Source: an uncultured Lachnospiraceae bacterium
GTDB taxonomy: Bacteria > Bacillota > Clostridia > Lachnospirales > Lachnospiraceae
Direction of reading: 5' to 3'
NCBI GenBank assembly: GCA_902781325.1
Contig: CACZJD010000001.1
Location: forward strand, 23,670 to 87,669
DNA: 64,000 nt
Below are positions 1-64,000 of this stretch, in pieces; the first letter of the stretch is position 1, and every line of letters begins with the position of its first letter. Under the pieces are notes generated by a model that had not been told where the DNA came from, did not search any database, and saw nothing but the letters and a program-made list of their open reading frames with translations. Made by a program: the position numbers and the translations under genes.

Positions 1-972
1 GCGCACAACAATATTCCTCTTCCGCAGTTCCGCGAAGAGAAAATCTCCTGAGAAACCGGGATGACATGTAAAAACGAAGTTTGCTCTGGAATCAGGGAAA
101 ATAAAGCCCATCTTCCTGAGTTCTTCCTTGAAACGCTCCCTGGTCCTGACTATTTTGCCCGTTGTCGACTCAAAGTATTCCCGATCTTCCACCGCGGCCT
201 TCCCCAGCATGATGGAAGGGAGGTTCATGGTATAGGAGTTGAAGGAGAACTTGACGTCTTTCAGATATCCGATCAGTTTCTCGCTTCCCATCGCGAAGCC
301 AACCCTCAATCCTGCCATGGCGCGGGACTTGGAGAAAGTCTGAACGATCAGGAGATTGTCATATTTTTCTGTCAGGGGCAGCGCGCTTGTTCCGCCGAAA
401 TCAATATAAGCCTCGTCTACAATGACCACACTGTCGGGATTCGCTTTTACGATCCTCTCTACAGTAGCCAGGGACTCTTCCACACCTGTGGGCGCGTTGG
501 GATTTGGAAAAATGATCCCGCCGTTCTTATCTCCCGTAAGCCGGGGCATATATTCATAGGGATCGATGCTCATTTCCTCAGTCAGGGGGATCGGCTTATA
601 GGGAATGCCGTACAGGTCCGCCCAGACGGGATAAAAACTGTAGGTTACAGCAGGAAAAAGGATCGGATCGCCGCTGCTGAAAAATGTCAGGAAACAAAGG
701 GCAAGGACATCGTCGGAACCGACTCCCACAAAAATCCTGCTGCTGTCGATCCCGTAGAAATCAGCCAGAGCATCCGCAAGTTCCGAAGCGTTCATATCCG
801 GATACAAACGCAGATCATCCGCACGGAGCGAGAGTTCCTCCACAGCCTTTCTGACACCGGGCGCCGGCGGATAGGGGCATTCATTGGTGTTGAGCTTGAT
901 TATGTTCTTTACCTTAGGTTGTTCTCCTGCCGTATAGGGCACGGTCCTTCTGACTTTGTTCTCCCAGGACAT
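1..972 (-). CDS. hisC: Histidinol-phosphate aminotransferase, 3' end cut by window edge
   Basis: PLP-dependent fold type I aminotransferase converting imidazole-acetol phosphate and glutamate to histidinol phosphate in histidine synthesis. Reading the minus strand from the ATG at 972 gives an uninterrupted 324-codon frame that runs off position 1. Visible signs are LNTNECPYPPAPGV near the N terminus, FPNPNAPTGV, VDEAYIDFGG and the PLP-lysine region TFSKSRAMAGLRVGFAMG, all typical of HisC. The start is supported by AAAGGAGG seven bases upstream of ATG. About 30-40 residues are missing at the C terminus if it has the usual length of about 355. No other his gene is in the window, so a related aromatic or cobalamin-pathway aminotransferase (CobD-like) cannot be fully excluded. 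Confidence 0.85.
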   Translation of the reverse strand, partial: MSWENKVRRTVPYTAGEQPKVKNIIKLNTNECPYPPAPGVRKAVEELSLRADDLRLYPDMNASELADALADFYGIDSSRIFVGVGSDDVLALCFLTFFSSGDPILFPAVTYSFYPVWADLYGIPYKPIPLTEEMSIDPYEYMPRLTGDKNGGIIFPNPNAPTGVEESLATVERIVKANPDSVVIVDEAYIDFGGTSALPLTEKYDNLLIVQTFSKSRAMAGLRVGFAMGSEKLIGYLKDVKFSFNSYTMNLPSIMLGKAAVEDREYFESTTGKIVRTRERFKEELRKMGFIFPDSRANFVFTCHPGFSGDFLFAELRKRNIVVR

Positions 973-1046
973 GGTATTCCTCCTTTGTTCCCACAAATAT
1001 CCCCACGGTATTGTACCCTACTTCAAATTGGATGACAACAAATAAA

Positions 1047-1088
1047 GCGCCCCGACGTCAAAATATCTGCTCCGTCAGGGCGTTTTTT
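1047..1088. terminator. Probable bidirectional Rho-independent terminator
   Basis: Inverted repeat with arms CGCCCCGACG and CGTCAGGGCG (one mismatch) around a 15-base loop. It is followed by TTTTTT on the plus strand and by CTTTATTTG on the minus strand. It lies about 60 bases past the stop of the amino-acid ABC ATPase (minus strand) and just before the hisC promoter region, so it most likely ends the ABC transporter transcript. Confidence 0.65.
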
Positions 1089-1145
1089 ACTTAAGAATGG
1101 TTTCAGAGCTCTGCGGGACCGGTCCCGATTCACCGCAGCCGCATG

Positions 1146-1868
1146 TCACAGTACTTTACTGAGGAAATCCTGGAGTCGGGGATCCTTGGGATTGTCAAAG
1201 AATTCGGCGGGGGTGTTCTCCTCTTTGATAATACCTTCGTCGACGAAAAGAACCTTTGTGCCCACTTCTCTCGCAAATCCCATCTCATGGGTGACCACGA
1301 CCATGGTCATGCCTGCTTTTGCCAGCTCCTGCATTACATCAAGAACTTCGCCGACCATCTCAGGATCGAGGGCCGATGTAGGCTCGTCAAACAGCATTAC
1401 TTCCGGGTTCATGGCAAGGGAGCGCACAATAGCGATCCTTTGCTTCTGGCCGCCGGAAAGCTGTGCCGGATATGCGTCCGCTTTGTCCGCGAGGTTAACT
1501 CTGTTGAGAAGAGACAGCGCTTTTTCTTTGGCCTCTTCGCTGTTCATGATACCGAGTTTGGTGGGGGCCAGCGTAATATTGTCCATAATGGTCAGGTTAG
1601 CAAAGAGATTGAAGTGCTGGAACACCATTCCCATTCTCTGCCTCACTTTGTCGATATTGACACCCGGATCCGTGATCAGTGTGTCATCGAGCCAGATCTC
1701 TCCGCTGGTAGGAACTTCCAACAGATTCAGGCAGCGCAGAAAAGTCGACTTGCCGCTTCCCGAAGGGCCGATCACAACGATCTTCTCGCCGTCGTGAACA
1801 GTATAATCAATTCCGCGGAGGACTTCATTTTCACCAAAACTTTTATGAAGGTTCTTAACGGTTATCAC
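1146..1868 (-). CDS. Polar amino-acid ABC transporter ATPase
   Basis: 240-residue ATPase of the GlnQ/HisP/ArtP family that powers uptake through the membrane protein encoded just upstream. Walker [10 protein letters not shown] is near residues 34-42, the Q-loop is in FQHFNLF, the signature is LSGGQKQR, Walker B is [13 protein letters not shown] and the H-loop is [10 protein letters not shown]. Length matches the family. The start ATG overlaps the last 14 bases of the permease gene, a sign of translational coupling. Sequence alone does not fix the substrate; glutamine, cystine or another polar amino acid are all possible. Confidence 0.93.
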
Positions 1869-2541
1869 CTTGTCTCATCCTCCTTTCCATTTTGCCGAAC
1901 AGGATCGTCAGCAGCTTAACTATGATCAGATAGATCACAGCCGCTCCGATCAGGGGCATGAAAGCCTGATAGGTGGCCGACGAGATCTGGTTGGCCACTC
2001 GGGTCAGATCGCTCAGGCCAACGTAACCCACAATAGCGGTCTCCTTGAGAAGCGTGATAAATTCATTGCACAGAGGCGGCAGCGCGTTCTTGAAGGCCTG
2101 CGGCAGTACAACATAGCGCATTGTCTGGAATCTGGAAAGTCCCAGGGACCTTCCGGCTTCCATCTGTCCTGAATCGACGGCCAGGATTCCGGCGCGGATG
2201 ATCTCCGCGACATAGGCGCCTGAGTTGATACCGAAAGAAAGGCTGGCTACAAGTATTCCGTTCCTGCAGTTGCTCATTATGATAAACCACATGATCATAA
2301 GCTGCAGAACCGAAGGCGTCCCTCTTATGACGTCGATATACACATCCGCGATCCTGCCGAAGATCGTGATCTTGCCGCTGCGGTTGGTGTGCAGTTTCAT
2401 CAGAGCTGCGATCGTGCCGAGCACCAGACCGATCATAGCCGCGAAGATCGATACTTCAATCGTTATGCCCAGTCCCTGCAGATACAGTTTCCAGCGGTCT
2501 TTCTCTATGAAGGCTATTCTGAATAATTCACTGACGCTCAT
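1855..2541 (-). CDS. Polar amino-acid ABC transporter permease
   Basis: 228-residue integral membrane protein of the HisM/GlnP type. The N-terminal part [19 protein letters not shown] is the classical start of these permeases, followed by [15 protein letters not shown] and the EAA-loop region [30 protein letters not shown] that docks on the ATPase. Five or so hydrophobic segments can be seen. It lies between the binding-protein gene and the ATPase in the usual order SBP-permease-ATPase. A single permease gene implies a homodimeric channel. Confidence 0.92.
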
Positions 2542-2596
2542 CTGTTACTCCTATCGTACTAAAATCTGTACTTTACGGTTTTTCTCTTACATAAAT

Positions 2597-2623
2597 GCCG
2601 GGCAGGAGTTACTCCCGCCCGGC
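2597..2623 (-). promoter_or_regulatory. Strong stem-loop between binding-protein and permease genes
   Basis: GCCGGGCGGGAG and CTCCTGCCCGGC form a 12-bp stem (one G.T pair) with a TAA loop. No T-run follows (ATTTATG), so it is a weak terminator at best. Such hairpins after a binding-protein cistron are known to protect the upstream mRNA and let the binding protein be made in excess over the membrane parts; that role is inferred here. Confidence 0.7.
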
Positions 2624-2686
2624 AGAAACATCCTTTTATGATACGCCTGACAGAGCAGGCTCTTAAATCTTGTTCAGAGCGGATAC

Positions 2687-3523
2687 TCAGTTCTGGATAT
2701 ACTGCTCGACGAGTTTATCGAATGTTCCGTCAGCCTTGATCTCAGCAAGCGCGGCATTGACCTTCTCTGTGAGAACGGTGTCGCCCTTGGGCATTGCGAT
2801 CGCATACTGCTCAGGTTCGAAGCCATAAACAGCTCCGTCGGTAAGCTTGAGCTGATCAGGATAATTGCTCTGGAATACCATAGCGGGGTTTCTGTCGATG
2901 ATCACGCAGTCAAGTCTGCCGTTAAGAAGATCGTTTACAGCGTCAACAGCTTTGTTATAAGACTTCTTCTGTGTTGTTCCGTCCTCAGCGATAAGGTCGT
3001 CGATCAGATACTCACCTGTGGTGCCGAGCTGGCATCCGAGGTTCTTGCCAAGAAGGTCTTCCTTCGCCGCGATAGCGGAATCAGCGGGAAGGATCACATA
3101 CTGAACAGCTTCATAATAAGAATCTGAGAAATCAACAGCGTTCTTTCTCTCATCCGTTACGGTCATGCCTGCGATGGCAACATCGATCTTAGAACCGATC
3201 GATGTGATCAGGGAGCCGAACTCCATGTTCTGGATTTCAACTTCCACACCCAGTTTCTCGCCGATCGCCTTGATCAGAGCCATGTCAAATCCGTCGGGTT
3301 CGCCGTTGTCGCCGAGATATTCAAAAGGCGGGAACTCAGCGTTTGTTCCGACGATCAGTTTGCCGTCAGCAAGTGCATCGGACTCCGCGCCCTCAGCGGA
3401 AGCGGTTTCTTCAGCTGCAGCTGTATCCTTAGCGTCGGAGCTGCCCGTGCTTGTGGATGATCCGCAGGCGATGAGGCTGACAGAGATCGCTGCTGTGAGC
3501 AGCATTGCAATAATCTTTTTCAT
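2687..3523 (-). CDS. Amino-acid-binding lipoprotein of ABC transporter
   Basis: 278-residue extracytoplasmic solute-binding protein, family 3. A lipoprotein signal peptide ends in SLIACGSS (Cys at residue 20), followed by a Ser/Thr/Ala/Glu-rich spacer. The mature part starts LIVGTNAEFPPFEYLGDNGEPDGFD, the standard opening of family 3 proteins, and has AIAGMTVTDERKNAVDFSDSYY, the ligand-contacting region. First gene of a three-gene uptake operon with its own promoter (3609-3637). Ligand probably a polar amino acid; exact identity unknown. Confidence 0.93.
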   Translation of the reverse strand: MKKIIAMLLTAAISVSLIACGSSTSTGSSDAKDTAAAEETASAEGAESDALADGKLIVGTNAEFPPFEYLGDNGEPDGFDMALIKAIGEKLGVEVEIQNMEFGSLITSIGSKIDVAIAGMTVTDERKNAVDFSDSYYEAVQYVILPADSAIAAKEDLLGKNLGCQLGTTGEYLIDDLIAEDGTTQKKSYNKAVDAVNDLLNGRLDCVIIDRNPAMVFQSNYPDQLKLTDGAVYGFEPEQYAIAMPKGDTVLTEKVNAALAEIKADGTFDKLVEQYIQN

Positions 3524-3577
3524 GTTCTTTCCTCCACTTCTTCCTGTGACTCACTCAGACAATGTACAGTAAAAATT

Positions 3578-3593
3578 TGTACAATTGTATACA
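3578..3593. promoter_or_regulatory. Candidate operator in leader of amino-acid ABC operon
   Basis: TGTACAATTGTATACA is close to a palindrome centred on CAATTG and lies about 10-25 bases downstream of the predicted transcription start, a position where a repressor could block elongation. The binding protein is unknown. Confidence 0.35.
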
Positions 3594-3608
3594 GGAAATT
3601 CAACGTCT

Positions 3609-3637
3609 ATTATATGCATTTCCATTCGGTGTTTCAA
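3609..3637 (-). promoter_or_regulatory. Sigma-A promoter of amino-acid ABC operon
   Basis: On the minus strand TTGAAA (3637-3632), a 17-base spacer and TATAAT (3614-3609), a near-perfect sigma-A promoter. It would start transcription near 3602, giving an 80-base leader before the ATG at 3523. Confidence 0.85.
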
Positions 3638-3692
3638 GAAAGATTTTAACAAACATCGGTTATTTGATGATTTTTATTGCGGCGCGGGTGGC

Positions 3693-5057
<1,365 letters not shown>

Positions 5058-5092
5058 TTTCTGTCCTCCGCTTCCGTTTTTATCACAAGTTA

Positions 5093-6238
5093 TTATTTGT
5101 TATGGCTGCGTACCTTAAATCCCGCATAATCACCCCTGCTGTACACGACCTTGCAGCCTGCCTTGCGGACTCTGAGTTCAATGCACCTGCCGCATGCGGA
5201 CGCCTCGTCCTCCGTGCATATTTTGCCGTCGTACAGAAGATATTTTTTCCGCACGTCTCCCGGAGACAGATTGGGCATGATCACGTTGGCTCCGGCCAGA
5301 AATCCCAATTCTCTTCCGACAGGATGAATGGTTCCCAGCGCTGTCGTCGCGGGAAGCAGAACATCCGGAAGCATGAGCCTGATCACTGCGAGAAGGTGAA
5401 GGGTGTCATAGAGGCTTCCCGCCTTCTCACCCGCGAAGGGTGTATCTTTGTGGGGGATAAAGGGCCCGATTCCGATCATATGAGGCCGGAATTCTTTCAT
5501 ATAGCGCAGATCTTCGATCACATGGTCCCTGGTCTGTCCCGGGGATCCCACCATGATCCCGCAGCCCACCTGATATCCGATCTCTTTGAGATCTGCAAGA
5601 CACCTCTTTCTGTTTGCGATGCTCAGCTCCTGCGGATGAAGATATCTGTAGTGTTCCGGATCCGATGTCTCCTGGCGCAGCAGATAGCGGTCAGCGCCGG
5701 CATCGAAATAGGCTTTATAGGAATCTCTGCTCTTTTCTCCGATAGACAGTGTCACAGCGCAGTCGGGATACCGCTCTTTAATTGCGGACACGATCCCGCA
5801 TATCATTTCATCCGTGAAATACAGATCCTCGCCGCCCTGCAGCACAAAGGTCCTAAAGCCCAGGGAATACCCCTGCTCGCAGCACGCAAGGATCTGCTCC
5901 GGAGTCAGTCTGTAGCGCTGTACATTCCGGTTGCTTCTCCGGATCCCGCAGTATCTGCAGTCATTTCTGCAGTAGTTCGTGAACTCGATCAGCCCGCGAA
6001 GATAGACGTCATTTCCGTAATACTTCTCTCTTGCCCTTCGCGCCGCGGCATAGAGAAGCGCTTCTTCCTCTGTACACCGGGCAGCCGGGATCTCTTCGCG
6101 GATCTGCACGCATCTGTCCGCGTCTTCACTGCACGACTCTGCCAAAATATCGAATAACTCACGAAGATCGCTGTCTGTGAGTGTCTGTTCTTTTTCCAGG
6201 AGCCCGACCAGCTCCGCCATTCTCGAAAGTTTATTCAT
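5093..6238 (-). CDS. hydE: [FeFe] hydrogenase maturase HydE (radical SAM)
   Basis: 381-residue radical SAM enzyme. In [FeFe] hydrogenase assembly HydE acts on the Fe-cysteine complex from HydG and helps build the dithiomethylamine-bridged diiron unit. Radical SAM motif CRNDCRYC (CX3CX2C) lies in LIEFTNYCRNDCRYCGIR, then QGGEDLYF, ETSDPEHYRYLHP and PFIPHKDTPF, all typical of HydE; a second cysteine set CX7CX2C is near the C terminus (ICTEDEASACGRC). I chose the ATG at 6238, which overlaps the hydF stop (ATGAATAA); a TTG three codons earlier is possible. No hydG or hydA is in the window, so its partner may be the nitrogenase-like system encoded in the same operon. BioB/PylB-like enzymes are the main alternative, but length and motifs fit HydE better. 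Confidence 0.88.
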   Translation of the reverse strand: MNKLSRMAELVGLLEKEQTLTDSDLRELFDILAESCSEDADRCVQIREEIPAARCTEEEALLYAAARRAREKYYGNDVYLRGLIEFTNYCRNDCRYCGIRRSNRNVQRYRLTPEQILACCEQGYSLGFRTFVLQGGEDLYFTDEMICGIVSAIKERYPDCAVTLSIGEKSRDSYKAYFDAGADRYLLRQETSDPEHYRYLHPQELSIANRKRCLADLKEIGYQVGCGIMVGSPGQTRDHVIEDLRYMKEFRPHMIGIGPFIPHKDTPFAGEKAGSLYDTLHLLAVIRLMLPDVLLPATTALGTIHPVGRELGFLAGANVIMPNLSPGDVRKKYLLYDGKICTEDEASACGRCIELRVRKAGCKVVYSRGDYAGFKVRSHNK

Positions 6239-7463
6239 TTCGCACAATTTCCGTACTTCTGTCCAGGATCCCCCTCATATAGGCGATCGCAGTGCCGTAA
6301 TTGGTAAAAGGAATTCCCTGGTCTGCCGCGCACTTCATGCGCCAGCGCACCTCTCTGTCGTTAAGCATGCAGGCGCCGCAGTGGATGATCAGCGCGTATT
6401 TAGTGAGATCATCGGGAAATCCTGTGCCCGAGCTCGTCTCAAAGCGGATATCCGCACCGGTCTTCTTCCTGATCCAGGCAGGGATCTTCTCCGTTCCGAT
6501 GTCGCCGCACTGCCTGTGGTGCGTACAGCCCTCGGAGATCAGGATCACATCTCCATCCTTCAGTTCATCTATCTTTCTGACGCCTGCCAGCGCGGAGTCA
6601 AGAAATCCTTTATATCTGGCCATAAGGATCGAGAAGGAGGTGAGGGGAATGTCCGCCGGCACTGTTTTGGCCACCTCTCCAAAGACCTGGCTGTCAGTGA
6701 TGACAAGTCCGGGCTTAGTCTGCCCGCCCTCACAATCCAGTTTCTCCAGTAGTTCTCCGAGCCGGTCCTGTTTGACACAGATGGGAATGCCGTCCGCATC
6801 GAGGATTCCACGGATCATCATCTGCTGGGGAAGGATCAGCCTCCCTTTAGGAGCGGCTTTGTCAATGGGAATTACCAGGATGACCATTTCAGAAGGTTCG
6901 ATCAGATCCCCGATCAGCGGTCTCTCCACAATGCTCTCTCTGCCGAGAACGGCTATTCTTTCCTTGAGTTCATGGATACCATCACCTGTCAAAGCGCTCA
7001 CATAAAGAATCTGTCCCTTAATGATCCCGGGAAACAACTTTTCCGCTTCTTCGACACCGGTCTTGTCAACGAGGTCGGATTTATTAATGACTACAATGTA
7101 GGGTATCTCTTTCTCCTCAAAGAGAGCTATGAGCTCCATGTCAGCTTCTGCGGCTCCGGTCTGCGCGTCAAGTACGAGCACAGCCAGGTCGGCCCGGTTC
7201 ATAACTCTTCTGGCCCGCCGGACTCTCTTCTCCCCCAGCGCGCCCTCGTCATCAAATCCGGGCGTATCTATGATCACTACAGGACCCAGGGGCAGCAGTT
7301 CCATAGACTTGATGACCGGATCAGTCGTCGTGCCCCTGACGTCGGATACCACGGAGATCTCCTGACCCGTCACGGCGTTCACAATGCTGGACTTTCCTGC
7401 ATTTCTCCTGCCGAAGAATCCAATGTGCACTCTTTCGCCCGAAGGCGTGCTGTTAAGGCTCAT
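6231..7463 (-). CDS. hydF: [FeFe] hydrogenase H-cluster maturation GTPase HydF
   Basis: 410-residue scaffold/carrier GTPase that in [FeFe] hydrogenase maturation holds the diiron precursor. N-terminal Era/TrmE-like GTPase: GRRNAGKSSIVNAVTGQ (P-loop), DTPGFDDEG (G3), VINKSDLVD (G4), VSALTG (G5). A middle dimerisation domain is followed by the cluster-binding end with CTHHRQCGD and HCGACM, the CxH...HCxxC ligand set of HydF. Start ATG at 7463 follows AAAGGAGG and overlaps the end of the NifK-like gene by a few bases, so translation is coupled. Its stop overlaps the hydE start. Finding HydF without HydG is unusual. Confidence 0.93.
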   Translation of the reverse strand: MSLNSTPSGERVHIGFFGRRNAGKSSIVNAVTGQEISVVSDVRGTTTDPVIKSMELLPLGPVVIIDTPGFDDEGALGEKRVRRARRVMNRADLAVLVLDAQTGAAEADMELIALFEEKEIPYIVVINKSDLVDKTGVEEAEKLFPGIIKGQILYVSALTGDGIHELKERIAVLGRESIVERPLIGDLIEPSEMVILVIPIDKAAPKGRLILPQQMMIRGILDADGIPICVKQDRLGELLEKLDCEGGQTKPGLVITDSQVFGEVAKTVPADIPLTSFSILMARYKGFLDSALAGVRKIDELKDGDVILISEGCTHHRQCGDIGTEKIPAWIRKKTGADIRFETSSGTGFPDDLTKYALIIHCGACMLNDREVRWRMKCAADQGIPFTNYGTAIAYMRGILDRSTEIVRNE

Positions 7464-8646
7464 CGCTGCCTCCTTTTCCCTCACATGTATTGATGAAAGG
7501 ATCTCTGAAACTGCTTCTGTAAATGCGGCCTGAAAATGCCAGATGCGGCACCGGGTCCATTGCGGTCCCGTCCGGGATCACATAGCGGTAGAGCGGATCC
7601 GCGATCACAAGGGTATTCTCCGAGCAGATCTGCTCCATTGTTTCTTCAACTTCCTCTTCTCCCCGGCAGATCTTATCCGCAGATCGGATCAGATTCTCAC
7701 TCTCTTCTGTAGCTGCGATCACACATGTACGCAGTCCTCTGTCTTCATAATCCTGCGCGATACTGCAGGACAGGACCGGCTCGCCGATCACGATGATCTG
7801 TGGTTTTCCTTGAAGATCCGATCCATCGGTCTCATATGCGGTTCCGCAGACTCCGCTTTCCGCGGCTTTCGCCAGTTTTCGAAGCACACGTCCTCGCATG
7901 CTTCCCAGCGGAGCACCCGCCACCCATGGTGTACCGAACTTGGCCCTCAAATATTCAGCTGTGCGCATGCCTGAAGCTGATACCACAAGGTTGACTGACG
8001 ACCCGCCGGCCTTTTCCAGTTCAGTCAAAGAGTCGCCCATAGCCCACACAGAAGTGATCTCCCAGCCTTCCTTTTCCAGGATTTCACGGAGGGAAGATAC
8101 ACAGCTTTCCACCGCGTAGTCAAGAGGTGTCATTCCGAGTATATTCAGGCTTCTTCTTTTCGCGGCTCTTTCATTGTCTCCGGTTTCAGAGCCGCCCGCC
8201 TCTCCAAACAGCTTTTCAGCCAGCTTAGCAAAAGCAAGGCCTGCGCCGCTTATATAGTCGTGCATTCCGTTAGTCGGAATATAGAATGTCGGTATACCGG
8301 TCCTGCTCTCAATGACCCTGCATATTCCGGCGAAATCCGTACCCGTAAGGTACGGGATCGGAGAATTGCAGAGCGCGATAAACCGCGGCGAGAACTTCCC
8401 GGACGCTCTCACAACATCATTGATCAGTTTGCTGTCATTGCCCATGACCGCATCAGGTTCACACAGCCCCGACAGAAAGATCAGACTGTCGCGGTCGTAC
8501 CATCGCGTCTCGTCATGGGTGTTGTATGTGGAATTACATCCGGACGGGTCGTGCATGACTACCATGCCCCCCAGTTCGTAGAGCGCCGAACACACTCCCG
8601 ATACATCCCCGGAGTAGACCGGCAGTATTCTGTATGCCTGTCTCAT
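7453..8646 (-). CDS. Nitrogenase component 1-like protein, NifK/N type (set A)
   Basis: 397-residue member of the NifD/K/E/N oxidoreductase family, cytoplasmic. YELGGMVVMHDPSGCNSTYNT near residues 24-43, GLCEPDAVMGND (60-71) and ALCNSPIPYLTGTDFAGI (91-108) correspond to the cysteine-bearing segments and the E/D-x-V-x-G-x-x-K-L region of the family. Cysteines at 19, 37, 62 and 93 could bind a metal cluster. It is shorter than NifK (about 520). It clearly matches the C-terminal half of the fused protein at 15933-18482 (same YELGG, GC, DAxxGxDxKL and GTDF blocks). It probably pairs with the D-like half of the fusion encoded immediately upstream (41-base gap). GGGAGG supports the ATG. Substrate unknown. 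Confidence 0.8.
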   Translation of the reverse strand: MRQAYRILPVYSGDVSGVCSALYELGGMVVMHDPSGCNSTYNTHDETRWYDRDSLIFLSGLCEPDAVMGNDSKLINDVVRASGKFSPRFIALCNSPIPYLTGTDFAGICRVIESRTGIPTFYIPTNGMHDYISGAGLAFAKLAEKLFGEAGGSETGDNERAAKRRSLNILGMTPLDYAVESCVSSLREILEKEGWEITSVWAMGDSLTELEKAGGSSVNLVVSASGMRTAEYLRAKFGTPWVAGAPLGSMRGRVLRKLAKAAESGVCGTAYETDGSDLQGKPQIIVIGEPVLSCSIAQDYEDRGLRTCVIAATEESENLIRSADKICRGEEEVEETMEQICSENTLVIADPLYRYVIPDGTAMDPVPHLAFSGRIYRSSFRDPFINTCEGKGGSDEP

Positions 8647-8687
8647 AGTTTCCTCCCGAAGGTCAAAATATCGTCTTATTATACGCG

Positions 8688-10874
8688 TCAGAACAGAATG
8701 CTCTCGCAGCCCAGGCCCTTTCTGGGAACCAGGTCCCTTGTATCCTTCGTATTCTTATAGGCATCTTCCATCAGGGCAGCCATCTTTCTGATCCCGCTAA
8801 AGCCCCACATTCCCCCGAAGTCGACGAGGTTTACAAAGTGCTCAGTTCCGCAGAACCAGGCCGCTTTGGGCCCTACGGCCAGGTAACCGCTGTGTTCCGG
8901 ATCTATGGCTCCCGCGTGGAGCAGACGCCCCTCTGCATGGATCGTACTGCAAAGAAGAATTTCGCCGTGGTTCTCCCTGAGCCAGAGGAAATCATCCTCT
9001 TCTTCGGGGCTCACAGCGTCCAGATAAACTTCCCTGACATTAAATCCGTGCTCAAGAAGAAGTCTTGCAAACCCCAGAGGTCTCTGCACGGCTATATAAT
9101 CAATTGCGATCGGAGTGCTGCCGATCAAATCCCGCAGGTTACAAAGTGCCTTCTCGCACAGTTTTTCTTCCTGTGCAAAGTCAATGCCTGCCTGCTTCAT
9201 AGTTATGCCCAGTGTCTGTGCTGCAGTTTCAAGTTCTTCCCTGATCCCGGCATAATCGATGACTGCCGGCAGATACAGTCCCTTACAGCCCAGTCTTCGG
9301 GCCGTCTGCCTTACAGAGACCGCAGACATGGGGCTTCTTGTTATAAAGACTTCTCTGCCTGAGAGTTTCTGATACTCTTTCAAAGTTTCGCAGTCCTGTA
9401 TCTGCAGCGGATTTGAGTCCATCCCCCGGGCCTTGTCCGCCGCCCGGATCAGCCGCATCAGATCACTCTCGGGATCCAGCGCATAGATATCTCCGAGCAG
9501 TGCTGTAAGCCCGTTCTTTTCTTCAGAAAGCTCAAGGATATCCATCATAGCCTTTCTGAGTTTCATGTCCGGACTGGGGCCTGTCTTTTGCATAATGGGA
9601 TCCATCCATCCCTTGATGAATACTATCTGCGGGAATCTCTTTTCCAGCTCTTTATATACATATCTCAGATCGCATCCCATAAAGTGATGGAGACAGACAG
9701 GAAATACAAGGACAGCTTTGGGAAGTCCTTCCTCTCCCCTCTTTCTGCGGATCTTTTCCAGCACGTCAGAGACTCCCTCAAGTGTGATCTCCTCGAGATT
9801 TCCGCTGTGCATGTCCTTTTCTTCAAGGACTACACAGGAAAAGCGCTCGATAGCGTTCATCTCGGCGGCAGTCATCACGACTCCTCTCATACAGTTGTCC
9901 GAGCAGACGTAGATCTGATGGGCCTGGGGCATCAGCATTCCGATATGCACAATGTTCCAGGTCTCGTGGACCGGCGGATTAAATTCAAGTTCCTGCGCGA
10001 AAGGTGCAGGAAAGGAAGCTTTTGATACAGGGATCCTGGAGGGACCTTCGCTTCCTGCTTCAGAGCTCTCTCTGCTTTTTTCCGGAGCAGCTTCATTTTC
10101 CTGTGCCGGATACGCGACGCCGCAGTCCGAGGCTATTTTATCGGCCAATGCTCTGTAGCAATCCGCAATATCAGAATCAGGAAATGCGCTCATGACAGTC
10201 ACTCCCAGTTCTTCCGCTTCCTGTACAAGATCCGACCTCTCGATACTACCGGTGATCTGCGTGTGAAGATCCTGTGAGAGTTCAAGCACTTTTTCTTCCT
10301 CGCGTTTTACATTTCTCCGGTTGAGGATCAGACCGCCCAGCTGCGCGTATCCTCTCTCTTTGAAGTTTTCCACTGCGAGTCCGATATTGGCCGCCGCATA
10401 GATCGCCATATTCTCGCCGGAAGTCAGAATATACACTCTGTTGGCGTATCCCTCTCTCATAGGCATGGCAAATCCTCCGCATACCACGTCCCCGAGGACA
10501 TCGTAGAGGATCACATCCGGGCTGTATTTTGCCAAAATATCTTTGTCCCTTAAAGTCTCCAGCGCAGTGATGATGCCCCTGCCGGCGCATCCCCGTCCGG
10601 GCATGGGACCCCCTGCCTCCGCGCAGATGACTCGTCCTCTTCCGGTCTCTTTCACATAGATAACATCTTCAAGTCCAAAGGGAACGCGCTTTCTGACCAT
10701 CTCCATGACTGTGGGGATCTTCTTCCCGTCCCGCAGGCTCAGGGTGGAATCCGCTTTGGGGTCGCATCCGATCTGAAGTACAGTCATTCCCAGGCTTGCC
10801 CAGTATTGCGACAGATTTGAAACGGTAGTCGATTTCCCGATGCCGCCTTTTCCGTAAAATGCTATTCTGATCAT
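8688..10874 (-). CDS. NifH-NifD-like fusion protein (set A)
   Basis: 728 residues joining a nitrogenase reductase to a component 1-like domain. Residues 1-255 are a NifH/BchL-type ATPase: P-loop GKGGIGKST (8-16), [10 protein letters not shown] (36-44), and the two cluster-ligand cysteines in GRGCAGRG (Cys96) and [11 protein letters not shown] (Cys132), all intact. A Glu/Ala/Ser/Pro-rich linker covers about 255-300. Residues 305-728 resemble NifD/E: YVCSDNCMRGVV (Cys323, Cys327), VVLEEKDMHSGNLEEI (E-K-D-x-x-x-G motif), VFPVCLHHFMGCDL (Cys393, Cys400) and a C-terminal NLVDFGGMWGFSGIRKM block. I do not see an obvious equivalent of the FeMo-cofactor cysteine. A covalent H-D fusion is not the normal architecture, where the reductase docks transiently. 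ATG overlaps the TM1266-like stop (ATGA). Confidence 0.85.
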   Translation of the reverse strand: MIRIAFYGKGGIGKSTTVSNLSQYWASLGMTVLQIGCDPKADSTLSLRDGKKIPTVMEMVRKRVPFGLEDVIYVKETGRGRVICAEAGGPMPGRGCAGRGIITALETLRDKDILAKYSPDVILYDVLGDVVCGGFAMPMREGYANRVYILTSGENMAIYAAANIGLAVENFKERGYAQLGGLILNRRNVKREEEKVLELSQDLHTQITGSIERSDLVQEAEELGVTVMSAFPDSDIADCYRALADKIASDCGVAYPAQENEAAPEKSRESSEAGSEGPSRIPVSKASFPAPFAQELEFNPPVHETWNIVHIGMLMPQAHQIYVCSDNCMRGVVMTAAEMNAIERFSCVVLEEKDMHSGNLEEITLEGVSDVLEKIRRKRGEEGLPKAVLVFPVCLHHFMGCDLRYVYKELEKRFPQIVFIKGWMDPIMQKTGPSPDMKLRKAMMDILELSEEKNGLTALLGDIYALDPESDLMRLIRAADKARGMDSNPLQIQDCETLKEYQKLSGREVFITRSPMSAVSVRQTARRLGCKGLYLPAVIDYAGIREELETAAQTLGITMKQAGIDFAQEEKLCEKALCNLRDLIGSTPIAIDYIAVQRPLGFARLLLEHGFNVREVYLDAVSPEEEDDFLWLRENHGEILLCSTIHAEGRLLHAGAIDPEHSGYLAVGPKAAWFCGTEHFVNLVDFGGMWGFSGIRKMAALMEDAYKNTKDTRDLVPRKGLGCESILF

Positions 10875-11143
10875 TTTATCTCCACCTCTGAGATCACATT
10901 GGAATAAGCCGTCTTGGCACTGATCCCCGGCAGCTTTCCGATCTTACCGGAAAGCGCGCTGATCTTCTCCTGAGGAGCGTCTACCGCTACGCTGATGATG
11001 CTGATCCCTTTGCTTCTGTAAGGAATCCCCATTCTCCCGATAATATAACCGCGATATTCGTGAAGGATCTCATTGATCTTCTGCGCGGCATCCTCGTTTC
11101 CGACAATGATAGAGATCACCGCCACTCTCGTCTCTATGCTCAT
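10871..11143 (-). CDS. TM1266-type small protein (iron-only hydrogenase system regulator family)
   Basis: 90-residue ACT/NikR-C-like protein, MSIETRVAVISIIVGNEDAAQ..., with alternating strands and a conserved LHEYRGYIIGRMGIPY core. Proteins like this are annotated as putative iron-only hydrogenase system regulators because they sit beside hydEFG in many anaerobes; the biochemical role is unknown and there is no DNA-binding domain here. The ATG at 11143 is preceded by AAAGGAG; an in-frame earlier start inside hypE is less likely. Its stop overlaps the start of the NifH-D fusion. Presence in this operon supports a link with hydE and hydF. Confidence 0.75.
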   Translation of the reverse strand: MSIETRVAVISIIVGNEDAAQKINEILHEYRGYIIGRMGIPYRSKGISIISVAVDAPQEKISALSGKIGKLPGISAKTAYSNVISEVEIK

Positions 11144-11162
11144 AGCCGTCTCCTTTATTCTC

Positions 11163-12173
11163 TCAGCAGATCCTCGGAAGCAGCTCATTACCGGGCTGCG
11201 GAAGAAGAGTCTGCGCGCCGATTTCTGTCGTCATAGTCACTCTTCCGGGCATAACGTCGGTGATCTTACCGATCACAGTCGTCCCTTCCGTGTATTTGCA
11301 GTTCCGGAGAGTTTCCACTAACAGTTCCGCTTTCTCTTCAGGGCATACCATAACAAGTCTTCCCTCGCAGGCCAGATATAAGGGTTCAAGCCCCAGCAGG
11401 CCGCAGACTCCCTTCACGGCGGGATCTACAGGGATCTTTCCCGCGTCAAGATTTACGCCGACGCCGCTCTGGGCCGCGATCTCATAGAGAACTGTTCCCA
11501 CGCCGCCGCGGGTCGCATCGCGGATAACATGGATCTCGGGAACTGCCTTCAGCGCCGCCTGTACAGCTCCGGACAGGGGCGCGCAGTCGCTTGTGACGTC
11601 CGCCTCAATCCCGTAGTCATCTCTCTCAAGAAGGATGGTGCAGCCGTGTCTTCCGATATCACCGGTCACAATAACCGCATCGCCGTGTTCTGCCAGTGCT
11701 CCGGAAGTCTTCACGCCGTCAGGAATGATCCCGACTCCGGTGGTGTTGATGAATACACCGTCCACCTGGCCTTTCCCTGCAACTTTGGTGTCTCCTGCCA
11801 CGATCTGTACGCCGGCTTCGGCGGCAGTTTTCTCCATCGCAGCTGCGATCTCCTCGAGTTTGTCCATGGGGAATCCTTCCTCGATGACAAATCCGCAGGT
11901 CAGATATTTGGGCACTGCGCCCATGCAGGCGAGGTCATTTACCGTTCCGCAGATCGAGAGTTTTCCGATGTTTCCGCCTGCGAAAAAGGCCGGGGATACG
12001 ATAAAGCCATCTGTAGACATAGCGATCCTTCCCTTTTCGATCCCGATGACTGCCGCGTCATCCGCAGTAAAGAGAGGATTCTGGAAATGTCTTTTGAACA
12101 CACGGTCGATCAATTCTGAAGTCTGTTTGCCGCCGGCGCCGTGGGCCAGCGTTACTGTATTGCTGCCAGTCAT
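11163..12173 (-). CDS. hypE: Hydrogenase maturation protein HypE
   Basis: 336-residue PurM-like ATP-dependent dehydratase. It converts the carbamoyl group placed on its C-terminal cysteine by HypF into a thiocyanate, the cyanide donor for the Fe(CN)2CO group of [NiFe] hydrogenases. Signs are VTLAHGAGGKQTSELI at the start, TTEADVTSD-like ATP-binding region around DDAAVIG and DGFIVSP, IRDATRGGVGTVL, and the obligatory C-terminal PRIC. I chose the ATG at 12173; another ATG at 12194 overlaps the hypD end, and GGAGG lies between them at a long distance. Length matches HypE. No [NiFe] hydrogenase gene is in the window. Confidence 0.95.
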   Translation of the reverse strand: MTGSNTVTLAHGAGGKQTSELIDRVFKRHFQNPLFTADDAAVIGIEKGRIAMSTDGFIVSPAFFAGGNIGKLSICGTVNDLACMGAVPKYLTCGFVIEEGFPMDKLEEIAAAMEKTAAEAGVQIVAGDTKVAGKGQVDGVFINTTGVGIIPDGVKTSGALAEHGDAVIVTGDIGRHGCTILLERDDYGIEADVTSDCAPLSGAVQAALKAVPEIHVIRDATRGGVGTVLYEIAAQSGVGVNLDAGKIPVDPAVKGVCGLLGLEPLYLACEGRLVMVCPEEKAELLVETLRNCKYTEGTTVIGKITDVMPGRVTMTTEIGAQTLLPQPGNELLPRIC

Positions 12174-12183
12174 TGTATTTATC

Positions 12184-13245
12184 TCAACCTCCATACAGAT
12201 AGAATGCCGAACAAGCGCCCTCGCCTGATACCATACAGGCTCCAACGGGGTGCTCCGGCGTACACACTTTGCCAAAAACTTTGCAGTCGGAAGGGAGACA
12301 TTTGCCCTGAAGGACTTCTCCGCATCGGCAGGCCGGATTGCTCCGCCCTTTCACTTCCGGAAGGCTGAACTTCACACGAGCGTCATACTGTGAATACTCA
12401 TCCCGCAGTTTCATTCCGGACATAGGGATCTCCCCGATCCCTCTCCACTCGCTGTCGCAGGGTTCCATCATGGAATCCACCAGGCGCACTGCTGCCGGCT
12501 GTCCCTGTGCTCTTACGACTCTGGGGTAGCAGTTCACGAAGAAAGGCTCTCCCTTTTCAAACTTCGTGACAGCTACAGCAAGCGCAGTTACAAGCTCTGA
12601 AGCAGTAAATCCCGCGCACACGCCGCTCACGCCGCGGGCCGCCAGATCCTCGCAGATCCCCGTTCCCACAATAGCGTGCACATGACCGGGATAGAGATAC
12701 AGATCAGTGCTGTCCTTCATGGCTTCATAAGCTCCCGGCATTGTCTTATTAGCTGTCAAAACAGAGAAATTCTCCACATTATCCCTCTGCGCTGCCTGCA
12801 CCGCGAGACATACGGAAGGCGTCGTGGTCTCGAATCCGACTGAGAGGAAAACCACCTGCTCATCCTGATGCTTCACCGCGTACTCCACCGCATCCGCAGG
12901 CGAGTATACGACCTGGACTTTCGCCCCTGCGCCGCGGGCTTTCTGAAGGCTTGAAGAAGTTCCCGGAACCCTGACAAGATCCCCGAAAGTGCAGATGGTG
13001 CATCCGTGATCCAGCGCGAGGATGAGAGCCTCGTCGATAAAGCTCACCGGAGTTACGCAGACGGGACATCCCGGTCCTGAGATCAGCTTTACAGACGGCG
13101 GGAGTATCTTTCTGATGCCCAGCCTGAAGATCTCGTGGGTGTGAGTGCCGCATACCTCCATGATCCGCACATCAGGACCGCTGTAGTTCTTAATGATCTC
13201 AAGGGCCGATCTCTTTTTTGACCCTGCATTTCTGTCATCACTCAT
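12184..13245 (-). CDS. hypD: Hydrogenase maturation protein HypD
   Basis: 353-residue [4Fe-4S] protein that with HypC forms the scaffold on which Fe(CN)2CO is built. Signs are IMEVCGTHTHEIFRLG, ISGPGCPVCVTP, FLSVGFETTTPS and the C-terminal cluster-binding set CRCGEVLQGKCLPSDCKVFGKVC-type cysteines (read in two pieces: ACRCGEVLQGKC and SDCKVFGKVC). Start overlaps the hypC stop (ATGA), so HypC and HypD are coupled, in line with their complex. Full length. Confidence 0.96.
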   Translation of the reverse strand: MSDDRNAGSKKRSALEIIKNYSGPDVRIMEVCGTHTHEIFRLGIRKILPPSVKLISGPGCPVCVTPVSFIDEALILALDHGCTICTFGDLVRVPGTSSSLQKARGAGAKVQVVYSPADAVEYAVKHQDEQVVFLSVGFETTTPSVCLAVQAAQRDNVENFSVLTANKTMPGAYEAMKDSTDLYLYPGHVHAIVGTGICEDLAARGVSGVCAGFTASELVTALAVAVTKFEKGEPFFVNCYPRVVRAQGQPAAVRLVDSMMEPCDSEWRGIGEIPMSGMKLRDEYSQYDARVKFSLPEVKGRSNPACRCGEVLQGKCLPSDCKVFGKVCTPEHPVGACMVSGEGACSAFYLYGG

Positions 13246-13454
13246 AACAGTTCCTCCAGAAGCTCCTCTGTCTCTGTCTGATCATCGCTGGTGATCTTTG
13301 AGATCGCCGCTCCTGCGTGCACCATGACATAATCGCCGGGCTCCAGATCCTCCAAAAGCTGCGCGGAGACCTGCCTCTTGGCACCGCTTGCATCTACCAG
13401 CGCTGTTCCGTTTTCATTGATCCTGATTACTCTTGCTGAAAGACCTACACACAT
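13242..13454 (-). CDS. hypC: Hydrogenase maturation chaperone HypC
   Basis: 70-residue HypC/HybG family protein, MCVGLSARVIRINENGTALVD..., with the essential Cys2 that binds the iron, and the LEPGDYVMVHAGAAISKI segment typical of the family. In [NiFe] maturation it passes the Fe(CN)2CO unit with HypD to the large subunit. Ends in an acidic tail. Ribosome site GGAGAGG before ATG; 46 bases after hypF. Confidence 0.95.
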   Translation of the reverse strand: MCVGLSARVIRINENGTALVDASGAKRQVSAQLLEDLEPGDYVMVHAGAAISKITSDDQTETEELLEELL

Positions 13455-13500
13455 AATTTCCTCTCCTTGGCGGAATCATCCGCTTTTATATATTTGATCT

Positions 13501-15936
13501 TTATGAAACATCCGTCCGGATGATCTTTACTTTCCCGTCATGAACTGCCTGTACTGCAGCTACAGCCTGCCCCAATGCTATGCCTCCGTCATTAGGAGGA
13601 ACCAGATGGTGGATCAAAACATTGAAACCTTCCGATTCAAGCCCTTTTTTGACCATGTCCAGAAGAAGGCGGTTCTGAAAGCATCCACCGCTGAGGGCGG
13701 CAGTCCGGATCCCGTTCTCCTTACGGATTTCGGCGCAGGCTGAAATAATCTGGTCAGCGAGCATTTTGTGGAAGAGCCATGCAAGACGATCCGTTTCCTC
13801 ACCGCGGAGTCTTCCGAGAGTGATCCTTTTCACGATCTTGTCCGTAGGAAGAATCAGGCGTCCGTCTTCTCCTCTTATTATTGTCTGATCTGCTGTGCTC
13901 TCCTCATTCCTGCTTTCCGGCGCAGTTTTCTCGTACGCCTCTGCAGCAAACTCCAGAGCCATCGAGGCTTCTCCCTCAAAAGTGGAATGTCTGCAAATCC
14001 CGCAGATCGCGCTCACGGCATCGAACAGCCTTCCCGCGCTGGTGGAGACCACCGAGTTGAGTCTTCTGTCCGCCATTTTCATCAGAACAGAAGATTCCTG
14101 CTCCGTGCACAGTGAAAACTTTCGAGTAAGGGAAAGGACATCTTTAAGCGGTGAATCCGCTTCCTCTGCTTTGCTGATACTGTGCAGCATGGACACTGCG
14201 ATCCTCCATCCGTCTGTGGAGGAGAGGTCTCCCCCCACCTGAATAAATGGTTTAATGCTGGCTTTTCTTTCAAAGCCGTGGTAGTCCGCCGTAAGGATCT
14301 CTCCTCCCCAGATGGTACCGTCAGTCCCGTATCCTGTGCCGTCCATGGAAACTCCTATGACCGGATCCGCGTGATCATTCTCCGCCATACAGCTTAGAAC
14401 ATGGGCGTAATGATGCTGAACTTTTACCACCGGAAGGGAATCTCCTCCACGCTCTCTCCCGAGCTTCTCTGAGAGCCCGATCGATGTCGTTACCGAGTTG
14501 TATCTGGGGTGAAGGTCACACGCAATAACTTCCGGAGTCACTTCCAGGAGCCGCGCATACCTCCCTGTCGTCTCTTCCAGCGCCTTCACGCTTCTGAGGT
14601 CCGCCAGATCTCCGATATAAGAGGAGGGATAAAACAGGCTTCCGCTTCCTATGCAAAATGTATTTTTCAGTTCGCCGCCTATGGCCAGCACTCTTGTGCC
14701 GCCCGTTTCTTTTTCGCTTCCTTCCCACGCAGAGAGCATGTAGGGAAGCGGCGCATAACCCCTGGACCTGCGGATCATGTAAGGCTCCCCGTCATAGAAA
14801 TCCATGACCGAGTCGTCTGCCCTGATCCGGATCTTTCTGTTGTGAGAAAGAATACAGTCGCAGAGATTTCCAAGCTCCGCAATGGCCTCAGCATCATCTC
14901 TGCATATCGGTGCTCCGGAGACATTTCCGCTGGTCATCACAAGGCAGTCCGGCATATTGATCCCGTCCGGATAATCAAAGAGCAGGATCTGGACCGGTGC
15001 ATAGGGGAGCATCACTCCAACGGTAGGATTTCCGGGTGCGATCGAAGGACACAGTTTCCCTCCTTCTCTTCGCTGCAGCAGCAGGATCGGCTTCTGGTGC
15101 CCGGTGAGAATCTCTCTCTGCGCATCGCTGATCTCACATTCTCTCTCTGCTGCCTCTTCGTCCCTCATCATAACGGCAAAGGGCTTAACAGGCCTTGTCT
15201 TTCTCAGGCGAAGTTTTGCCACCGCTTCTTCATTGGTCGCATCGCAGCACAGGTGGAATCCTCCTATGCCTTTGACCGCGGCGATCCCGCCTTCTGAAAT
15301 GATCCTGCGGGTTCTTGTGATCGCTTCACTTCCGCGGACAGCTTCTTCTCCGGCAAGATATACCTCAGGTCCGCACTCGTTGCAGCAGACCGGCTGAGCA
15401 TCGTAGCGCCGGCTTTTCGGAGAGTGATACTCACCGGAACAGGTCGGGCACATGGGAAACATTTTCATGCTCGTCCTCACCCTGTCATAAGGAAGTCCTT
15501 CCAAAATGGTAAGCCGGGGTCCGCAGCACGTGCAGTTGATAAAGGGGTGAAGATATCTTCTGTCGCCCGGATCGAGAAGTTCCTTCCGGCACTCTTCACA
15601 GATCGCAATGTCCGGAGAAATAAAGATCTCTCCCTTAGTTTTCGTGCTCTCTATGATCTCGAAGGATGTAAAACTTTGTTCCCTGCTGTCAGCGCTGCGG
15701 ACATCCATCTTGAGCACAGCTGCCCTCGCCGGAGGCTTTTTCTCGAGAAGATTTAAGAAGCAGTCCACCTGTTCCTGTCCGCCCTGGGCAAAGATCTCCA
15801 CATAAGGTCCCTTATTGCAGACTGATCCTCTGATCCCGGCCTGCGCCGCGTGTCTGGCCACAGTAGGCCTGAACCCCACTCCCTGGACAATTCCGTATAC
15901 TTTTATTCTTAATGTCTTCTCTGTATTTCCGATCAT
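13501..15936 (-). CDS. hypF: Carbamoyltransferase HypF
   Basis: 811-residue enzyme that uses carbamoyl phosphate and ATP to carbamoylate the C-terminal cysteine of HypE. Domains in order: acylphosphatase-like (about 8-95, VQGVGFRPTVARHA), two zinc-finger motifs (CEEC...CTCC and CPTC...CNEC, about 110-190), YrdC-like (about 205-390, KGIGGFHLCCDATN, KPFAVM), Kae1-like transferase (about 415-811, HHYAHVLSCMAEN, GVSMDGTGYGTDG, LSGGCFQNRLL). All hallmarks are intact and length is normal. The ATG overlaps the stop of the fused NifDK-like gene (ATGA), so hypF is part of the same transcript as the nitrogenase-like genes. Confidence 0.97.
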   Translation of the reverse strand: MIGNTEKTLRIKVYGIVQGVGFRPTVARHAAQAGIRGSVCNKGPYVEIFAQGGQEQVDCFLNLLEKKPPARAAVLKMDVRSADSREQSFTSFEIIESTKTKGEIFISPDIAICEECRKELLDPGDRRYLHPFINCTCCGPRLTILEGLPYDRVRTSMKMFPMCPTCSGEYHSPKSRRYDAQPVCCNECGPEVYLAGEEAVRGSEAITRTRRIISEGGIAAVKGIGGFHLCCDATNEEAVAKLRLRKTRPVKPFAVMMRDEEAAERECEISDAQREILTGHQKPILLLQRREGGKLCPSIAPGNPTVGVMLPYAPVQILLFDYPDGINMPDCLVMTSGNVSGAPICRDDAEAIAELGNLCDCILSHNRKIRIRADDSVMDFYDGEPYMIRRSRGYAPLPYMLSAWEGSEKETGGTRVLAIGGELKNTFCIGSGSLFYPSSYIGDLADLRSVKALEETTGRYARLLEVTPEVIACDLHPRYNSVTTSIGLSEKLGRERGGDSLPVVKVQHHYAHVLSCMAENDHADPVIGVSMDGTGYGTDGTIWGGEILTADYHGFERKASIKPFIQVGGDLSSTDGWRIAVSMLHSISKAEEADSPLKDVLSLTRKFSLCTEQESSVLMKMADRRLNSVVSTSAGRLFDAVSAICGICRHSTFEGEASMALEFAAEAYEKTAPESRNEESTADQTIIRGEDGRLILPTDKIVKRITLGRLRGEETDRLAWLFHKMLADQIISACAEIRKENGIRTAALSGGCFQNRLLLDMVKKGLESEGFNVLIHHLVPPNDGGIALGQAVAAVQAVHDGKVKIIRTDVS

Positions 15937-18482
15937 AATTTACCTGAAACCGCGAAATGCGGCAGTCCGGCGAACACCCCGTCAAAACAGTCCCGCAACA
16001 GAGGGAGCATGACCGGGTCCGCGATGATCATGTCGTATTTTTCTGAGCAAACCGCCCGGGCGAGGTCTGTCTCCTCGCTAAGGTGAAAATCTCCCGCTTC
16101 GCTCAGTTCTTTCTTCAGCATGAACCATGTAGCTGTGTCCACGCTTCCCGCTCCGAGCTCCTGCAGCACCTTTCTGCAGGAATTTGCCGTAATCTGTTCG
16201 TGAACCACCAGGATTCTTTTTCCGGCAACTGATGTATTCTCCGCGATCTTGCGGATCTGCCGTTCTGCCAAAGGATTGCAGCAGCGGAAAGGGACTGAAT
16301 ATTTTGACAAAAGCGCTTTCGCAGCCTCATAACCCGACACAGTAATAACAAGGTTCTCACAGACTGATGTCGGATCTGAAAAAGCTTCTGTCCCATCCGC
16401 ACGGCTTCCGTAGATCACCGCCCGCTTGCCGAATTCCTTCTCTGTATATTCTCTGAGCGCCTCATAATCAGCGATCCCGCCCAGATCCATGTATTGCGCG
16501 CCGAGAATTCCGATAGGGCCATTTCTCTCTGCATCTGTTTCATTGCCCGGCTTTTTTGCGAACTTCTCAAAAAGAGCCAGATATGCCTTTTCAGCGCCTT
16601 TGTCGTAGTATTCCATTCCGTCGCAGGCAATACCGATACAGGGGAGTCCCGTCTTTTTCTCAGACATCCTCTCAAGCGCCCTGAAATCTGTCCCTATGAC
16701 GGCCGGAACAGGAGTCCCGACAATGGCAGCAAAAGCAGGAGTTTTGTCCTCCCCGCCTTCTGACAGTAAAGCTGCTGCGTCCGCCAGTTTCTTCACCAGT
16801 TTCTCATCCCTTCCGAGGATCGCGTCCATATCCCGAAGGCCTGCACTGAAAACGGCGCTTCTTGCGCGGAACCATCTGGGCTCGTCGAAGCCGCAGATAT
16901 TGCCTGTACAGCCTCCCGCGTCGCAGATCACTGTGATACCGCCGAGTTCATAGAATACAGAGACCGCGCCGGACTGATCCGGGGCAAATGGTGTGAGGAT
17001 CTCCCGGTAGCCCTTGGGCCTGTTGCCGGAGGTCTCTATATTCTTCGCGGGCTCCCCTCGGCTGACCTTTTCGATCTTTCTGTCCGCTCCGTACTCGCCG
17101 ACCAGTCTGACCGCAGAACCGTAGAGTTCCTTTTCACTGCCCTGCACGGTCTCCGACAGAGCCTCGAAAAAGCGGCAAACGCCCATAAAACCAAAAGGCT
17201 GAATGTCCTGTCCCCACAGAAGACAGGGGTAATCCGGATGATACCAGCCCGCGTCCCGTCCAAGAGCGATGTGCAGAGTTCCCTCATTATCTGCATCCCC
17301 ATCCGTGTTCTCTTTATATAGCAGCATGGAGGGCGACAGGTTCGAATAAACCCTTGTTTCCGGACTCAAGTCGGACAAGTGCCTGATATAGCGATAAGAA
17401 TCCGTTGTGATCGTTCCGAAGATCTCCCTGACTCTGAAGCCGTAACGCACCAGGGCAAGCGCAAGCTCGAAAGGATCCGCATTGATCGCTTCGCCGACAC
17501 TGAAGACCGCTCCGGAACAGGTTTCTCTGAACCTCTTCATCGCTGTTTTGGCCTTTTCCATGTAGGTCCCGTATTCAAACCGGACACCGAGAGCCGCCGC
17601 AAAAGCGTCATACTGCGCCGCTATCCTGTCGATCTGGTAAAGCCTTGTGAGTTCGACAGAAGGAATTCCCAGTCTCTCCTGAAGGTCTCCTGCTGCGGGT
17701 CTCGCCTCCGGATTCAGGATCAGGTTGAAATTGGCCTCCGACATCTTTTCAAACTCAGAATAGTCTCCGCATGAGGAGACTTCCCTGATCCGCCTCACTC
17801 CGATCTGTCTAAGAAGGGACCTGAGTTCGCAGTCCTCTTCCAAAGGGGCAAAATATCCCAGGATATTGACACTGTCGGATTTCTTGGGAATCGGCTGCAG
17901 CAGGGAATATATGGATTGTCTGACGTGAACCATGGGCGGCTTTCTGCCCTCTCTGGTCAGCGCATACATGTAGCATGGCCTTACACGGATATAGGAATCC
18001 TCTGCGTCACAAACTGCCCGGACGGATTCATTTACCATTTTCTCCGCTTTCCTGCAGACCCGCTCCATATCTGTGCCCAGCAGCGCGTCCACGCAGGTGA
18101 TGCAGATCATAATGACAGAGGGCCGCTTACTGAGGCCTGCCGCCAGTTCGCAGACCGCCTTTGGAATCCGGCGCAGATGTCTGCCGGTTATGAGATCCGT
18201 CTCATCCATCGTCAGATAAAAAAACCTGTTTTCGTACCCCTTCATAGTGCTGATGGAAGATGTATTTCTTCCGCAGCAGCCGGGAGATACGATCAGCATG
18301 ACCGATCCGGGAACGGACAATCCCGCCCTCTTGACGCCGAATCCCTCAGCCCCCGGCGAATTAAAAGCCAGGGTGGCCGGCGAACTGTAGATCAGATGGG
18401 AGGAAGAAGTCATTTCCTGCGGGATATTATTCTTTCCGAGTTCCCACAGCTCCCTGACTGAATAACTTATCGCTCCGCTCAT
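15933..18482 (-). CDS. Fused NifD-NifK-like nitrogenase component 1 homologue (set B)
   Basis: 849 residues with two component 1-like halves. The D-like half (about 1-470) has VSPGCCGRNTSS (Cys69, Cys70), YLTMDETDLITGRHLRRI (the E-x-D-x-x-x-G motif) and MICITCVDALLGTDM (Cys127, Cys130), then INILGYFAP and a C-terminal block PFGFMGVCRFF. The K-like half (about 490-849) has YELGGITVICDAGGCTGNIC (Cys520, 525, 530), GLRDMDAILGRDEKL and GTPVPAVIGTDF, matching the 397-residue protein at 7453-8646. The region where NifD has its cofactor cysteine reads ANFNLILNPEAR, without Cys. Start ATG at 18482 has GGAGG five bases upstream, inside the first possible codons. Natural fusion of both subunits in one chain is rare. 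Function unknown. Confidence 0.83.
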   Translation of the reverse strand: MSGAISYSVRELWELGKNNIPQEMTSSSHLIYSSPATLAFNSPGAEGFGVKRAGLSVPGSVMLIVSPGCCGRNTSSISTMKGYENRFFYLTMDETDLITGRHLRRIPKAVCELAAGLSKRPSVIMICITCVDALLGTDMERVCRKAEKMVNESVRAVCDAEDSYIRVRPCYMYALTREGRKPPMVHVRQSIYSLLQPIPKKSDSVNILGYFAPLEEDCELRSLLRQIGVRRIREVSSCGDYSEFEKMSEANFNLILNPEARPAAGDLQERLGIPSVELTRLYQIDRIAAQYDAFAAALGVRFEYGTYMEKAKTAMKRFRETCSGAVFSVGEAINADPFELALALVRYGFRVREIFGTITTDSYRYIRHLSDLSPETRVYSNLSPSMLLYKENTDGDADNEGTLHIALGRDAGWYHPDYPCLLWGQDIQPFGFMGVCRFFEALSETVQGSEKELYGSAVRLVGEYGADRKIEKVSRGEPAKNIETSGNRPKGYREILTPFAPDQSGAVSVFYELGGITVICDAGGCTGNICGFDEPRWFRARSAVFSAGLRDMDAILGRDEKLVKKLADAAALLSEGGEDKTPAFAAIVGTPVPAVIGTDFRALERMSEKKTGLPCIGIACDGMEYYDKGAEKAYLALFEKFAKKPGNETDAERNGPIGILGAQYMDLGGIADYEALREYTEKEFGKRAVIYGSRADGTEAFSDPTSVCENLVITVSGYEAAKALLSKYSVPFRCCNPLAERQIRKIAENTSVAGKRILVVHEQITANSCRKVLQELGAGSVDTATWFMLKKELSEAGDFHLSEETDLARAVCSEKYDMIIADPVMLPLLRDCFDGVFAGLPHFAVSGKL

Positions 18483-18493
18483 TCTCTCCTCCA

Positions 18494-19258
18494 TCAGTTT
18501 CCGCTCTTTTCCTCTTCAATAAGCCTTTGGGCGAGGTCCAGAAAGCACTTGCTCACATAGAGTTCCGGATCTCCCTCGATCACTGTCTTTCCCTGATCTT
18601 CAAATCGGATGATATCGTCACTTCTGGGGATCCGGGCCACTATAGGCAGTCCTTTGGACAGCGCGAACTCCTCTACCTTCCTGCTCTCGTCTTCGACATT
18701 TCTGCTGTTGAGGATAATGCCCTCCACTCTTGCGTAGCTCCTGTCCTCGAAGTTTCGCACTGCCGTGCATATATTGTTGGCCGCATAGAGCGCCATCTTT
18801 TCACCGGATGTCACAATGAGGACCTTCTGCGCATAACCCTCTCTGATCGGCGCGGCAAATCCTCCGCACACAACATCCCCGAGAACGTCGTACAGCACCA
18901 CATCGGGCTTGTAAGTCTCAAACAGCCTGAGGTCCTCCAGCAGGCTGAAGGTGGCGATGATCCCCCTGCCGGCACAGCCGAGTCCCGGCGTAGGTCCGCC
19001 TGTCTCAATACACAGGACTCCTCCATAACCCTCTTTTGCGATCTGGTCAATGGCTTCGGGCTCCTCATCCTTTTCGCGCAGATAGTCCATCACCGGCTGC
19101 AGTGGCCGGCCGCCCAGAAGATTTATGGTGGAATCCGCCTTGGGATCACAGCCGATCTGGATCACTCTTTTGCCTAAGAAGGCAAATGCCGCAGCCAGAT
19201 TGGATGTTGTTGTGGACTTTCCGATACCGCCCTTCCCGTAAATCGCTATTTTGATCAT
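18494..19258 (-). CDS. NifH-like nitrogenase reductase (set B)
   Basis: 254-residue homodimeric [4Fe-4S] ATPase of the NifH/BchL/CfbC family, which passes electrons to a component 1 partner. P-loop [13 protein letters not shown] (8-20), [16 protein letters not shown], cysteines in GLGCAGRGI and [16 protein letters not shown], and [13 protein letters not shown] are all intact. It is slightly shorter than NifH (about 275-295), lacking the C-terminal extension. First gene of the operon; its stop overlaps the next gene's leader (TGATG), so the partner is the fused D-K protein. Differs from the NifH half of the 728-residue fusion but is clearly its paralogue. Confidence 0.93.
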
Positions 19259-19456
19259 TGCGCTCTCCTGTCAAAAAATTCCGTTCATAAAAAAGGCTCC
19301 TCCACCTTTCCGGTGAAAGAGCATTGCAAGCATGAAAACACGCGCAGGGAGACCTTCCGCACACGAAAGATCCCGCCTTGATCCGCATATGTCTGTCTTC
19401 ATAGAAACTGTTCCCGCTCTTCCAGGTCGGATAATTCTTTCCTGTCAGATCACTCT
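19259..19456 (-). promoter_or_regulatory. Structured leader RNA of nitrogenase-like operon
   Basis: About 195 bases between the preceding lipoprotein gene and the operon. A possible long-range pair GACCT...AGGTC encloses about 65 bases, followed by a region with CTCCC and then the terminator with GGAAAGGTG in its loop and arm. The CTCCC and GGAAAGGTG strings also occur in molybdenum-cofactor RNA motifs, but here their spacing differs and the identity is unproven. No open reading frame of note is seen in it. Confidence 0.4.
19289..19322 (-). terminator. Attenuator-type terminator ahead of nitrogenase-like operon
   Basis: On the minus strand GCTCTTTCACC, loop GGAAA and GGTGGAGGAGC make an 11-bp stem (two G.T pairs), followed by CTTTTTT. 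Only about 30 bases remain from the T-run to the ATG of the NifH-like gene, mostly ribosome site, which leaves no room for a separate promoter. Transcription of the operon must therefore pass this hairpin, as in attenuators and riboswitch expression platforms. Confidence 0.75.
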
Positions 19457-19462
19457 ATGCCT

Positions 19463-19492
19463 ATTATTCCACAGAGTACACGATATATTCAA
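19463..19492 (-). promoter_or_regulatory. Possible promoter of nitrogenase-like operon
   Basis: TTGAAT (19492-19487), an 18-base spacer and AATAAT (19468-19463) on the minus strand, inside the last codons of the upstream lipoprotein gene. It would give a leader of about 195 bases. Alternatively the operon is read through from the lipoprotein gene. Confidence 0.4.
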
Positions 19493-20321
19493 GTCCCGTG
19501 TCGCTCATGCCGCCAAGTTCCAGCAGATATTTGCCGTTCTCGTACATAAAGTCAAAGTCATACTCAAAACTTCCGGAGAAGCTCGCTTCGCCGAGCTGCT
19601 CATGGATCTCGCTCTCAGAAGCTCCCCATGTGAAGCCGCAGGGAAGTTCAAGCTCAGGAAGATTGGGGGCTTCCCCGTTTTTTCCCTTCCCCATTGTGAT
19701 ATAGATCCCGGTCATGGGAAGGTCTGTCAGTTTCACCTCGGAACCGGTATAGTTGCCGAATTCAGCCTTGACAATGACATCATCATCCGTGTAATCGGGG
19801 CTTGTCATCTTCGCTGTCACGACCTGGTCAGCCGCCATAGTCTTGTCCGCGGGATTTCCGTCGATCTCATAGGTAAGCGTCCACTTGCCAAGTTTCATAG
19901 AACTGAGTTCGATCGGGAATGTGAGTTCCATTCCGTCAAAGGACATAACGCCGTCCAGCACCTCGTTGAGATTGACCTCCGAGCTGTTATCCTGCTTTCT
20001 CTTCTCGTTTTCTTCCTTTTTTCTCTCCGCTTCCGCTCTCTCCGCCTCCGGGTCCACTTCGGAGGGTTCAGGCTTCTCGATCACATCCTTCTGTGTGGCG
20101 GATTCAGCCGGTTTTTCCTCTTCTTTTATGATGTCCTCCGACTTCACCTCTTCAGGGTTGATCGGCTCCATCACTGTGCTGCTCGCTGCAGCGCTCTCCT
20201 CAGTGGAGTCCTTCTTGGATGCGTCTTTGCCCCCGCACCCGAAAAGGCCCGCTGACAGAGCCAGTACAAGAAGCACTGCTGCAGTTTTTCTTCCTGCGTT
20301 TACAATTCTTTTTCTGATCAC
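19464..20321 (-). CDS. Lipoprotein with charged linker, function unknown
   Basis: 285 residues from a GTG start (VIRKRIVNAG) that has GGAGG eight bases upstream; an ATG 51 bases earlier would give an untypical N terminus. Signal peptide ends in SAGLFGCGGK (lipobox). A long Glu/Lys/Ser-rich segment (about 25-120) is probably disordered, followed by a folded domain starting VMSFDGMELTFPIELSSMKLGKWTL and ending LELGGMSDTGLEYIVYSVE. The segment CGFTWGASESEIHEQLGEA looks like repeats found in many clostridial envelope proteins. Lies 56 bases after the metallophosphatase gene, probably same transcript. No function assigned. Confidence 0.75.
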   Translation of the reverse strand: MIRKRIVNAGRKTAAVLLVLALSAGLFGCGGKDASKKDSTEESAAASSTVMEPINPEEVKSEDIIKEEEKPAESATQKDVIEKPEPSEVDPEAERAEAERKKEENEKRKQDNSSEVNLNEVLDGVMSFDGMELTFPIELSSMKLGKWTLTYEIDGNPADKTMAADQVVTAKMTSPDYTDDDVIVKAEFGNYTGSEVKLTDLPMTGIYITMGKGKNGEAPNLPELELPCGFTWGASESEIHEQLGEASFSGSFEYDFDFMYENGKYLLELGGMSDTGLEYIVYSVE

Positions 20322-20377
20322 TTTTTTCTCCTCCCATAGGAGCGGGCAGTTGCTCCGCTCTAAAAAATTCATCCGGT

Positions 20378-21073
20378 TCAGATCGGATTGCGGTTAAATC
20401 CCTTGAATTTCCTACCGTTTCTGCAGTAGAAATCATACAGGAAAACACCTGTATTTCCGAACTCAGGATACGCGCTCTCCGGCACTTCAAGAATGCAGGA
20501 TTCGTAAGCATTGACGATCACTGTTCCTGAGGGATGTTCTCTGCGCCTCTCAAAGTTTCGCGAATATGTCTTATGTACATGTCCGTGAAGCATATACAGA
20601 GGCTTTACTGTGCTGAGAAAACTGTCAAAACATTGAAATCCTCTGTGCGGCAGATCGTCCAGATCGCCATAGCCCCTGACCGGCGCGTGAGCCACAAAAA
20701 CATCGATTCCCCCGGTGATCTGTGTCTTTCTCATTAGACGGTTCACCCGGGAAGTCATCTCCGACTCCGTGTACATGTCGCTGCTTTCTTTGTACCGCAT
20801 GGAGCCTCCCAGTCCTGCAATTCTCAGTCCGTTGTGATTATATATCATCTCGTCGATACATACGCAGCCTCCCGGCGGCTTTCTGTCATATACCGTATCG
20901 TGATTGCCGCGGACATAGAGCAGAGTCCTGTTTGACATTGTAACAAGAAACTCCAGATAATCGGGACTCAAATCTCCGCAGGAAATGATGAGATCGATTC
21001 CTTTAAGCTTTCGCGGTGTGTAGAAATCCCACAGAGATTTGCTCTCATCATCTGCGACAACCAGAATCTTCAC
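20378..21073 (-). CDS. Calcineurin-like metallophosphatase
   Basis: 231-residue cytoplasmic phosphoesterase. Metal-binding motifs are mostly seen: ISCGDLSPDY, VRGNHDTVYD, VAHAPVRGYGDLDD and LHGHVHKTYS (GHVH). The first motif is unusual, VVADDESKSLWD instead of the common DxHG, so the first metal site carries Asp but not the usual His. The start overlaps the stop of the ParB-BMP gene by four bases (translational coupling). Substrate unknown; small family members cleave phosphodiesters or nucleotides. Confidence 0.85.
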   Translation of the reverse strand: MKILVVADDESKSLWDFYTPRKLKGIDLIISCGDLSPDYLEFLVTMSNRTLLYVRGNHDTVYDRKPPGGCVCIDEMIYNHNGLRIAGLGGSMRYKESSDMYTESEMTSRVNRLMRKTQITGGIDVFVAHAPVRGYGDLDDLPHRGFQCFDSFLSTVKPLYMLHGHVHKTYSRNFERRREHPSGTVIVNAYESCILEVPESAYPEFGNTGVFLYDFYCRNGRKFKGFNRNPI

Positions 21074-23031
21074 AGCTTATTCTCCTTTACACCGGTTGCT
21101 TTCACAGTCTTTTTGATCGAGTCATCAAGTTCCCATGTCTCAGGGATCTCTCCTATGATATTGTCGCACAGCCAGTCCATTTTGATGATCTCTTTGTCAT
21201 TGAGAGCCGGCGAATCAGGTCCTTTTAATATGCCGGTCTGCGTGTGGATCTCTCCTTCAAAGGGACTTGCCGCGTCCGCAGCTATTATGCGTTTGAGCGC
21301 CAGAACTACCTTGCGGGAAGCATACGGAAGATTTTTCGAAAGGATTATATCCACAACTCCCGCAGACATTCCCCACCAGAAGTTCACTGCCTTGCCGCCC
21401 GATCTGGATTTTCTTGCATCCAGTGACCCGTCGATGAGTTTGCGGATTATCTGCTCGTAATAGGATCCCCACTGATAGACAGGGGCGGCGAGATTCTCCA
21501 CCTCCTGTTCCTCTCTCATACTTCCGTCAGCTCTCCTCGTCCCGGCGTCATGGATCCGGTACAGTCCATACTTTCTGGTTGGATCCTTGGGTTTTATGAA
21601 GTCGATCCCTGATATGATCCTGCATCCGCTTTCGATCAGTTCTTTCTCCCAATCACTTCCCTTTTTGGATGCCCAGACAAGTTTGATCCTGGCGTTCGGA
21701 TCAAAGGCTGCAGCGCCCAGCGCAAATGCGTTAATGTTTGCGATCCCTCCGTAAATAGGATAGTCAGCTCTATATCCGATTATATGGTTCTCGGTCAATG
21801 AGGCAGCAAGACATCCCATCAGGAATTTAGCTTCATACATTCTTGTGTAATAGGTAGGTACCGAGCTTTTGGAGAGATTGACAGAACAGTTCATGATCCT
21901 CATCTCCGGGTATTCGATCGCAGCCTTCAGGCAGGCTTCCATCATAGCGGGAGATGTGGCGAATACTATGTCCTCCTTATCCGCATCGCAGGCCTCAAAT
22001 GCCTGCTCCAGGTTATGCTCGGAGCTGCAGTCCTCAAATCTGCTCGCTTCGACGGCGCCATCAAACTTCTCAACGAGTTCATTGGCGCCCAGTTCATGGC
22101 TGTAGACCCAGCTGGATTCTTCTTCCTTGTGCTCAAACAGAAATGCGGCGCGAATAGGTTTTCCGTTGTAGGCGCTGCTGAGATTGATCAGTTTTTTTAC
22201 ACCGCTTCCCTTTCCTACTTCCCAGGGGCCGCGGACCAGCTCTATTTTGTCCTCTCCGGCTATTATACTGTACTCATTCCTGAGTTTCTGGATCTTGTGT
22301 CTGATCAGATTTTCTGAATCGTACAGAAGACTGTCAATCTCAAAGACCGTAAGATAGAGCAAAAAAGCATCTCCTGCGGTAATAGGATTCTTACCGCTTA
22401 CAGGTTCATAACACTTTGAGAAGACCGTAAAAGCAGATTTGATTTCCTCGATCAATTCGTCAGGCCATGCTTTCTTCAGATCCTGCCCGAAGTGGTCTGC
22501 AAGTTTCGCGTAAGAACCCTCTCTTGAAAATGTGATGGAAAACAGTCCCGTCACATTGTAAAAATCTATATATTCATAGTAGATCCTGGTGATCGGATCG
22601 TCCGCTTTGGGCGGAATGATCCGTATCACATCTCCGGGAATAGAGACATAACCGATTAATTTGGATACCGAAACCCTCTTGTTCCCTTCCTCCACATAGA
22701 ATTTATTCATGTATTCGTAAACTTTGATCGGTTCCCGGATTCCTTCTTCCATCGCGGAGTCGTAGAGAGACGACCACTTGAGTGCGAATTCGCTTCCCGG
22801 TTCTGTGAGCGGCATGAAGTTGCAGGCAAACGCGTTCTGCCTTCCGACAGTTCTTGTGCCGGCGATCATATTAAGGGGGATCTCCTTTACGCCAAGCGGT
22901 CTCACCGCCATCCTTTCTATATCCTGTCCCATGGAATCCAGTGCCGGAAGATAGGGGTACTGCCCCGATGCGACAGCTCTGCGGTATGCCCGTTCTCCTT
23001 CCCGTCTGGCTTTTTCATAGTCGATCTGCAT
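21070..23031 (-). CDS. ParB-like domain fused to BMP/PnrA-type ligand-binding domain
   Basis: 653 residues. The N-terminal third contains a ParB/Srx-like module, EPIKVYEYMNKFYVEEGNKRVSVSKLIGYVSIPG (about 100-135). The C-terminal part (about 300-620) resembles basic membrane proteins of the BMP/Med/PnrA family: IRAAFLFEHK, DIVFATSPAMMEACLKAA, EAKFLMGCLAASLTENHIIGYRAD. Unlike transport BMP proteins there is no signal peptide or lipobox, so it should be cytoplasmic, perhaps a sensor of a nucleoside-like ligand. Strong AAAGGAGC site before ATG. It leads an operon with the metallophosphatase and the lipoprotein. Confidence 0.75.
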   Translation of the reverse strand: MQIDYEKARREGERAYRRAVASGQYPYLPALDSMGQDIERMAVRPLGVKEIPLNMIAGTRTVGRQNAFACNFMPLTEPGSEFALKWSSLYDSAMEEGIREPIKVYEYMNKFYVEEGNKRVSVSKLIGYVSIPGDVIRIIPPKADDPITRIYYEYIDFYNVTGLFSITFSREGSYAKLADHFGQDLKKAWPDELIEEIKSAFTVFSKCYEPVSGKNPITAGDAFLLYLTVFEIDSLLYDSENLIRHKIQKLRNEYSIIAGEDKIELVRGPWEVGKGSGVKKLINLSSAYNGKPIRAAFLFEHKEEESSWVYSHELGANELVEKFDGAVEASRFEDCSSEHNLEQAFEACDADKEDIVFATSPAMMEACLKAAIEYPEMRIMNCSVNLSKSSVPTYYTRMYEAKFLMGCLAASLTENHIIGYRADYPIYGGIANINAFALGAAAFDPNARIKLVWASKKGSDWEKELIESGCRIISGIDFIKPKDPTRKYGLYRIHDAGTRRADGSMREEQEVENLAAPVYQWGSYYEQIIRKLIDGSLDARKSRSGGKAVNFWWGMSAGVVDIILSKNLPYASRKVVLALKRIIAADAASPFEGEIHTQTGILKGPDSPALNDKEIIKMDWLCDNIIGEIPETWELDDSIKKTVKATGVKENKL

Positions 23032-23232
23032 ATACTGCTCCTTTTAACTCGTCATTATTCGATTCCAAAACATTATACACGAATTCAAAATGAACGAAAA
23101 TACAATAATGCCGCCTTATTGCAGTCAGTTTTTTGATATTTAAACTTTAGTTAAGAATACAGTGCTATTTTAATCTTGCCGGTTATTATTAATATCTTCG
23201 CCGAACAGGATGCATTTGCATTCGTTCTCCAT
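23032..23232 (-). promoter_or_regulatory. AT-rich upstream region of ParB-BMP gene
   Basis: About 200 bases, clearly AT-richer than the coding DNA. On the minus strand TATAAT occurs about 45 bases before the ribosome site (within CGTGTATAATG), a likely -10 element; no good -35 box is visible. No gene seen. Confidence 0.4.
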
Positions 23233-23269
23233 AAAAAGCGCGGTCAAGGTCTAACTCCCTTGACCGCGC
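23233..23269 (-). terminator. Rho-independent terminator after degenerate metallophosphatase
   Basis: Perfect 12-bp stem GCGCGGTCAAGG / CCTTGACCGCGC with an 8-base loop and TTTTTA on the minus strand, 11 bases after the stop codon at 23281. Also T-rich on the plus-strand side. Confidence 0.88.
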
Positions 23270-23280
23270 GTTCTTTTTGT

Positions 23281-24192
23281 TCACATCTGTTCTCTGGAAA
23301 GGCCGTCAATATCCACCACCGCGATTTCCGGCGGGTTATTAAGTCTGGGGATCATCCCCCTTGGCGCGCTCAGTCCGCTTGTAAGGAACAGTTTCACTCC
23401 GTCCTTTTCCGACAACCCGTGTACAAATTCGGGAAAATATCCCCGGGATCCTCCAAACACTCCGCCGTAATGCGGGAGTACTACAAGGCCGCCCAGATCG
23501 TTTCCGCTCACCACCAGGTCTACATCCCAGTTTTTGCATGCGTCCGAATACAAAAAGCTCTCAGGTCTGATGGAAAGCATGATCTTAAGATTTTCTGTAT
23601 TCTGATAGTCGCTAAGGAAATTCCAGGTCCCCTCATACCTTTTCTTCACCTCATTTCTGAGGTTGGTCAGTTCATAGGCATTGTTGTACATGCCGCCGAC
23701 CCGCACACCGATCCCGTAGAGGTTCGTATCCGCATAACTCTCGTTCAGAACAACAGCCCCTGCTTTCTCGAGAGCCTCTCGCAGAGGATCCGTACTGTCT
23801 TTCTCAGAAGTGTGGTTCTTTACATACTTGAGTTCCTCTTCTCCATAGGAATAGTAAACGGGCGCGATCTGAACCAGTCTCTTGATCAAATCCGTGAGAG
23901 GAGTCAGTTCTTCCGTACCGGCAGTGATCATATTGCCGCCGATCAGGATCGCGTCCGGAAAAGTGTTTCCCGCCCGGTCAGCGATCACCCCGTTGCCGTC
24001 CTCGAAGACATAGCCGTAAAGATCTGAGAGTACCACAAAGCGAAGAGACTGGTCGCCTTCTCCTTCTTTGGTGTAATAATAGTGCACTTCCGGATCACTA
24101 TAGGACCGCTGGAGCATCCATGCTCCTGGTATTCCTATAATGAGCGCCAGCAACAATAAAACAAAAATAAAATGAATCAGTTTCTTTATCAT
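23281..24192 (-). CDS. Membrane-anchored metallophosphatase-fold protein with lost catalytic residues
   Basis: 303 residues, one N-terminal membrane segment (FIFVLLLLALIIGIPGAWML) with the rest outside. The domain layout follows YkuE/YaeI-type phosphoesterases, but the metal motifs are changed: VVLSDLYGYVF for SDLHxxxF, ILIGGNMIT for LxxGDL, YYSYGEEELK for xxGNHE, and VVSGNDLGGLV for SGHTHGGQ. The end APRGMIPRLNNPPEIAVVDI fits the family ending. I infer a non-catalytic or altered protein, perhaps a binding or regulatory role; the fold call is by motif position only. Confidence 0.7.
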   Translation of the reverse strand: MIKKLIHFIFVLLLLALIIGIPGAWMLQRSYSDPEVHYYYTKEGEGDQSLRFVVLSDLYGYVFEDGNGVIADRAGNTFPDAILIGGNMITAGTEELTPLTDLIKRLVQIAPVYYSYGEEELKYVKNHTSEKDSTDPLREALEKAGAVVLNESYADTNLYGIGVRVGGMYNNAYELTNLRNEVKKRYEGTWNFLSDYQNTENLKIMLSIRPESFLYSDACKNWDVDLVVSGNDLGGLVVLPHYGGVFGGSRGYFPEFVHGLSEKDGVKLFLTSGLSAPRGMIPRLNNPPEIAVVDIDGLSREQM

Positions 24193-24215
24193 CTATCCTG
24201 CCTTTACGTTTTTAT

Positions 24216-25670
24216 TTATTCCGCTCCTTCATGCCTTAACACGACACCTACGGTTTTGAGGAGGATCTTGAGGTCCAGCATGACACTCCAGTTCTGAATA
24301 TATTCACGGTCAAGTCTGACCACTTCTTCAAAGTCTGTGATATCGCTCCGGCCGCTGATCTGCCAAAGACCTGTGATCCCGGGCTTGATACTCATCCTCA
24401 CTCTGTGATGCAGGTCATACTTTTCCCATTCGTCAAGGGTCGGCGGTCTTGTCCCCACAAGAGACATCTCACCCTTGAGCACATTCCAGAACTGCGGGAA
24501 CTCGTCCAAAGAGGTTCTTCTGATAAAGTTGCCGATCCCTGCAGGCCTTCCGTTTTTATCCTTTTTTTCTGATCCGATGATCCTCGGGTCATCATCCATC
24601 TTGAACATCATCCCGTCGCTGATCTTATTCTGTTCCATGAGCGCCTTTTTGCGCTCTTCGGCGTCCATATACATGCTTCTGAACTTGTACATGTAGAACT
24701 GTTTGCCGTTCTGCCCAACCCTTTTCTGCTTGAAAAAGATCGGTCCCGGGGACTGAATGTAAATGATGGGGGCTATAAAAATAAAGATGATTCCTGTGAG
24801 GATGCACCCAATGATCCCGCCAAGAATATCCATGATCCTCTTGCAGATGATCTGTCTGGTGGATACGATCCTGAGACTGTTGGTCAGAACCCTGTATGTT
24901 CCGATCTTGGAGACCTCCTGCATCCCGTCGCTGTGAGCATTTAATGCTTCCAGACAGTAATGGACTGTGATCCCCATCTCCATGATGGCATCGATCATAT
25001 CCATGGGATAGGGCATATTATCGGGCTGATAAACAAGCACCTCGTCTACCCAGTTCTTTCTGATCTCATTGATGATATCCGTCTCTCTCCCCATAACGGG
25101 AATGTCCCGGATCGTCTCTGAACTGCACTCCCTGTCCATCAGGTATACGCCCGTGATCTTATAGTCGTGAACACTGTTGTCCAAAAGGTTCCTTACCACT
25201 TCTCCGGCCAGTGAAGAAGAGGTAATGACCATAAGGGACTTTTTCCCTATTTTGATCTTGACGGAATTAAAGATCCTCTTCTTATTCAGAAGCCTCATAA
25301 AGTAAGAAGCGAACAGGTACATGACTGCCATAATACCTGTAAACATTCGGGATACCAGATAAATCTGGTGTACCATGAACAGAAACAGGATCTCCAGCAG
25401 CATGAAGGTTGCCTCAAACCGAAAAGTGGCAATGAATTCCTCCATTCGGTTTCTTCTGAGGATATTTTTATAACTGTTTGTAAACAGTACTGTGAGCAGC
25501 TGACACAGAAGCAGCAGGATCGCCTGATATCTGTACAGATACGTGTCGTATGGATTCTCAACCCCGACCCATATCCAGTAACTAAGCACAAAGCAGATCT
25601 GCAGCACTACCACATCGAGCACTATAAAATCGATGTGCTTGAGCCAGCCTCTCAGTTCTTTCTTATGCAT
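24216..25670 (-). CDS. Exopolysaccharide polyprenyl glycosylphosphotransferase
   Basis: 484-residue WcaJ/CpsE-type enzyme that transfers a sugar-1-phosphate to undecaprenyl phosphate, the first step of surface polysaccharide synthesis. About four N-terminal membrane segments, a nucleotide-binding-like middle domain (about 145-270), another membrane segment (GGIIGCILTGIIFIFIAPIIY), then the catalytic domain with KRVGQNGKQFYMYKFRSM, RRTSLDEFPQFWNVLKGEMSLVGTRPP and PGITGLWQISGRSDI. Complete length. Followed upstream by a GT2 gene in the same direction; other capsule genes are not in the window. Confidence 0.92.
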   Translation of the reverse strand: MHKKELRGWLKHIDFIVLDVVVLQICFVLSYWIWVGVENPYDTYLYRYQAILLLLCQLLTVLFTNSYKNILRRNRMEEFIATFRFEATFMLLEILFLFMVHQIYLVSRMFTGIMAVMYLFASYFMRLLNKKRIFNSVKIKIGKKSLMVITSSSLAGEVVRNLLDNSVHDYKITGVYLMDRECSSETIRDIPVMGRETDIINEIRKNWVDEVLVYQPDNMPYPMDMIDAIMEMGITVHYCLEALNAHSDGMQEVSKIGTYRVLTNSLRIVSTRQIICKRIMDILGGIIGCILTGIIFIFIAPIIYIQSPGPIFFKQKRVGQNGKQFYMYKFRSMYMDAEERKKALMEQNKISDGMMFKMDDDPRIIGSEKKDKNGRPAGIGNFIRRTSLDEFPQFWNVLKGEMSLVGTRPPTLDEWEKYDLHHRVRMSIKPGITGLWQISGRSDITDFEEVVRLDREYIQNWSVMLDLKILLKTVGVVLRHEGAE

Positions 25671-25719
25671 AACACTCTCCCTGCCTCAACGAAGAACTCT
25701 GAGGCAAACGAACTCCCGC

Positions 25720-26751
25720 TCAGTTAAATCCGAAAATTTTCCGTGCGATCCCGTATCCGGAGGAGACCACTGTCTTCCCGAATCTGCCGGGCAGATGAAC
25801 CGCTGTGCCGAAGACACCTCTGCGCAGTTTTAAGTACAGCTCGTGGTCCTTCTCGGAGAGGTATTCCCACAGCTCGTCCTTGATAGCGAGTTTTTCAGCG
25901 TCGTCGGAAATGATCGCCAGAACCGATGTGATCGTCGTGATGATCTCAAGATAGTTGTACATATACTTGTAGAGCTGGTTTTTCTTTTCGATCCTGCCTT
26001 CCGTTACTCCTTCCGAGAAATAGTCAAACATGATCCGGTTGACCCTCGCCTGCTGGTCAAGTCTTCCGATCATGACCTCCTCGTTGACAGACTGGTCATC
26101 TCTTCCGATGAAATAATAGTAGAAGTTCACGTCCAGATAATAGAGGTTCTTCACATTCGGCATCGGATTGAACACATAGATGTTGTCCACATAGAAGCAG
26201 TGCTCCGGAAGCCGCAGCCCGGACTCTCTGAGAAGCTCTGTTCTGTAGATCACGGAATGCATCAGAATATACTGGCCCTTACGGAAGCGTTTAGTCTCCT
26301 CCCAGCCGAAAACTCTGCCTGTCGGAAGTGCTTTCCGGTACTGCATGACTTTCTTGCGGACCTGCCCTTCCTTATCGTACACGAAATTACTGATGAGAAG
26401 GTCGATCTTCTCCTCAACATCCTTATACTCTCTGAGTTTATCAAGAATAGATTTAAAAGCGCTGGCTTTGACTTTATCGTCGCTGTCCACCACTTTGAAG
26501 TACATTCCGGAAGCGTTCTCGATCCCGGTGTTCACGGCTCCGCCATGTCCCTTGTTGGGCTGATGGATGGCTTTCACGATCCCGGGATATTTTGCCTCAA
26601 GCTGATCTGCGATCTCGGCAGTCCTGTCTGAAGATCCGTCATCCACTACAAGGACCTCAACCTCGTCCCCTCCTACTACGAGGGAACTTACACAATTTTC
26701 CATATAATCCTGTGAATTATAGCAAGGTACAGCTATTGTCAGTAATTTCAT
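25720..26751 (-). CDS. Family 2 glycosyltransferase
   Basis: 343-residue GT-A fold transferase. N terminus LTIAVPCYNSQDYMENCVSSL, then VLVVDDGSSDRT, NKGHGGAVNTGIENA and KVVDSDDKV (metal-binding DxD-type motif). No transmembrane segment is evident, though the C-terminal part (about 280-343) is amphipathic and may touch the membrane. Acts presumably on the lipid-linked sugar made by the neighbouring initiating transferase. Donor and acceptor unknown. Confidence 0.9.
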   Translation of the reverse strand: MKLLTIAVPCYNSQDYMENCVSSLVVGGDEVEVLVVDDGSSDRTAEIADQLEAKYPGIVKAIHQPNKGHGGAVNTGIENASGMYFKVVDSDDKVKASAFKSILDKLREYKDVEEKIDLLISNFVYDKEGQVRKKVMQYRKALPTGRVFGWEETKRFRKGQYILMHSVIYRTELLRESGLRLPEHCFYVDNIYVFNPMPNVKNLYYLDVNFYYYFIGRDDQSVNEEVMIGRLDQQARVNRIMFDYFSEGVTEGRIEKKNQLYKYMYNYLEIITTITSVLAIISDDAEKLAIKDELWEYLSEKDHELYLKLRRGVFGTAVHLPGRFGKTVVSSGYGIARKIFGFN

Positions 26752-26808
26752 TTTTAATTCCTTCCATATGCAGTCATCGGCTTAATATTATACCATACCT
26801 TGACAAAT

Positions 26809-26833
26809 AAGCCAAAACTTTCGGCTTTTTTCC
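26809..26833 (-). terminator. Weak terminator-like hairpin after mutY
   Basis: Short stem AAGCC/GGCTT with a 9-base loop, T-rich on both sides (TTTTTT on plus, ATTTG on minus), five bases after the mutY stop. Confidence 0.4.
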
Positions 26834-26837
26834 TTTG

Positions 26838-27938
26838 TCAGGATAACGGAACACTACTGTTCAGATCCAGCCATTTCAGATATGTCCCGAAAGCTGAGGG
26901 AATACAGTATTTGTCTGTGATCTCCTCAGCTGAGGCCATGATGAAAGGTATACTTCCCTCTGAAAAGGGTTCTGTTATCACTTCATACCCCCGCAGGATC
27001 CACTTTTTGTGAGTGAAAATGTGCTCGGCGTCAGGGATCCTTCTGATCCTCAGCGGTTCCAAAGAGTGCTCCCTGAGCCACTTCACAGCTTCGTCTCTCC
27101 CAAGTTCTCCCGCTGTATTCGGGAACTCGTAAAGACCTGCCAAAAGCCCTCGTGCCGGACGCTTTCTCACGGCGGTTTTTCCTTCCGATCTGATCAGAAA
27201 TACCGTAAGATGCTCCACTTTTTTGTCCTTACCTGTACGGATCGCCGGCAGATCCGCTTCCCGTCCCGGTCTCTCCCTGTGGATCCTGCAGAATTCCGAG
27301 ATCGGGCAGTTCCCGCAGTCCGGTGTCGTGTTGGGAAGGCACACCGCGTTTCCCAGATCCATGAGCGCCTGGTTAAAATTCCCGCAGGGATTCTCCTCCG
27401 GGATTGTTTCGGTCTTTTCCGGCATCAGTTCCGTATAGCATTCGACTGCTTTCTTCAGCGCGGCCGGCGTCCGGATATTTTCCTCATACATTGTAAGTCT
27501 TGAGAAGATCCTTAAAAGATTGCCGTCCACAGACGGTATTCTCTCCCCGAACGCGATCGAGGCTATCGCCGCTGACGTATACGTTCCGATCCCCGGAAGC
27601 TTTTTCAGTTCCGCGCAGGTATTTGGGATCTCCCCCCCGCGGTTTTCCATCACTTCTACAGCGGCTTTTTTTAAATTTCTGACGCGGCTGTAGTAGCCGA
27701 GTCCCTCCCACAGTTTCAGGCAGAGTTCCTCAGGCGCCTCCGCCAGGGAGGCGACATCGGGAAGACTATCCAGAAATCTCCGGTAATATTCCTTTACTGC
27801 CTCCACTCTGGTCTGCTGCAGCATGATCTCCGAAAGCCATACATGATAGGGTGACGGATCCTCTCTCCACGGCAGCACTCTGCGGTTTTGAGAGTACCAG
27901 TTCAGCAGTTCCTCATAAAAAACTTTCATTTTCTCCAT
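26838..27938 (-). CDS. mutY: A/G-specific adenine DNA glycosylase
   Basis: 366-residue base-excision repair enzyme that removes adenine opposite 8-oxoguanine. N-terminal HhH-GPD domain with RVLPWREDPSPYHVWLSEIMLQQTRVE, the LPGIGTYTSAAIASIAFG helix-hairpin-helix with the catalytic Asp in PSVDGNLLRIFSR, and the iron-sulfur loop CLPNTTPDCGNCPISEFC (CX8CX2CX5C-like spacing). The C-terminal Nudix-like 8-oxoG recognition domain spans about 235-366. Starts 6 bases after holA stop. Confidence 0.95.
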   Translation of the reverse strand: MEKMKVFYEELLNWYSQNRRVLPWREDPSPYHVWLSEIMLQQTRVEAVKEYYRRFLDSLPDVASLAEAPEELCLKLWEGLGYYSRVRNLKKAAVEVMENRGGEIPNTCAELKKLPGIGTYTSAAIASIAFGERIPSVDGNLLRIFSRLTMYEENIRTPAALKKAVECYTELMPEKTETIPEENPCGNFNQALMDLGNAVCLPNTTPDCGNCPISEFCRIHRERPGREADLPAIRTGKDKKVEHLTVFLIRSEGKTAVRKRPARGLLAGLYEFPNTAGELGRDEAVKWLREHSLEPLRIRRIPDAEHIFTHKKWILRGYEVITEPFSEGSIPFIMASAEEITDKYCIPSAFGTYLKWLDLNSSVPLS

Positions 27939-27944
27939 TATATG

Positions 27945-29036
27945 TCACGCTCTGCCGGAGTGTCTTACAATGATCATCTCCGCCGCGATCCCTGCGTCGA
28001 TCCTTCCGCTCTTGCTCTCGTGGTCGGCTGCGACACATTCATCCAGTGCCTCCACAAGTTCTTCTGTATTGTACATTCTGAGCGCTGGTTTGTATTTTTT
28101 GGTAATGACAAAGGAAGGGACGCCGACTTTGGACGCGATCTCGCTGTCAGACATTGTCCCGCTGAGCTCTTTGATCTTTACCAGCTGTTCAAACTGCCTC
28201 CTCATAAGACTAAGGATGACCTGCGGCGCTGTTCTCAGGGCACACAATTCCATATAGATCCCGATTGCCTTCTTTCTGTCCCTCAGCGCTATGGCTTCGA
28301 TCATATCAAATATTCTGTCCCTGATCCTGGGGCTGCACACATCCTTAATATCCTGCTCGGTGACTTCTTTCTTTCCAATACAGTAACAGCAAAGTTTCTC
28401 CGCTTCTCCGGCGATGTTCTGCATATCCTCCCCGGTATATTCCAGGAACACGGCCAGTGTTCTTCCGCTGACGGAAAAACCGTTCTTTCTGAAGATCCCT
28501 CCGGCCCAGGCGCGAAGATCGTTTTCTCCCGGTGTGACACACTCGAGAATATCACCTTGTTTCTCTTTGCGGCTCTTAACTATAGCCTTGTACAGTTTTC
28601 CTCTCTTGTCGACATTCTCCTCAACAAACACGATCGATGTCGTGTCGGGGATCTCGGGGATAAAGCCTGCGATCTTTTCCGCTTCCTCGGCGATTGACGC
28701 GGCAGTTTTGCTGCCCGTCACCGATTTAGACGCGGACTTCGGATGCAGCAGCCCGGTGTTTTCCAAAACGATCACTCTTCTGTCCGCGAAAAAAGGAAGC
28801 GTCTGTGCCATGTCAATCAGTTCTCTTGCTGACACATCCGATCCTGTATAACGCGACAGGTTCATCGTGTCCCCATCTCCCATGAGCGCCTTCACGAGTT
28901 TATCTCTGTTTTGCAGTCTCAGATATGCCTGTTCTCCGCACAAAAGATATACACTTCTCAGATCCCCGCTCCGGATCGATTCATTAAATTGTCTCTGCTC
29001 TGCAGCAAAATCGCTTTTTGCCTGTTTGGGAGCCAT
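27945..29036 (-). CDS. holA: DNA polymerase III delta subunit
   Basis: 363-residue clamp-loader subunit that opens the sliding clamp. Family features: YLLCGEQAYLRLQNRDKLVKAL at the start, LPFFADRRVIVLENTGLL, the TSIVFVEENVDKRGKLYKAI segment and the C-terminal helical collar EQLVKIKELSGTMSDSEIASKVGVPSFVITKKYKPALR. Start taken at 29036 (GGAG six bases upstream) rather than four codons earlier. It lies directly downstream of comEC in the conserved clostridial order comEA/comEC-holA. Confidence 0.93.
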   Translation of the reverse strand: MAPKQAKSDFAAEQRQFNESIRSGDLRSVYLLCGEQAYLRLQNRDKLVKALMGDGDTMNLSRYTGSDVSARELIDMAQTLPFFADRRVIVLENTGLLHPKSASKSVTGSKTAASIAEEAEKIAGFIPEIPDTTSIVFVEENVDKRGKLYKAIVKSRKEKQGDILECVTPGENDLRAWAGGIFRKNGFSVSGRTLAVFLEYTGEDMQNIAGEAEKLCCYCIGKKEVTEQDIKDVCSPRIRDRIFDMIEAIALRDRKKAIGIYMELCALRTAPQVILSLMRRQFEQLVKIKELSGTMSDSEIASKVGVPSFVITKKYKPALRMYNTEELVEALDECVAADHESKSGRIDAGIAAEMIIVRHSGRA

Positions 29037-29126
29037 AATGATCTCCATCCGTAAACCGCGGCTGTCTGCCGCGGTCTCAATCTTTTATCGTATTAATTTT
29101 CATTGAATGACATTCCCTGCGTTTTG

Positions 29127-31406
29127 TCAATAAAATGTATGAATCAAATACCTGCCCCTTCCGTCTGTTGTCACAGAGATCTGGCCGTCTCTTCTCGTGT
29201 CCAGGATCTCCATGCCTGCCTCTTTGATCCTTCTGACCGTCTCAGGCGCGGGGTGCCCGTAACGATTTCCGGTCCCGCAGGAGATCAGCGCTATGCTTGA
29301 AGAGATCTTTTGAAGGAACATCTGTGTGGTAGCTCCCTTACTTCCGTGATGTGCGGCTTTCAGAATATCCGTTGAGATTTTTGAGTCCCCCAGGTAATCC
29401 AGCAGATCTTTCTCTCCCTGGCCCTCAAGATCACCGGTCAGCATCGCCGAAAACCTGCCATATGTTAAAAGCAATACAACGGAATACTCGTTAGCCTCCT
29501 CATAAGAGGCATTTAACGCCGGGTGAAGGCATGATAGTTCCAGCTTTCCCTTTGAATAGATCATTCCTCTGTGCAGGTAAGTGACCGGTATCCCCTTCTG
29601 CCGCGCTGTCTCCTCAACCCTGTGATAGATTTCCCCCTTTCTGTCTTCCGCGACTGATGGCATGCCCAGACACCCGATCCGAAGTCCGCCGGGCGCGTCT
29701 GCCTGATCGAGCAGTTCCAGAAGACCGCTGCAATGGTCCAGGTCATCGTGAGTCATCACACAGTAATCGATCTTTGATATCCCGTGGTATTTGAGAAAAG
29801 GGATCTCCACATTTTCTCCGATCGACTTTCTCGAGGAGCTTCCTCCGTCGATCAGGATCACACTTGTTCCGCTCTCATCGCAGGTCCTGATCAAAAGTCC
29901 GTCTCCCTGTCCCACATCCCACATATACAGAGCCATGGGCGGCACATATCTGACTCTGAAGATCACAAGAACTGCCGCGGCAAAAACGGCAAAACGGAGT
30001 CCGCGCGCTGTTTTCTCCGCACACAGTCTCAGCCGTGAAACTGACACCGCGGCTGCGATCATCAGATAATAGACAACGATCACCCAGTCCGGAGGTCTTC
30101 CCGTTGTCAAAGTATTGAAAGGCAGTTTTTCTGTCAGATCGCACATACGCTCAAAGATCCACAGAATCAGCACCGGGATCTCTCCCGCAAGCGAGCCGGC
30201 GGCTGCAAGCACAGTGTGAAGCAGTGTCCCTGAGGATATCAGGTCCGCAGCTGTGCCGAGAATCAGCGAGACGCAGCCTCCCGTTATCAGTACAGGGGCC
30301 ATAAAAATCACGATTATATTAAGAATAATGGAATAAATCGGAAATGTGTAATAGAAACACAGATGAACAGGCAGCGTAAAAAGAGGGATAGCCAGGGGCT
30401 TCGTGGGACCCGGAAGTTCCGGCATTAAAAAGCCCGCGGCCGCCACGGCTCCAAATGAGAAAAGAAAACCGCTGTGTAAAAGGTAGCATGGCTGTTCGAT
30501 TAGAAGCAGCAGAGCCGCAACTGCCATGGCGGTGAGAATGTCGTAAGTCCTTCCTGCCGCCTTTGACACTGCTCTCATTCCGAACATGATGAGTGCTCTG
30601 ATACATGACGTATGCATTCCCGTCAGCAAGCCATATAAATACAAAAGAAGCAGAGAGACGGCACAGGACAGAGATACCGGTGCTCTGCACTTTCTTAAAA
30701 AAGCGTAGATTCCCGTTCCGATCAGAGTGATATGGAGACCCGACACACAGATCACATGGATGATTCCTGCAGCCTGGTACTTCTCTTTTACATCTCTGTC
30801 GATAAGGCCGCTCTCTCCCAGAAGCATCGCTTTCATGACTGATGCGCATTGCCTGCCGTATGTACCGTGCCTGCTGCCGTAGATATCATCTGCCACAGCC
30901 GACAGATGGTCTCTCAATTTGAAAGCAGCAGATCTGACCGGATTATTTCCGCTGTCATAAGAGAGAATATGAGAATCGCTGAGCGTAAACAAATAGCCCC
31001 TGATCACACTGTAATACAAAAACGCGTCAAATTCCCCATCGTTGGAAGGCTGTCTGAAAAGGCGGATCCTGCCCCTGATCCTCACAGCCGCGCCCTCCTC
31101 GGCCCACTCCTTCTGGAGCTCGGGCTCATCTTCGATGAGGCACAATACTTTATCCCCTCTCCCGATCTCGAATGCGCCTTCCTTTGGTACTGCCGACTCC
31201 AGGCTGACACTCCCCAGAGTCATCCTGATGTACTGTTCTCCTCCCGGATCCCTGACAGCATATTCCTTTTCTGTCACGATTCCTTGAAGCGTAACATATC
31301 TTCCCTCTGCCTTGTCTCCGACAGCGGGCTTAGGGGGAGAAATAAGCACAGATACCCACATTGCCGCCGTAAAGAGCAAAACAAACAGACATACCGGTCT
31401 TCGCAA
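29127..31406 (-). CDS. comEC: DNA uptake channel ComEC with metallo-beta-lactamase domain
   Basis: 759 residues from a TTG start with GGAGGAG upstream. N-terminal membrane segment, OB-like DUF4131 part (about 30-130), the polytopic Competence domain (about 190-450, GIIHVICVSGLHITLIGTGIYAFL) and a C-terminal beta-lactamase-like domain (about 490-759) with MTHDDLDHCSGL, LTGDLEGQGEKDLL and AAHHGSKGA. ComEC carries single-stranded DNA across the membrane in transformation; the C-terminal domain is thought to degrade the other strand. With comEA nearby the DNA uptake core is present; pilus genes are not in the window. Confidence 0.95.
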   Translation of the reverse strand: MRRPVCLFVLLFTAAMWVSVLISPPKPAVGDKAEGRYVTLQGIVTEKEYAVRDPGGEQYIRMTLGSVSLESAVPKEGAFEIGRGDKVLCLIEDEPELQKEWAEEGAAVRIRGRIRLFRQPSNDGEFDAFLYYSVIRGYLFTLSDSHILSYDSGNNPVRSAAFKLRDHLSAVADDIYGSRHGTYGRQCASVMKAMLLGESGLIDRDVKEKYQAAGIIHVICVSGLHITLIGTGIYAFLRKCRAPVSLSCAVSLLLLYLYGLLTGMHTSCIRALIMFGMRAVSKAAGRTYDILTAMAVAALLLLIEQPCYLLHSGFLFSFGAVAAAGFLMPELPGPTKPLAIPLFTLPVHLCFYYTFPIYSIILNIIVIFMAPVLITGGCVSLILGTAADLISSGTLLHTVLAAAGSLAGEIPVLILWIFERMCDLTEKLPFNTLTTGRPPDWVIVVYYLMIAAAVSVSRLRLCAEKTARGLRFAVFAAAVLVIFRVRYVPPMALYMWDVGQGDGLLIRTCDESGTSVILIDGGSSSRKSIGENVEIPFLKYHGISKIDYCVMTHDDLDHCSGLLELLDQADAPGGLRIGCLGMPSVAEDRKGEIYHRVEETARQKGIPVTYLHRGMIYSKGKLELSCLHPALNASYEEANEYSVVLLLTYGRFSAMLTGDLEGQGEKDLLDYLGDSKISTDILKAAHHGSKGATTQMFLQKISSSIALISCGTGNRYGHPAPETVRRIKEAGMEILDTRRDGQISVTTDGRGRYLIHTFY

Positions 31407-31542
31407 GTTTCTCCTCCGTACGTATTGAAATCTATAATAATATGGAAATCTCCCCGGCCGGACCCGGCGCGGGACGGACCGAACGGTCCTGACCTTTTTA
31501 TCCTAATCTGTATAAGTGCAAAAAGCAAGATGTTCCCGGAGT
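31407..31542 (-). promoter_or_regulatory. GC-rich structured leader before comEC
   Basis: Contains GGACCGTTCGGTCC (6-bp stem, tetraloop-like) and neighbouring CCGGGTCCGG/CCGG repeats on the minus strand just before the ribosome site. No gene and no clear promoter seen. Confidence 0.35.
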
Positions 31543-31582
31543 AAAAAATGGCTTTCGCCGGGTGATGTCCCGGTCGAAAGCC
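31543..31582 (-). terminator. Rho-independent terminator after GerMN lipoprotein gene
   Basis: GGCTTTCG/CGAAAGCC outer stem with inner CCGGG/CCCGG, then ATTTTTT on the minus strand, 22 bases after the stop at 31605. Confidence 0.85.
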
Positions 31583-31604
31583 GATTGAATCCTGTTTCTC
31601 TGTT

Positions 31605-32528
31605 TTATGTCTCCGTGTGTCTTTCAACGATCTCTTCGTTCATCCGATAGCTTCCTGTCAGAGGGATCGATTCCATAAAGACTGCATCTGTATTTCCATC
31701 CACTGAGATCTGAACGGAATCAATACTGGGCAGTTCACAAAGCGAATTGACGATCGAGTATAGCGCTGTCTGAGCCTGCACCCCTTCCTGGCCTTGCAGA
31801 AATTCACTGTTCAGGTTTACATAGCACCTGCGGTCCCTGGTGGTGACATTGATCACTTTCGTCGCGCTGTTCACCGTCGGATACGCGAAATTCCCGTTCG
31901 GCCCCTGAATGACCTGTTCGATTACGATCCTCTCAAGAGGCATGTTGCTGTTGTAGACCACCGTTCTGTACGCGTCCACGAGTTTGTCTCCGCTCTCATT
32001 GGCAAAATACAGATGAAGGCGGACTCTCTCGTAATTGCGCATCTCTGTGTAGGAGTTATAGATGAACTGGTCAGGATCCATGATGCCGGGTTCCTCCCCG
32101 TCTGCGTCACGGAACGCCTCGCCTTCCACCATAAAATAAACCCCGTCCACTTCTGCAAAACTGCACAAGGTATTGATCACCGCTGTTCTTGTCAGGACTT
32201 CTTCGACAGCATTCAGATCGTAATATTCCGCTGAAAGATTCAGGGTAACGATCTTCCCCCTGGTCTCACTTGAGAGAAGTTTAAAATCCGTGATCGGCGC
32301 CCTGAGCGTCATCTCCTTAGGCTGTACACATAACTTGCCGATCAGTTCCTCAATGATCCGATCACGGTCATCCGCCTCGGGAACATATTCCTGTTCCTGG
32401 ATCCCGTAATCACCCTTATTCAGATAATAGATCCTGATGCCTCTTTTATCGGCGCCTTTCTTCCCGCAGGCTCCCAAAAAGAGACACAGTGTGAACAATA
32501 TTAAGAATATTCCTGTCTTTTTATTCAA
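31605..32528 (-). CDS. GerMN-domain lipoprotein
   Basis: 307 residues. Lipoprotein signal peptide NKKTGIFLILFTLCLFLGACGKKG, then two GerMN-type modules (about 40-150 and 165-300), each with the pattern of a strand-rich fold, e.g. VTLNLSAEYY and CYVNLNSEFLQG. GerM-like proteins act at the cell surface, in sporulation or with two-component kinases (LpqB-like). Start codon is TTG overlapping the kinase stop (TTTGA), so it is coupled to the kinase and is probably a partner of that signalling system. Confidence 0.85.
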   Translation of the reverse strand: MNKKTGIFLILFTLCLFLGACGKKGADKRGIRIYYLNKGDYGIQEQEYVPEADDRDRIIEELIGKLCVQPKEMTLRAPITDFKLLSSETRGKIVTLNLSAEYYDLNAVEEVLTRTAVINTLCSFAEVDGVYFMVEGEAFRDADGEEPGIMDPDQFIYNSYTEMRNYERVRLHLYFANESGDKLVDAYRTVVYNSNMPLERIVIEQVIQGPNGNFAYPTVNSATKVINVTTRDRRCYVNLNSEFLQGQEGVQAQTALYSIVNSLCELPSIDSVQISVDGNTDAVFMESIPLTGSYRMNEEIVERHTET

Positions 32529-34462
32529 ACTTTCTCTCCGGATACGCCGCTTGTGGAGGCTGTTTTAGTCTTACTGCTCTGCGTTCTTTTTGCGGTTCCG
32601 GCACTGGAAGATCTCCCGGCAGTGCCGGTTGTCTTTTTTGCCGCTGTACCGGCAGAATTCTTTTTCACCGTTCCCGCAGAAGCCGTCTTTTTCGCGGTCC
32701 CCGCAGAAGCCTTTTTCGCCGTTCCCGCAGAAGCCGTCTTTTTCGCGGTCCCCGCAGAAGCCTTTTTCGCTGTCCCTGCTGAAGGCGCTCTTTTGACTGT
32801 CCCGGCGGCATGGCTGCCGGCTGCGGAGCTGCTGACAGGAGTCCTGTTCCGTGCTGCTGTGCTTCTTTTGCGGGTCACAGCAGCGGCCTTCGCGCGGACT
32901 TGTCTGCTTCTTTTTCCGGATCTCCTGATCCTCTCGGACTGCCTTCTGAGTTCAACCGGATGAGCCACGTAAGTGAGCGGGACTGTTACTGTAAACTTCG
33001 TTCCCTCGCCTTCAATACTGCTGACATCTATAGCGCCGTGATGCTGCAGAATGATGCTTTTTGTAATGGAAAGACCAAGGCCGGTGCCCCCGACCTCCCT
33101 CGACCTGGATTTGTCGACGCGGTAGAATCTTTCGTAGATCTTATCAAGGGAGTCCTGAGGAATTCCGACACCCGTATCCTCGACACTGATATAGAAATTA
33201 TAGGGATCAGCGTTGATCGTAACGCGGACTTTCCCGTGATCCCGGTTATACTTGATCGCGTTCTCCACGAGATTGGTGATCACCATGACCATCTTGACCT
33301 CGTCGATCTCCGCGTATACCTCTCTCATGCTGACCATCGTCAGCTCGATATCCCTCTTTTGCGCAATAGGACGGAGTCTTCTGAGTATCAGTTCGACCAT
33401 CTCATTGACGTTGCATTCTTTAACATTCAGTCTGGAATCCTTCCGGTCCATTCGGACAAGGGTGAGAAGCTCTGTTATGATCTGATTTTCTCGATCCACC
33501 TCATTCTTGATGTCGATCATGAACTCCCTGTACATCTCAACCGGCACATTGTCCTGCTGCACCAGAGAATCCGCCAGGACTTTCATGGATGTCATGGGCG
33601 TCTTAAGTTCATGGGACACATTTGAAACGAATTCCTGTCTGGATTCGTCCAATGCATTCATTCTCGCAAGAACCTGATTAAAGGCATCAGCTATATGCTC
33701 CGTCTCCGCAAACGCGGGAGCCTTGATGGGGTCCGTCGAGTACCCGGCTTTTACCGCAGAGATCTCTCCGGAGAGCTTTTCAAACGGTTTCATCAGAACA
33801 GTGGACAGAACTAATGAAATCAATAACACCGCCAATATCAGGATCACTTCCAGGAGCATTGCCTTCCGGCTCAGTATTCCCAGTGTGTTTCTGATAGAGA
33901 CGGTGGATACGCTGGCAAGCAGAACACCTTTGACAACTTCCTCGCCGGTCACATCCAGTGACGACTCCTCATTGTCAGATCTGCTGTCCGCATAATTAGT
34001 TGCTATGATCGGTGTCACTATCTCAATGAAACCGTCACGGCGGTCATAGTTGGAAGTACTGCCTGTATTTCCCTGCAGCAGACATTTCACAACGTCAGGC
34101 GACACGATCGTCTTGCCGTCTGACATGGAGTAGGTGTCCTTCATTACTTTGAGGTGATCGCTGATCACCATAATGCGTCCGTCATACAGCGCTGAGAATT
34201 CGGCAAGTTCCGCGCCGATCAGTTCCGAGGACTGATCAGTCAGGTAGTCGTATGTGATCAGATGATTGGCAAGGGCGCGCAAGTGCGTTTCCACTTCCTC
34301 CGTTCTGACCTCTACGGCTCTGGTCTCATAATTATTCAGGATCCCGTAATGCAGCAGCACGCAAGGCACCAGTCCCACTACGAAGATAATTATGAAAAGC
34401 CTCATTCTCAGACTTCTGACCACTGAGAATTTCCGGACCAGCTCCCTGAGCTTATCTGTCAT
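32525..34462 (-). CDS. Membrane sensor histidine kinase with Lys/Ala-rich repeat tail
   Basis: 645 residues. Membrane segment at about 20-40, extracellular sensor about 45-200, second membrane segment about 205-228, HAMP, then HisKA with FVSNVSHELKTPMTSMKVL (phospho-His near 287) and HATPase_c with NLVENAIKYN, DTGVGIPQDSLDKIYERFYR and GGTGLGLSI. The layout matches WalK-type kinases. After about residue 510 comes a non-family tail of about 130 residues with repeats of SAGTAKK and high Lys, Ala, Ser, Thr and Arg, like histone H1 tails. The DNA repeats cover about 32650-32790. Overlaps the regulator gene by 11 bases. Confidence 0.93.
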   Translation of the reverse strand: MTDKLRELVRKFSVVRSLRMRLFIIIFVVGLVPCVLLHYGILNNYETRAVEVRTEEVETHLRALANHLITYDYLTDQSSELIGAELAEFSALYDGRIMVISDHLKVMKDTYSMSDGKTIVSPDVVKCLLQGNTGSTSNYDRRDGFIEIVTPIIATNYADSRSDNEESSLDVTGEEVVKGVLLASVSTVSIRNTLGILSRKAMLLEVILILAVLLISLVLSTVLMKPFEKLSGEISAVKAGYSTDPIKAPAFAETEHIADAFNQVLARMNALDESRQEFVSNVSHELKTPMTSMKVLADSLVQQDNVPVEMYREFMIDIKNEVDRENQIITELLTLVRMDRKDSRLNVKECNVNEMVELILRRLRPIAQKRDIELTMVSMREVYAEIDEVKMVMVITNLVENAIKYNRDHGKVRVTINADPYNFYISVEDTGVGIPQDSLDKIYERFYRVDKSRSREVGGTGLGLSITKSIILQHHGAIDVSSIEGEGTKFTVTVPLTYVAHPVELRRQSERIRRSGKRSRQVRAKAAAVTRKRSTAARNRTPVSSSAAGSHAAGTVKRAPSAGTAKKASAGTAKKTASAGTAKKASAGTAKKTASAGTVKKNSAGTAAKKTTGTAGRSSSAGTAKRTQSSKTKTASTSGVSGEKV

Positions 34463-35156
34463 TCTGCCTGAAATAGTAGCCTACACCCCACTTAGTCTGT
34501 ACATATACAGGTTCAGAGGCATTGGGCTCAACTTTTTCACGAAGTCTTCTGATGTGAACATCCACTGTTCTCACATCACCGGGATAATCCTTACCCCAAA
34601 CTGTCTGCAGGAGCATCGAGCGGCTGTACACCTTTCCGGGATGCGTTGCCAAAAGCTCGAGAAGTTCAAATTCTTTGCTTGTAAGATTGATCTCCTTGCC
34701 GGCGACCGTAACTCTGCGGTTGTCAAAATCCATTCTCAGGTCACCGTTCTCGAGGATTCTCTCCTCCTCTTCCTCTTTATCCTTCCGGCTTCCGGCTACG
34801 CGGCGGATGATCGCTTTGATCCTCGCTTTCACTTCCAGAATATTGAAAGGCTTTGTGATATAGTCGTCCGCGCCGTAATCAAGTCCGAGAATCTTATCCA
34901 TATCCTCGCCCTTGGCAGTGAGCATGATGACAGGAACAGAGGAGAATTCCCTGATCTGCTGCAAAACCTCGAGTCCGGAATGCTTGGGCAGCATTACGTC
35001 AAGCAGAATGATGTCATACTGATTCTCTGTTGCCTTCTGAAGTGCCTCATCGCCGTCGTAAGCAGTATCAACTTCATAGCCGTCCTGCAGAAGGCTGAAT
35101 CTTATGCCTTTAACGATCATCTTCTCATCATCAACCACAAGTACCTTTGTTGCCAT
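34452..35156 (-). CDS. OmpR-family response regulator
   Basis: 234 residues. Receiver domain with VDDEK and phospho-Asp in ILLDVMLPKHSG (residue about 53), TAKGE and the KPFN lysine; C-terminal winged helix with LTSKEFELLELLATHPGKVYSRSMLLQTVWG, VDVHIRRLREKVEP and WGVGYYF. Closest in look to WalR/PhoP-type regulators. Overlaps the kinase gene, its cognate partner. Confidence 0.95.
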   Translation of the reverse strand: MATKVLVVDDEKMIVKGIRFSLLQDGYEVDTAYDGDEALQKATENQYDIILLDVMLPKHSGLEVLQQIREFSSVPVIMLTAKGEDMDKILGLDYGADDYITKPFNILEVKARIKAIIRRVAGSRKDKEEEEERILENGDLRMDFDNRRVTVAGKEINLTSKEFELLELLATHPGKVYSRSMLLQTVWGKDYPGDVRTVDVHIRRLREKVEPNASEPVYVQTKWGVGYYFRQNDR

Positions 35157-35219
35157 TCATTTCTCCTCTCTTTACTGACGTGCTCCGCCGGCGGATCCGC
35201 CCTGCGAGCAGACGCTTTA

Positions 35220-35936
35220 TTATTTCACTGTTATACAGTCTTTCATTTTTTCATACATGCCGCTGCCGATCCCGCTCACGTTCATGAGTTCCTCGCAAGA
35301 GCCGAATCTGCCGTGAATCTGCCTGTATTCGATGATCCTGTCAGCTTTGTTCTCTCCGATCCCCGGTATTTTCATCAACTGAGCTTTGTCAGCAGTATTG
35401 ATGTCGATGAGATCGCTCTCACGCGCACTGCCGGAATCACCCGCTGACATACCGGCTTCCTCAGCGATCTCCCTGAGGCGCTTTGCCTCTTCGATCGTGG
35501 GTATCTCAACGCGCTGCGTGTCATAGACATATTCCGCCTGATTCACATAGATCCTGTCGGCTTCTTCTGAATAGCCTCCCGCAGCCTCCACAGCATCGAT
35601 GACTCTGGCGGATTCAGGTAATTCATACACTCCTTCGCAGTTCACCGCGCCGCATACGAAGACAAAGATCGTATCCTCCTGCTCCGTAAGATCCTTCCCG
35701 GACAGTTCATCCTGTACCTGTTCCTTCATTTCACCGGTTCCGTCCTGCGCTTGAGAAGTTGTTCCTCCCGAATCACTCCATGAAACAGAAGATCCTCTTG
35801 TGCCGGAAGCATAGACCGTGTCGGTGAATACTGTCTGCTTCTCTCTTTTACAGCCTGACAGCACAATTACGGCCGCAAGAACAGATATTACGATTTTTCC
35901 TTTCGTTATTAAAGAAAATATAAGATGAGATTGCAT
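35220..35936 (-). CDS. comEA: ComEA-type DNA receptor, probable lipoprotein
   Basis: 238 residues. N terminus ends its hydrophobic segment with AVIVLSGCKREK, so it looks lipid-anchored rather than held by a plain transmembrane helix. A SLBB-like domain (about 105-170, IFVFVCGAVNCEGVYELPESARVIDAVEAAGG) precedes the helix-hairpin-helix DNA-binding end IDINTADKAQLMKIPGIGENKADRIIEYR...MNVSGIG. Binds double-stranded DNA outside the membrane for uptake. Heads an operon with the two-component system and the GerMN lipoprotein; comEC follows. Confidence 0.93.
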   Translation of the reverse strand: MQSHLIFSLITKGKIVISVLAAVIVLSGCKREKQTVFTDTVYASGTRGSSVSWSDSGGTTSQAQDGTGEMKEQVQDELSGKDLTEQEDTIFVFVCGAVNCEGVYELPESARVIDAVEAAGGYSEEADRIYVNQAEYVYDTQRVEIPTIEEAKRLREIAEEAGMSAGDSGSARESDLIDINTADKAQLMKIPGIGENKADRIIEYRQIHGRFGSCEELMNVSGIGSGMYEKMKDCITVK

Positions 35937-35941
35937 ACTTG

Positions 35942-35960
35942 TCCCCTTATTCTAAAGGGA
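35942..35960 (-). promoter_or_regulatory. Hairpin overlapping comEA ribosome binding site
   Basis: Minus strand TCCCTTTAGAATAAGGGGA: CCCTT can pair with AAGGG, and the latter is the apparent ribosome binding site seven bases before ATG. Translation may be limited by this pairing; weak stem, so low confidence. Confidence 0.35.
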
Positions 35961-35979
35961 CCCGCATTGCGACAACATT

Positions 35980-36008
35980 ATTGTAATCATTGGCGTAATA
36001 TTTTACAA
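35980..36008 (-). promoter_or_regulatory. Sigma-A promoter of comEA operon
   Basis: TTGTAA (36008-36003), 17-base spacer, TACAAT (35985-35980) on the minus strand; transcript would start near 35973, about 37 bases before comEA. Confidence 0.7.
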
Positions 36009-36087
36009 GGCAATTTCGATCATCTGCCAACCTTTTTTTCAATTATTCAGCTCCCGGCCATACAAAATATAGTAAAGAAGCAAATAA

Positions 36088-36124
36088 TCTCCACAATATG
36101 GGCTATTTTCCCACACTGTGGAGA
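36088..36124 (-). terminator. Stem-loop terminator after argD
   Basis: TCTCCACA/TGTGGAGA outer stem and TGGG/CCCA inner stem, followed by TTATTTG on the minus strand, 40 bases after the argD stop. U-tract is interrupted, so termination may be partial. Confidence 0.6.
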
Positions 36125-36163
36125 TCGCACTGTTCCTTTCGGGAACTTGATCGAATTTATATA

Positions 36164-37375
36164 TTATTCAGCTTTTGCCAGCGCAGGTCCCAAAATCGAG
36201 ATCATTTCATCGATCTCACGTTCTGTGATCACGAGCGGAGGAAGGATCCGGATGATATCCGCGCCTGCGTTGATGAGGATCAGGCCGTGATCCATAGCGT
36301 CAGCGATGACGCCTTTAACGGGTCCTTTGCAGACAAGTCCCTGCATGAAGCCGCGTCCCCTTCTCTCCAGGCAGAAATCATATTTTTCCACCAGTTCATC
36401 CAGTTTTTTCTCGAGGTAAGGAGCTGTCTTCTTTACATGCTCCGTGATACCCAGAGTTTCATACTGGTCAAGCACTGCGTTGACTGCCGCGCATGCGAAC
36501 GGATTTCCTCCGTAAGTCGTGCCATGGTCACCTGCTGTCAGAGAATTGTCCGCCACTTTCTGGGTCATCATGAATGCACCGACCGGTACACCGCAGCCAA
36601 GCGCCTTTGCGGAAGTCATGATATCCGGCTTAATTCCGAATTTCTGCCAGGCGTACATATAGCCGGTGCGTCCCATACCGCACTGCACCTCATCAAAGAT
36701 CAGGAGAATATCCTTCTCGTCGCAGAGTTTCCGGACTGCTCTGAGGAACTCCTCTTTTGCGGGGACAATGCCGCCTTCGCCCTGGACTACTTCCATGATA
36801 ATGGCGCATGTCTTGTCCGTCACAGCTTCCAGAATACTGTCCATGTCATTCATCTTCGCGAACCTGGCTTCGCAGGGCATAGCGCCGAAAGCTTCCCTGT
36901 AGTGGCTGTTGCCTGTGACTGACAGAGCGCCGTATGTCCGACCGTGGAAAGAATGCTCAAGTGCCACGACCTGATGGTCCGATGCGCCGTCCTTGTTGTA
37001 AGCGTACTTGATGGCTGCCTTCAGAGCGCCCTCAACGGCCTCGGCACCGGAATTGGCAAAGAATACCCTGTCCATGCCGCTGACCTCTTTGATCCTGTGA
37101 GCTGCCTTGATGGCGGGGACATTGTAAAAGTAGTTGGAAGTATGCAGGATCTTGTCGATCTGCGCCTTCAGGGCGTTTTCATAATACTCGTTGCTGTATC
37201 CGAGGGCGAAAACACCGATGCCGGACATGAAGTCAAGGTATTTTTTGCCCTCCACATCGTAAAGATAGACGCCCTCGCCGTGATCGAGAACCACCTGGTA
37301 GCGGTTATATGTGTGCAGCAGGTCGTTTTCCGCCTGCTCGATCATCATTTTCATTGTCATTGCGTTCTGGCTCAT
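36164..37375 (-). CDS. argD: Acetylornithine aminotransferase
   Basis: 403-residue class III PLP aminotransferase making N-acetylornithine from the semialdehyde. Signs: YDVEGKKYLDFMSGIGVFALGY, NSGAEAVEGALKAAIKYA, ALEHSFHGRTYGALSVTG, FDEVQCGMGRTG and the PLP lysine in MTSAKALGCGVPVGAFM. Lies 21 bases after argB in the argJ-argB-argD order. Some family members also work in lysine synthesis. Confidence 0.95.
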   Translation of the reverse strand: MSQNAMTMKMMIEQAENDLLHTYNRYQVVLDHGEGVYLYDVEGKKYLDFMSGIGVFALGYSNEYYENALKAQIDKILHTSNYFYNVPAIKAAHRIKEVSGMDRVFFANSGAEAVEGALKAAIKYAYNKDGASDHQVVALEHSFHGRTYGALSVTGNSHYREAFGAMPCEARFAKMNDMDSILEAVTDKTCAIIMEVVQGEGGIVPAKEEFLRAVRKLCDEKDILLIFDEVQCGMGRTGYMYAWQKFGIKPDIMTSAKALGCGVPVGAFMMTQKVADNSLTAGDHGTTYGGNPFACAAVNAVLDQYETLGITEHVKKTAPYLEKKLDELVEKYDFCLERRGRGFMQGLVCKGPVKGVIADAMDHGLILINAGADIIRILPPLVITEREIDEMISILGPALAKAE

Positions 37376-37396
37376 TTTTCGCTCCTTTTTGGCCTG

Positions 37397-38299
37397 TCAG
37401 TTCATATCCGTATCGGAAGTGAGATGGAACATCGTTCCGACTCCCTTGTCTGTGAAGAACTCAAGCAGCATACTGTGAGGGATCCTGCCGTCGAGGATAT
37501 GGACCCTGTGTACGCCCCCGCGGACCGCCTGGGTGCAGTTTGTGAGTTTGGGAAGCATTCCGCCTCCGATGATGCCGTCTGCGATCAGCTGCTCTGCTTC
37601 CGCGATGGTAATCCTGTTTATAAAGGAAGAAGGATCATTGATGTCCCTGTAAAGGCCCGCGATATCCGTCAGATAAACTAACCGGTCAGCCTTCACGGAT
37701 CTTGCGATGGCGCTTGCCGCCTCGTCAGCGTTTATATTGTAGGTATCAAAATTCTCATCCATTCCAATAGGCGCGACGATCGGAAGATAATCGTTGTCCA
37801 GCAGATCATAGAGGATCTTGGGTCTCACCTTGCAGACCTCGCCGACATAGCCGATATCCTGCCCGTCGGAATACTTCTTGTTGACAGTAAGGAGCTTGCC
37901 ATCCTTTCCGCTGATACCTACTGACTTTACGCCAAGTTCTTCCACCATGCGGACGAGGTTCTTGTTAACTCTTCCCAGGACCATCTCGGCGATCTCCATT
38001 GTCTCCTCGTCAGTTACGCGAAGGCCGTTTATAAACTGCGCCTCTTTACCGCTCTTTTTTACCCATTTGCTGATGGCTTTTCCGCCCCCGTGGACGATGA
38101 TCGGCTTAAATCCGACGAGTTTAAGGAGCGTAACGTCCTTGATCACATTCCTCTGCAGCTCCTCGTTGTTCATCGCACTTCCGCCGTACTTAATAACAAC
38201 GATCTTTCTGTTGAATTTCTGTATATAGGGCAGTGCCTCGATCAGCACTGACGCTTTGCGCTGCGCCTCGGTCTGCTCCCGGTTCAGATATGTTTCCAT
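37397..38299 (-). CDS. argB: Acetylglutamate kinase
   Basis: 300-residue amino acid kinase phosphorylating N-acetylglutamate, usually the feedback-controlled step when arginine-sensitive. [53 protein letters not shown] and [10 protein letters not shown] are conserved. Start at 38299 has GGAG eight bases upstream; a GTG nine codons before is less likely. The N-terminal helix [25 protein letters not shown] resembles the extension of arginine-regulated hexameric enzymes. Confidence 0.95.
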
Positions 38300-38382
38300 G
38301 ATTGATCTCCATTCCGGATCCTCCACAGATGCCCGCTGCGGAACAGATCCTGTTCATTCAATATTTTGCCGGATCCGGAGCT

Positions 38383-39609
38383 TCAGCTTCTGTAATCCGC
38401 GTTGATCGTTACATAATCATAGGTGAGGTCGCAGCCCCATGCGGTCGCCTCCTCTTCTCCCATGTGCATATCCGCTGTGATGATCACCTTCTCGCCGGAG
38501 AGCAGCTCAGTGGCCTTCTCTTCGCTGTAGTCCGCGGCGCTTCCGTTTGTGAATATCAGGAGCTGCTCATCTCCCTCGCCAAAATACAGATCGCAGTTCT
38601 CCGGATCAAACAGGACTCCGGAATAGCCGAGCGCGCACAGGATTCTTCCCCAGTTCGCGTCTCTGCCGAACACAGCCGCCTTGGTGAGGCTGGAAGTAAT
38701 AACACTCTTTGCGAGGACTCTCGCGTTTTCGAGGGTGTCCGCATGAATGACTCTTGTCTCGATAAGCCTTGTGCAGCCCTCTCCGTCTCCCGCCATCTTC
38801 ATGGCAAGTTCCCGGCAGACTGCTCTGAGTGCCTGATAGAACGCGGCATAGTCCGCGCTGTTTTCGTCAGCGATGAGTGTGTTTCCTGCGAGACCGTTCG
38901 CGAGGACGAGCAGCGTGTCGTTGGTAGAAGTATCCCCGTCTACGGAGATCATGTTGAAAGTCTCCTTTACGATCTCGCTCAGCGCCTTCTGCAGAAGCAC
39001 CTTATCAATAGCGGCATCTGTGGTCACATAGCCAAGCATGGTACACATATTGGGATGGATCATTCCGGATCCCTTGGCCATACCGCCGATCACAGCCTTC
39101 CTGCCGCCCGCTTCAAATTCATACGCTGTCTCTTTATGAACGGTATCTGTTGTCATGATCGCCTTTGCAGCCTCAGTGCCTGCCTCAGTCCCGGACCTCT
39201 TGGCTTGCGCCAGCATTCTGACGCCTTCTCTTATGCGGTCAATAGGCAATTGGAAGCCGATAACACCTGTGGAACCTACAAGTACAGAGTCCTCATCAAT
39301 TCCAAGGCATGCTGACGCTTCCTCAGCGGTCTGCCTGCAGTACTCCAAGCCTTCTTTTCCCGTACAGGCATTTGCTATTCCGGAGTTTACGATCACCGCG
39401 TGGGCGGGTTTCCCGCTGTATACCATATCCCTGTCCCAGATGACCGGGGCAGCTTTAACTACATTTGTGGTAAAAGTACCGGCACAGACACAGGGCTCCT
39501 TGCTGAAAATGAGCGCCATGTCGGTCCTTCCTTCATATTTAATATGCGCGGCTGCCGATGCTGCCTCAAATCCCTGTGCGGCTGTAACGCCTCCCTCGAT
39601 CTTTTTCAT
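38383..39609 (-). CDS. argJ: Bifunctional ornithine acetyltransferase/N-acetylglutamate synthase
   Basis: 408-residue ArgJ that recycles the acetyl group from acetylornithine to glutamate. It is self-cleaved at the Thr of a KGSGMIHPNMCTMLGYVTTDA-type site: MAKGSGMIHPNMCTMLGYV is seen near residues 178-196, with the cleavage Thr in MCTML, and STNDTLLVL further on. Whether it is bifunctional is not visible. Follows the GNAT gene with no gap. Confidence 0.95.
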   Translation of the reverse strand: MKKIEGGVTAAQGFEAASAAAHIKYEGRTDMALIFSKEPCVCAGTFTTNVVKAAPVIWDRDMVYSGKPAHAVIVNSGIANACTGKEGLEYCRQTAEEASACLGIDEDSVLVGSTGVIGFQLPIDRIREGVRMLAQAKRSGTEAGTEAAKAIMTTDTVHKETAYEFEAGGRKAVIGGMAKGSGMIHPNMCTMLGYVTTDAAIDKVLLQKALSEIVKETFNMISVDGDTSTNDTLLVLANGLAGNTLIADENSADYAAFYQALRAVCRELAMKMAGDGEGCTRLIETRVIHADTLENARVLAKSVITSSLTKAAVFGRDANWGRILCALGYSGVLFDPENCDLYFGEGDEQLLIFTNGSAADYSEEKATELLSGEKVIITADMHMGEEEATAWGCDLTYDYVTINADYRS

Positions 39610-39610
39610 C

Positions 39611-40081
39611 TCACTCCTCCGTTTCGCTCTCTATGAACCGCGTGATATTCGCTTCATTCAGAATAAATTCGTAATAATTGCAGTCCGGACGGCATGTCCA
39701 TCCGATCTGCTTCCAGAACGCGTTTCCCGCGTCGTTTTTGGTAAACGCGATCAGCGCGATCTTGTTGATCTTCATTTTCTTAAGTTCATTCATGCAGTAG
39801 ATGACCATCTGCGTGGCAATCCCTTGTCTTCTGTAGGACTTCTTCACACATACATGGTAGAAACTTGCCTGTCTGCCGTCGTGCCCGCACAGTATGGACC
39901 CTACGATCCGTTCTCCGTCACAGGCCACTACACTGGTAGTAGGGTTTCTCTCCAGAAACCTTTCTATATCTTCTCTGGAATCGTCTATACTGCGGATCCC
40001 GAATCCTCTTATACTAAGCCACAGATTCCGGACATTGTCGTAGTCTCCGTTCACCATGGGACGTATTTCGATATTTTCCAT
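39611..40081 (-). CDS. GNAT acetyltransferase at head of arg operon
   Basis: 156 residues from the ATG at 40081 with AAAGGA upstream. GNAT fold: IRPMVNGDYDNVRNLWLSI, GSILCGHDGRQASFYHVCVKKSYRRQGIATQMVIYCM (acetyl-CoA loop RRQGIA) and FTKNDAGNAFWKQIGW. Similar to RimI-type or small ArgA-like N-acetyltransferases. Its place as first gene before argJ, overlapping in transcription, makes N-acetylglutamate synthase a possibility, but the sequence does not prove it. Confidence 0.85.
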   Translation of the reverse strand: MENIEIRPMVNGDYDNVRNLWLSIRGFGIRSIDDSREDIERFLERNPTTSVVACDGERIVGSILCGHDGRQASFYHVCVKKSYRRQGIATQMVIYCMNELKKMKINKIALIAFTKNDAGNAFWKQIGWTCRPDCNYYEFILNEANITRFIESETEE

Positions 40082-40096
40082 ATTATTCCTTTGCAT

Positions 40097-40371
40097 TTAT
40101 CTTCCTATTAAAGTCATGCAGTCTGATAATATCACAATTTTTCATATAATAAAGAACTATTTTTGACTTAATCAACAGGACGGTATACATATTATGCATC
40201 TTTTATGCATTATAAACGCATATTATGCAGTTTTCAATGCATATATCACGATATTTATTAATTATTATTCATAATCCCTATTGCAATTCCGATAATGCTG
40301 TTGTATAGTACACAAATGTAAGACCTGCTTACGAAAAAATTTATGTATATAGAGAAATGGAGGAACTGACA
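40097..40371. promoter_or_regulatory. Divergent arg control region with repeated ATGCAT motifs
   Basis: 275-base AT-rich gap between the divergent arg operons. At 40193-40243 five ATGCAT/GCATA-type motifs recur about every 10-11 bases (TATGCAT at 40193 and 40204, GCATA/TATGCA near 40218-40229, AATGCATA at 40236), i.e. on one face of the helix. This suits an operator array; ArgR/AhrC is the obvious candidate, though the motif is not a textbook ARG box (TGAAT-N4-ATTCA). TTGATT-N18-TATTAT near 40140-40170 on the minus strand may serve the GNAT-argJBD operon. Confidence 0.5.
40281..40309 (+). promoter_or_regulatory. Sigma-A promoter of argG
   Basis: TTGCAA (40281-40286), 17-base spacer, TATAGT (40304-40309); 62 bases before the argG start. 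Lies just downstream of the repeated ATGCAT motifs. Confidence 0.75.
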
Positions 40372-41604
40372 ATGTCCGAACAAAAAGAAAAAGTAATTCT
40401 CGCCTACAGCGGCGGTCTCGATACCACAACGATCATCCCCTGGCTCAAGGAAAACTACGACTTTGACGTCATCTGTGTCTGCATCGACTGCGGCCAGGAG
40501 GAAGAGCTCGATCACCTCGAGGAGCGCGCAAAATACAGCGGTGCTTCCAAACTCTATATACTGGATGTCAATGATGAATTCGCCGAGGAATACATCGTTC
40601 CCTGCGTTCAGGCACACGCCGTCTATGAGAACAAATACCTTCTCGGCACATCCATGGCCCGCCCGCTGATCGCCAAGAAGCTCGTCGAGATCGCCCGCAA
40701 GGAAGGCGCTACGACGATCTGCCACGGCGCTACCGGCAAGGGAAATGACCAGATCCGCTTCGAACTCGGCATCAAGGCTCTCGCTCCCGACCTCAAGATC
40801 ATTGCAGCATGGCGCAGCAGCAAGTGGAACATGGACTCCCGTGAGTCTGAGATCGAATACTGCCAGAAACACGGCATCGATCTCCCCTTCTCTGCTGACA
40901 GCAGCTACAGCCGCGACCGCAACCTCTGGCACATCAGCCACGAAGGTCTCGAACTCGAGGATCCTTCCCTGATGCCCAACTTTGACCATCTTCTGGTCCT
41001 GAGCAAGACTCCTATGGCGGCTCCCGACGAGATCACCTATGTCACCATGACCTTTGAGGCGGGCGTTCCCAAGACTGTCAATGGCAAAGAAATGAAGGTT
41101 GCCGACATCATCCGCACTCTCAACAAGCTCGGCGGCGAGAACGGCATCGGCATCATCGACATCGTCGAAAACCGTGTCGTCGGCATGAAGTCCCGCGGAG
41201 TCTATGAGACCCCCGGCGGAACGATCCTTATGGAAGCTCATCAGCAGCTTGAAGAGCTCGTACTCGACCGCAAGACCTATGAAGTCAAGGATGAGATCGG
41301 CCACAAATTCGCCAGCCTTGTATATGAAGGAAAATGGTTCTCTCCTCTTCGTGAGGCGGAGCAGGCCTTCATCGAATCCACGCAGAAGTATGTCACCGGT
41401 GAAGTCAAATTCGGTCTTTATAAGGGCAACATCATCAAAGCCGGCACAACTTCTCCCTACAGCCTCTATAATATGAGCCTCGCTTCCTTCACGACCGGCG
41501 ACCTCTATGATCACCACGACGCAGAGGGCTTCATTAATCTCTTCGGTCTTCCCGAGAAGGTGCGGGCGATGAAGATGCAGGAAGTAGAAAAGAATAAGCT
41601 GTAA
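40372..41604 (+). CDS. argG: Argininosuccinate synthase
   Basis: 410-residue ATP-dependent enzyme joining citrulline and aspartate. N-terminal P-loop-like motif LAYSGGLDTTTIIPWL, CVCIDCGQEEELDHLEERA, CHGATGKGNDQIRFELG and SYSRDRNLWHISHEGLELEDP are typical. The ATG at 40372 has GGAGG eight bases upstream; the upstream in-frame ATG would lie inside the ribosome site. Codon use looks more biased (C-ending codons) than neighbours, suggesting high expression. argH is not in the window. Confidence 0.97.
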   Translation: MSEQKEKVILAYSGGLDTTTIIPWLKENYDFDVICVCIDCGQEEELDHLEERAKYSGASKLYILDVNDEFAEEYIVPCVQAHAVYENKYLLGTSMARPLIAKKLVEIARKEGATTICHGATGKGNDQIRFELGIKALAPDLKIIAAWRSSKWNMDSRESEIEYCQKHGIDLPFSADSSYSRDRNLWHISHEGLELEDPSLMPNFDHLLVLSKTPMAAPDEITYVTMTFEAGVPKTVNGKEMKVADIIRTLNKLGGENGIGIIDIVENRVVGMKSRGVYETPGGTILMEAHQQLEELVLDRKTYEVKDEIGHKFASLVYEGKWFSPLREAEQAFIESTQKYVTGEVKFGLYKGNIIKAGTTSPYSLYNMSLASFTTGDLYDHHDAEGFINLFGLPEKVRAMKMQEVEKNKL

Positions 41605-41646
41605 GAAGCCTATTCCCCTGCGTATATCCCCTGTTCTTCACTCCGG

Positions 41647-41736
41647 TTTCAACGGCGGGGAAGGTAATATTGATTAAAAAAGAGATGACACTGCGGTGCC
41701 ATCTCTTTTTTCTGCGGTGCTTCCCCGCCGTTGAAA
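41647..41736 (+). terminator. Nested double inverted repeat / terminator after argG
   Basis: Outer perfect 17-bp inverted repeat TTTCAACGGCGGGGAAG (41647-41663) and its complement (41720-41736). Inside is a 12-bp repeat AAAAAAGAGATG/CATCTCTTTTTT (41676-41711), which is a good terminator with T-run. CTGCGGTGC occurs directly repeated at 41691 and 41712. 43 bases after the argG stop. Confidence 0.75.
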
Positions 41737-41855
41737 AGTCGTTCCTGACAGGGTATAGCGTCCCGCACGCAAATACGATTAATCTTATTTTTTCCTTGCA
41801 TGTACAGATGGAAAATTATAGAATAATCATCAGGAATTTTGGAAAGGAGGAGCTT

Positions 41856-42149
41856 ATGAATACAAGAACTATGATCATACTCTATTTTTTTGTGATGAAT
41901 CTGCTCGGTCTTTCCGCTATGGTCATTGATAAGATACGCGCAATGGAGCGCCGATTCCGCATCCCGGAGTCCGTGCTCTTTATTCTTGCGATCCTGGGCG
42001 GCTCCGCCGGCTGTATCGCCGGAATGATCATCTTTCGTCACAAGAAACGCAAACCGCAGTTCCGGTACGGCCTTCCCCTGATCCTGATCCTTCAGATCAG
42101 TGCCTGGCTTGCACTTCATATAGGGACTTCCAAGATTGTTTTCCTGTAA
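41856..42149 (+). CDS. Small DUF1294-like membrane protein
   Basis: 97 residues from ATG 41856 with AAAGGAGGAG upstream. N-terminal helix TMIILYFFVMNLLGLSAMVIDKIRAMERRFRIPES, second helix VLFILAILGGSAGCIAGMIIF, RHKKRKPQFRYGLPLILILQ and a third helix. The D-K-x-x-A...RIPE...GG..G...G...FRHK.xKxxF pattern matches the DUF1294 family. Inner membrane, function unknown. Confidence 0.8.
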   Translation: MNTRTMIILYFFVMNLLGLSAMVIDKIRAMERRFRIPESVLFILAILGGSAGCIAGMIIFRHKKRKPQFRYGLPLILILQISAWLALHIGTSKIVFL

Positions 42150-42186
42150 AGGCTCAAATTCTGACATTCATCATACGGAGAATCAT

Positions 42187-42693
42187 ATGAGGGCATTTAA
42201 GATCACTGAAACAGGAAATTTCATGACGAAGCTTCTGTCCGGCGGATCATTTGATTCATTTTTGCTGGAAGAGGCTTCTCTTAATATGCAGGTCACCTGG
42301 CTGCTCGACGGGAAGATCAACCGCGGATTTTATTCCGCCGAAGAGTGGGAGGACGAATCCCTTCACCCCTATCCGCTGATCTCCTGGGCGGAGGTACGAG
42401 GTCATTTCAGAGAACTGATCCGGGGCAAAAAAGCGCCGGCTTCTCTCTCTATCGTTCTGCAGCTGCGCCCTGACCACTGCGAAAAAATATTGGATTCCCA
42501 CGGTTTTCCACAGCTCAAAGACAACGTCGGCGCCATGGTCCTCAACATCCGCTATGACGGGGCCGAGGTCACGCTGGTCACAGGCATTGCCTTAAAGAGC
42601 TTCACGCTGGACAAGAATGCCGACAGGATCTGGGACGAGACAATGGAGAAGTTTCTCACATCCCGGGAAATCGGCTTTGAAACAATGGTTTAA
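42187..42693 (+). CDS. Conserved protein of unknown function, upstream of pyrB
   Basis: 168 residues from the ATG at 42187. No signal peptide or membrane segment. N terminus MRAFKITETGNFMTKLLSG, middle QVTWLLDGKINRGFYSAEEWED, RGKKAPASLSIVLQLRP and a C-terminal LDKNADRIWDETMEKFLTSREIGFE. I do not recognise a domain; it may belong to a family specific to Lachnospiraceae. It ends 15 bases before pyrB and could be cotranscribed with it. Confidence 0.7.
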   Translation: MRAFKITETGNFMTKLLSGGSFDSFLLEEASLNMQVTWLLDGKINRGFYSAEEWEDESLHPYPLISWAEVRGHFRELIRGKKAPASLSIVLQLRPDHCEKILDSHGFPQLKDNVGAMVLNIRYDGAEVTLVTGIALKSFTLDKNADRIWDETMEKFLTSREIGFETMV

Positions 42694-42708
42694 AAGAAAG
42701 GAGTCTTT

Positions 42709-43626
42709 ATGCGACACTGTCTCACACCACTGGATTTTACCACTCAGGAACTCGATCAGCTCTTCGACCTGGCTGCAGACATTGAGAAAAACCCCGGTAA
42801 GTACTCACATGCCTGCGACGGCAAAAAGATCGCGACGCTCTTCTACGAGCCGAGCACAAGGACGAGACTGAGTTTTGAAGCCGCCATGATGAACCTTGGC
42901 GGAAAAGCTTTGGGATTTGCAGGCGCAGACCAGTCTTCCGCCGCCAAAGGAGAGAGTGTGGCCGACACGATCCGCGTTGTCTCCTGCTTTGCCGATATCG
43001 CGGCAATCCGGCACAACAAAGAAGGCGCCGCCTATGTGGCTTCACGTTTTTCCGGCATTCCTGTCATCAACGCCGGCGACGGCGGACATGAACACCCCAC
43101 CCAGACCCTGCTTGACATGATGACGATCCGCCAGCTCAAGGGCAGGCTCAATCACTTCACGATCGGGATCTGCGGCGACCTCAAATTCGGCAGGACTGTC
43201 CACTCTCTGGTCAAGACACTGGCGCGCTATGACGACATCCACTTTGTATTCATCTCCCCTCCGGAACTGCGCGTGCCGGACTATATTACGGATCTGCTGG
43301 ATGAAAAGGGATATACTTACGAGGAGTGCATCAAACTTGAAGATGTCATCACAAAACTAGACCTTCTCTATATGACGCGCGTTCAGAGAGAGCGCTTCTT
43401 CAACGAAGAGGATTACATCAGACTCAAAGATTTCTATGTTTTGAACAAAAAGCTTATGCGCCGCGCCAAGAACGACATGTACGTCCTTCATCCGCTGCCC
43501 CGCGTCAATGAGATCTCCGTGGAGATCGATAAAGATCCCAGAGCCGCGTATTTTAGGCAGGTGCAGTATGGCGTATATGTGCGCATGGCTCTGATCCTGA
43601 CACTGCTTGATATTCACGTAGATTAA
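42709..43626 (+). CDS. pyrB: Aspartate carbamoyltransferase catalytic subunit
   Basis: 305-residue enzyme condensing carbamoyl phosphate with aspartate, the committed step of pyrimidine synthesis. Carbamoyl phosphate loop [27 protein letters not shown] (80s-like loop), [18 protein letters not shown] are present. AAAGGAG before ATG. Followed by pyrI, so the enzyme is likely the PyrB6-PyrI6-type holoenzyme. Confidence 0.97.
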
Positions 43627-43648
43627 ACCGATTCAAAGGAGGATCCGT

Positions 43649-44098
43649 ATGTTAAATGTAGGAAAGATAGAAAACGGAATCGTTCTTGATCATATTGAAG
43701 CCGGCAAGGCCATGCTGATCTACCACTATCTCCATCTGGACAGGGAGGATTACCAGGTCGCGATCATCAAGAACGCCCGCAGCAATGACATGGGCCGCAA
43801 GGACATTTTAAAAGTGGAGTGTGATCCCGATACAATCAGTCTTGACGCTGTTGCGCTGATCGAACCTAACACCACGGTCAATATCATCAAAGGCGGCGTT
43901 ATCGTGGAGAAAAAGAAAATGGATATGCCAAAGGAAGTCTTCGGCGTCCTCAAATGCCATAATCCCAGGTGCATCTCCTCCATTGAACAGGAACTGCCTC
44001 ATATCTTCTTCCTGGCAGACCCAAAGCGCAAGATCTATCGCTGCAGATACTGCGAAGAGAAATACTCGGCCGGCGAGCGTGAGAAGTGGTTCCGTTAA
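43649..44098 (+). CDS. pyrI: Aspartate carbamoyltransferase regulatory subunit
   Basis: 149 residues: N-terminal nucleotide-binding part (MLNVGKIENGIVLDHIEAGKA), RNDxxGRKDILKVE-type segment SNDMGRKDILKVECD, and the C-terminal zinc site CHNPRCIS...CRYCEEKY (four Cys). Binds CTP/ATP for allosteric control. Ends in stop codons overlapping the convergent maf gene. Confidence 0.96.
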   Translation: MLNVGKIENGIVLDHIEAGKAMLIYHYLHLDREDYQVAIIKNARSNDMGRKDILKVECDPDTISLDAVALIEPNTTVNIIKGGVIVEKKKMDMPKEVFGVLKCHNPRCISSIEQELPHIFFLADPKRKIYRCRYCEEKYSAGEREKWFR

Positions 44099-44700
44099 AA
44101 GAATGGATCGAGTATACCCTTAAGCTCGTGGCAAAGCCTTGAGATCGGCAGCCCTACCACATTGTAGTAACAGCCCCGGATCCCTCTTATATATATGCCG
44201 AAACTTCCCTGGATCCCGTAGGCTCCTGCCTTGTCGTAGGGTTCGGGCGTGGAGATGTACTTCTCCACTTCTTCATAAGACATTTCACAGACATCCACAT
44301 CCGTGCATTCATTGAATGTTCTGGTGCGGATGTTTCCTTTTGCATCTTTAACGATCAGTGTTACACCCGTATAGACCTGATGAATACTTCCCTGCAGCAA
44401 GGTGATCATTTTTCTTGCGTCCTCGTGGTCCGCAGGCTTGCCCAGAATTTTGTGATCCGCCGCGACAACAGTATCGGCTCCTATGACAACACTGAAATCG
44501 GACACTGCCTCTTCGCCTGCCAGAATCCTCCCGGCAACTTCCTGTGCTTTCTGCAGGGACAACTCTTCCACCACCTCCGCGGGATGCGTGCCGGTTACGA
44601 CCTCCTCCCCTCTGGAAGGGATCACAATGAAATCCATTCCGGCCTGCCTCAGGAGTTCGCTCCTTCTGGGCGAAGCCGATGCCAATACGATCTGTGCCAT
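44095..44700 (-). CDS. maf: Maf-like nucleotide pyrophosphatase
   Basis: 201-residue house-cleaning NTP pyrophosphatase (dTTP/UTP-type) linked to septum formation. ASASPRRSELLRQAGMDF at the N terminus, VIGADTVVAADHKILGKPADHEDARKML-like segment, and YDKAGAYGIQGSFGIYIRGIRGCYYNVVGLPI at the end are diagnostic. Full length. Convergent with pyrI. Confidence 0.94.
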   Translation of the reverse strand: MAQIVLASASPRRSELLRQAGMDFIVIPSRGEEVVTGTHPAEVVEELSLQKAQEVAGRILAGEEAVSDFSVVIGADTVVAADHKILGKPADHEDARKMITLLQGSIHQVYTGVTLIVKDAKGNIRTRTFNECTDVDVCEMSYEEVEKYISTPEPYDKAGAYGIQGSFGIYIRGIRGCYYNVVGLPISRLCHELKGILDPFF

Positions 44701-44779
44701 ATATGAATACCTCTTTTCTCAGGTGTTTTGCCTCAGCAGAGCAATTGTACCCGATTTCCGGACAAATCTCAACACATGC

Positions 44780-44810
44780 AGAGAGCCCGGCATTGTCTGC
44801 CGGGCTCTCT
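44780..44810. terminator. Perfect hairpin between Hsp20 and maf genes
   Basis: 13-bp arms AGAGAGCCCGGCA/TGCCGGGCTCTCT with a 5-base loop. No T-run on either strand, so it may be a weak terminator or an mRNA 3'-end stabiliser for the Hsp20 transcript. Confidence 0.55.
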
Positions 44811-44848
44811 GATCAGGATTTACGGTATTATATTTACACGGAGGAATT

Positions 44849-45295
44849 TTACATGATCTCTATTTTCTTCGTTTCCTTCTCAGGAAGGGCATCCCTCTTG
44901 GGGAAGGTAACTTCAAGAACGCCGTTGTTGTAAGCAGCCTTGATATCCTCGTGTGTAACATTGGCAACACGGAAGCTTCTGCTGTAGGAAGCGCTGTGTC
45001 TCTCCTTGCGGATATATCTGGTCTCCTTGTCCTCTTCATTCTTCTCCTCATTGTGAGAAGCGCTGATGGTTAGGATATCATCCTTCAGATCCACATTGAT
45101 GTCTTCCTTGTTAAATCCGGGCAGTTCGGCCTCAAGCACGTAATTGCCATCTTTCTCCATCACATCTGTCTTGAATCCGGCGAAAGAATTCTCAAGATTT
45201 CCGTTGTCGAAGAATGCCGGAAACATCGTATTAAACTCCTCAAAGGGATCTCTCCAGAACCCATGGTTTCTTGTAAAGATTGCAGGTGTAAACAT
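44849..45295 (-). CDS. Small heat shock protein, Hsp20 family
   Basis: 148-residue alpha-crystallin-type chaperone that holds unfolding proteins. N-terminal MFTPAIFTRNHGFWRDPFEEFNTMFP, crystallin domain with YVLEAELPGFNKEDINVDLKDDILTI, YIRKERHSASYSRSF, and AAYNNGVLEVTFPKRD (the G-V-L motif). AAGGAGG before ATG. Monocistronic with its own promoter. Confidence 0.95.
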   Translation of the reverse strand: MFTPAIFTRNHGFWRDPFEEFNTMFPAFFDNGNLENSFAGFKTDVMEKDGNYVLEAELPGFNKEDINVDLKDDILTISASHNEEKNEEDKETRYIRKERHSASYSRSFRVANVTHEDIKAAYNNGVLEVTFPKRDALPEKETKKIEIM

Positions 45296-45355
45296 ATCTG
45301 ATACCTCCTTATAATATAGGTTTTTTAACTTATGAACCTTTTTGTTGATCTGTTT

Positions 45356-45373
45356 ACGATCATTTCTGATCGT
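45356..45373 (-). promoter_or_regulatory. Inverted repeat in Hsp20 leader
   Basis: ACGATCA-GAAA-TGATCGT, a 7-bp perfect stem located 14-31 bases downstream of the predicted transcription start. Could be an operator or an mRNA hairpin. Confidence 0.45.
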
Positions 45374-45391
45374 TTGTTCTCTTTCTGATAT

Positions 45392-45422
45392 TTGTTATAC
45401 TATATATATAACAATTAGTCAA
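45392..45422 (-). promoter_or_regulatory. Hsp20 promoter with overlapping palindromic operator
   Basis: TTGACT (45422-45417), 17-base spacer, TATAAC (45399-45394) on the minus strand. TTGTTATA-N7-TATAACAA (45392-45399 and 45407-45414) overlaps the -10 and spacer. It is not CIRCE or a CtsR site. Confidence 0.75.
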
Positions 45423-45472
45423 TATACAATTTCAAATCTTTTATGGAAATTTTGTCTTTTCATTTTTCAAAT

Positions 45473-45530
45473 AAAAAAGGCCTGCCGAAAAGCTCAGAGT
45501 CTCTCATCCTCTCGCTTTTAGCGGCAAGCC
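45473..45530 (-). terminator. Terminator after M13 peptidase gene
   Basis: GGCTTGCCG/CGGCAGGCC stem (one G.T pair), extended by AAAAGC/GCTTTT, followed by TTTTTT on the minus strand, 17 bases after the stop. Confidence 0.8.
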
Positions 45531-45547
45531 CCGTTTATAATTCAGTT

Positions 45548-47743
45548 TTACCAGACCTCCAGCCGGTCCTGCGGCGCAAGGTACATTCCGTCGCCCTTTT
45601 TAACTCCGTACGTATCGTAAAACTCATCAAACTGCTGTACAACACAGTTTACTCTCAGGTATGGCAGCGGATGCGTGTCCTGAGAGAGAACATAATATTC
45701 ACTTCTTGCGGTCGTTATTGTCCGCCAGGTCTGTGCGAATGTTCTGAAGAATTCATCATAATTAAAGTTCTTGTCTTTTTGGGCGATCCTGAGCAGTATT
45801 TTCATTGCCACCAGGTCCGCGATCGCCTCTCCTTCAATCTGGCTGCCCACACAGTAAACATCCATGAAGGGCTCGATATTGTCATAGTAGGCCGCCAGTT
45901 TATCCGCCCTCGTGGAAAAGGCTGCCTGATCCTGCTCCGTCCACCAGTTCCTCAGATTGCCTTTTTCATCGAACTGGCATCCGGTGGTGTCAAATGCATG
46001 GGAGATCTCATGGGCGATCGTGTCTCCTACATTTGCAAAGAGCTCTTCTCTGCTCATATTCGGATCATACAGTGTTCCTCCGAGGATCCCGCCGCACAAA
46101 GTGATCGAATTCTGTGAGGGATCATAGAAGGCGTTGACCTGCTGGACGCGTGAAGTCCACAAATCTCTGTCGACCTTCTGATTGATCCTTGACTTCATCC
46201 TTTCCACCCAGTAAGCACCGACTTCGTCCTGAGCCGAAATTAGATTTCCTCCCTCTGAAGATCCGGCAAAATTCAGTCCCGCGTCATCCTCCCATTTGTC
46301 AGGCTTGGCGATGCGAAGAGCCAGGCTGTCAAGTTTTTTGATCGCCTCTTTGCGGGTCTCTTCCGTCAGGAAAGTCTCCTCGCTGAGCATGACCCTGTAC
46401 TCATCCATGATCTCTTTGGTGATATCGGTCACTTCATTTTTAGTCTCATCACTCACATATTTTTCAGAATAAAGTCTCCCGAGCTGTGTCGGCAGGAAAT
46501 CATCTACCGCGTCCGTCGCAGACTTTTTATCAGATTTGGTTCCCACTGCTCCGCTGATGTCGTTGATGACCTTATAATAAAGATCATAGGTCTCTCTGTC
46601 CAGCAGTGTCGCGTAGTCCTGTATCGTATAACAGATCAGATAATCTCTCAGGTGTCCGACATATTCTTCTGTATACAGAACGTCCATAGCGGCGATCCAG
46701 TCCGGCTGGGTCAAAATATAACTGTCAGAATTCTCCGCGCCGTATGCTTCGAGAATACTTCGGATCGGGAAGTCGCCTGCCTCTGCCTCAAGTTCTTCGA
46801 GTGTTCTCGGGTTGTTCTCCCTGACTACAGCGTCCCTGGCGCTCTCCTCCTCTGTTGTCATAATGTATTCGGAGATATCCTTTTCAAAGGCAAAACAGCT
46901 CTTCAATACTTCTGTCGCTTCTTCATCGGAGTATCCCAGTTCCACAAGGATATGTCGGATCACTTCGTTGTAATAGGGCTCAGACAGCGCGTCGCTCTCT
47001 TCCATATATCCATAGTACATAGAATCCCCGAAGATCAGATCCACAGGCATTACATATACCGCATAGTAGTCAGCGTTATTCCAGTCCATGCTCACTTCAC
47101 ACTGCGCAAGTTCTGTAGCTGAGATCACAGTCCGGGGCATGCTCAGATAGGCGGTGAGGTCATCGAGATTCTCCACTTCCATCAGGGGATCGAGGAGTTC
47201 TTTCAGTGCCTGCACGCCCAGTTCATTGCGCGCGTCCCAGTCCAGCCACATCGTGTAGTATTTCTGCACGAGTTCCTGATCGTGGATCAGTTCCGGATCC
47301 GTCTCCTTTTCAGGATTTTCAAGAATATCCATAAGCTGGCTGTCGACCTGCAGTGCTCTCTCCGTGATCGGGTCATAACTGGAATAGCCGTCCGGAATAG
47401 TTGTGTTGACCATCCAGTCCCTGTTCACATGAAGGTGGAAATCATCTTTGGCGTCTGCCTCGCCGACCTGTTTCACCCATTCCTGTACATCGGAATTGAC
47501 CCAGGAGGCATAATCCGTTTCGAACAGCCCTCCGCTCTCTCCGGGTTCTCCGGATTCCTGCGGCTCTCCGGATTCCTGCGGTTCTCCGGATTCCTGCGGT
47601 TCCCCCGACTCCTGCGGTTGTCCCGATACCTGAGGTTCTCCGGATTCCTGCGGATTTCCGGGCTTCTGTACGCAGCCTGTCATATTGAACACCGTGATCA
47701 GAGCTAGTGCGATTGCCAGGCTCTTTTTGTATATTCTTTTCAC
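45548..47743 (-). CDS. M13 family metallopeptidase lipoprotein
   Basis: 731 residues from a GTG start (GGAGG upstream). Lipobox NMTGCVQKP, then a tandem SGEPQE repeat linker (about 30-65), then a neprilysin/PepO-type peptidase. Zinc site HEISH in DTIAHEISHAFDTTGCQFDEKGNL (Glu catalytic), the second motif EGEAIADLVAM provides the third ligand, and NAFYDPSQNSITLCGGIL is the substrate-binding segment. Secreted and lipid-anchored, probably cuts peptides outside the cell. Confidence 0.93.
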   Translation of the reverse strand: MKRIYKKSLAIALALITVFNMTGCVQKPGNPQESGEPQVSGQPQESGEPQESGEPQESGEPQESGEPGESGGLFETDYASWVNSDVQEWVKQVGEADAKDDFHLHVNRDWMVNTTIPDGYSSYDPITERALQVDSQLMDILENPEKETDPELIHDQELVQKYYTMWLDWDARNELGVQALKELLDPLMEVENLDDLTAYLSMPRTVISATELAQCEVSMDWNNADYYAVYVMPVDLIFGDSMYYGYMEESDALSEPYYNEVIRHILVELGYSDEEATEVLKSCFAFEKDISEYIMTTEEESARDAVVRENNPRTLEELEAEAGDFPIRSILEAYGAENSDSYILTQPDWIAAMDVLYTEEYVGHLRDYLICYTIQDYATLLDRETYDLYYKVINDISGAVGTKSDKKSATDAVDDFLPTQLGRLYSEKYVSDETKNEVTDITKEIMDEYRVMLSEETFLTEETRKEAIKKLDSLALRIAKPDKWEDDAGLNFAGSSEGGNLISAQDEVGAYWVERMKSRINQKVDRDLWTSRVQQVNAFYDPSQNSITLCGGILGGTLYDPNMSREELFANVGDTIAHEISHAFDTTGCQFDEKGNLRNWWTEQDQAAFSTRADKLAAYYDNIEPFMDVYCVGSQIEGEAIADLVAMKILLRIAQKDKNFNYDEFFRTFAQTWRTITTARSEYYVLSQDTHPLPYLRVNCVVQQFDEFYDTYGVKKGDGMYLAPQDRLEVW

Positions 47744-47781
47744 TTATTGTCCTCCGTCCTATATTTTGCCGCCATGAAATA

Positions 47782-49725
47782 TCACGCCGTCAGAGCATCG
47801 CTCTTTCCGGTGTAAAGCTGGTAATAGCGGCCTTTCAGTGCCAGCAGCTGCTCGTGATTGCCTCTCTCCACAATACGTCCCTGTTCCAAAACAAGGATCG
47901 TATCACTGTTCTTGATCGTGGACAGCCTGTGGGCAATGACAAAAGTCGTCCTTCCGGACATCAGTTTATCCATGCCGTCCTGTACGATCTTTTCTGTTCT
48001 GGTATCTATGGAACTTGTCGCTTCGTCCAGGATCAGGACGGGCGGATCCGCAATAGCCGCTCTTGCGATCGCAAGGAGCTGTCTCTGCCCCTGGGAGAGA
48101 TTCGCGCCGTCTCCCTTGAGCATCGTGTCATAGCCCTGGGGAAGCCTTTTTATAAAACTGTCCGCGTTGGCAAGTTTCGCAGCCGCCACGATCTCCTCCT
48201 CAGTCGCGTCCAGTTTGCCATACCGGATATTGTCCCGCACCGTCCCTGTGAACAGGTGTGTATCCTGAAGCACGATTCCCAGAGATCTCCTCAGGTCAGC
48301 TTTTTTGATCTTATTGACGTTGATATTATCATATCGGATCTTGCCGTCCTGAATATCGTAGAAGCGGTTGATCAGGTTCGTGATCGTCGTTTTGCCGGCG
48401 CCTGTCGAACCGACCAGTGCCACCTTTTCACCCGGCTTTGCATGGATCACAATGTCGTGAAGCACCATTTTGTCATCCCTGTAGCCGAAATCGACGTGGT
48501 TGAAGGTGACGTCTCCCTCAAGCTTTTGGTAAGTCGTGCTGTGATCCGACTGCTTGTGATAATGCTTCCAGGCCCAGTGCCCTGTATGCTTCTCTGTCTC
48601 GACAATATTGCCGTTCTCATCATATTCGCAGTTGACCAGCATGACGTATCCGTCATCAGTCTCCGGTTTTTCGTCAAGAAGTTTGAAGACGCGCTCCGCG
48701 CCCGCCAGAGCCATGATGATACTGTTGAACTGCATGCTGACCTGGTTGATGGGCATACTGAAACTCTTGTTGAAAGTCAGGAAACTTGCCAGACCGCCGA
48801 CCGTAAAGCCCGCGTAAGAATTAAGGGCGAGAAGGCCTCCCACGAGCGCTACGATCACGTAGTTGGCATTTCCCATCTGACCATTGACGGGGCCGATCAT
48901 ATTTGCAAAGGCGTTTGCCTTAAAAGCGCTCTGGTAGAGTTCTTCATTGAGTTCATCGAAAGTCTTTATCGACTCTTCTTCGTGGCAGAATACTTTGACT
49001 ACTTTCTGCCCTGTCATAGTCTCCTCGATAAATCCGTTCAATTTGCCGAGGTTTTTCTGCTGCGCCACGAAATTCCTGCCTGACCGCTTTGTCACCTGCA
49101 TTGTCACAAACAGCATCAGGGCGACCATCGCAAGGGTCAGAATGGTCAGCGGAATGCTCAATATGAGCATCATGGAAAGAATGCTCACGATCGTGATCGC
49201 GCTGTTAAAAAGCTGAGGTATACTCTGGCTGATCATCTGTCTGAGCGTGTCAATATCGTTGGTGTACACAGACATGATATCGCCGTGAGAATGTGTGTCA
49301 AAGTATTTAATGGGGAGAGATTCCATGTGATCAAACAGATCTTCCCTCAGTCTCCTGAGCGTGCCCTGATTGACATGGACCATGATCACCTGCTGCGTGA
49401 AAGCTGCTGCGATGCCGAGCCCGTAAAAACACGCAACTCTTCCCATTGCCGAAAGGAGCGGGCTGTAATCGGGGTTCGGTGTTCCGATCATAGGCGTAAT
49501 GTAAGTGTCGATCAGAGTCCTCGTGAACATTGTGCCCTGAATATTGGCCAGTACTGAGACGACGATACAGATCAGGACTACGATCATTTGAATACCGTAG
49601 TACTTGAACACATAACTCATCACTCTCTTTAAGAGAAGACCAGGATTCTCTACCTTCGGCCGCGGTCTTCCCGCCATCCTTCTTCCGCCCGGTCCCTTAA
49701 ATTCTTTGTTGTTATCTTCTGCCAT
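47782..49725 (-). CDS. ABC exporter half-transporter (catalytically competent partner)
   Basis: 647 residues: six-helix membrane domain (about 30-340) and ATPase (about 390-640). Walker A GSTGAGKTTI, Walker B LILDEATSSIDT with catalytic Glu, H-loop IAHRLST. The signature is LSQGQ instead of LSGGQ. With the next gene it forms a heterodimeric multidrug/lipid-type exporter (LmrCD/BmrCD-like). An insert of about 45 residues with His and Glu lies between domains. Confidence 0.9.
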   Translation of the reverse strand: MAEDNNKEFKGPGGRRMAGRPRPKVENPGLLLKRVMSYVFKYYGIQMIVVLICIVVSVLANIQGTMFTRTLIDTYITPMIGTPNPDYSPLLSAMGRVACFYGLGIAAAFTQQVIMVHVNQGTLRRLREDLFDHMESLPIKYFDTHSHGDIMSVYTNDIDTLRQMISQSIPQLFNSAITIVSILSMMLILSIPLTILTLAMVALMLFVTMQVTKRSGRNFVAQQKNLGKLNGFIEETMTGQKVVKVFCHEEESIKTFDELNEELYQSAFKANAFANMIGPVNGQMGNANYVIVALVGGLLALNSYAGFTVGGLASFLTFNKSFSMPINQVSMQFNSIIMALAGAERVFKLLDEKPETDDGYVMLVNCEYDENGNIVETEKHTGHWAWKHYHKQSDHSTTYQKLEGDVTFNHVDFGYRDDKMVLHDIVIHAKPGEKVALVGSTGAGKTTITNLINRFYDIQDGKIRYDNINVNKIKKADLRRSLGIVLQDTHLFTGTVRDNIRYGKLDATEEEIVAAAKLANADSFIKRLPQGYDTMLKGDGANLSQGQRQLLAIARAAIADPPVLILDEATSSIDTRTEKIVQDGMDKLMSGRTTFVIAHRLSTIKNSDTILVLEQGRIVERGNHEQLLALKGRYYQLYTGKSDALTA

Positions 49726-49749
49726 GTTCTATGTCCTCCCCGGAATCCG

Positions 49750-51495
49750 TCACTCTTTTTTGTCGAAGTCCGCGTCCGCGCCTCCGACCTGGGACTCATA
49801 GACCTCCCTGTAGATCATATTGTCCGCCAGGAGCTGCTCGTGGGTTCCGACTCCGTTGATCCGGCCGTCATCCATGACAACGATCCTGTCGCAGTCTTTT
49901 ACGCTGGAAATACGCTGTGCGATGATCAGTTTGGTCGTGCCGGGAATTTCCTCCCGGAAAGCCTTTCTGATCTTTGCGTCTGTTGCAGTGTCCACAGCGC
50001 TGGTGCTGTCATCCAGAATCAGTATTTTGGGCTTTTTGAGCAGTGCCCTCGCGATACAGAGCCTCTGTCTCTGTCCGCCGGATACATTAGTGCCTCCCTG
50101 TTCGATCCAGGTATTGTAGCCCTCAGGCATTTTTCGGATAAATTCATCTGCGCAGGCCATTTTACATACTCTCACGCACTCTTCTTCCGAGGCGTCTTTG
50201 TCTCCCCACCTCAGATTGTCAAGTATCGTGCCGCTGAACAAGACGTTTTTCTGAAGGACGACAGAAACCTGATTTCTCAGCGATTCAATATCGTAGCTGC
50301 GGACATCGTTTCCTCCCACAAGGACTCTGCCCTGTGTCACATCATAGAGACGGCTGATCAGATTGACCAGTGATGATTTTGCGCTGCCGGTGCCGCCGAT
50401 GATTCCAATACTCTCACCTGATTTTATATCCAGACAAATATCTTTGAGCACAGGGTCACCGGTACCGGGCCTATAGGAAAAGTCCACGTCCTCAAAGCGT
50501 ATACTCCCGTCCGGAACCTCCATGATCGGATCCTCAGGATTCTGCAGATCACTCTTTTCATTGATGACTTCTACTATTCTTTTCGCGCTGGCCTGGGACA
50601 TGGTGATCATTACAAAGACAACGGACAGCATCATAAGACTCATGAGGATATTCATGCAGTACGCAAGAAGGCTCATCAGTTCGCCGGTGCCCAGTTCATT
50701 GCTGATGATTAAATGGGCGCCGAACCAGCTGATCAGCAGAATACATCCGTATACGACCGTCATCATGAACGGCATGACTCCGGCGATATTCATCTCTGCC
50801 TTGATGAACATTTCATAAATATTGCCTGCGGCTCTATGGAATTTGCTGATCTCATAGTCTTCGCGCACATAGGCTTTTACGACACGGATCGACGAGACGT
50901 TTTCCTGGACGCTGTTGTTGAGATCATCATATCTTCTGAAGACCTGCTGGAAGTATCTGGTCGCTCTGCGCATGACAAAAGACATGACGATCGCAAGGAG
51001 CAGAACGGCTCCAAGATAGATCCTCGCCAGTCTCGGGCTGATGATAAAGGACATGACCATCGCGATGATCATGGAGGCAGGTGCCCTCATCGCCATTCTC
51101 AGGATCATCTGATAAGCGTTCTGTATGTTGGTAACATCCGTTGTAAGCCTGGTGACAAGACTTGAAGAGGAGAACTTGTCGATGCTTGAAAAAGAGAACG
51201 TCTGGATATTGTCATGCATCGCCTTTCTGAGATTTCTGGCAAATCCTGCTGATGCTTTCGCCCCGAAAACACCTCCGAGAATACCGAAAGCAAGTCCGAG
51301 CAGTGCAACTGCAAGCATGATCAGACCGGTCCTGACAATATAGTTCATATCTGATCCACCGATCCCGATATCGACGATCCTTCCCATAAGCACCGGAATG
51401 ATCATCTCGCATATGACCTCGCCGATCATACACAGGGGCGTCAGTATGGACGGAGTCTTAAACTCCTTTACCTGCGCAAGAAGTGTCTTTAACAT
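49750..51495 (-). CDS. ABC exporter half-transporter (degenerate-site partner)
   Basis: 581 residues, six-helix membrane domain and ATPase. Walker A reads GGTGSAKSSL (Ala in the usual GKS glycine position), signature NVSGGQRQR intact, Walker B LILDDSTSAVDT has Asp where the catalytic Glu should be. Such asymmetry is normal for heterodimeric exporters and fits pairing with the gene 24 bases downstream. Substrate unknown. Confidence 0.9.
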   Translation of the reverse strand: MLKTLLAQVKEFKTPSILTPLCMIGEVICEMIIPVLMGRIVDIGIGGSDMNYIVRTGLIMLAVALLGLAFGILGGVFGAKASAGFARNLRKAMHDNIQTFSFSSIDKFSSSSLVTRLTTDVTNIQNAYQMILRMAMRAPASMIIAMVMSFIISPRLARIYLGAVLLLAIVMSFVMRRATRYFQQVFRRYDDLNNSVQENVSSIRVVKAYVREDYEISKFHRAAGNIYEMFIKAEMNIAGVMPFMMTVVYGCILLISWFGAHLIISNELGTGELMSLLAYCMNILMSLMMLSVVFVMITMSQASAKRIVEVINEKSDLQNPEDPIMEVPDGSIRFEDVDFSYRPGTGDPVLKDICLDIKSGESIGIIGGTGSAKSSLVNLISRLYDVTQGRVLVGGNDVRSYDIESLRNQVSVVLQKNVLFSGTILDNLRWGDKDASEEECVRVCKMACADEFIRKMPEGYNTWIEQGGTNVSGGQRQRLCIARALLKKPKILILDDSTSAVDTATDAKIRKAFREEIPGTTKLIIAQRISSVKDCDRIVVMDDGRINGVGTHEQLLADNMIYREVYESQVGGADADFDKKE

Positions 51496-51553
51496 AATTG
51501 ATCCTCTCTAAACAGTACAGCTTCTTTTCTTTGGATTCCGAAGGCCTGCCCTT

Positions 51554-51769
51554 TTATTTTTCCGGCGGAGGCCCGTACACTACGTTGTTGAAGTTTTCAT
51601 CGACGTCAAACTTCTCGAAATCCCTGATCGTCGTAGCTTCCTGCGCAGTTGCGGAATTAGTGCTGTCCTCTCCCGAATTCGCGCTCTGGTTAGGACTGCA
51701 TCCGCCGATCGTCAGAGCTGCCGCAACTGCCGTAGTGCCGAGCAGTATCCTGCCTTTTAGTCTTTTCAT
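51554..51769 (-). CDS. Small lipoprotein ending in VYGPPPEK
   Basis: 71 residues from ATG 51769 (GGAGAA upstream); an upstream ATG overlaps the FtsX stop (ATGA). Signal peptide RLKGRILLGTTAVAAALTIGGC, then a Ser/Asn/Thr-rich stretch and the end KFDVDENFNNVVYGPPPEK. Follows the FtsX-like gene directly, so it is probably part of that transport operon. Function unknown. Confidence 0.65.
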   Translation of the reverse strand: MKRLKGRILLGTTAVAAALTIGGCSPNQSANSGEDSTNSATAQEATTIRDFEKFDVDENFNNVVYGPPPEK

Positions 51770-51801
51770 AAAAACAATTTCTCCATTACTGTATTCTGTG
51801 A

Positions 51802-54399
51802 TCATTCCACTGATTTAAGTGATTCTATCATATCAATATCCCTTATCGTAAAATACGATATGAAATTCACTGACAGAGAAAAGACAAATGTCAGAAGTGC
51901 CGCAAGAATAAAACTTCTTGTATGAACGCTTCTGCCAAACATCAGATAATCCACTTCTATCGTCCTGATCAGCCAGCTGTGAAGCCACTGTCCCATAAAC
52001 AGACCGATCAGTGTGCCGATCAATGTAAGAATCCCGTTTTCTCTGTAAACGTAGGAAGCTGTCTCCCCGTCATAAAACCCCAGAACCTTGAGCGTTGCCA
52101 GTTCTCTGATCCTCTCTGTCACATTTATGTTCGTGAGGTTAAACAGGACAAGGAAAGCAAGGAGCGCAGCGGCTGCGATTATGATCACTATGATCACATT
52201 TATGCTTCTGATGCTGCTCTCAAATCGGGTCCTCATCTGATCGATACGATTATAGGAGATAGCCCCGTCAATTGCAATCAGCTTTCCGGCTGCCTCGTCT
52301 TCCTCAGTTCCGTCCCTGAGCTGCAGCAGGATCGTATTGCAGGCCGGCCATTCTCCCGTAATCTTTTTCCAGCATTTTCTCGTCATGTATACATAATGAT
52401 TGACGTAATTTTCAGTGATATCTGAAATGACAGCTGTAAATTCCTCCTCATCCGCGTTTCTGAGAGTCACTTCGCTCCCTACGTTAACCTTTAGGATCTC
52501 CGCCATCTTTTCATCAATTATAATACCATCCGGTTTTTGATCGACAGGACCGGCGAAGAGATCCCTGTATTCCTCTGAGATCCCGCCTCCGTGTTCTCTG
52601 TGCCGCAGGTTTATAAAGCCGTCCATCGCGCTCAGATCATCCGCGCACACTACAGAAGCATACTCAACCTTGCCCGAATCCGTCTCCAGATCGAGACTGC
52701 TCTGGAAGCACTCCTGAAATGAACTGATCTCAGGCATCGACTGCAGAGACTGCCTCATCTGCATCTTTTCATCTGCCCGTATTTCGTCTGAAATTCCGAG
52801 AGCCGCGTCATAACATGTGATCTCGTCGAACTGCCATGCCAGGATATCAAAGATCGAATCCCGCAGCCCCAGTCCTGTCACTACTAATGCTGTGCATCCT
52901 CCGATCCCGGCCACCGTCATCCAAAATCTCCGTTTGTATCTGAAAAGATTCCTCATACTCACTTTCTGAATGAAAGAAAGCCGCGACCAGATCGCCGGGA
53001 TCCGTTCCAGCAGGACCCTTTTTCCCGGTTTCGGCGCTCTTGGACGCATGAGATCGGCTGCGTTGGCACTAAGCGTCGTCCGGCACGCGGCAGCGGCAGC
53101 GCCGGCCGTTGCCAGTACTGCGAAGCCAACCGAATATGCCATGACTGCAGAGGAAAACACATACTTCATGGGAGGCAGCAAGTATTCCAGCCCCCACTCA
53201 TAGTAGATGAGCCCGGGGATCGCGAAGATGCCGCAGAGCCATCCGGTCAGCCCGCCTCCGAGACTCGATGCCAGCGCATATCCTATGTATTTGACACCTA
53301 TATCCCGGCCGGAGAAGCCGAGCGCCTTCATGCAGCCGATCTGTGTCCGGTGTTCCTCCACCATTCTTGTCATAGTGGTAAGAGAGCTCAGAGCAGCTAC
53401 CAGAAAAAAAATCATCGGAAATACATCGGCAAGTTTACTCATCCTCTCGGCATCCATGGAAAACTCTCCATAACTCTCCAGAGAGTTTCTGTCGAGTATA
53501 TACCACTTCCCGTTTTCCACCCGGATCGCTTCCAACCCGGCGCTGAAGATCTGTGCCATCATATCTGTGATAGTCGCCTCCGAGATCAGTTGTTCGCGCC
53601 TGATGTCGGCCCTTCTTTTCCCGAGTGGTTTCAGGTATTCGATCAGGTTACCGGTCCCGTCTTCATACTCCTGATCCGCGTAGCAGTTAAGCGGATCCAG
53701 TTCATCTGTCGTGAGGTACACAGATGTGTAATAATCCTGAGTGAAGACCTCCTCAGGCAATGAGACCCAGGCTGTTACAGTGCCGCTGCCTATTGTGGAG
53801 GTGCCCCTTGTCTTCGAGATAAACAATGGGCTGATCGCTATGCCTGACACTCTGAAAGTGTTAACACGCAAAACACTGCTTTCCGCAGTCAGTTTGTCAG
53901 CATCCTCTGTATTAATTGTGATCTGATCCCCGATCCGGATCCCGAGTTTCTCGGCAAGCAGCTGCTCTACAACGCATTCCTCATTATTTTGTGGATAATC
54001 TCCTTCTGTAAGCCGCAGCCGGTTGATCCTTTCCGGAATTGAGATCACAGTCACCGTGTCTTCATCGATCAGCGCGTCAAAATATTTGCTTCCTTCCGCG
54101 TCTGTAATTACGGGAAGGAACTTTCCGTCATCCCTTTCCTTTGGGATCATCTCATTCATGCTCATCAGCGCTTCAATATCATCTTTTGTCAGTCCGAGCG
54201 TTGAGACAATCCTTATGTCCATGAGATTCTGTTCATCATAATAGACGTCGAGTGATTGCTTCATATCGGGCGCAGTCATCCTCAGCCCGCTCAGAAACCC
54301 GACCGCGAGAAAGTTCATTATTAGGAGAGAGACGAATTTCTTCTTTGTATGCAGGATCTCTCTGACTGCATCAGTCAACAGCAGGTTTCTTTTTCCCAT
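51802..54399 (-). CDS. FtsX-like ABC permease
   Basis: 865 residues from ATG 54399 (a GTG two codons earlier is possible). MacB/FtsX type: N-terminal helix, a large extracellular part (about 45-330), membrane segments about 335-450, a second extracellular part (about 490-725) and three C-terminal membrane segments (DLxxLRVIxxxxL-like ends). Contains ITVNINVTERIRELATLKVLGFYDGE. Encoded with an LolD/MacB-type ATPase (19 bases away) and a small lipoprotein. May export lipid or peptide, or act as envelope sensor-type efflux. Confidence 0.9.
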   Translation of the reverse strand: MGKRNLLLTDAVREILHTKKKFVSLLIMNFLAVGFLSGLRMTAPDMKQSLDVYYDEQNLMDIRIVSTLGLTKDDIEALMSMNEMIPKERDDGKFLPVITDAEGSKYFDALIDEDTVTVISIPERINRLRLTEGDYPQNNEECVVEQLLAEKLGIRIGDQITINTEDADKLTAESSVLRVNTFRVSGIAISPLFISKTRGTSTIGSGTVTAWVSLPEEVFTQDYYTSVYLTTDELDPLNCYADQEYEDGTGNLIEYLKPLGKRRADIRREQLISEATITDMMAQIFSAGLEAIRVENGKWYILDRNSLESYGEFSMDAERMSKLADVFPMIFFLVAALSSLTTMTRMVEEHRTQIGCMKALGFSGRDIGVKYIGYALASSLGGGLTGWLCGIFAIPGLIYYEWGLEYLLPPMKYVFSSAVMAYSVGFAVLATAGAAAAACRTTLSANAADLMRPRAPKPGKRVLLERIPAIWSRLSFIQKVSMRNLFRYKRRFWMTVAGIGGCTALVVTGLGLRDSIFDILAWQFDEITCYDAALGISDEIRADEKMQMRQSLQSMPEISSFQECFQSSLDLETDSGKVEYASVVCADDLSAMDGFINLRHREHGGGISEEYRDLFAGPVDQKPDGIIIDEKMAEILKVNVGSEVTLRNADEEEFTAVISDITENYVNHYVYMTRKCWKKITGEWPACNTILLQLRDGTEEDEAAGKLIAIDGAISYNRIDQMRTRFESSIRSINVIIVIIIAAAALLAFLVLFNLTNINVTERIRELATLKVLGFYDGETASYVYRENGILTLIGTLIGLFMGQWLHSWLIRTIEVDYLMFGRSVHTRSFILAALLTFVFSLSVNFISYFTIRDIDMIESLKSVE

Positions 54400-54417
54400 T
54401 GCCACTTCTCTCTCAAG

Positions 54418-55125
54418 TCACCATTCAATATCTTCCACAGGGAGCGGCTTTTCGTTGATCACTGTCTTCTCAACCTTTCCGTTGCGTATATGAATAACTT
54501 TATCAGCCATTGGGGTAAGCGCGAGGTTATGCGTGATCACAATGACTGTCATTTTCCTGTCGCGGCATGTCTTCTGCAGCAGCGCCAGAATCTGCTTGCC
54601 GGTCACATAGTCCAAAGCTCCTGTGGGTTCGTCGCACAGAAGGAGTTTGGGGTTTTTCGCCAGCGCTCTGGCTATAGCAACGCGCTGCTGTTCTCCGCCC
54701 GAGAGCTGGGAAGGAAAGTTATTGATTCTCTCCTCAAGCCCCACCTCCTGCATCACCGTTTTTGCATCAAGAGGATTTCTGCAGATCTGGGAGGCCAGTT
54801 CCACATTCTCAAGGGCTGTCAGATTCTGTACGAGATTATAGAACTGAAATACAAATCCGATATCATACCTTCTGTACTCTGTCAGCTGCCGGGAACTGCT
54901 TCTGCTCACCTCCCTGTCATCGACAATGATCCTTCCGCCTGTACAGCTGTCCATACCGCCCAGCATGTTCAGGATCGTCGTCTTGCCTGCTCCGCTCGGG
55001 CCTACGATCACCGTAAACTCGCCTTTATCAATTGTAAAATCAGCGCCGTTAACAGCCCTGATCTCCACTTCTCCCATGCGATAGACCTTCGCAACATTTT
55101 CAAACACAATAAAAGGTTTGCTCAT
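54418..55125 (-). CDS. ABC ATPase of FtsX-like transporter
   Basis: 235 residues. Walker [16 protein letters not shown]-loop VFQFYNLV, signature [33 protein letters not shown]-loop [14 protein letters not shown]. MacB/LolD subfamily. Start at 55125 ([15 protein letters not shown]); the longer TTG start would add seven untypical residues. Partner permease follows. Confidence 0.93.
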
Positions 55126-55225
55126 AACTGGACGCCCCGGTTTCAAATAAGATCCAACAGTACCCTCATGTTATCATTTAATTATAACAGAAACACTATC
55201 TAAAATCTTCCACTTACACAGAAAA

Positions 55226-55249
55226 CGCCCCGGACCAAAGTCCGGAGCG
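55226..55249 (-). terminator. Terminator after PBP1A
   Basis: Minus strand CGCTCCGGAC, loop TTTG, GTCCGGGGCG then TTTTC; 40 bases after the stop at 55290. Confidence 0.8.
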
Positions 55250-55289
55250 TTTACACTCATCGTTGGATTCCTGAATATACCGTAATCTG

Positions 55290-57782
55290 TCAACCCTGAG
55301 GCTGATTAGCATTCTCCTGTACGTTCTGAACAGTAGGCTCGCCTCCTGTCTCAACGGCCGCCCCGGCGCCGCCTTCACTGCCGCCGCCTTCGGTTCCGTT
55401 TCCGCTTCCGCCGCCTTCACTGCCGCCGCCTTCGGTTCCGCTTCCGCTTCCGCCGCCTTCAGTGCCGCTGCCGCTTCCGCCGCCTTCGGTTCCGCCGCCT
55501 TCACTGCCGCTTCCGCTTCCGCCGCCTTCGGTTCCGCCGCCTTCACTGCCGCCGCCTGTGCTGCTTCCCGAACCGGAATTGCTGCCGCCCTCGCCGCTGC
55601 CATCTTCTGTGCCCTCAGGATTCGTATCAGGTACTACGGGCTGAGTGGTCGCAGCTGCCGGTACAACCTCCTTCTTGGTAGTCTTCTTGGTCGCGGCATC
55701 TTGAGGTTTGTCGCTGTGATCGTCATCGTCATGAGATTCCTGGTCCTTGAGGGCCCTGTCCTCTTTGGCGTGATCGTAATCCTTAAATCCGACAGGTTCC
55801 AGATCCTCATGGATCTGATTCATGTAGTTCCTCCAGATTCTGCCCGGCCATGAAGCGCCCTGAAGATTTCTTACGCTCTCAGGAGTATCGCAGCCCACCC
55901 ATACCGAAGTCGTATAATAGTGGGTAAATCCGCAGAACCATCCGTCTTTGGCTTCATCTGTCGTACCTGTCTTGCCTGCGCAAGGCATCCGGTTGTTCAG
56001 CTTTAGGCCGCGGCCTGTGCCCCAGTCCTCCTCAAAAACGCCCTGCAGCACACTCACCATTTCTCTGGCGGCATTGATGTCATAAACCTTTGATGATGTG
56101 CCGTCATAGGTGTAGATCGTATTTCCTTTGTAGTCCTCGATCCTGCTGATGCAGCTGGGATTGCGGAATTTGCCGTCATTATAGATCGTGCAGTATCCGG
56201 AAGCCATTTCCACAGGCTTAACGCCGTATGTAAATCCGCCGAGGCTTGTGGCAAGCACATTGTCAGAATCTACGATTGTTGAAAAGTGCATTGCTTTCAG
56301 TTTAGACAGACCGTATTGGGGAGTCACATCCTGGTATACTTTCCATGCGATCGTGTTGAGCGATCTCTGAACCGCTTCTTTAAGTTCGATCTCTCCCATA
56401 TAAGAGCCGCTGGAGTTCTTGGGTCCGTCTTCGATCTCCTCGTCCACCACATATGTTCCGGGATAATAGTCCTTCTCAAAAGCCGGTGTATAGACTACAA
56501 GAGGTTTGATCGAACTTCCGGGCTGTCTGTTGCTCTGGTAAGCGCGGTTGAGAGTCAGTGCGGAATCGATGTCCTGCGATCTGCCGCCGACCATTGCTAT
56601 GACTTGTCCCGTGCTGTTGTCAATGCATACAGCCGCTCCCTGCATCTTATATTTCCCGTCATCCGCTGTATCTTCAAAATCAGCGAGTTCCTCGTCTACG
56701 CAATCCTGCAGGATCTGCTGTTTTTCCAGATCAAAGGTTGTGTATACCCTGTAACCGCCCTTGAACAGTTTGGCGAGGCAGGAATCGTAAAGCTCGTTAT
56801 ATATTTTGTCATAAGCCGCGCGTTCTTCGTCACTTGCGAAATCATAGCGGAAGGAGAAATCCGGGTCCTCAATCTGCATCAGGGCTTCCGTCGCGCATTT
56901 ATAGGTATAAGTAAGTACATATGTGTTCTCGTTGCGTGCTTCTTCATCCTGCGCGGACAGATCCAGCACGATCTCCTCGCTGACAGCCTGGTCATACTCT
57001 CCCTGAGAGATCACCCCGTCGTCCAGCATATTCCGGATGATGAGATTCCTTCTGTCAATCGTGTGATCGGGATGTGTCAGCGGGTCATAGTAAGTCGGGC
57101 TGTTGGGGATCGCGCACAGGAAAGCTGCCTGAGAAAGATCCAGCTGGTCAGGAGTCTTGTTGAAATATCCCTCGCAGGCGGACGCGATGCCGTAATAGCC
57201 GTTCATGAAGTATACGTTATTGAGATAAAACTCAAGGATCTGGTCCTTACTGTATTTCTTCTCAAGGTCCCAGGCAATAAAGATCTCCTCGACTTTTCTC
57301 TCCCAGGATCTTCCGTTGTTGAGGAAGATTCCCCTGGCGAGCTGCATCGTGATCGTACTGCCGCCCTGCGTGATCTGCCTGTTCACCGCGAATTCCTTTG
57401 CTGCGCGGACGATCGCCTTATAGTCCACGCCTCCGTGGTTATAAAAGTTCTTATCCTCGATGCTGATCATCGCTTTTCTGAACAGATCAGGGATCTCCGC
57501 GGATGTAAGATAATTGGAATCCTTCTCCGGATGAGTCTCGGAGATCAGGTTCCCCTCCGAATCATAGATCTCTCCGGTCTGCGTGGGCACAAAAGTCTCC
57601 TTAGTGGATGCGCTCACGAAGGCGTCCGCTTCGTCCTTCAAAGCTTTTACTCTGCTATAGTAACCGCCAAAATAGAAAACGCCCAGGACTGCCAGGATAC
57701 CGACGAGCATAAGCAGCAGCAGAGTTTTCAGTATGACGACGAAAATATTTGTTTTTTTCTTTTTTTGTTTCCGCGTTGCCAT
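55290..57782 (-). CDS. Class A penicillin-binding protein (PBP1A)
   Basis: 830 residues. Short basic cytoplasmic tail MATRKQKKKKTN, membrane anchor FVVILKTLLLLMLVGILAVLGVFYF, GT51 glycosyltransferase (about 85-260, SIEDKNFYNHGGVDYKAIVRAAK, GGSTITMQLARGIFL), transpeptidase (about 400-680) with the active Ser in QPGSSIKPLVVY, SXN-like RSLNTIAWK and KTGTTDEAKDG. The last ~95 residues are a Gly/Ser/Glu-rich repeat (GGGSEGG, GTEGGGSGSG). Polymerises and cross-links peptidoglycan. Confidence 0.95.
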   Translation of the reverse strand: MATRKQKKKKTNIFVVILKTLLLLMLVGILAVLGVFYFGGYYSRVKALKDEADAFVSASTKETFVPTQTGEIYDSEGNLISETHPEKDSNYLTSAEIPDLFRKAMISIEDKNFYNHGGVDYKAIVRAAKEFAVNRQITQGGSTITMQLARGIFLNNGRSWERKVEEIFIAWDLEKKYSKDQILEFYLNNVYFMNGYYGIASACEGYFNKTPDQLDLSQAAFLCAIPNSPTYYDPLTHPDHTIDRRNLIIRNMLDDGVISQGEYDQAVSEEIVLDLSAQDEEARNENTYVLTYTYKCATEALMQIEDPDFSFRYDFASDEERAAYDKIYNELYDSCLAKLFKGGYRVYTTFDLEKQQILQDCVDEELADFEDTADDGKYKMQGAAVCIDNSTGQVIAMVGGRSQDIDSALTLNRAYQSNRQPGSSIKPLVVYTPAFEKDYYPGTYVVDEEIEDGPKNSSGSYMGEIELKEAVQRSLNTIAWKVYQDVTPQYGLSKLKAMHFSTIVDSDNVLATSLGGFTYGVKPVEMASGYCTIYNDGKFRNPSCISRIEDYKGNTIYTYDGTSSKVYDINAAREMVSVLQGVFEEDWGTGRGLKLNNRMPCAGKTGTTDEAKDGWFCGFTHYYTTSVWVGCDTPESVRNLQGASWPGRIWRNYMNQIHEDLEPVGFKDYDHAKEDRALKDQESHDDDDHSDKPQDAATKKTTKKEVVPAAATTQPVVPDTNPEGTEDGSGEGGSNSGSGSSTGGGSEGGGTEGGGSGSGSEGGGTEGGGSGSGTEGGGSGSGTEGGGSEGGGSGNGTEGGGSEGGAGAAVETGGEPTVQNVQENANQPQG

Positions 57783-57881
57783 TCCTTCCTCCGAAGTTAA
57801 TAATTATTACAAAAATATAGTATCACTCTTTACGATATCATTCCAATACAAAACACGGAAGAAACGGCATAAACTTGAGGA

Positions 57882-59423
57882 TCATTTCATTTTTTCTTCT
57901 TTTTTGGGAATCCTGCCGTAAAGTTTGGCAAGTTTGTAAATGCTCTCGCTCAGATCCCTGGACAGGAAATTGGGCTGCAGCCTCCACTGCCAGTTTTCGC
58001 CGAGGGTTCCGGGATGATTGATCCTCGCTTCTTTCCCCTTGACCAGATAGTCCTGCATGGGAATAATGCAGAGATCCGCCACGCTGCGATAAGCCTCTCT
58101 GATCATATCCCAAACGAAAGTACCGTAATCCGTATTCTCGGAGTGGATATACCTCCTCGCGAGATCCCTGTCATGATCGCTGATCTCTTCGATCCATGCC
58201 CTCGTGGTCGTATTATCATGCGTTCCCGTGTAGACCACACAGTTCTTTATGTGATTGTAAGGCAGATAATAGCTGTATTCGGTCCAGTCAAAAGCATACT
58301 GCAGGACCTTCATGCCGGGATATCCAGCGTCTTCAAGAAGTTTCTCTGTCACAGGAGTCAGCGTTCCGAGATCTTCCGCAATGATCGGGACATCTCCGAG
58401 AGCATTTTTAAGGTTCTTGAAGAAATCCATGCCCGGTCCTTTACAGACCTTTCCCTTCTCCGCTGTCTTATCCCCGTAAGGTACTGCATAGTACTCGGCA
58501 AATCCGTTAAAGTGATCGATCCGGAGGACGTCGTAAAACTCCATGTTGCGCGCGATCCGGTTGATCCACCATTGATAACCGTTCTTCTTAAGAGCTTTCC
58601 AGTCATAGAGCGGGTTTCCCCACAACTGGCCTGTCTTGGAGAAAGCATCCGGCGCACATCCCGCGACATCGATCGGATTTCCTTCCTTATCCATGTGGAA
58701 GATCTCCTTGTGTGCCCATGATGCGGCGCTGTCCATTGCTACATAGAAAGGAATATCGCCTATGATGCTGATCCCCTGCTTTTTCGCGTATGCGTGCAGT
58801 TTCTCCCAATGTCTCTCGAACTCGTACTGCTGGAAAAAGTAGAAGCCGATCTCATTCTCAAGCTCCAGTCTGGCCTTTTTCAGAGCTTCAGGTTCTCTCA
58901 TCTTCAGACCCTCTTCCCAGTTCTGCCAGCTCTTTCCCTGCTCTCTCTGCTTGATCGACATATACAGTGCGTAGTCTTCCAGCCAGTATGCTTCCTTTTT
59001 AAGAAAAGCTCTGTACTCCTTCACCTGTGCGGACGCACCGTTCTGCAGTCTTCCGCTGATGCTTTCCTTAAACCTCTCGTACGCTTTTCTGAGCAAAGGA
59101 TAGCGGTTTTCATACATTGCGCCGTAGTCCACTTTCTCCCGGTCCGAGCCGAACCAGACGGATTCGCACTCCTGCCACGAAAGAAGGCCGTCGCCGATCA
59201 ACTGTTCAAGGTCGATAAAATACGGATTCCCCGCGAAGGAAGAAACCGACTGATAAGGGCTGTCGCCAAATCCGGTCTGGCAGAAAGGCAGCACCTGCCA
59301 CATGCTCTGTCCGGAAGCCTTGAGAAAATCGATAAACGCATAAGCCTCTCTGTCAAAGCATCCGATGCCGAAACGGGAGGGAAGTGAGAATACGGGCATA
59401 AGAATACCGCACTGTCTTTTCAT
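57882..59423 (-). CDS. malQ: 4-alpha-glucanotransferase (amylomaltase)
   Basis: 513-residue GH77 enzyme that transfers alpha-1,4-glucan chains in glycogen/maltodextrin use. MKRQCGILMPVFSLPSRFGIGCF at the start, SPYQSVSSFAGNPYFIDLE, IGDIPFYVAMDSA, VLRIDHFNGFAEYYAVPYG (catalytic Asp), IAEDLGTLT (acid/base Glu) and VVYTGTHDNTTTRAW. Full length. Genes for maltose transport are not in the window. Confidence 0.96.
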   Translation of the reverse strand: MKRQCGILMPVFSLPSRFGIGCFDREAYAFIDFLKASGQSMWQVLPFCQTGFGDSPYQSVSSFAGNPYFIDLEQLIGDGLLSWQECESVWFGSDREKVDYGAMYENRYPLLRKAYERFKESISGRLQNGASAQVKEYRAFLKKEAYWLEDYALYMSIKQREQGKSWQNWEEGLKMREPEALKKARLELENEIGFYFFQQYEFERHWEKLHAYAKKQGISIIGDIPFYVAMDSAASWAHKEIFHMDKEGNPIDVAGCAPDAFSKTGQLWGNPLYDWKALKKNGYQWWINRIARNMEFYDVLRIDHFNGFAEYYAVPYGDKTAEKGKVCKGPGMDFFKNLKNALGDVPIIAEDLGTLTPVTEKLLEDAGYPGMKVLQYAFDWTEYSYYLPYNHIKNCVVYTGTHDNTTTRAWIEEISDHDRDLARRYIHSENTDYGTFVWDMIREAYRSVADLCIIPMQDYLVKGKEARINHPGTLGENWQWRLQPNFLSRDLSESIYKLAKLYGRIPKKEEKMK

Positions 59424-59490
59424 AAATTTGATTCCTTTCTGTTAACAGTTATTTCCGGCCGCCGGTTTTTCCGGCAGCGGGCAAATCCTG

Positions 59491-59523
59491 AAAAAGGGCT
59501 GTGAAATCTCTTCACAGCCCTTT
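59491..59523 (-). terminator. Rho-independent terminator after esterase-like gene
   Basis: AAAGGGCTGTGAA/TTCACAGCCCTTT with a 5-base loop, followed by TTTTT on the minus strand, about 100 bases past the stop at 59620. Confidence 0.85.
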
Positions 59524-59619
59524 GGATCCACAATATGCAGTATACTTGCCATTTACGAATTCGTCAATTGCGCACCATTGGCATATACGGCAAAATATAG
59601 CGTCCGTCTCCTCTCAACT

Positions 59620-60378
59620 TTATGTGACCAGCTGGTGCTCCCTGATCACAATAGGAATAAAGTATTCAAGCTGATACTTCCACCAGACCCAGTCATGACT
59701 GACGTCTTCTCCCCAGTATTCGATCATGGCGTTGATCCTCTTTCGATGCAGTATCCTCTCGAGATTTTTCAGTGTCCTGCAGCACTCATCTTCCCAGGCG
59801 CCCTTGCCGCAGCACATCAGAATAATGGAACTGTTGTACTCACGGATCCAGGGATGATCCTCCGGCATATTCGCAAGGAAACACTCGACCGAATTGTCGT
59901 ACAGTGTACTGTCCATCCAGCCGTGATAATAGTAAGAGGAATCATATATTCCCGAGAGAGCGATCACACCGTTAAACAGTTCCGGTCTTCTGAAAAAAGA
60001 GATCGCGGCTTGTGTAGCCCCCATGTCGGCCCCCATCACAAAGGGGCGCATCCCGGACGGAGTGAACGCCTTTATGAGAGGAAGGACTTCATCCACGATG
60101 AAACGATGATAACTTTCCTGCCTCGCGCTTCTCCACGTGTTGATGCCGTCTTTACAATACCAGCTCTCATCATCAACGTTCTCCACGCAAAAGATCTGGA
60201 TCTCTCCGCTCTCAAGATATGCCTTTAGGGCACGCGTCGCGCCAAAGTCTTCATAATTGGTACACGGCGCGCACTGCGTGGGAAATCCGAGAAAAGGCAC
60301 CCCTGAATACCCGTATTGAATGATATGCATATCCCTTTTAAGGTGGCTGCTGTAAACAACATGTTCACGTCTCTCCAT
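59620..60378 (-). CDS. Esterase-D/acyl-transferase-fold protein with Asp in place of nucleophile Ser
   Basis: 252 residues from ATG 60378 (GGAGG eight bases upstream). Similar to putative esterases: HIIQYGYSGVPFLGFPTQ, FCVENVDDESWY, RPFVMGADMGATQAAISFFRRPELFNGVIALSGIYD. The nucleophile elbow, usually GxSxG, reads GADMGA, with Asp instead of Ser. A His in GEDVSHDWVWWKYQL and Asp residues for a triad remain. It may be a hydrolase with Asp nucleophile or an inactive relative. Confidence 0.75.
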   Translation of the reverse strand: MERREHVVYSSHLKRDMHIIQYGYSGVPFLGFPTQCAPCTNYEDFGATRALKAYLESGEIQIFCVENVDDESWYCKDGINTWRSARQESYHRFIVDEVLPLIKAFTPSGMRPFVMGADMGATQAAISFFRRPELFNGVIALSGIYDSSYYYHGWMDSTLYDNSVECFLANMPEDHPWIREYNSSIILMCCGKGAWEDECCRTLKNLERILHRKRINAMIEYWGEDVSHDWVWWKYQLEYFIPIVIREHQLVT

Positions 60379-60549
60379 CTGCCCGCCTCCGTAAGACTCC
60401 TGCCTCATTCAGGTCAATCATCAGTTTCCTTGGCCCGATATGAATTTGTTTCAATTGATAAGGAGGATCATTCTCGCGAATAATCCCCCATCAGTGTGCT
60501 ATACGCTGCGCAAAATTCCGATGGAAGCCGCGCCATACATTCTTCTGAC

Positions 60550-61110
60550 TTAATAGTTATCAGCCCGCAGTTCAAAATATGCCTGAGGATGATCACAAAC
60601 AGGACATACATCAGGAGCAGCGGGACCGATCACGATATGTCCGCAGTTGCCGCATTCCCATACGCGGTCTCCGTCTCTGGAGAATACCAGGCCGCCCTCG
60701 ATGTTCGCGATCAGTTTGCGGTATCTTGCTTCGTGCTCTTTCTCGATCGCCGCAACCATCTCAAAGAGATTGGCGATATCGGCAAATCCCTCTTCTCTTG
60801 CTGTCTTGGCAAATTCGGGATACATCTCCTGCCATTCATACTGCTCACCGTCTGCGGCGATCTCAAGATTATCCTTTGTGCTGTGTACGCCCTCGAGGAT
60901 CTTATACCAGATCTTGGCGTGCTCCTTCTCATTTGCAGCAGTTTCTTCGAAGATCTTGGCGATCTGAACATATCCGTCTTTTCTTGCCTTGGAAGCAAAA
61001 TAAGTATACTTATTGCGTGCCTGGGACTCGCCGGCGAACGCTTCCATCAGATTGTCAAATGTCTTGGTCCCGATCAGGTTTTTACCCATGTTTGCATAAA
61101 TATCTGCCAT
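60550..61110 (-). CDS. Rubrerythrin
   Basis: 186-residue peroxidase protecting anaerobes from hydrogen peroxide. Four-helix ferritin-like domain with EXXH-type diiron ligands ([42 protein letters not shown]) and C-terminal rubredoxin domain [12 protein letters not shown]...CPVCDHPQ (two CX2C sites). AAGGAGG before ATG. Own promoter with operator. Confidence 0.96.
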
Positions 61111-61137
61111 ATTACTACCTCCTTATTTAGTTGGCAA

Positions 61138-61163
61138 ATCACCACTTACTTGGTGATATTTTA
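61138..61163 (-). promoter_or_regulatory. Rubrerythrin promoter -10 with adjacent operator
   Basis: TAAAAT (61163-61158) on the minus strand, directly followed by ATCACC-N8-GGTGAT (61157-61138), an inverted repeat just downstream of the -10. Suggests repressor control of rubrerythrin; regulator unknown (PerR boxes differ). Confidence 0.55.
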
Positions 61164-61235
61164 CCACAAAAAGAGATATATAAACACAATTTTTGTTAAA
61201 TATGCAAAGAATTTACTCTTTTTTTACTATTATTA

Positions 61236-61850
61236 TCATTTCGTACGCCACACTCTTGAGAGTGTACAGCCCAGCATCGCCCCGATAAAACACCCCAGAG
61301 TATTGTTCAAAATATCATCCAGCTGAAAGTACCCGAGGCCGTATCTTAACTGCGCGCATTCTGTCGCTGCGCTGCATATAAAACCGGCGGCTGTGCAGGC
61401 AATTACGCTGTATCTCATAGGTTTTATCATAAAAGGCAGCAGATATCCCATGGGAATATAGAGAAGAATATTGAGAAATACCTCTCTGGCCGCATTGCGG
61501 CTGCCAATATGGATATATTGCAGCGCCTCCCGGGGACCTTCCCGGAGTGCATTGAGAAATTCCTTAAGCCCGAGATCCAGGTTGAAAGCCTGGCGGTAAC
61601 TCTCAAAAGCAGGAAGTCTGGTCGAACCGGTTCCTCCCCTTCCAAGCAATGTAAAACTGAGGTTTCCGATCACATAAACAGCAAATATGATCAGCGCGGT
61701 ACCTCTGACCAAAGGCTTGTGTCGCAAAAAGCAAAGAAATACGGGCAGCATGACGATCATTGTCATGACCACCAGAAATATCAGCCTGTCCTCTTCAGAA
61801 AAGAGCACAGGGACAAAATAGCGGATCTTGTCGATCAGTTCATTGACCAT
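61236..61850 (-). CDS. VanZ-like membrane protein
   Basis: 204 residues with about five membrane segments: LIFLVVMTMIVMLPVFLCF, ALIIFAVYVIGNLSFTLLG, NILLYIPMGYLLPFMI, VIACTAAGFICSAATECAQ and a final helix. The NILLYIPMGYLLP and SAATECAQLRYGLGYFQLDDILNNTLGCFIGAM pattern is typical of VanZ family proteins. VanZ in enterococci gives low teicoplanin resistance; chromosomal homologues are mostly of unknown role. Confidence 0.88.
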   Translation of the reverse strand: MVNELIDKIRYFVPVLFSEEDRLIFLVVMTMIVMLPVFLCFLRHKPLVRGTALIIFAVYVIGNLSFTLLGRGGTGSTRLPAFESYRQAFNLDLGLKEFLNALREGPREALQYIHIGSRNAAREVFLNILLYIPMGYLLPFMIKPMRYSVIACTAAGFICSAATECAQLRYGLGYFQLDDILNNTLGCFIGAMLGCTLSRVWRTK

Positions 61851-61910
61851 GGTCTTTCCTCCGTGTCGATCTGTCAGAATACTCCAACTGTACTTCCCAT
61901 GTTTTACATG

Positions 61911-61949
61911 AAAAAGACCGGCAAGTCAAACGGACCGGCCGGTTTTTTT
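61911..61949 (-). terminator. Terminator between surface protein and VanZ-like gene
   Basis: ACCGGC/GCCGGT stem with about 15-base loop, CTTTTTC on the minus and GGTTTTTTTC on the plus strand, after the stop at 61986. Probably bidirectional. Confidence 0.65.
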
Positions 61950-61985
61950 CTGAACATTCTGTGAAATATTTCTTTACTGTTTATG

Positions 61986-63632
61986 TCATTCCTTTTTCTG
62001 TTCGATGCGCATCCAAATAAACAGTGTGGTCACTGCAAAAAGGAGCACTCCTCCCCACAGGATCGAGTCCGACGAATCCGCCGTCTTTGCCGAGTGTGAC
62101 TTTTTGATCGTGGTACTGGTCCTGGCAGGCATGGAACGCGATACTTTCGTTGTCAGGACAGTGGCAACAATTCTTCCTTCTTCAAAAGTTCCCCTGCTCC
62201 TCTGCTCGATCTCCTCTTCTCCGCTTCTGCCCTCGGGCAGCGGCCTGTGCGTGTTGGTGATCGTATAGCCGTCAAGATCGGAACCGCTGATCAGTCCCGT
62301 ATAGCCGTCCAGTCTGTCCTCCACAATAGAATAGGACTGCTTTACACCATCCGAATAGACTGCCAATTCATCAAAGGTTCCGTTCCAGTCGTTCTCTTCA
62401 CTCAGCGTGATCGTTCTGCCGGTCTCTTTTCCGTTTGCGTAAAGGGTTACATCAAAACTTTCAGGTCTTGTGCCGTCTGCGTCTTCTCCGTCTTCCCATA
62501 AGCCTGTTACTTCGATATCGATCGAAGGGTTCGAATCAAGCGTCGTCAAAAAGACCGGATTCTCATCGTAATGTGTCGTTCCTTTGAAATGAACAGCCTC
62601 CGCATCAGTCTCATCGCTGTCTTCTGATACGGATTTTGCGAAAATACGGCCGCCCTGCTCGATCATATACTCAGAGTCCGCATCAGTTTTAACTGCAAAT
62701 TCACAGTATCCCTCAGGCATGTTGAAACTGATCTCTTTGTTTCCCTGGGTATCTCTGATCCTGACATTCTCAAGACCCGCCGGATCATCCGCCTCTGTGA
62801 ATACTCCCCTTAATATTGATGCCGGCGCAAAACCTTCCGGAAGCAGTTCTTCTTCCTCATTCTCTTCGTTTTCCTGCGCGGAAGTGATCGCATGTCCTGT
62901 TCCGTCCGAAAGAGCAATAAATGAACCGGTCTGTTCCGAGACCAACGGAGCTTTTAATGGCAGTGCGCCGCTTCCCTCGCCGCAGCCTACCGCGTCTGCA
63001 TTTTTACCGGCGACTGCGCTGATATTTCCTTCTTCAAATACAATACGGCCGCAGGCATGCTGCCCCCGGCTTCCTCCGATCGCTGCAGCACCGTCTCCTC
63101 CGACTGCTGCAAGATATCCTTTCCCTCTTATTCTAAGACCCGCTTCAAGAAGGCGGCCTTCTTCCCCGCCGGGAAGTGTTCCCGCTTCAATAGCTGCACA
63201 GCCTTCCGCTCCCTGAAGATAGTTCTCCGGGATCGTCACGTCTCCGTCTTCGTTTTTTTCTCCCTCTGCAAGCCGTATTTCCGCCTCCGCTCCCGGGATC
63301 ACCCTCAGCGCAGGCCCGTTATCCGCAACGATCCTCACTCCCCTGAGCAATAGAGTCGCGTATCCGGACACTTCGATCTTATCCCTGGAATAATCAGCAG
63401 CAGGATTAAGCCTTATAGAGACTGTCCCCCCGTAAATGTAGAGTTTTCCTTCCTCTTCCTCATATCTGAAACTGCCGGCGGATTCCGCCTCGACGAGCAG
63501 AGAGCCCGCTTCCGTCTGTATTGTCTGCGGCACCCCATCTGCCGTTTCTGCCGCGTGAGCCCCTCGCCCCGCTGACGATACAAGGATCAGAATAACAGAA
63601 GAAATCCATATGATCCTTTTAATTGTATTCAT
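61986..63632 (-). CDS. Secreted cell-surface protein with Cna-B domain
   Basis: 548 residues. Signal peptide ending SAGRGAHAAE (Ala-X-Ala cleavage), N-terminal region with beta-helix-like repeats (about 40-240, e.g. LRIRGKGYLAAVGGDGAAAIGGSRGQ), acidic linker, Cna-B domain (about 365-460, IDIEVTGLWEDGEDADGTRPESFDVTLYANGK) with DGYTITNTH end, a spacer, and a C-terminal membrane helix ILWGGVLLFAVTTLFIWM followed by RIEQKKE. Just before the helix is KSHSAKTADSSDS where sortase substrates have LPXTG-like motifs; this is not canonical. Likely a surface adhesin. Confidence 0.83.
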   Translation of the reverse strand: MNTIKRIIWISSVILILVSSAGRGAHAAETADGVPQTIQTEAGSLLVEAESAGSFRYEEEEGKLYIYGGTVSIRLNPAADYSRDKIEVSGYATLLLRGVRIVADNGPALRVIPGAEAEIRLAEGEKNEDGDVTIPENYLQGAEGCAAIEAGTLPGGEEGRLLEAGLRIRGKGYLAAVGGDGAAAIGGSRGQHACGRIVFEEGNISAVAGKNADAVGCGEGSGALPLKAPLVSEQTGSFIALSDGTGHAITSAQENEENEEEELLPEGFAPASILRGVFTEADDPAGLENVRIRDTQGNKEISFNMPEGYCEFAVKTDADSEYMIEQGGRIFAKSVSEDSDETDAEAVHFKGTTHYDENPVFLTTLDSNPSIDIEVTGLWEDGEDADGTRPESFDVTLYANGKETGRTITLSEENDWNGTFDELAVYSDGVKQSYSIVEDRLDGYTGLISGSDLDGYTITNTHRPLPEGRSGEEEIEQRSRGTFEEGRIVATVLTTKVSRSMPARTSTTIKKSHSAKTADSSDSILWGGVLLFAVTTLFIWMRIEQKKE

Positions 63633-63863
63633 TTTCCGAATCCCTTTATAAAGAAAAGAACCTGTTTTCGAGAAAGCAATAATTCTTATATGATTTATAT
63701 TTTACTATTTTGTAACACTTTTGTAAATATTATTTCTTCAGTATGTCGTTGTTTTAATATATTTTTTACAAATATTAACCAAATTAGTAGTGGAAATTCT
63801 TTTGTCATTCAATTACAATTTATGAGATTAAGGGTTTAGCAAAACTAAAGAAAGAGAGGACTT
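63633..63863 (+). promoter_or_regulatory. AT-rich divergent promoter region before carB
   Basis: 231 bases, very AT-rich (TTTTTTACAAATATTAACC and similar). It must contain the promoters of both carB and the minus-strand surface protein gene. No clear -35/-10 pair, PyrR hairpin or ARG box could be singled out by eye. AAAGAGAGGA before the carB ATG is the ribosome site. Confidence 0.4.
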
Positions 63864-64000
63864 ATGGCACAGCGCACTGATATTCATAAAATATTGATCA
63901 TCGGTTCAGGTCCCATCGTCATCGGGCAGGCGTGTGAATTTGACTATTCCGGCACTCAGGCCTGTAAAGCACTCCGAAGCCTCGGATATGAGATCGTACT
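63864..64000 (+). CDS. carB: Carbamoyl phosphate synthase large subunit, 3' cut by window edge
   Basis: First 45 codons: [39 protein letters not shown] and LGYEIVL, the highly conserved N terminus of CarB. It makes carbamoyl phosphate for arginine and pyrimidines; both pathways are encoded nearby. HypF also uses carbamoyl phosphate, but no special link is shown. carA is not visible upstream; whether it follows elsewhere is unknown. Confidence 0.93.

What the first reader, a model, noticed from the sequence alone, without database searches (positions are those of the whole stretch)
5093..19258. Hybrid nitrogenase-like / Hyp / Hyd operon of unknown product
Eleven same-strand genes with mostly overlapping stops and starts: NifH-like, NifD-K-like fusion, HypF, HypC, HypD, HypE, TM1266-like, NifH-D-like fusion, NifK-like, HydF, HydE. 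This is seen directly. Known roles: HypCDEF build Fe(CN)2CO, HydE/HydF build the diiron dithiolate unit, NifH-type proteins drive ATP-dependent reduction. Inference: a new metalloenzyme or cofactor-assembly system that brings these chemistries together, since neither a [NiFe] nor an [FeFe] hydrogenase is encoded here.
Basis: partly seen in the sequence, partly recalled or inferred. Interest (0 to 1): 0.95.

Follow-up and report, generated by a model that had tools for sequence, protein, structure and literature searches.

The report
HydG-free hydrogenase cofactor assembly cluster
This gene cluster looks like a second way for bacteria, many of them from animal guts, to build the iron-carbonyl-cyanide cofactor of hydrogen-making [FeFe] enzymes: nitrogenase-like proteins, usually together with Hyp proteins, take the place of the standard enzyme HydG.

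Summary
The 11-gene operon is real and conserved: 11 further genomes of 200 in the family carry set 1; D2 and K2 occur in all 80 named loci kept of 544. The product is probably not a new cofactor: the operon most likely replaces HydG in H-cluster maturation of [FeFe]-hydrogenases. Among 118 HydF-positive genomes HydG is present in 0 of 12 carriers and 96 of 106 others; in a class-wide sample 0 of 10 against 183 of 281. The two swap within one genus. In G406 a hydrogenase gene lies 322 bases upstream of the whole cluster. All 12 family carriers have HydF and PF02906; 10 of 12 lack a [NiFe] large subunit. Operon HypD is its own clade. A second version has an importer instead of set 1 and Hyp. 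A 2022 paper left missing hydG and hypAB in some of these acetogens unexplained. Against: 5 of 50 named carriers have HydG, some HydF genomes have neither, importer-bearing sets also occur elsewhere, no experiment. Chemistry is inference.

The parts
18494..19258 (-). H1: NifH-like Fe protein, set 1 (254 aa)
   Evidence: PF00142 E 7.6e-90; below all NCBIfam nifH/CfbC/BchL/BchX cut-offs; P-loop and both [4Fe-4S] cysteines kept
15933..18494 (-). D1-K1: natural fusion of NifD-like and NifK-like halves, set 1 (853 aa)
   Evidence: PF00148 two stretches; AF2 pLDDT 83.6, Foldseek best NifEN fusion 9i0g E 7.3e-24, TM 0.35 over the whole fusion; separate genes in 10 of 11 family loci
13501..15936 (-). 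HypF (carbamoyltransferase, cyanide synthesis)
   Evidence: TIGR00143 743.5 bits, cut-off 466.1
13242..13454 (-). HypC (70 aa; Cys2 kept)
   Evidence: PF01455 E 1.1e-22
12184..13245 (-). HypD
   Evidence: TIGR00075 355.7 bits, cut-off 192.8; one clade with other operon HypD
11163..12173 (-). HypE (ORF opens at 12275; likely start 12173; C-terminal Cys kept)
   Evidence: TIGR02124 403.4 bits, cut-off 251.6; start inferred
10871..11143 (-). TM1266-family putative [FeFe]-hydrogenase system regulator (ORF opens at 11188)
   Evidence: TIGR03959 115.6 bits, cut-off 60.8
8688..10874 (-). H2-D2: natural fusion of second NifH-like and NifD-like protein, set 2 (728 aa)
   Evidence: PF00142 2.5e-78; PF00148 1.5e-6, 27.8 bits against 28.6; a D2 relative (L036) folds as nitrogenase component 1, pLDDT 88.8
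7453..8646 (-). K2: NifK-like protein, set 2 (397 aa)
   Evidence: PF00148 2.1e-30
6231..7463 (-). HydF, H-cluster scaffold GTPase (ORF opens at 7484)
   Evidence: TIGR03918 541.9 bits, cut-off 325.55
5093..6238 (-). HydE, radical SAM H-cluster maturase (ORF opens at 6247)
   Evidence: TIGR03956 548.5 bits, cut-off 254.6
3693..5057 (-). Neighbouring class II fumarase, 35 bases downstream; probably not a functional part
   Evidence: TIGR00979 fumC_II 729.4 bits, cut-off 664.75; aspA 445.8, cut-off 681.2; also over the NF008909 aspartate ammonia-lyase subfamily cut-off (523.7 against 510)

Best explanation
[quoted passage not shown] Shown here: it coexists with HydF and PF02906 proteins, is nearly exclusive with HydG, lies together with HydE, HydF or TM1266 in part of the loci, and in one genome follows a hydrogenase gene on the same strand. 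Inferred: HypE/HypF make cyanide from carbamoyl phosphate and HypC/HypD assemble an Fe-CN/CO unit, as in [NiFe] maturation. The two ATP-driven two-component reductases (H1/D1K1 and H2/D2/K2) supply low-potential electrons or reductive chemistry that turns this unit into a synthon HydE can use, and HydE and HydF finish the [2Fe] cluster. Set 2 is the shared core. Set 1 plus HypCDEF is one supply module; a FecCD-type importer, usually with a fused TM1266 domain, takes its place in a second version.
For: (1) Exclusion from HydG: HydF-positive genomes of the family 0/12 against 96/106, Fisher 7.6e-11; class sample 0/10 against 183/281, p 3.8e-5; named genomes 45/50 lack HydG while 46/50 have HydF, 41 both. 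The samples share genomes: the own genome is in the first two, at least four others in the first and third. (2) PF02906 in 12/12 family carriers and 58/59 carriers of the other samples; intact H-cluster motifs in at least one protein in 25 of the 32 carriers where I read any. (3) Position: in 47 HydG loci HydE-HydG-HydF is contiguous in 35, with TM1266 in front in 19. Type B locus L170 reads HydE-H-D-K-SBP-PERM-ATP-HydF-TM1266; type A loci L168 and L265 read TM1266-D2-K2-HydF. (4) Swap inside genus g259: G307, G383, G406, G448 have set 2 and no HydG, G334 and G488 the reverse. (5) G406: HydA, 322 bases, then H1-D1-K1-HypFCDE-TM1266-D2-K2-HydF-HydE on one strand. (6) HydF tree, 85 rows: at least 12 label changes, 3 forced by starred branches. 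(7) HypD tree: 69 operon copies on one side of a branch against 20 others, SH-aLRT 99; 10/12 family carriers lack a [NiFe] large subunit. (8) Oliverpabstia, an apparent exception, has two HydF genes, one beside HydG and one beside set 2. (9) Di Leonardo 2022 reports missing hydG and hypAB in C. ljungdahlii and relatives (passages); C. ljungdahlii, C. ragsdalei and C. carboxidivorans carry this cluster.
Against: No experiment. HydG coexists in 5/50 named genomes (C. drakei, C. thailandense, Oliverpabstia, two Intestinibacter). Ten HydF+ HydG- genomes of the family lack set 1 orthologs: G117 and G134 have type B, G048 a distant set, G047 a partial HydG, and six (G011, G114, G122, G128, G142, G181) show no nitrogenase-like match at 1e-10 with the D1-K1 query. 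Four of 50 named carriers lack HydF. HydF and HydE lie in the locus in only 15 and 17 of 58 type A named loci and in 4 of 12 family carriers each (and window), so linkage to them is partial. Importer-bearing H-D-K sets also occur with HydG (G143, G072) or without HydF (G152, G059, G004), so the importer is not specific to HydG replacement. Type B genomes G117, G134 and G175 have no HypD, so Hyp is not always the ligand source. PF02906 overcounts: TSCSP-type proteins occur also without HydF, and in seven carriers (G071, G249, G307, G318, G383, G390, G475) no protein I read had all motifs.
Confidence: 0.8

Rival explanations
1. The operon builds a different, still unknown cofactor or enzyme, and HydE/HydF are merely shared with or borrowed from ordinary hydrogenase maturation.
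For: Two complete nitrogenase-like sets are more than HydG replacement obviously needs; no catalytic step is shown; four of 50 named carriers have no HydF; HydE/HydF lie outside the locus in most type A loci.
Against: Near-exclusion with HydG in two samples, swap within a genus, HydA just upstream of the run in G406. No other client was identified, but unlabelled flanking genes were not annotated.
Confidence: 0.11
2. A ThiH-like tyrosine lyase or free environmental CO/CN- replaces HydG, and the operon is unrelated to ligand supply.
For: ThiH-like proteins occur in 9 of 12 family carriers; Di Leonardo 2022 proposes atypical HydG-like proteins or free diatomics (passages).
Against: No match at E 1e-30 in G000, G069, G167, C. 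ljungdahlii and C. ragsdalei; would not explain the swap or the separate HypD clade.
Confidence: 0.05
3. HypCDEF serve [NiFe]-hydrogenases and only lie in the same neighbourhood.
For: The own genome and G069 have a partial [NiFe] large-subunit match over the cut-off.
Against: In the own genome it lies beside a second HypCDE set, 40-45% identical to the operon's; 10 of 12 family carriers and 52 of 65 genomes tested have no [NiFe] large subunit; operon HypD forms its own group.
Confidence: 0.03

Closest known systems
HydEFG maturation of [FeFe]-hydrogenases
   Same: HydE, HydF, TM1266; in some carriers an aspartate ammonia-lyase-type gene near HydF (6 of 7 tested over the subfamily cut-off); PF02906 proteins in the genome
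   Different: No HydG; nitrogenase-like reductases and Hyp proteins, or an importer, in its place
HypCDEF synthesis of Fe(CN)2CO for [NiFe]-hydrogenases
   Same: HypC, D, E, F with key cysteines kept
   Different: No HypA/B in the operon, usually no [NiFe] enzyme, separate HypD group, coupled to nitrogenase-like genes and HydE/HydF
NifEN and other nitrogenase component 1 proteins
   Same: Fold; NifE is the best profile match in the PDB for both D proteins
   Different: Scores far below family cut-offs; the NifE Cys that holds the cluster precursor (ligand role recalled) aligns to non-Cys in D1 and D2
Nitrogenase-like reductases of other function (DPOR, COR, CfbCD, methylthio-alkane reductase, NFL of isethionate assimilation in Rhodobacter capsulatus PMC11423573, listing and abstract start only)
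   Same: H, D, K architecture
   Different: Below model cut-offs where a model matched; different neighbours (recalled)

Membership tests
HydEFG [FeFe]-hydrogenase maturation system | HydE | tested here: met
   TIGR03956 over cut-off
HydEFG [FeFe]-hydrogenase maturation system | HydF | tested here: met
   TIGR03918 over cut-off
HydEFG [FeFe]-hydrogenase maturation system | HydG | tested here: not met
   No match in the own genome (82% complete) and none over cut-off in the 11 other family carriers
HydEFG [FeFe]-hydrogenase maturation system | Client HydA with H-cluster ligands | tested here: met
   G000 C27, TSCCPGW / IPCTAKKFE / EIMACPGGC (motifs recalled), NF040763 group A6 model over cut-off
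HydEFG [FeFe]-hydrogenase maturation system | H-cluster formed | not testable with these tools
   Needs FTIR or EPR
[NiFe]-hydrogenase Hyp system | HypC, D, E, F | tested here: met
[NiFe]-hydrogenase Hyp system | HypA and HypB in the operon | tested here: not met
   Each of the 11 operon genes is assigned to another family; the rest of the genome was not searched for them
[NiFe]-hydrogenase Hyp system | [NiFe] client in carriers | tested here: not met
   10 of 12 family carriers have none at E 1e-10; the own genome has a partial match
Molybdenum nitrogenase | NifH/NifD/NifE equivalog scores | tested here: not met
   H1 311.5 against 394.35; D1K1 NifE 81.2 against 505.1
Molybdenum nitrogenase | Cofactor-binding Cys of the alpha subunit | tested here: inconclusive
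   Profile alignment to NifE puts non-Cys there; no residue-level superposition read
DPOR / COR / CfbCD | Family model cut-offs | tested here: not met
   BchL, BchX, BchN, BchB, CfbC and CfbD models that matched are all below cut-off
Methylthio-alkane reductase | MarHDK orthology | tested here: inconclusive
   D2 model matches 9fmg and 9d9u no better than other component 1 proteins; no sequence comparison made

The most novel reading that the evidence does not exclude
Nitrogenase-type ATP-driven reductases act directly on an organometallic iron complex: HypCDEF make an Fe-CN/CO unit, and the two reductases convert it (for example by making CO from CO2 or removing one cyanide reductively) into the HydE substrate. 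The [NiFe] and [FeFe] active sites would then share one ligand-making route in these bacteria. Type B organisms would import a precursor through the TM1266-linked transporter instead of making it.
Probability: 0.32. Interest if true: 0.97.

Novelty: categorically new. Interest (0 to 1): 0.93.

Why it matters
H-cluster biosynthesis is described as HydE + HydF + HydG, with tyrosine as the source of CO and CN- (PMC9431212, passages). Some gut Lachnospiraceae and Oscillospiraceae and gas-fermenting clostridia appear to use another route, built from nitrogenase-like and mostly also [NiFe] maturation proteins. This would account for a published puzzle (hydG and hypAB not found in C. ljungdahlii and relatives; same passages), give a role to two nitrogenase-like families, offer new parts for hydrogenase production, and link the biosynthesis of the two hydrogenase active sites. 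It is testable in C. autoethanogenum, where transposon mutagenesis works (PMC9004356, passages). The parts are known families and the end product is probably the known H-cluster; the route is what has no counterpart I know of.

Tried and rejected
Unknown-product cofactor: no longer first choice once the HydG exclusion appeared. Aspartate ammonia-lyase as last gene of the window operon: rejected, the gene passes the class II fumarase equivalog cut-off and not that of aspA, although HydF-neighbour lyases elsewhere pass the aspartate ammonia-lyase subfamily cut-off in 6 of 7 tested. PF02906 as proof of a hydrogenase: weakened, because TSCSP-type proteins occur in HydF-lacking genomes (7 of 12 read; 2 of the 12, G017 and G022, even have all motifs). 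Class-specific residues in HydE/HydF: no clean switch; the best non-gap case is HydE position 231, F in 33 of 35 HydG-type and 11 of 37 nitrogenase-type rows (HydF/HydE from L074-L079 left out). Rfam: no match in the window at gathering scores. VIA-align library not available. NifB was not searched; C. autoethanogenum was not searched; unlabelled flanking genes of the named loci were not annotated.

On checking: my first wording 'TM1266-HydE-HydG-HydF in most HydG loci' was wrong (19 of 47; HydE-HydG-HydF in 35 of 47), and importer-bearing sets outside the system made me lower the main odds from 0.82 to 0.80 and the novel case from 0.35 to 0.32.

Literature searches for prior description: (open-licence PMC papers only); no listing or passage seen describes nitrogenase-like genes in H-cluster maturation. 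One search contained a meaningless filler term. Wang 2013 (PMC3807470) was not held; that its [FeFe]-hydrogenase was purified in active form is recalled, its existence is cited through PMC9004356 (passages).
Full report
Observation. In transcription order: H1 (NifH-like), D1-K1 fusion, HypF, HypC, HypD, HypE, TM1266, H2-D2 fusion, K2, HydF, HydE. Neighbours overlap by up to 11 bases or lie at most 46 bases apart (with inferred starts). A class II fumarase follows 35 bases on. The own genome is a 3.0 Mb assembly, 82% complete.

Conservation. A search of 200 genomes of the same family with the D1-K1 protein found 11 other genomes with strong relatives (E 1.5e-148 or better) and 10 with weaker nitrogenase-like matches. 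In the 11 loci, H1-D1-K1 are present in all (D1-K1 fused in L035); HypFCDE follow in order except where the contig ends (L040, L043) and in L042, where no HypC was detected. D2-K2 follow in six (L036, L037, L038, L039, L042, L045), lie in front in two (L041; K2 end only in L044), and are absent locally in L035. In G071 and G091 the nearest second set lies on another contig and is only 31-40% identical in D and K (L056, L059). A named-genome search with a D2 profile gave 544 confirmed stretches, of which 80 were kept. Of these 80, 58 carry a Hyp gene (type A), 16 carry importer genes and no Hyp (type B), 6 were unassigned. Hosts include Blautia, Coprococcus, Eubacterium ramulus, Faecalicatena, Clostridium ljungdahlii, C. 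carboxidivorans, Intestinibacter, and Coriobacteriaceae and Lentisphaeria assemblies.

The link to HydG. HydG over its cut-off occurs in 100 of 200 family genomes and in none of the 12 carriers; 9 of the 12 have only ThiH-like matches of 187-204 bits, 3 have none. HydF occurs in 118 of 200 and in all 12 carriers. Within HydF-positive genomes the table is 0/12 against 96/106, Fisher 7.6e-11 (4.1e-10 without the own genome); over all 200 it is 0/12 against 100/188, p 3.4e-4. In a class-wide sample of 291 genomes, 10 have a strong D2 match (over 500 bits) and none of these has HydG, while 183 of the other 281 do (p 3.8e-5, or 1.0e-4 without the own genome). Five genomes with weaker D2 matches (200-340 bits) are HydG-positive in 4 of 5 and I take them for other nitrogenase-like families. 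These tests ignore relatedness; the control is repeated exchange: in genus g259, G307, G383, G406 and G448 have set 2 and no HydG, while G334 and G488 have HydG and no set 2 match, and a HydF tree of 85 rows needs at least 12 changes of the label, 3 of them forced by starred branches (quick method, no bootstrap).

Position. In 47 HydG loci that I fetched, HydG is directly followed by HydF in 44, HydE-HydG-HydF is contiguous in 35, and TM1266 stands directly before them in 19. Type B locus L170 reads HydE-H-D-K-SBP-PERM-ATP-HydF-TM1266. Linkage in type A is looser: of 58 named loci, TM1266 is present in 39, HydE in 17, HydF in 15 (many loci are cut by contig ends or the 10 kb flank). Of the 12 family carriers, HydF is in the locus in 4 and HydE in 4 (window; L038, L042, L045; L035, L042, L045); HydF of the others lies elsewhere. 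In G406 one strand holds a NADH-dependent [FeFe]-hydrogenase (group A6 model 776 bits, cut-off 765; TSCCPGW / IMPC / EVMACPGGC), preceded by a NAD(P)-binding protein gene, and 322 bases further H1-D1-K1-HypF-C-D-E-TM1266-D2-K2-HydF-HydE. Oliverpabstia has HydG with its own HydF on one contig and a second HydF beside set 2 on another.

Clients. PF02906 is found in all 12 family carriers and 58 of 59 carriers of the other samples. This overcounts: 70 of 200 family genomes have PF02906 without HydF. Of 12 such genomes where I read one protein, 7 have TSCSP instead of TSCCP, 3 lack the MPC motif and 2 have all motifs. In carriers I read proteins from 32 genomes; 25 have at least one with intact TSCCP/SSCCP, MPC/GPC and CxxGC-type motifs, including the own genome, C. 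ljungdahlii, C. carboxidivorans, C. catus and G406. In G071, G249, G307, G318, G383, G390 and G475 none of those read does; of their PF02906 matches I read 2 of 6 in G071, 1 of 4 in G475 and the single match listed in the other five.

Hyp proteins. [NiFe] large-subunit matches occur in 13 of 65 genomes tested and in 2 of the 12 family carriers. In the own genome the match is partial (positions 1-70 of 508) and lies beside a second HypCDE set 40-45% identical to the operon's. A tree of 89 HypD separates 69 operon copies from 20 others with SH-aLRT 99 (the tool warns of long branches among the others). HypE ends in Cys in 69 of 70 and HypC has Cys2 in 64 of 65 of the copies that passed my length and identity filters. 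The operon Hyp proteins therefore look functional and not dedicated to [NiFe] enzymes.

Nitrogenase-like proteins. Ten aligned Fe proteins of both sets keep the P-loop and both cluster cysteines. D2 of L036 (pLDDT 88.8) and the window's D1-K1 (83.6) fold as nitrogenase component 1 (for the fusion the best hit has TM 0.35, so the arrangement of halves is not established). NifE is the nearest PDB sequence for D1 (4.3e-12) and D2 (2.6e-6). The NifE Cys that binds the cluster precursor (recalled role) aligns with non-Cys in both. My inference is a [4Fe-4S] relay and a cavity for a bound substrate, as in DPOR-type enzymes.

Two supply modules. Type B has no set 1 and no Hyp in the locus, but has a Peripla_BP_2 / FecCD / ABC ATPase importer. 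In 14 of 16 type B ATPases tabulated a TM1266 domain is fused at the C-terminus; that of L052, used as query, is short. Type B genomes G117, G134 and G175 have no HypD match at 1e-30. G117 and G134 have HydF and no HydG; G175 has neither. The ligand source in type B is unknown. Against specificity: importer genes also follow or precede H-D-K sets of another kind (D2-like identity 25-28%) in G048, G152, G059, G143, G004 and G072, of which G143 and G072 have HydG and G152, G059 and G004 lack HydF. Intestinibacter bartlettii has type B without HydE/HydF in the locus and also HydG. Type B may thus be recruited from a broader importer-linked family.

Literature. Di Leonardo et al. 2022 (PMC9431212; passages and outline) found HydE and HydF in eight Clostridium acetogens but no HydG in five, and HypCDEF without HypAB in five, and gave no settled explanation. 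Four of the five HydG-less species also miss hypAB; C. carboxidivorans has them. They claim CLAU_RS03260 as HydG in C. autoethanogenum; I did not search that genome. C. ljungdahlii, C. ragsdalei and C. carboxidivorans lack HydG in my search too and carry the cluster. C. drakei has HydG in both. PMC11736057 (passages) links aspA to hyd operons; lyases of the aspartate ammonia-lyase subfamily lie near HydF in several carriers. None of my ten literature searches showed a report of this system (listed in Tried and rejected).

Results against. Five of 50 named genomes with set 2 have HydG; four of 50 lack HydF. Only 50 of the 80 named loci were tested, chosen to favour isolates and diversity. Six HydF-positive, HydG-negative family genomes show no nitrogenase-like match at 1e-10 with the D1-K1 query. 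At least four of the 50 named genomes (G200, G203, G208, G243) are family-sample genomes again (G124, G159, G025, G175), judged from identical match coordinates. HydE and HydF show no clean class-specific residue, which fits unchanged downstream chemistry but is not proof.

Verdict. The system most likely replaces HydG in H-cluster assembly (0.80, lowered from 0.82). That Hyp proteins supply the ligands in type A is probable; the exact work of the two reductases, and the ligand source in type B, are open.

Noticed in passing
L245, L246, L247, L248, L253, L255, L256: HydA-like proteins with TSCSP in place of TSCCP occur in genomes without HydF or HydG; 70 of 200 family genomes have PF02906 but no HydF. 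They may lack an H-cluster, yet L245 passes the NADH-dependent [FeFe]-hydrogenase A6 model.
   Followed up: partly
L074-L079 (G011, G114, G122, G128, G142, G181): HydF-positive genomes with neither HydG over cut-off nor a nitrogenase-like match at 1e-10; they may hold a third solution, distant relatives or assembly gaps.
   Followed up: partly
L046-L051 (G048, G152, G059, G143, G004, G072): Another nitrogenase-like H-D-K family with FecCD-type importer genes next to it, in genomes with or without HydG and HydF; function unknown.
   Followed up: partly
L080 (G000 C32:8130-10458): Second HypCDE set, 40-45% identical to the operon's, beside a partial [NiFe] large-subunit match at C32:11765.
   Followed up: partly
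L102: In [Ruminococcus] faecis JCM 15917 the D1, HypF and HypE reading frames of the cluster are split, either assembly error or decay.
   Followed up: no
L250 and L252 (G017, G022): HydA-like proteins with all three motifs in genomes where no HydF was found.
   Followed up: no
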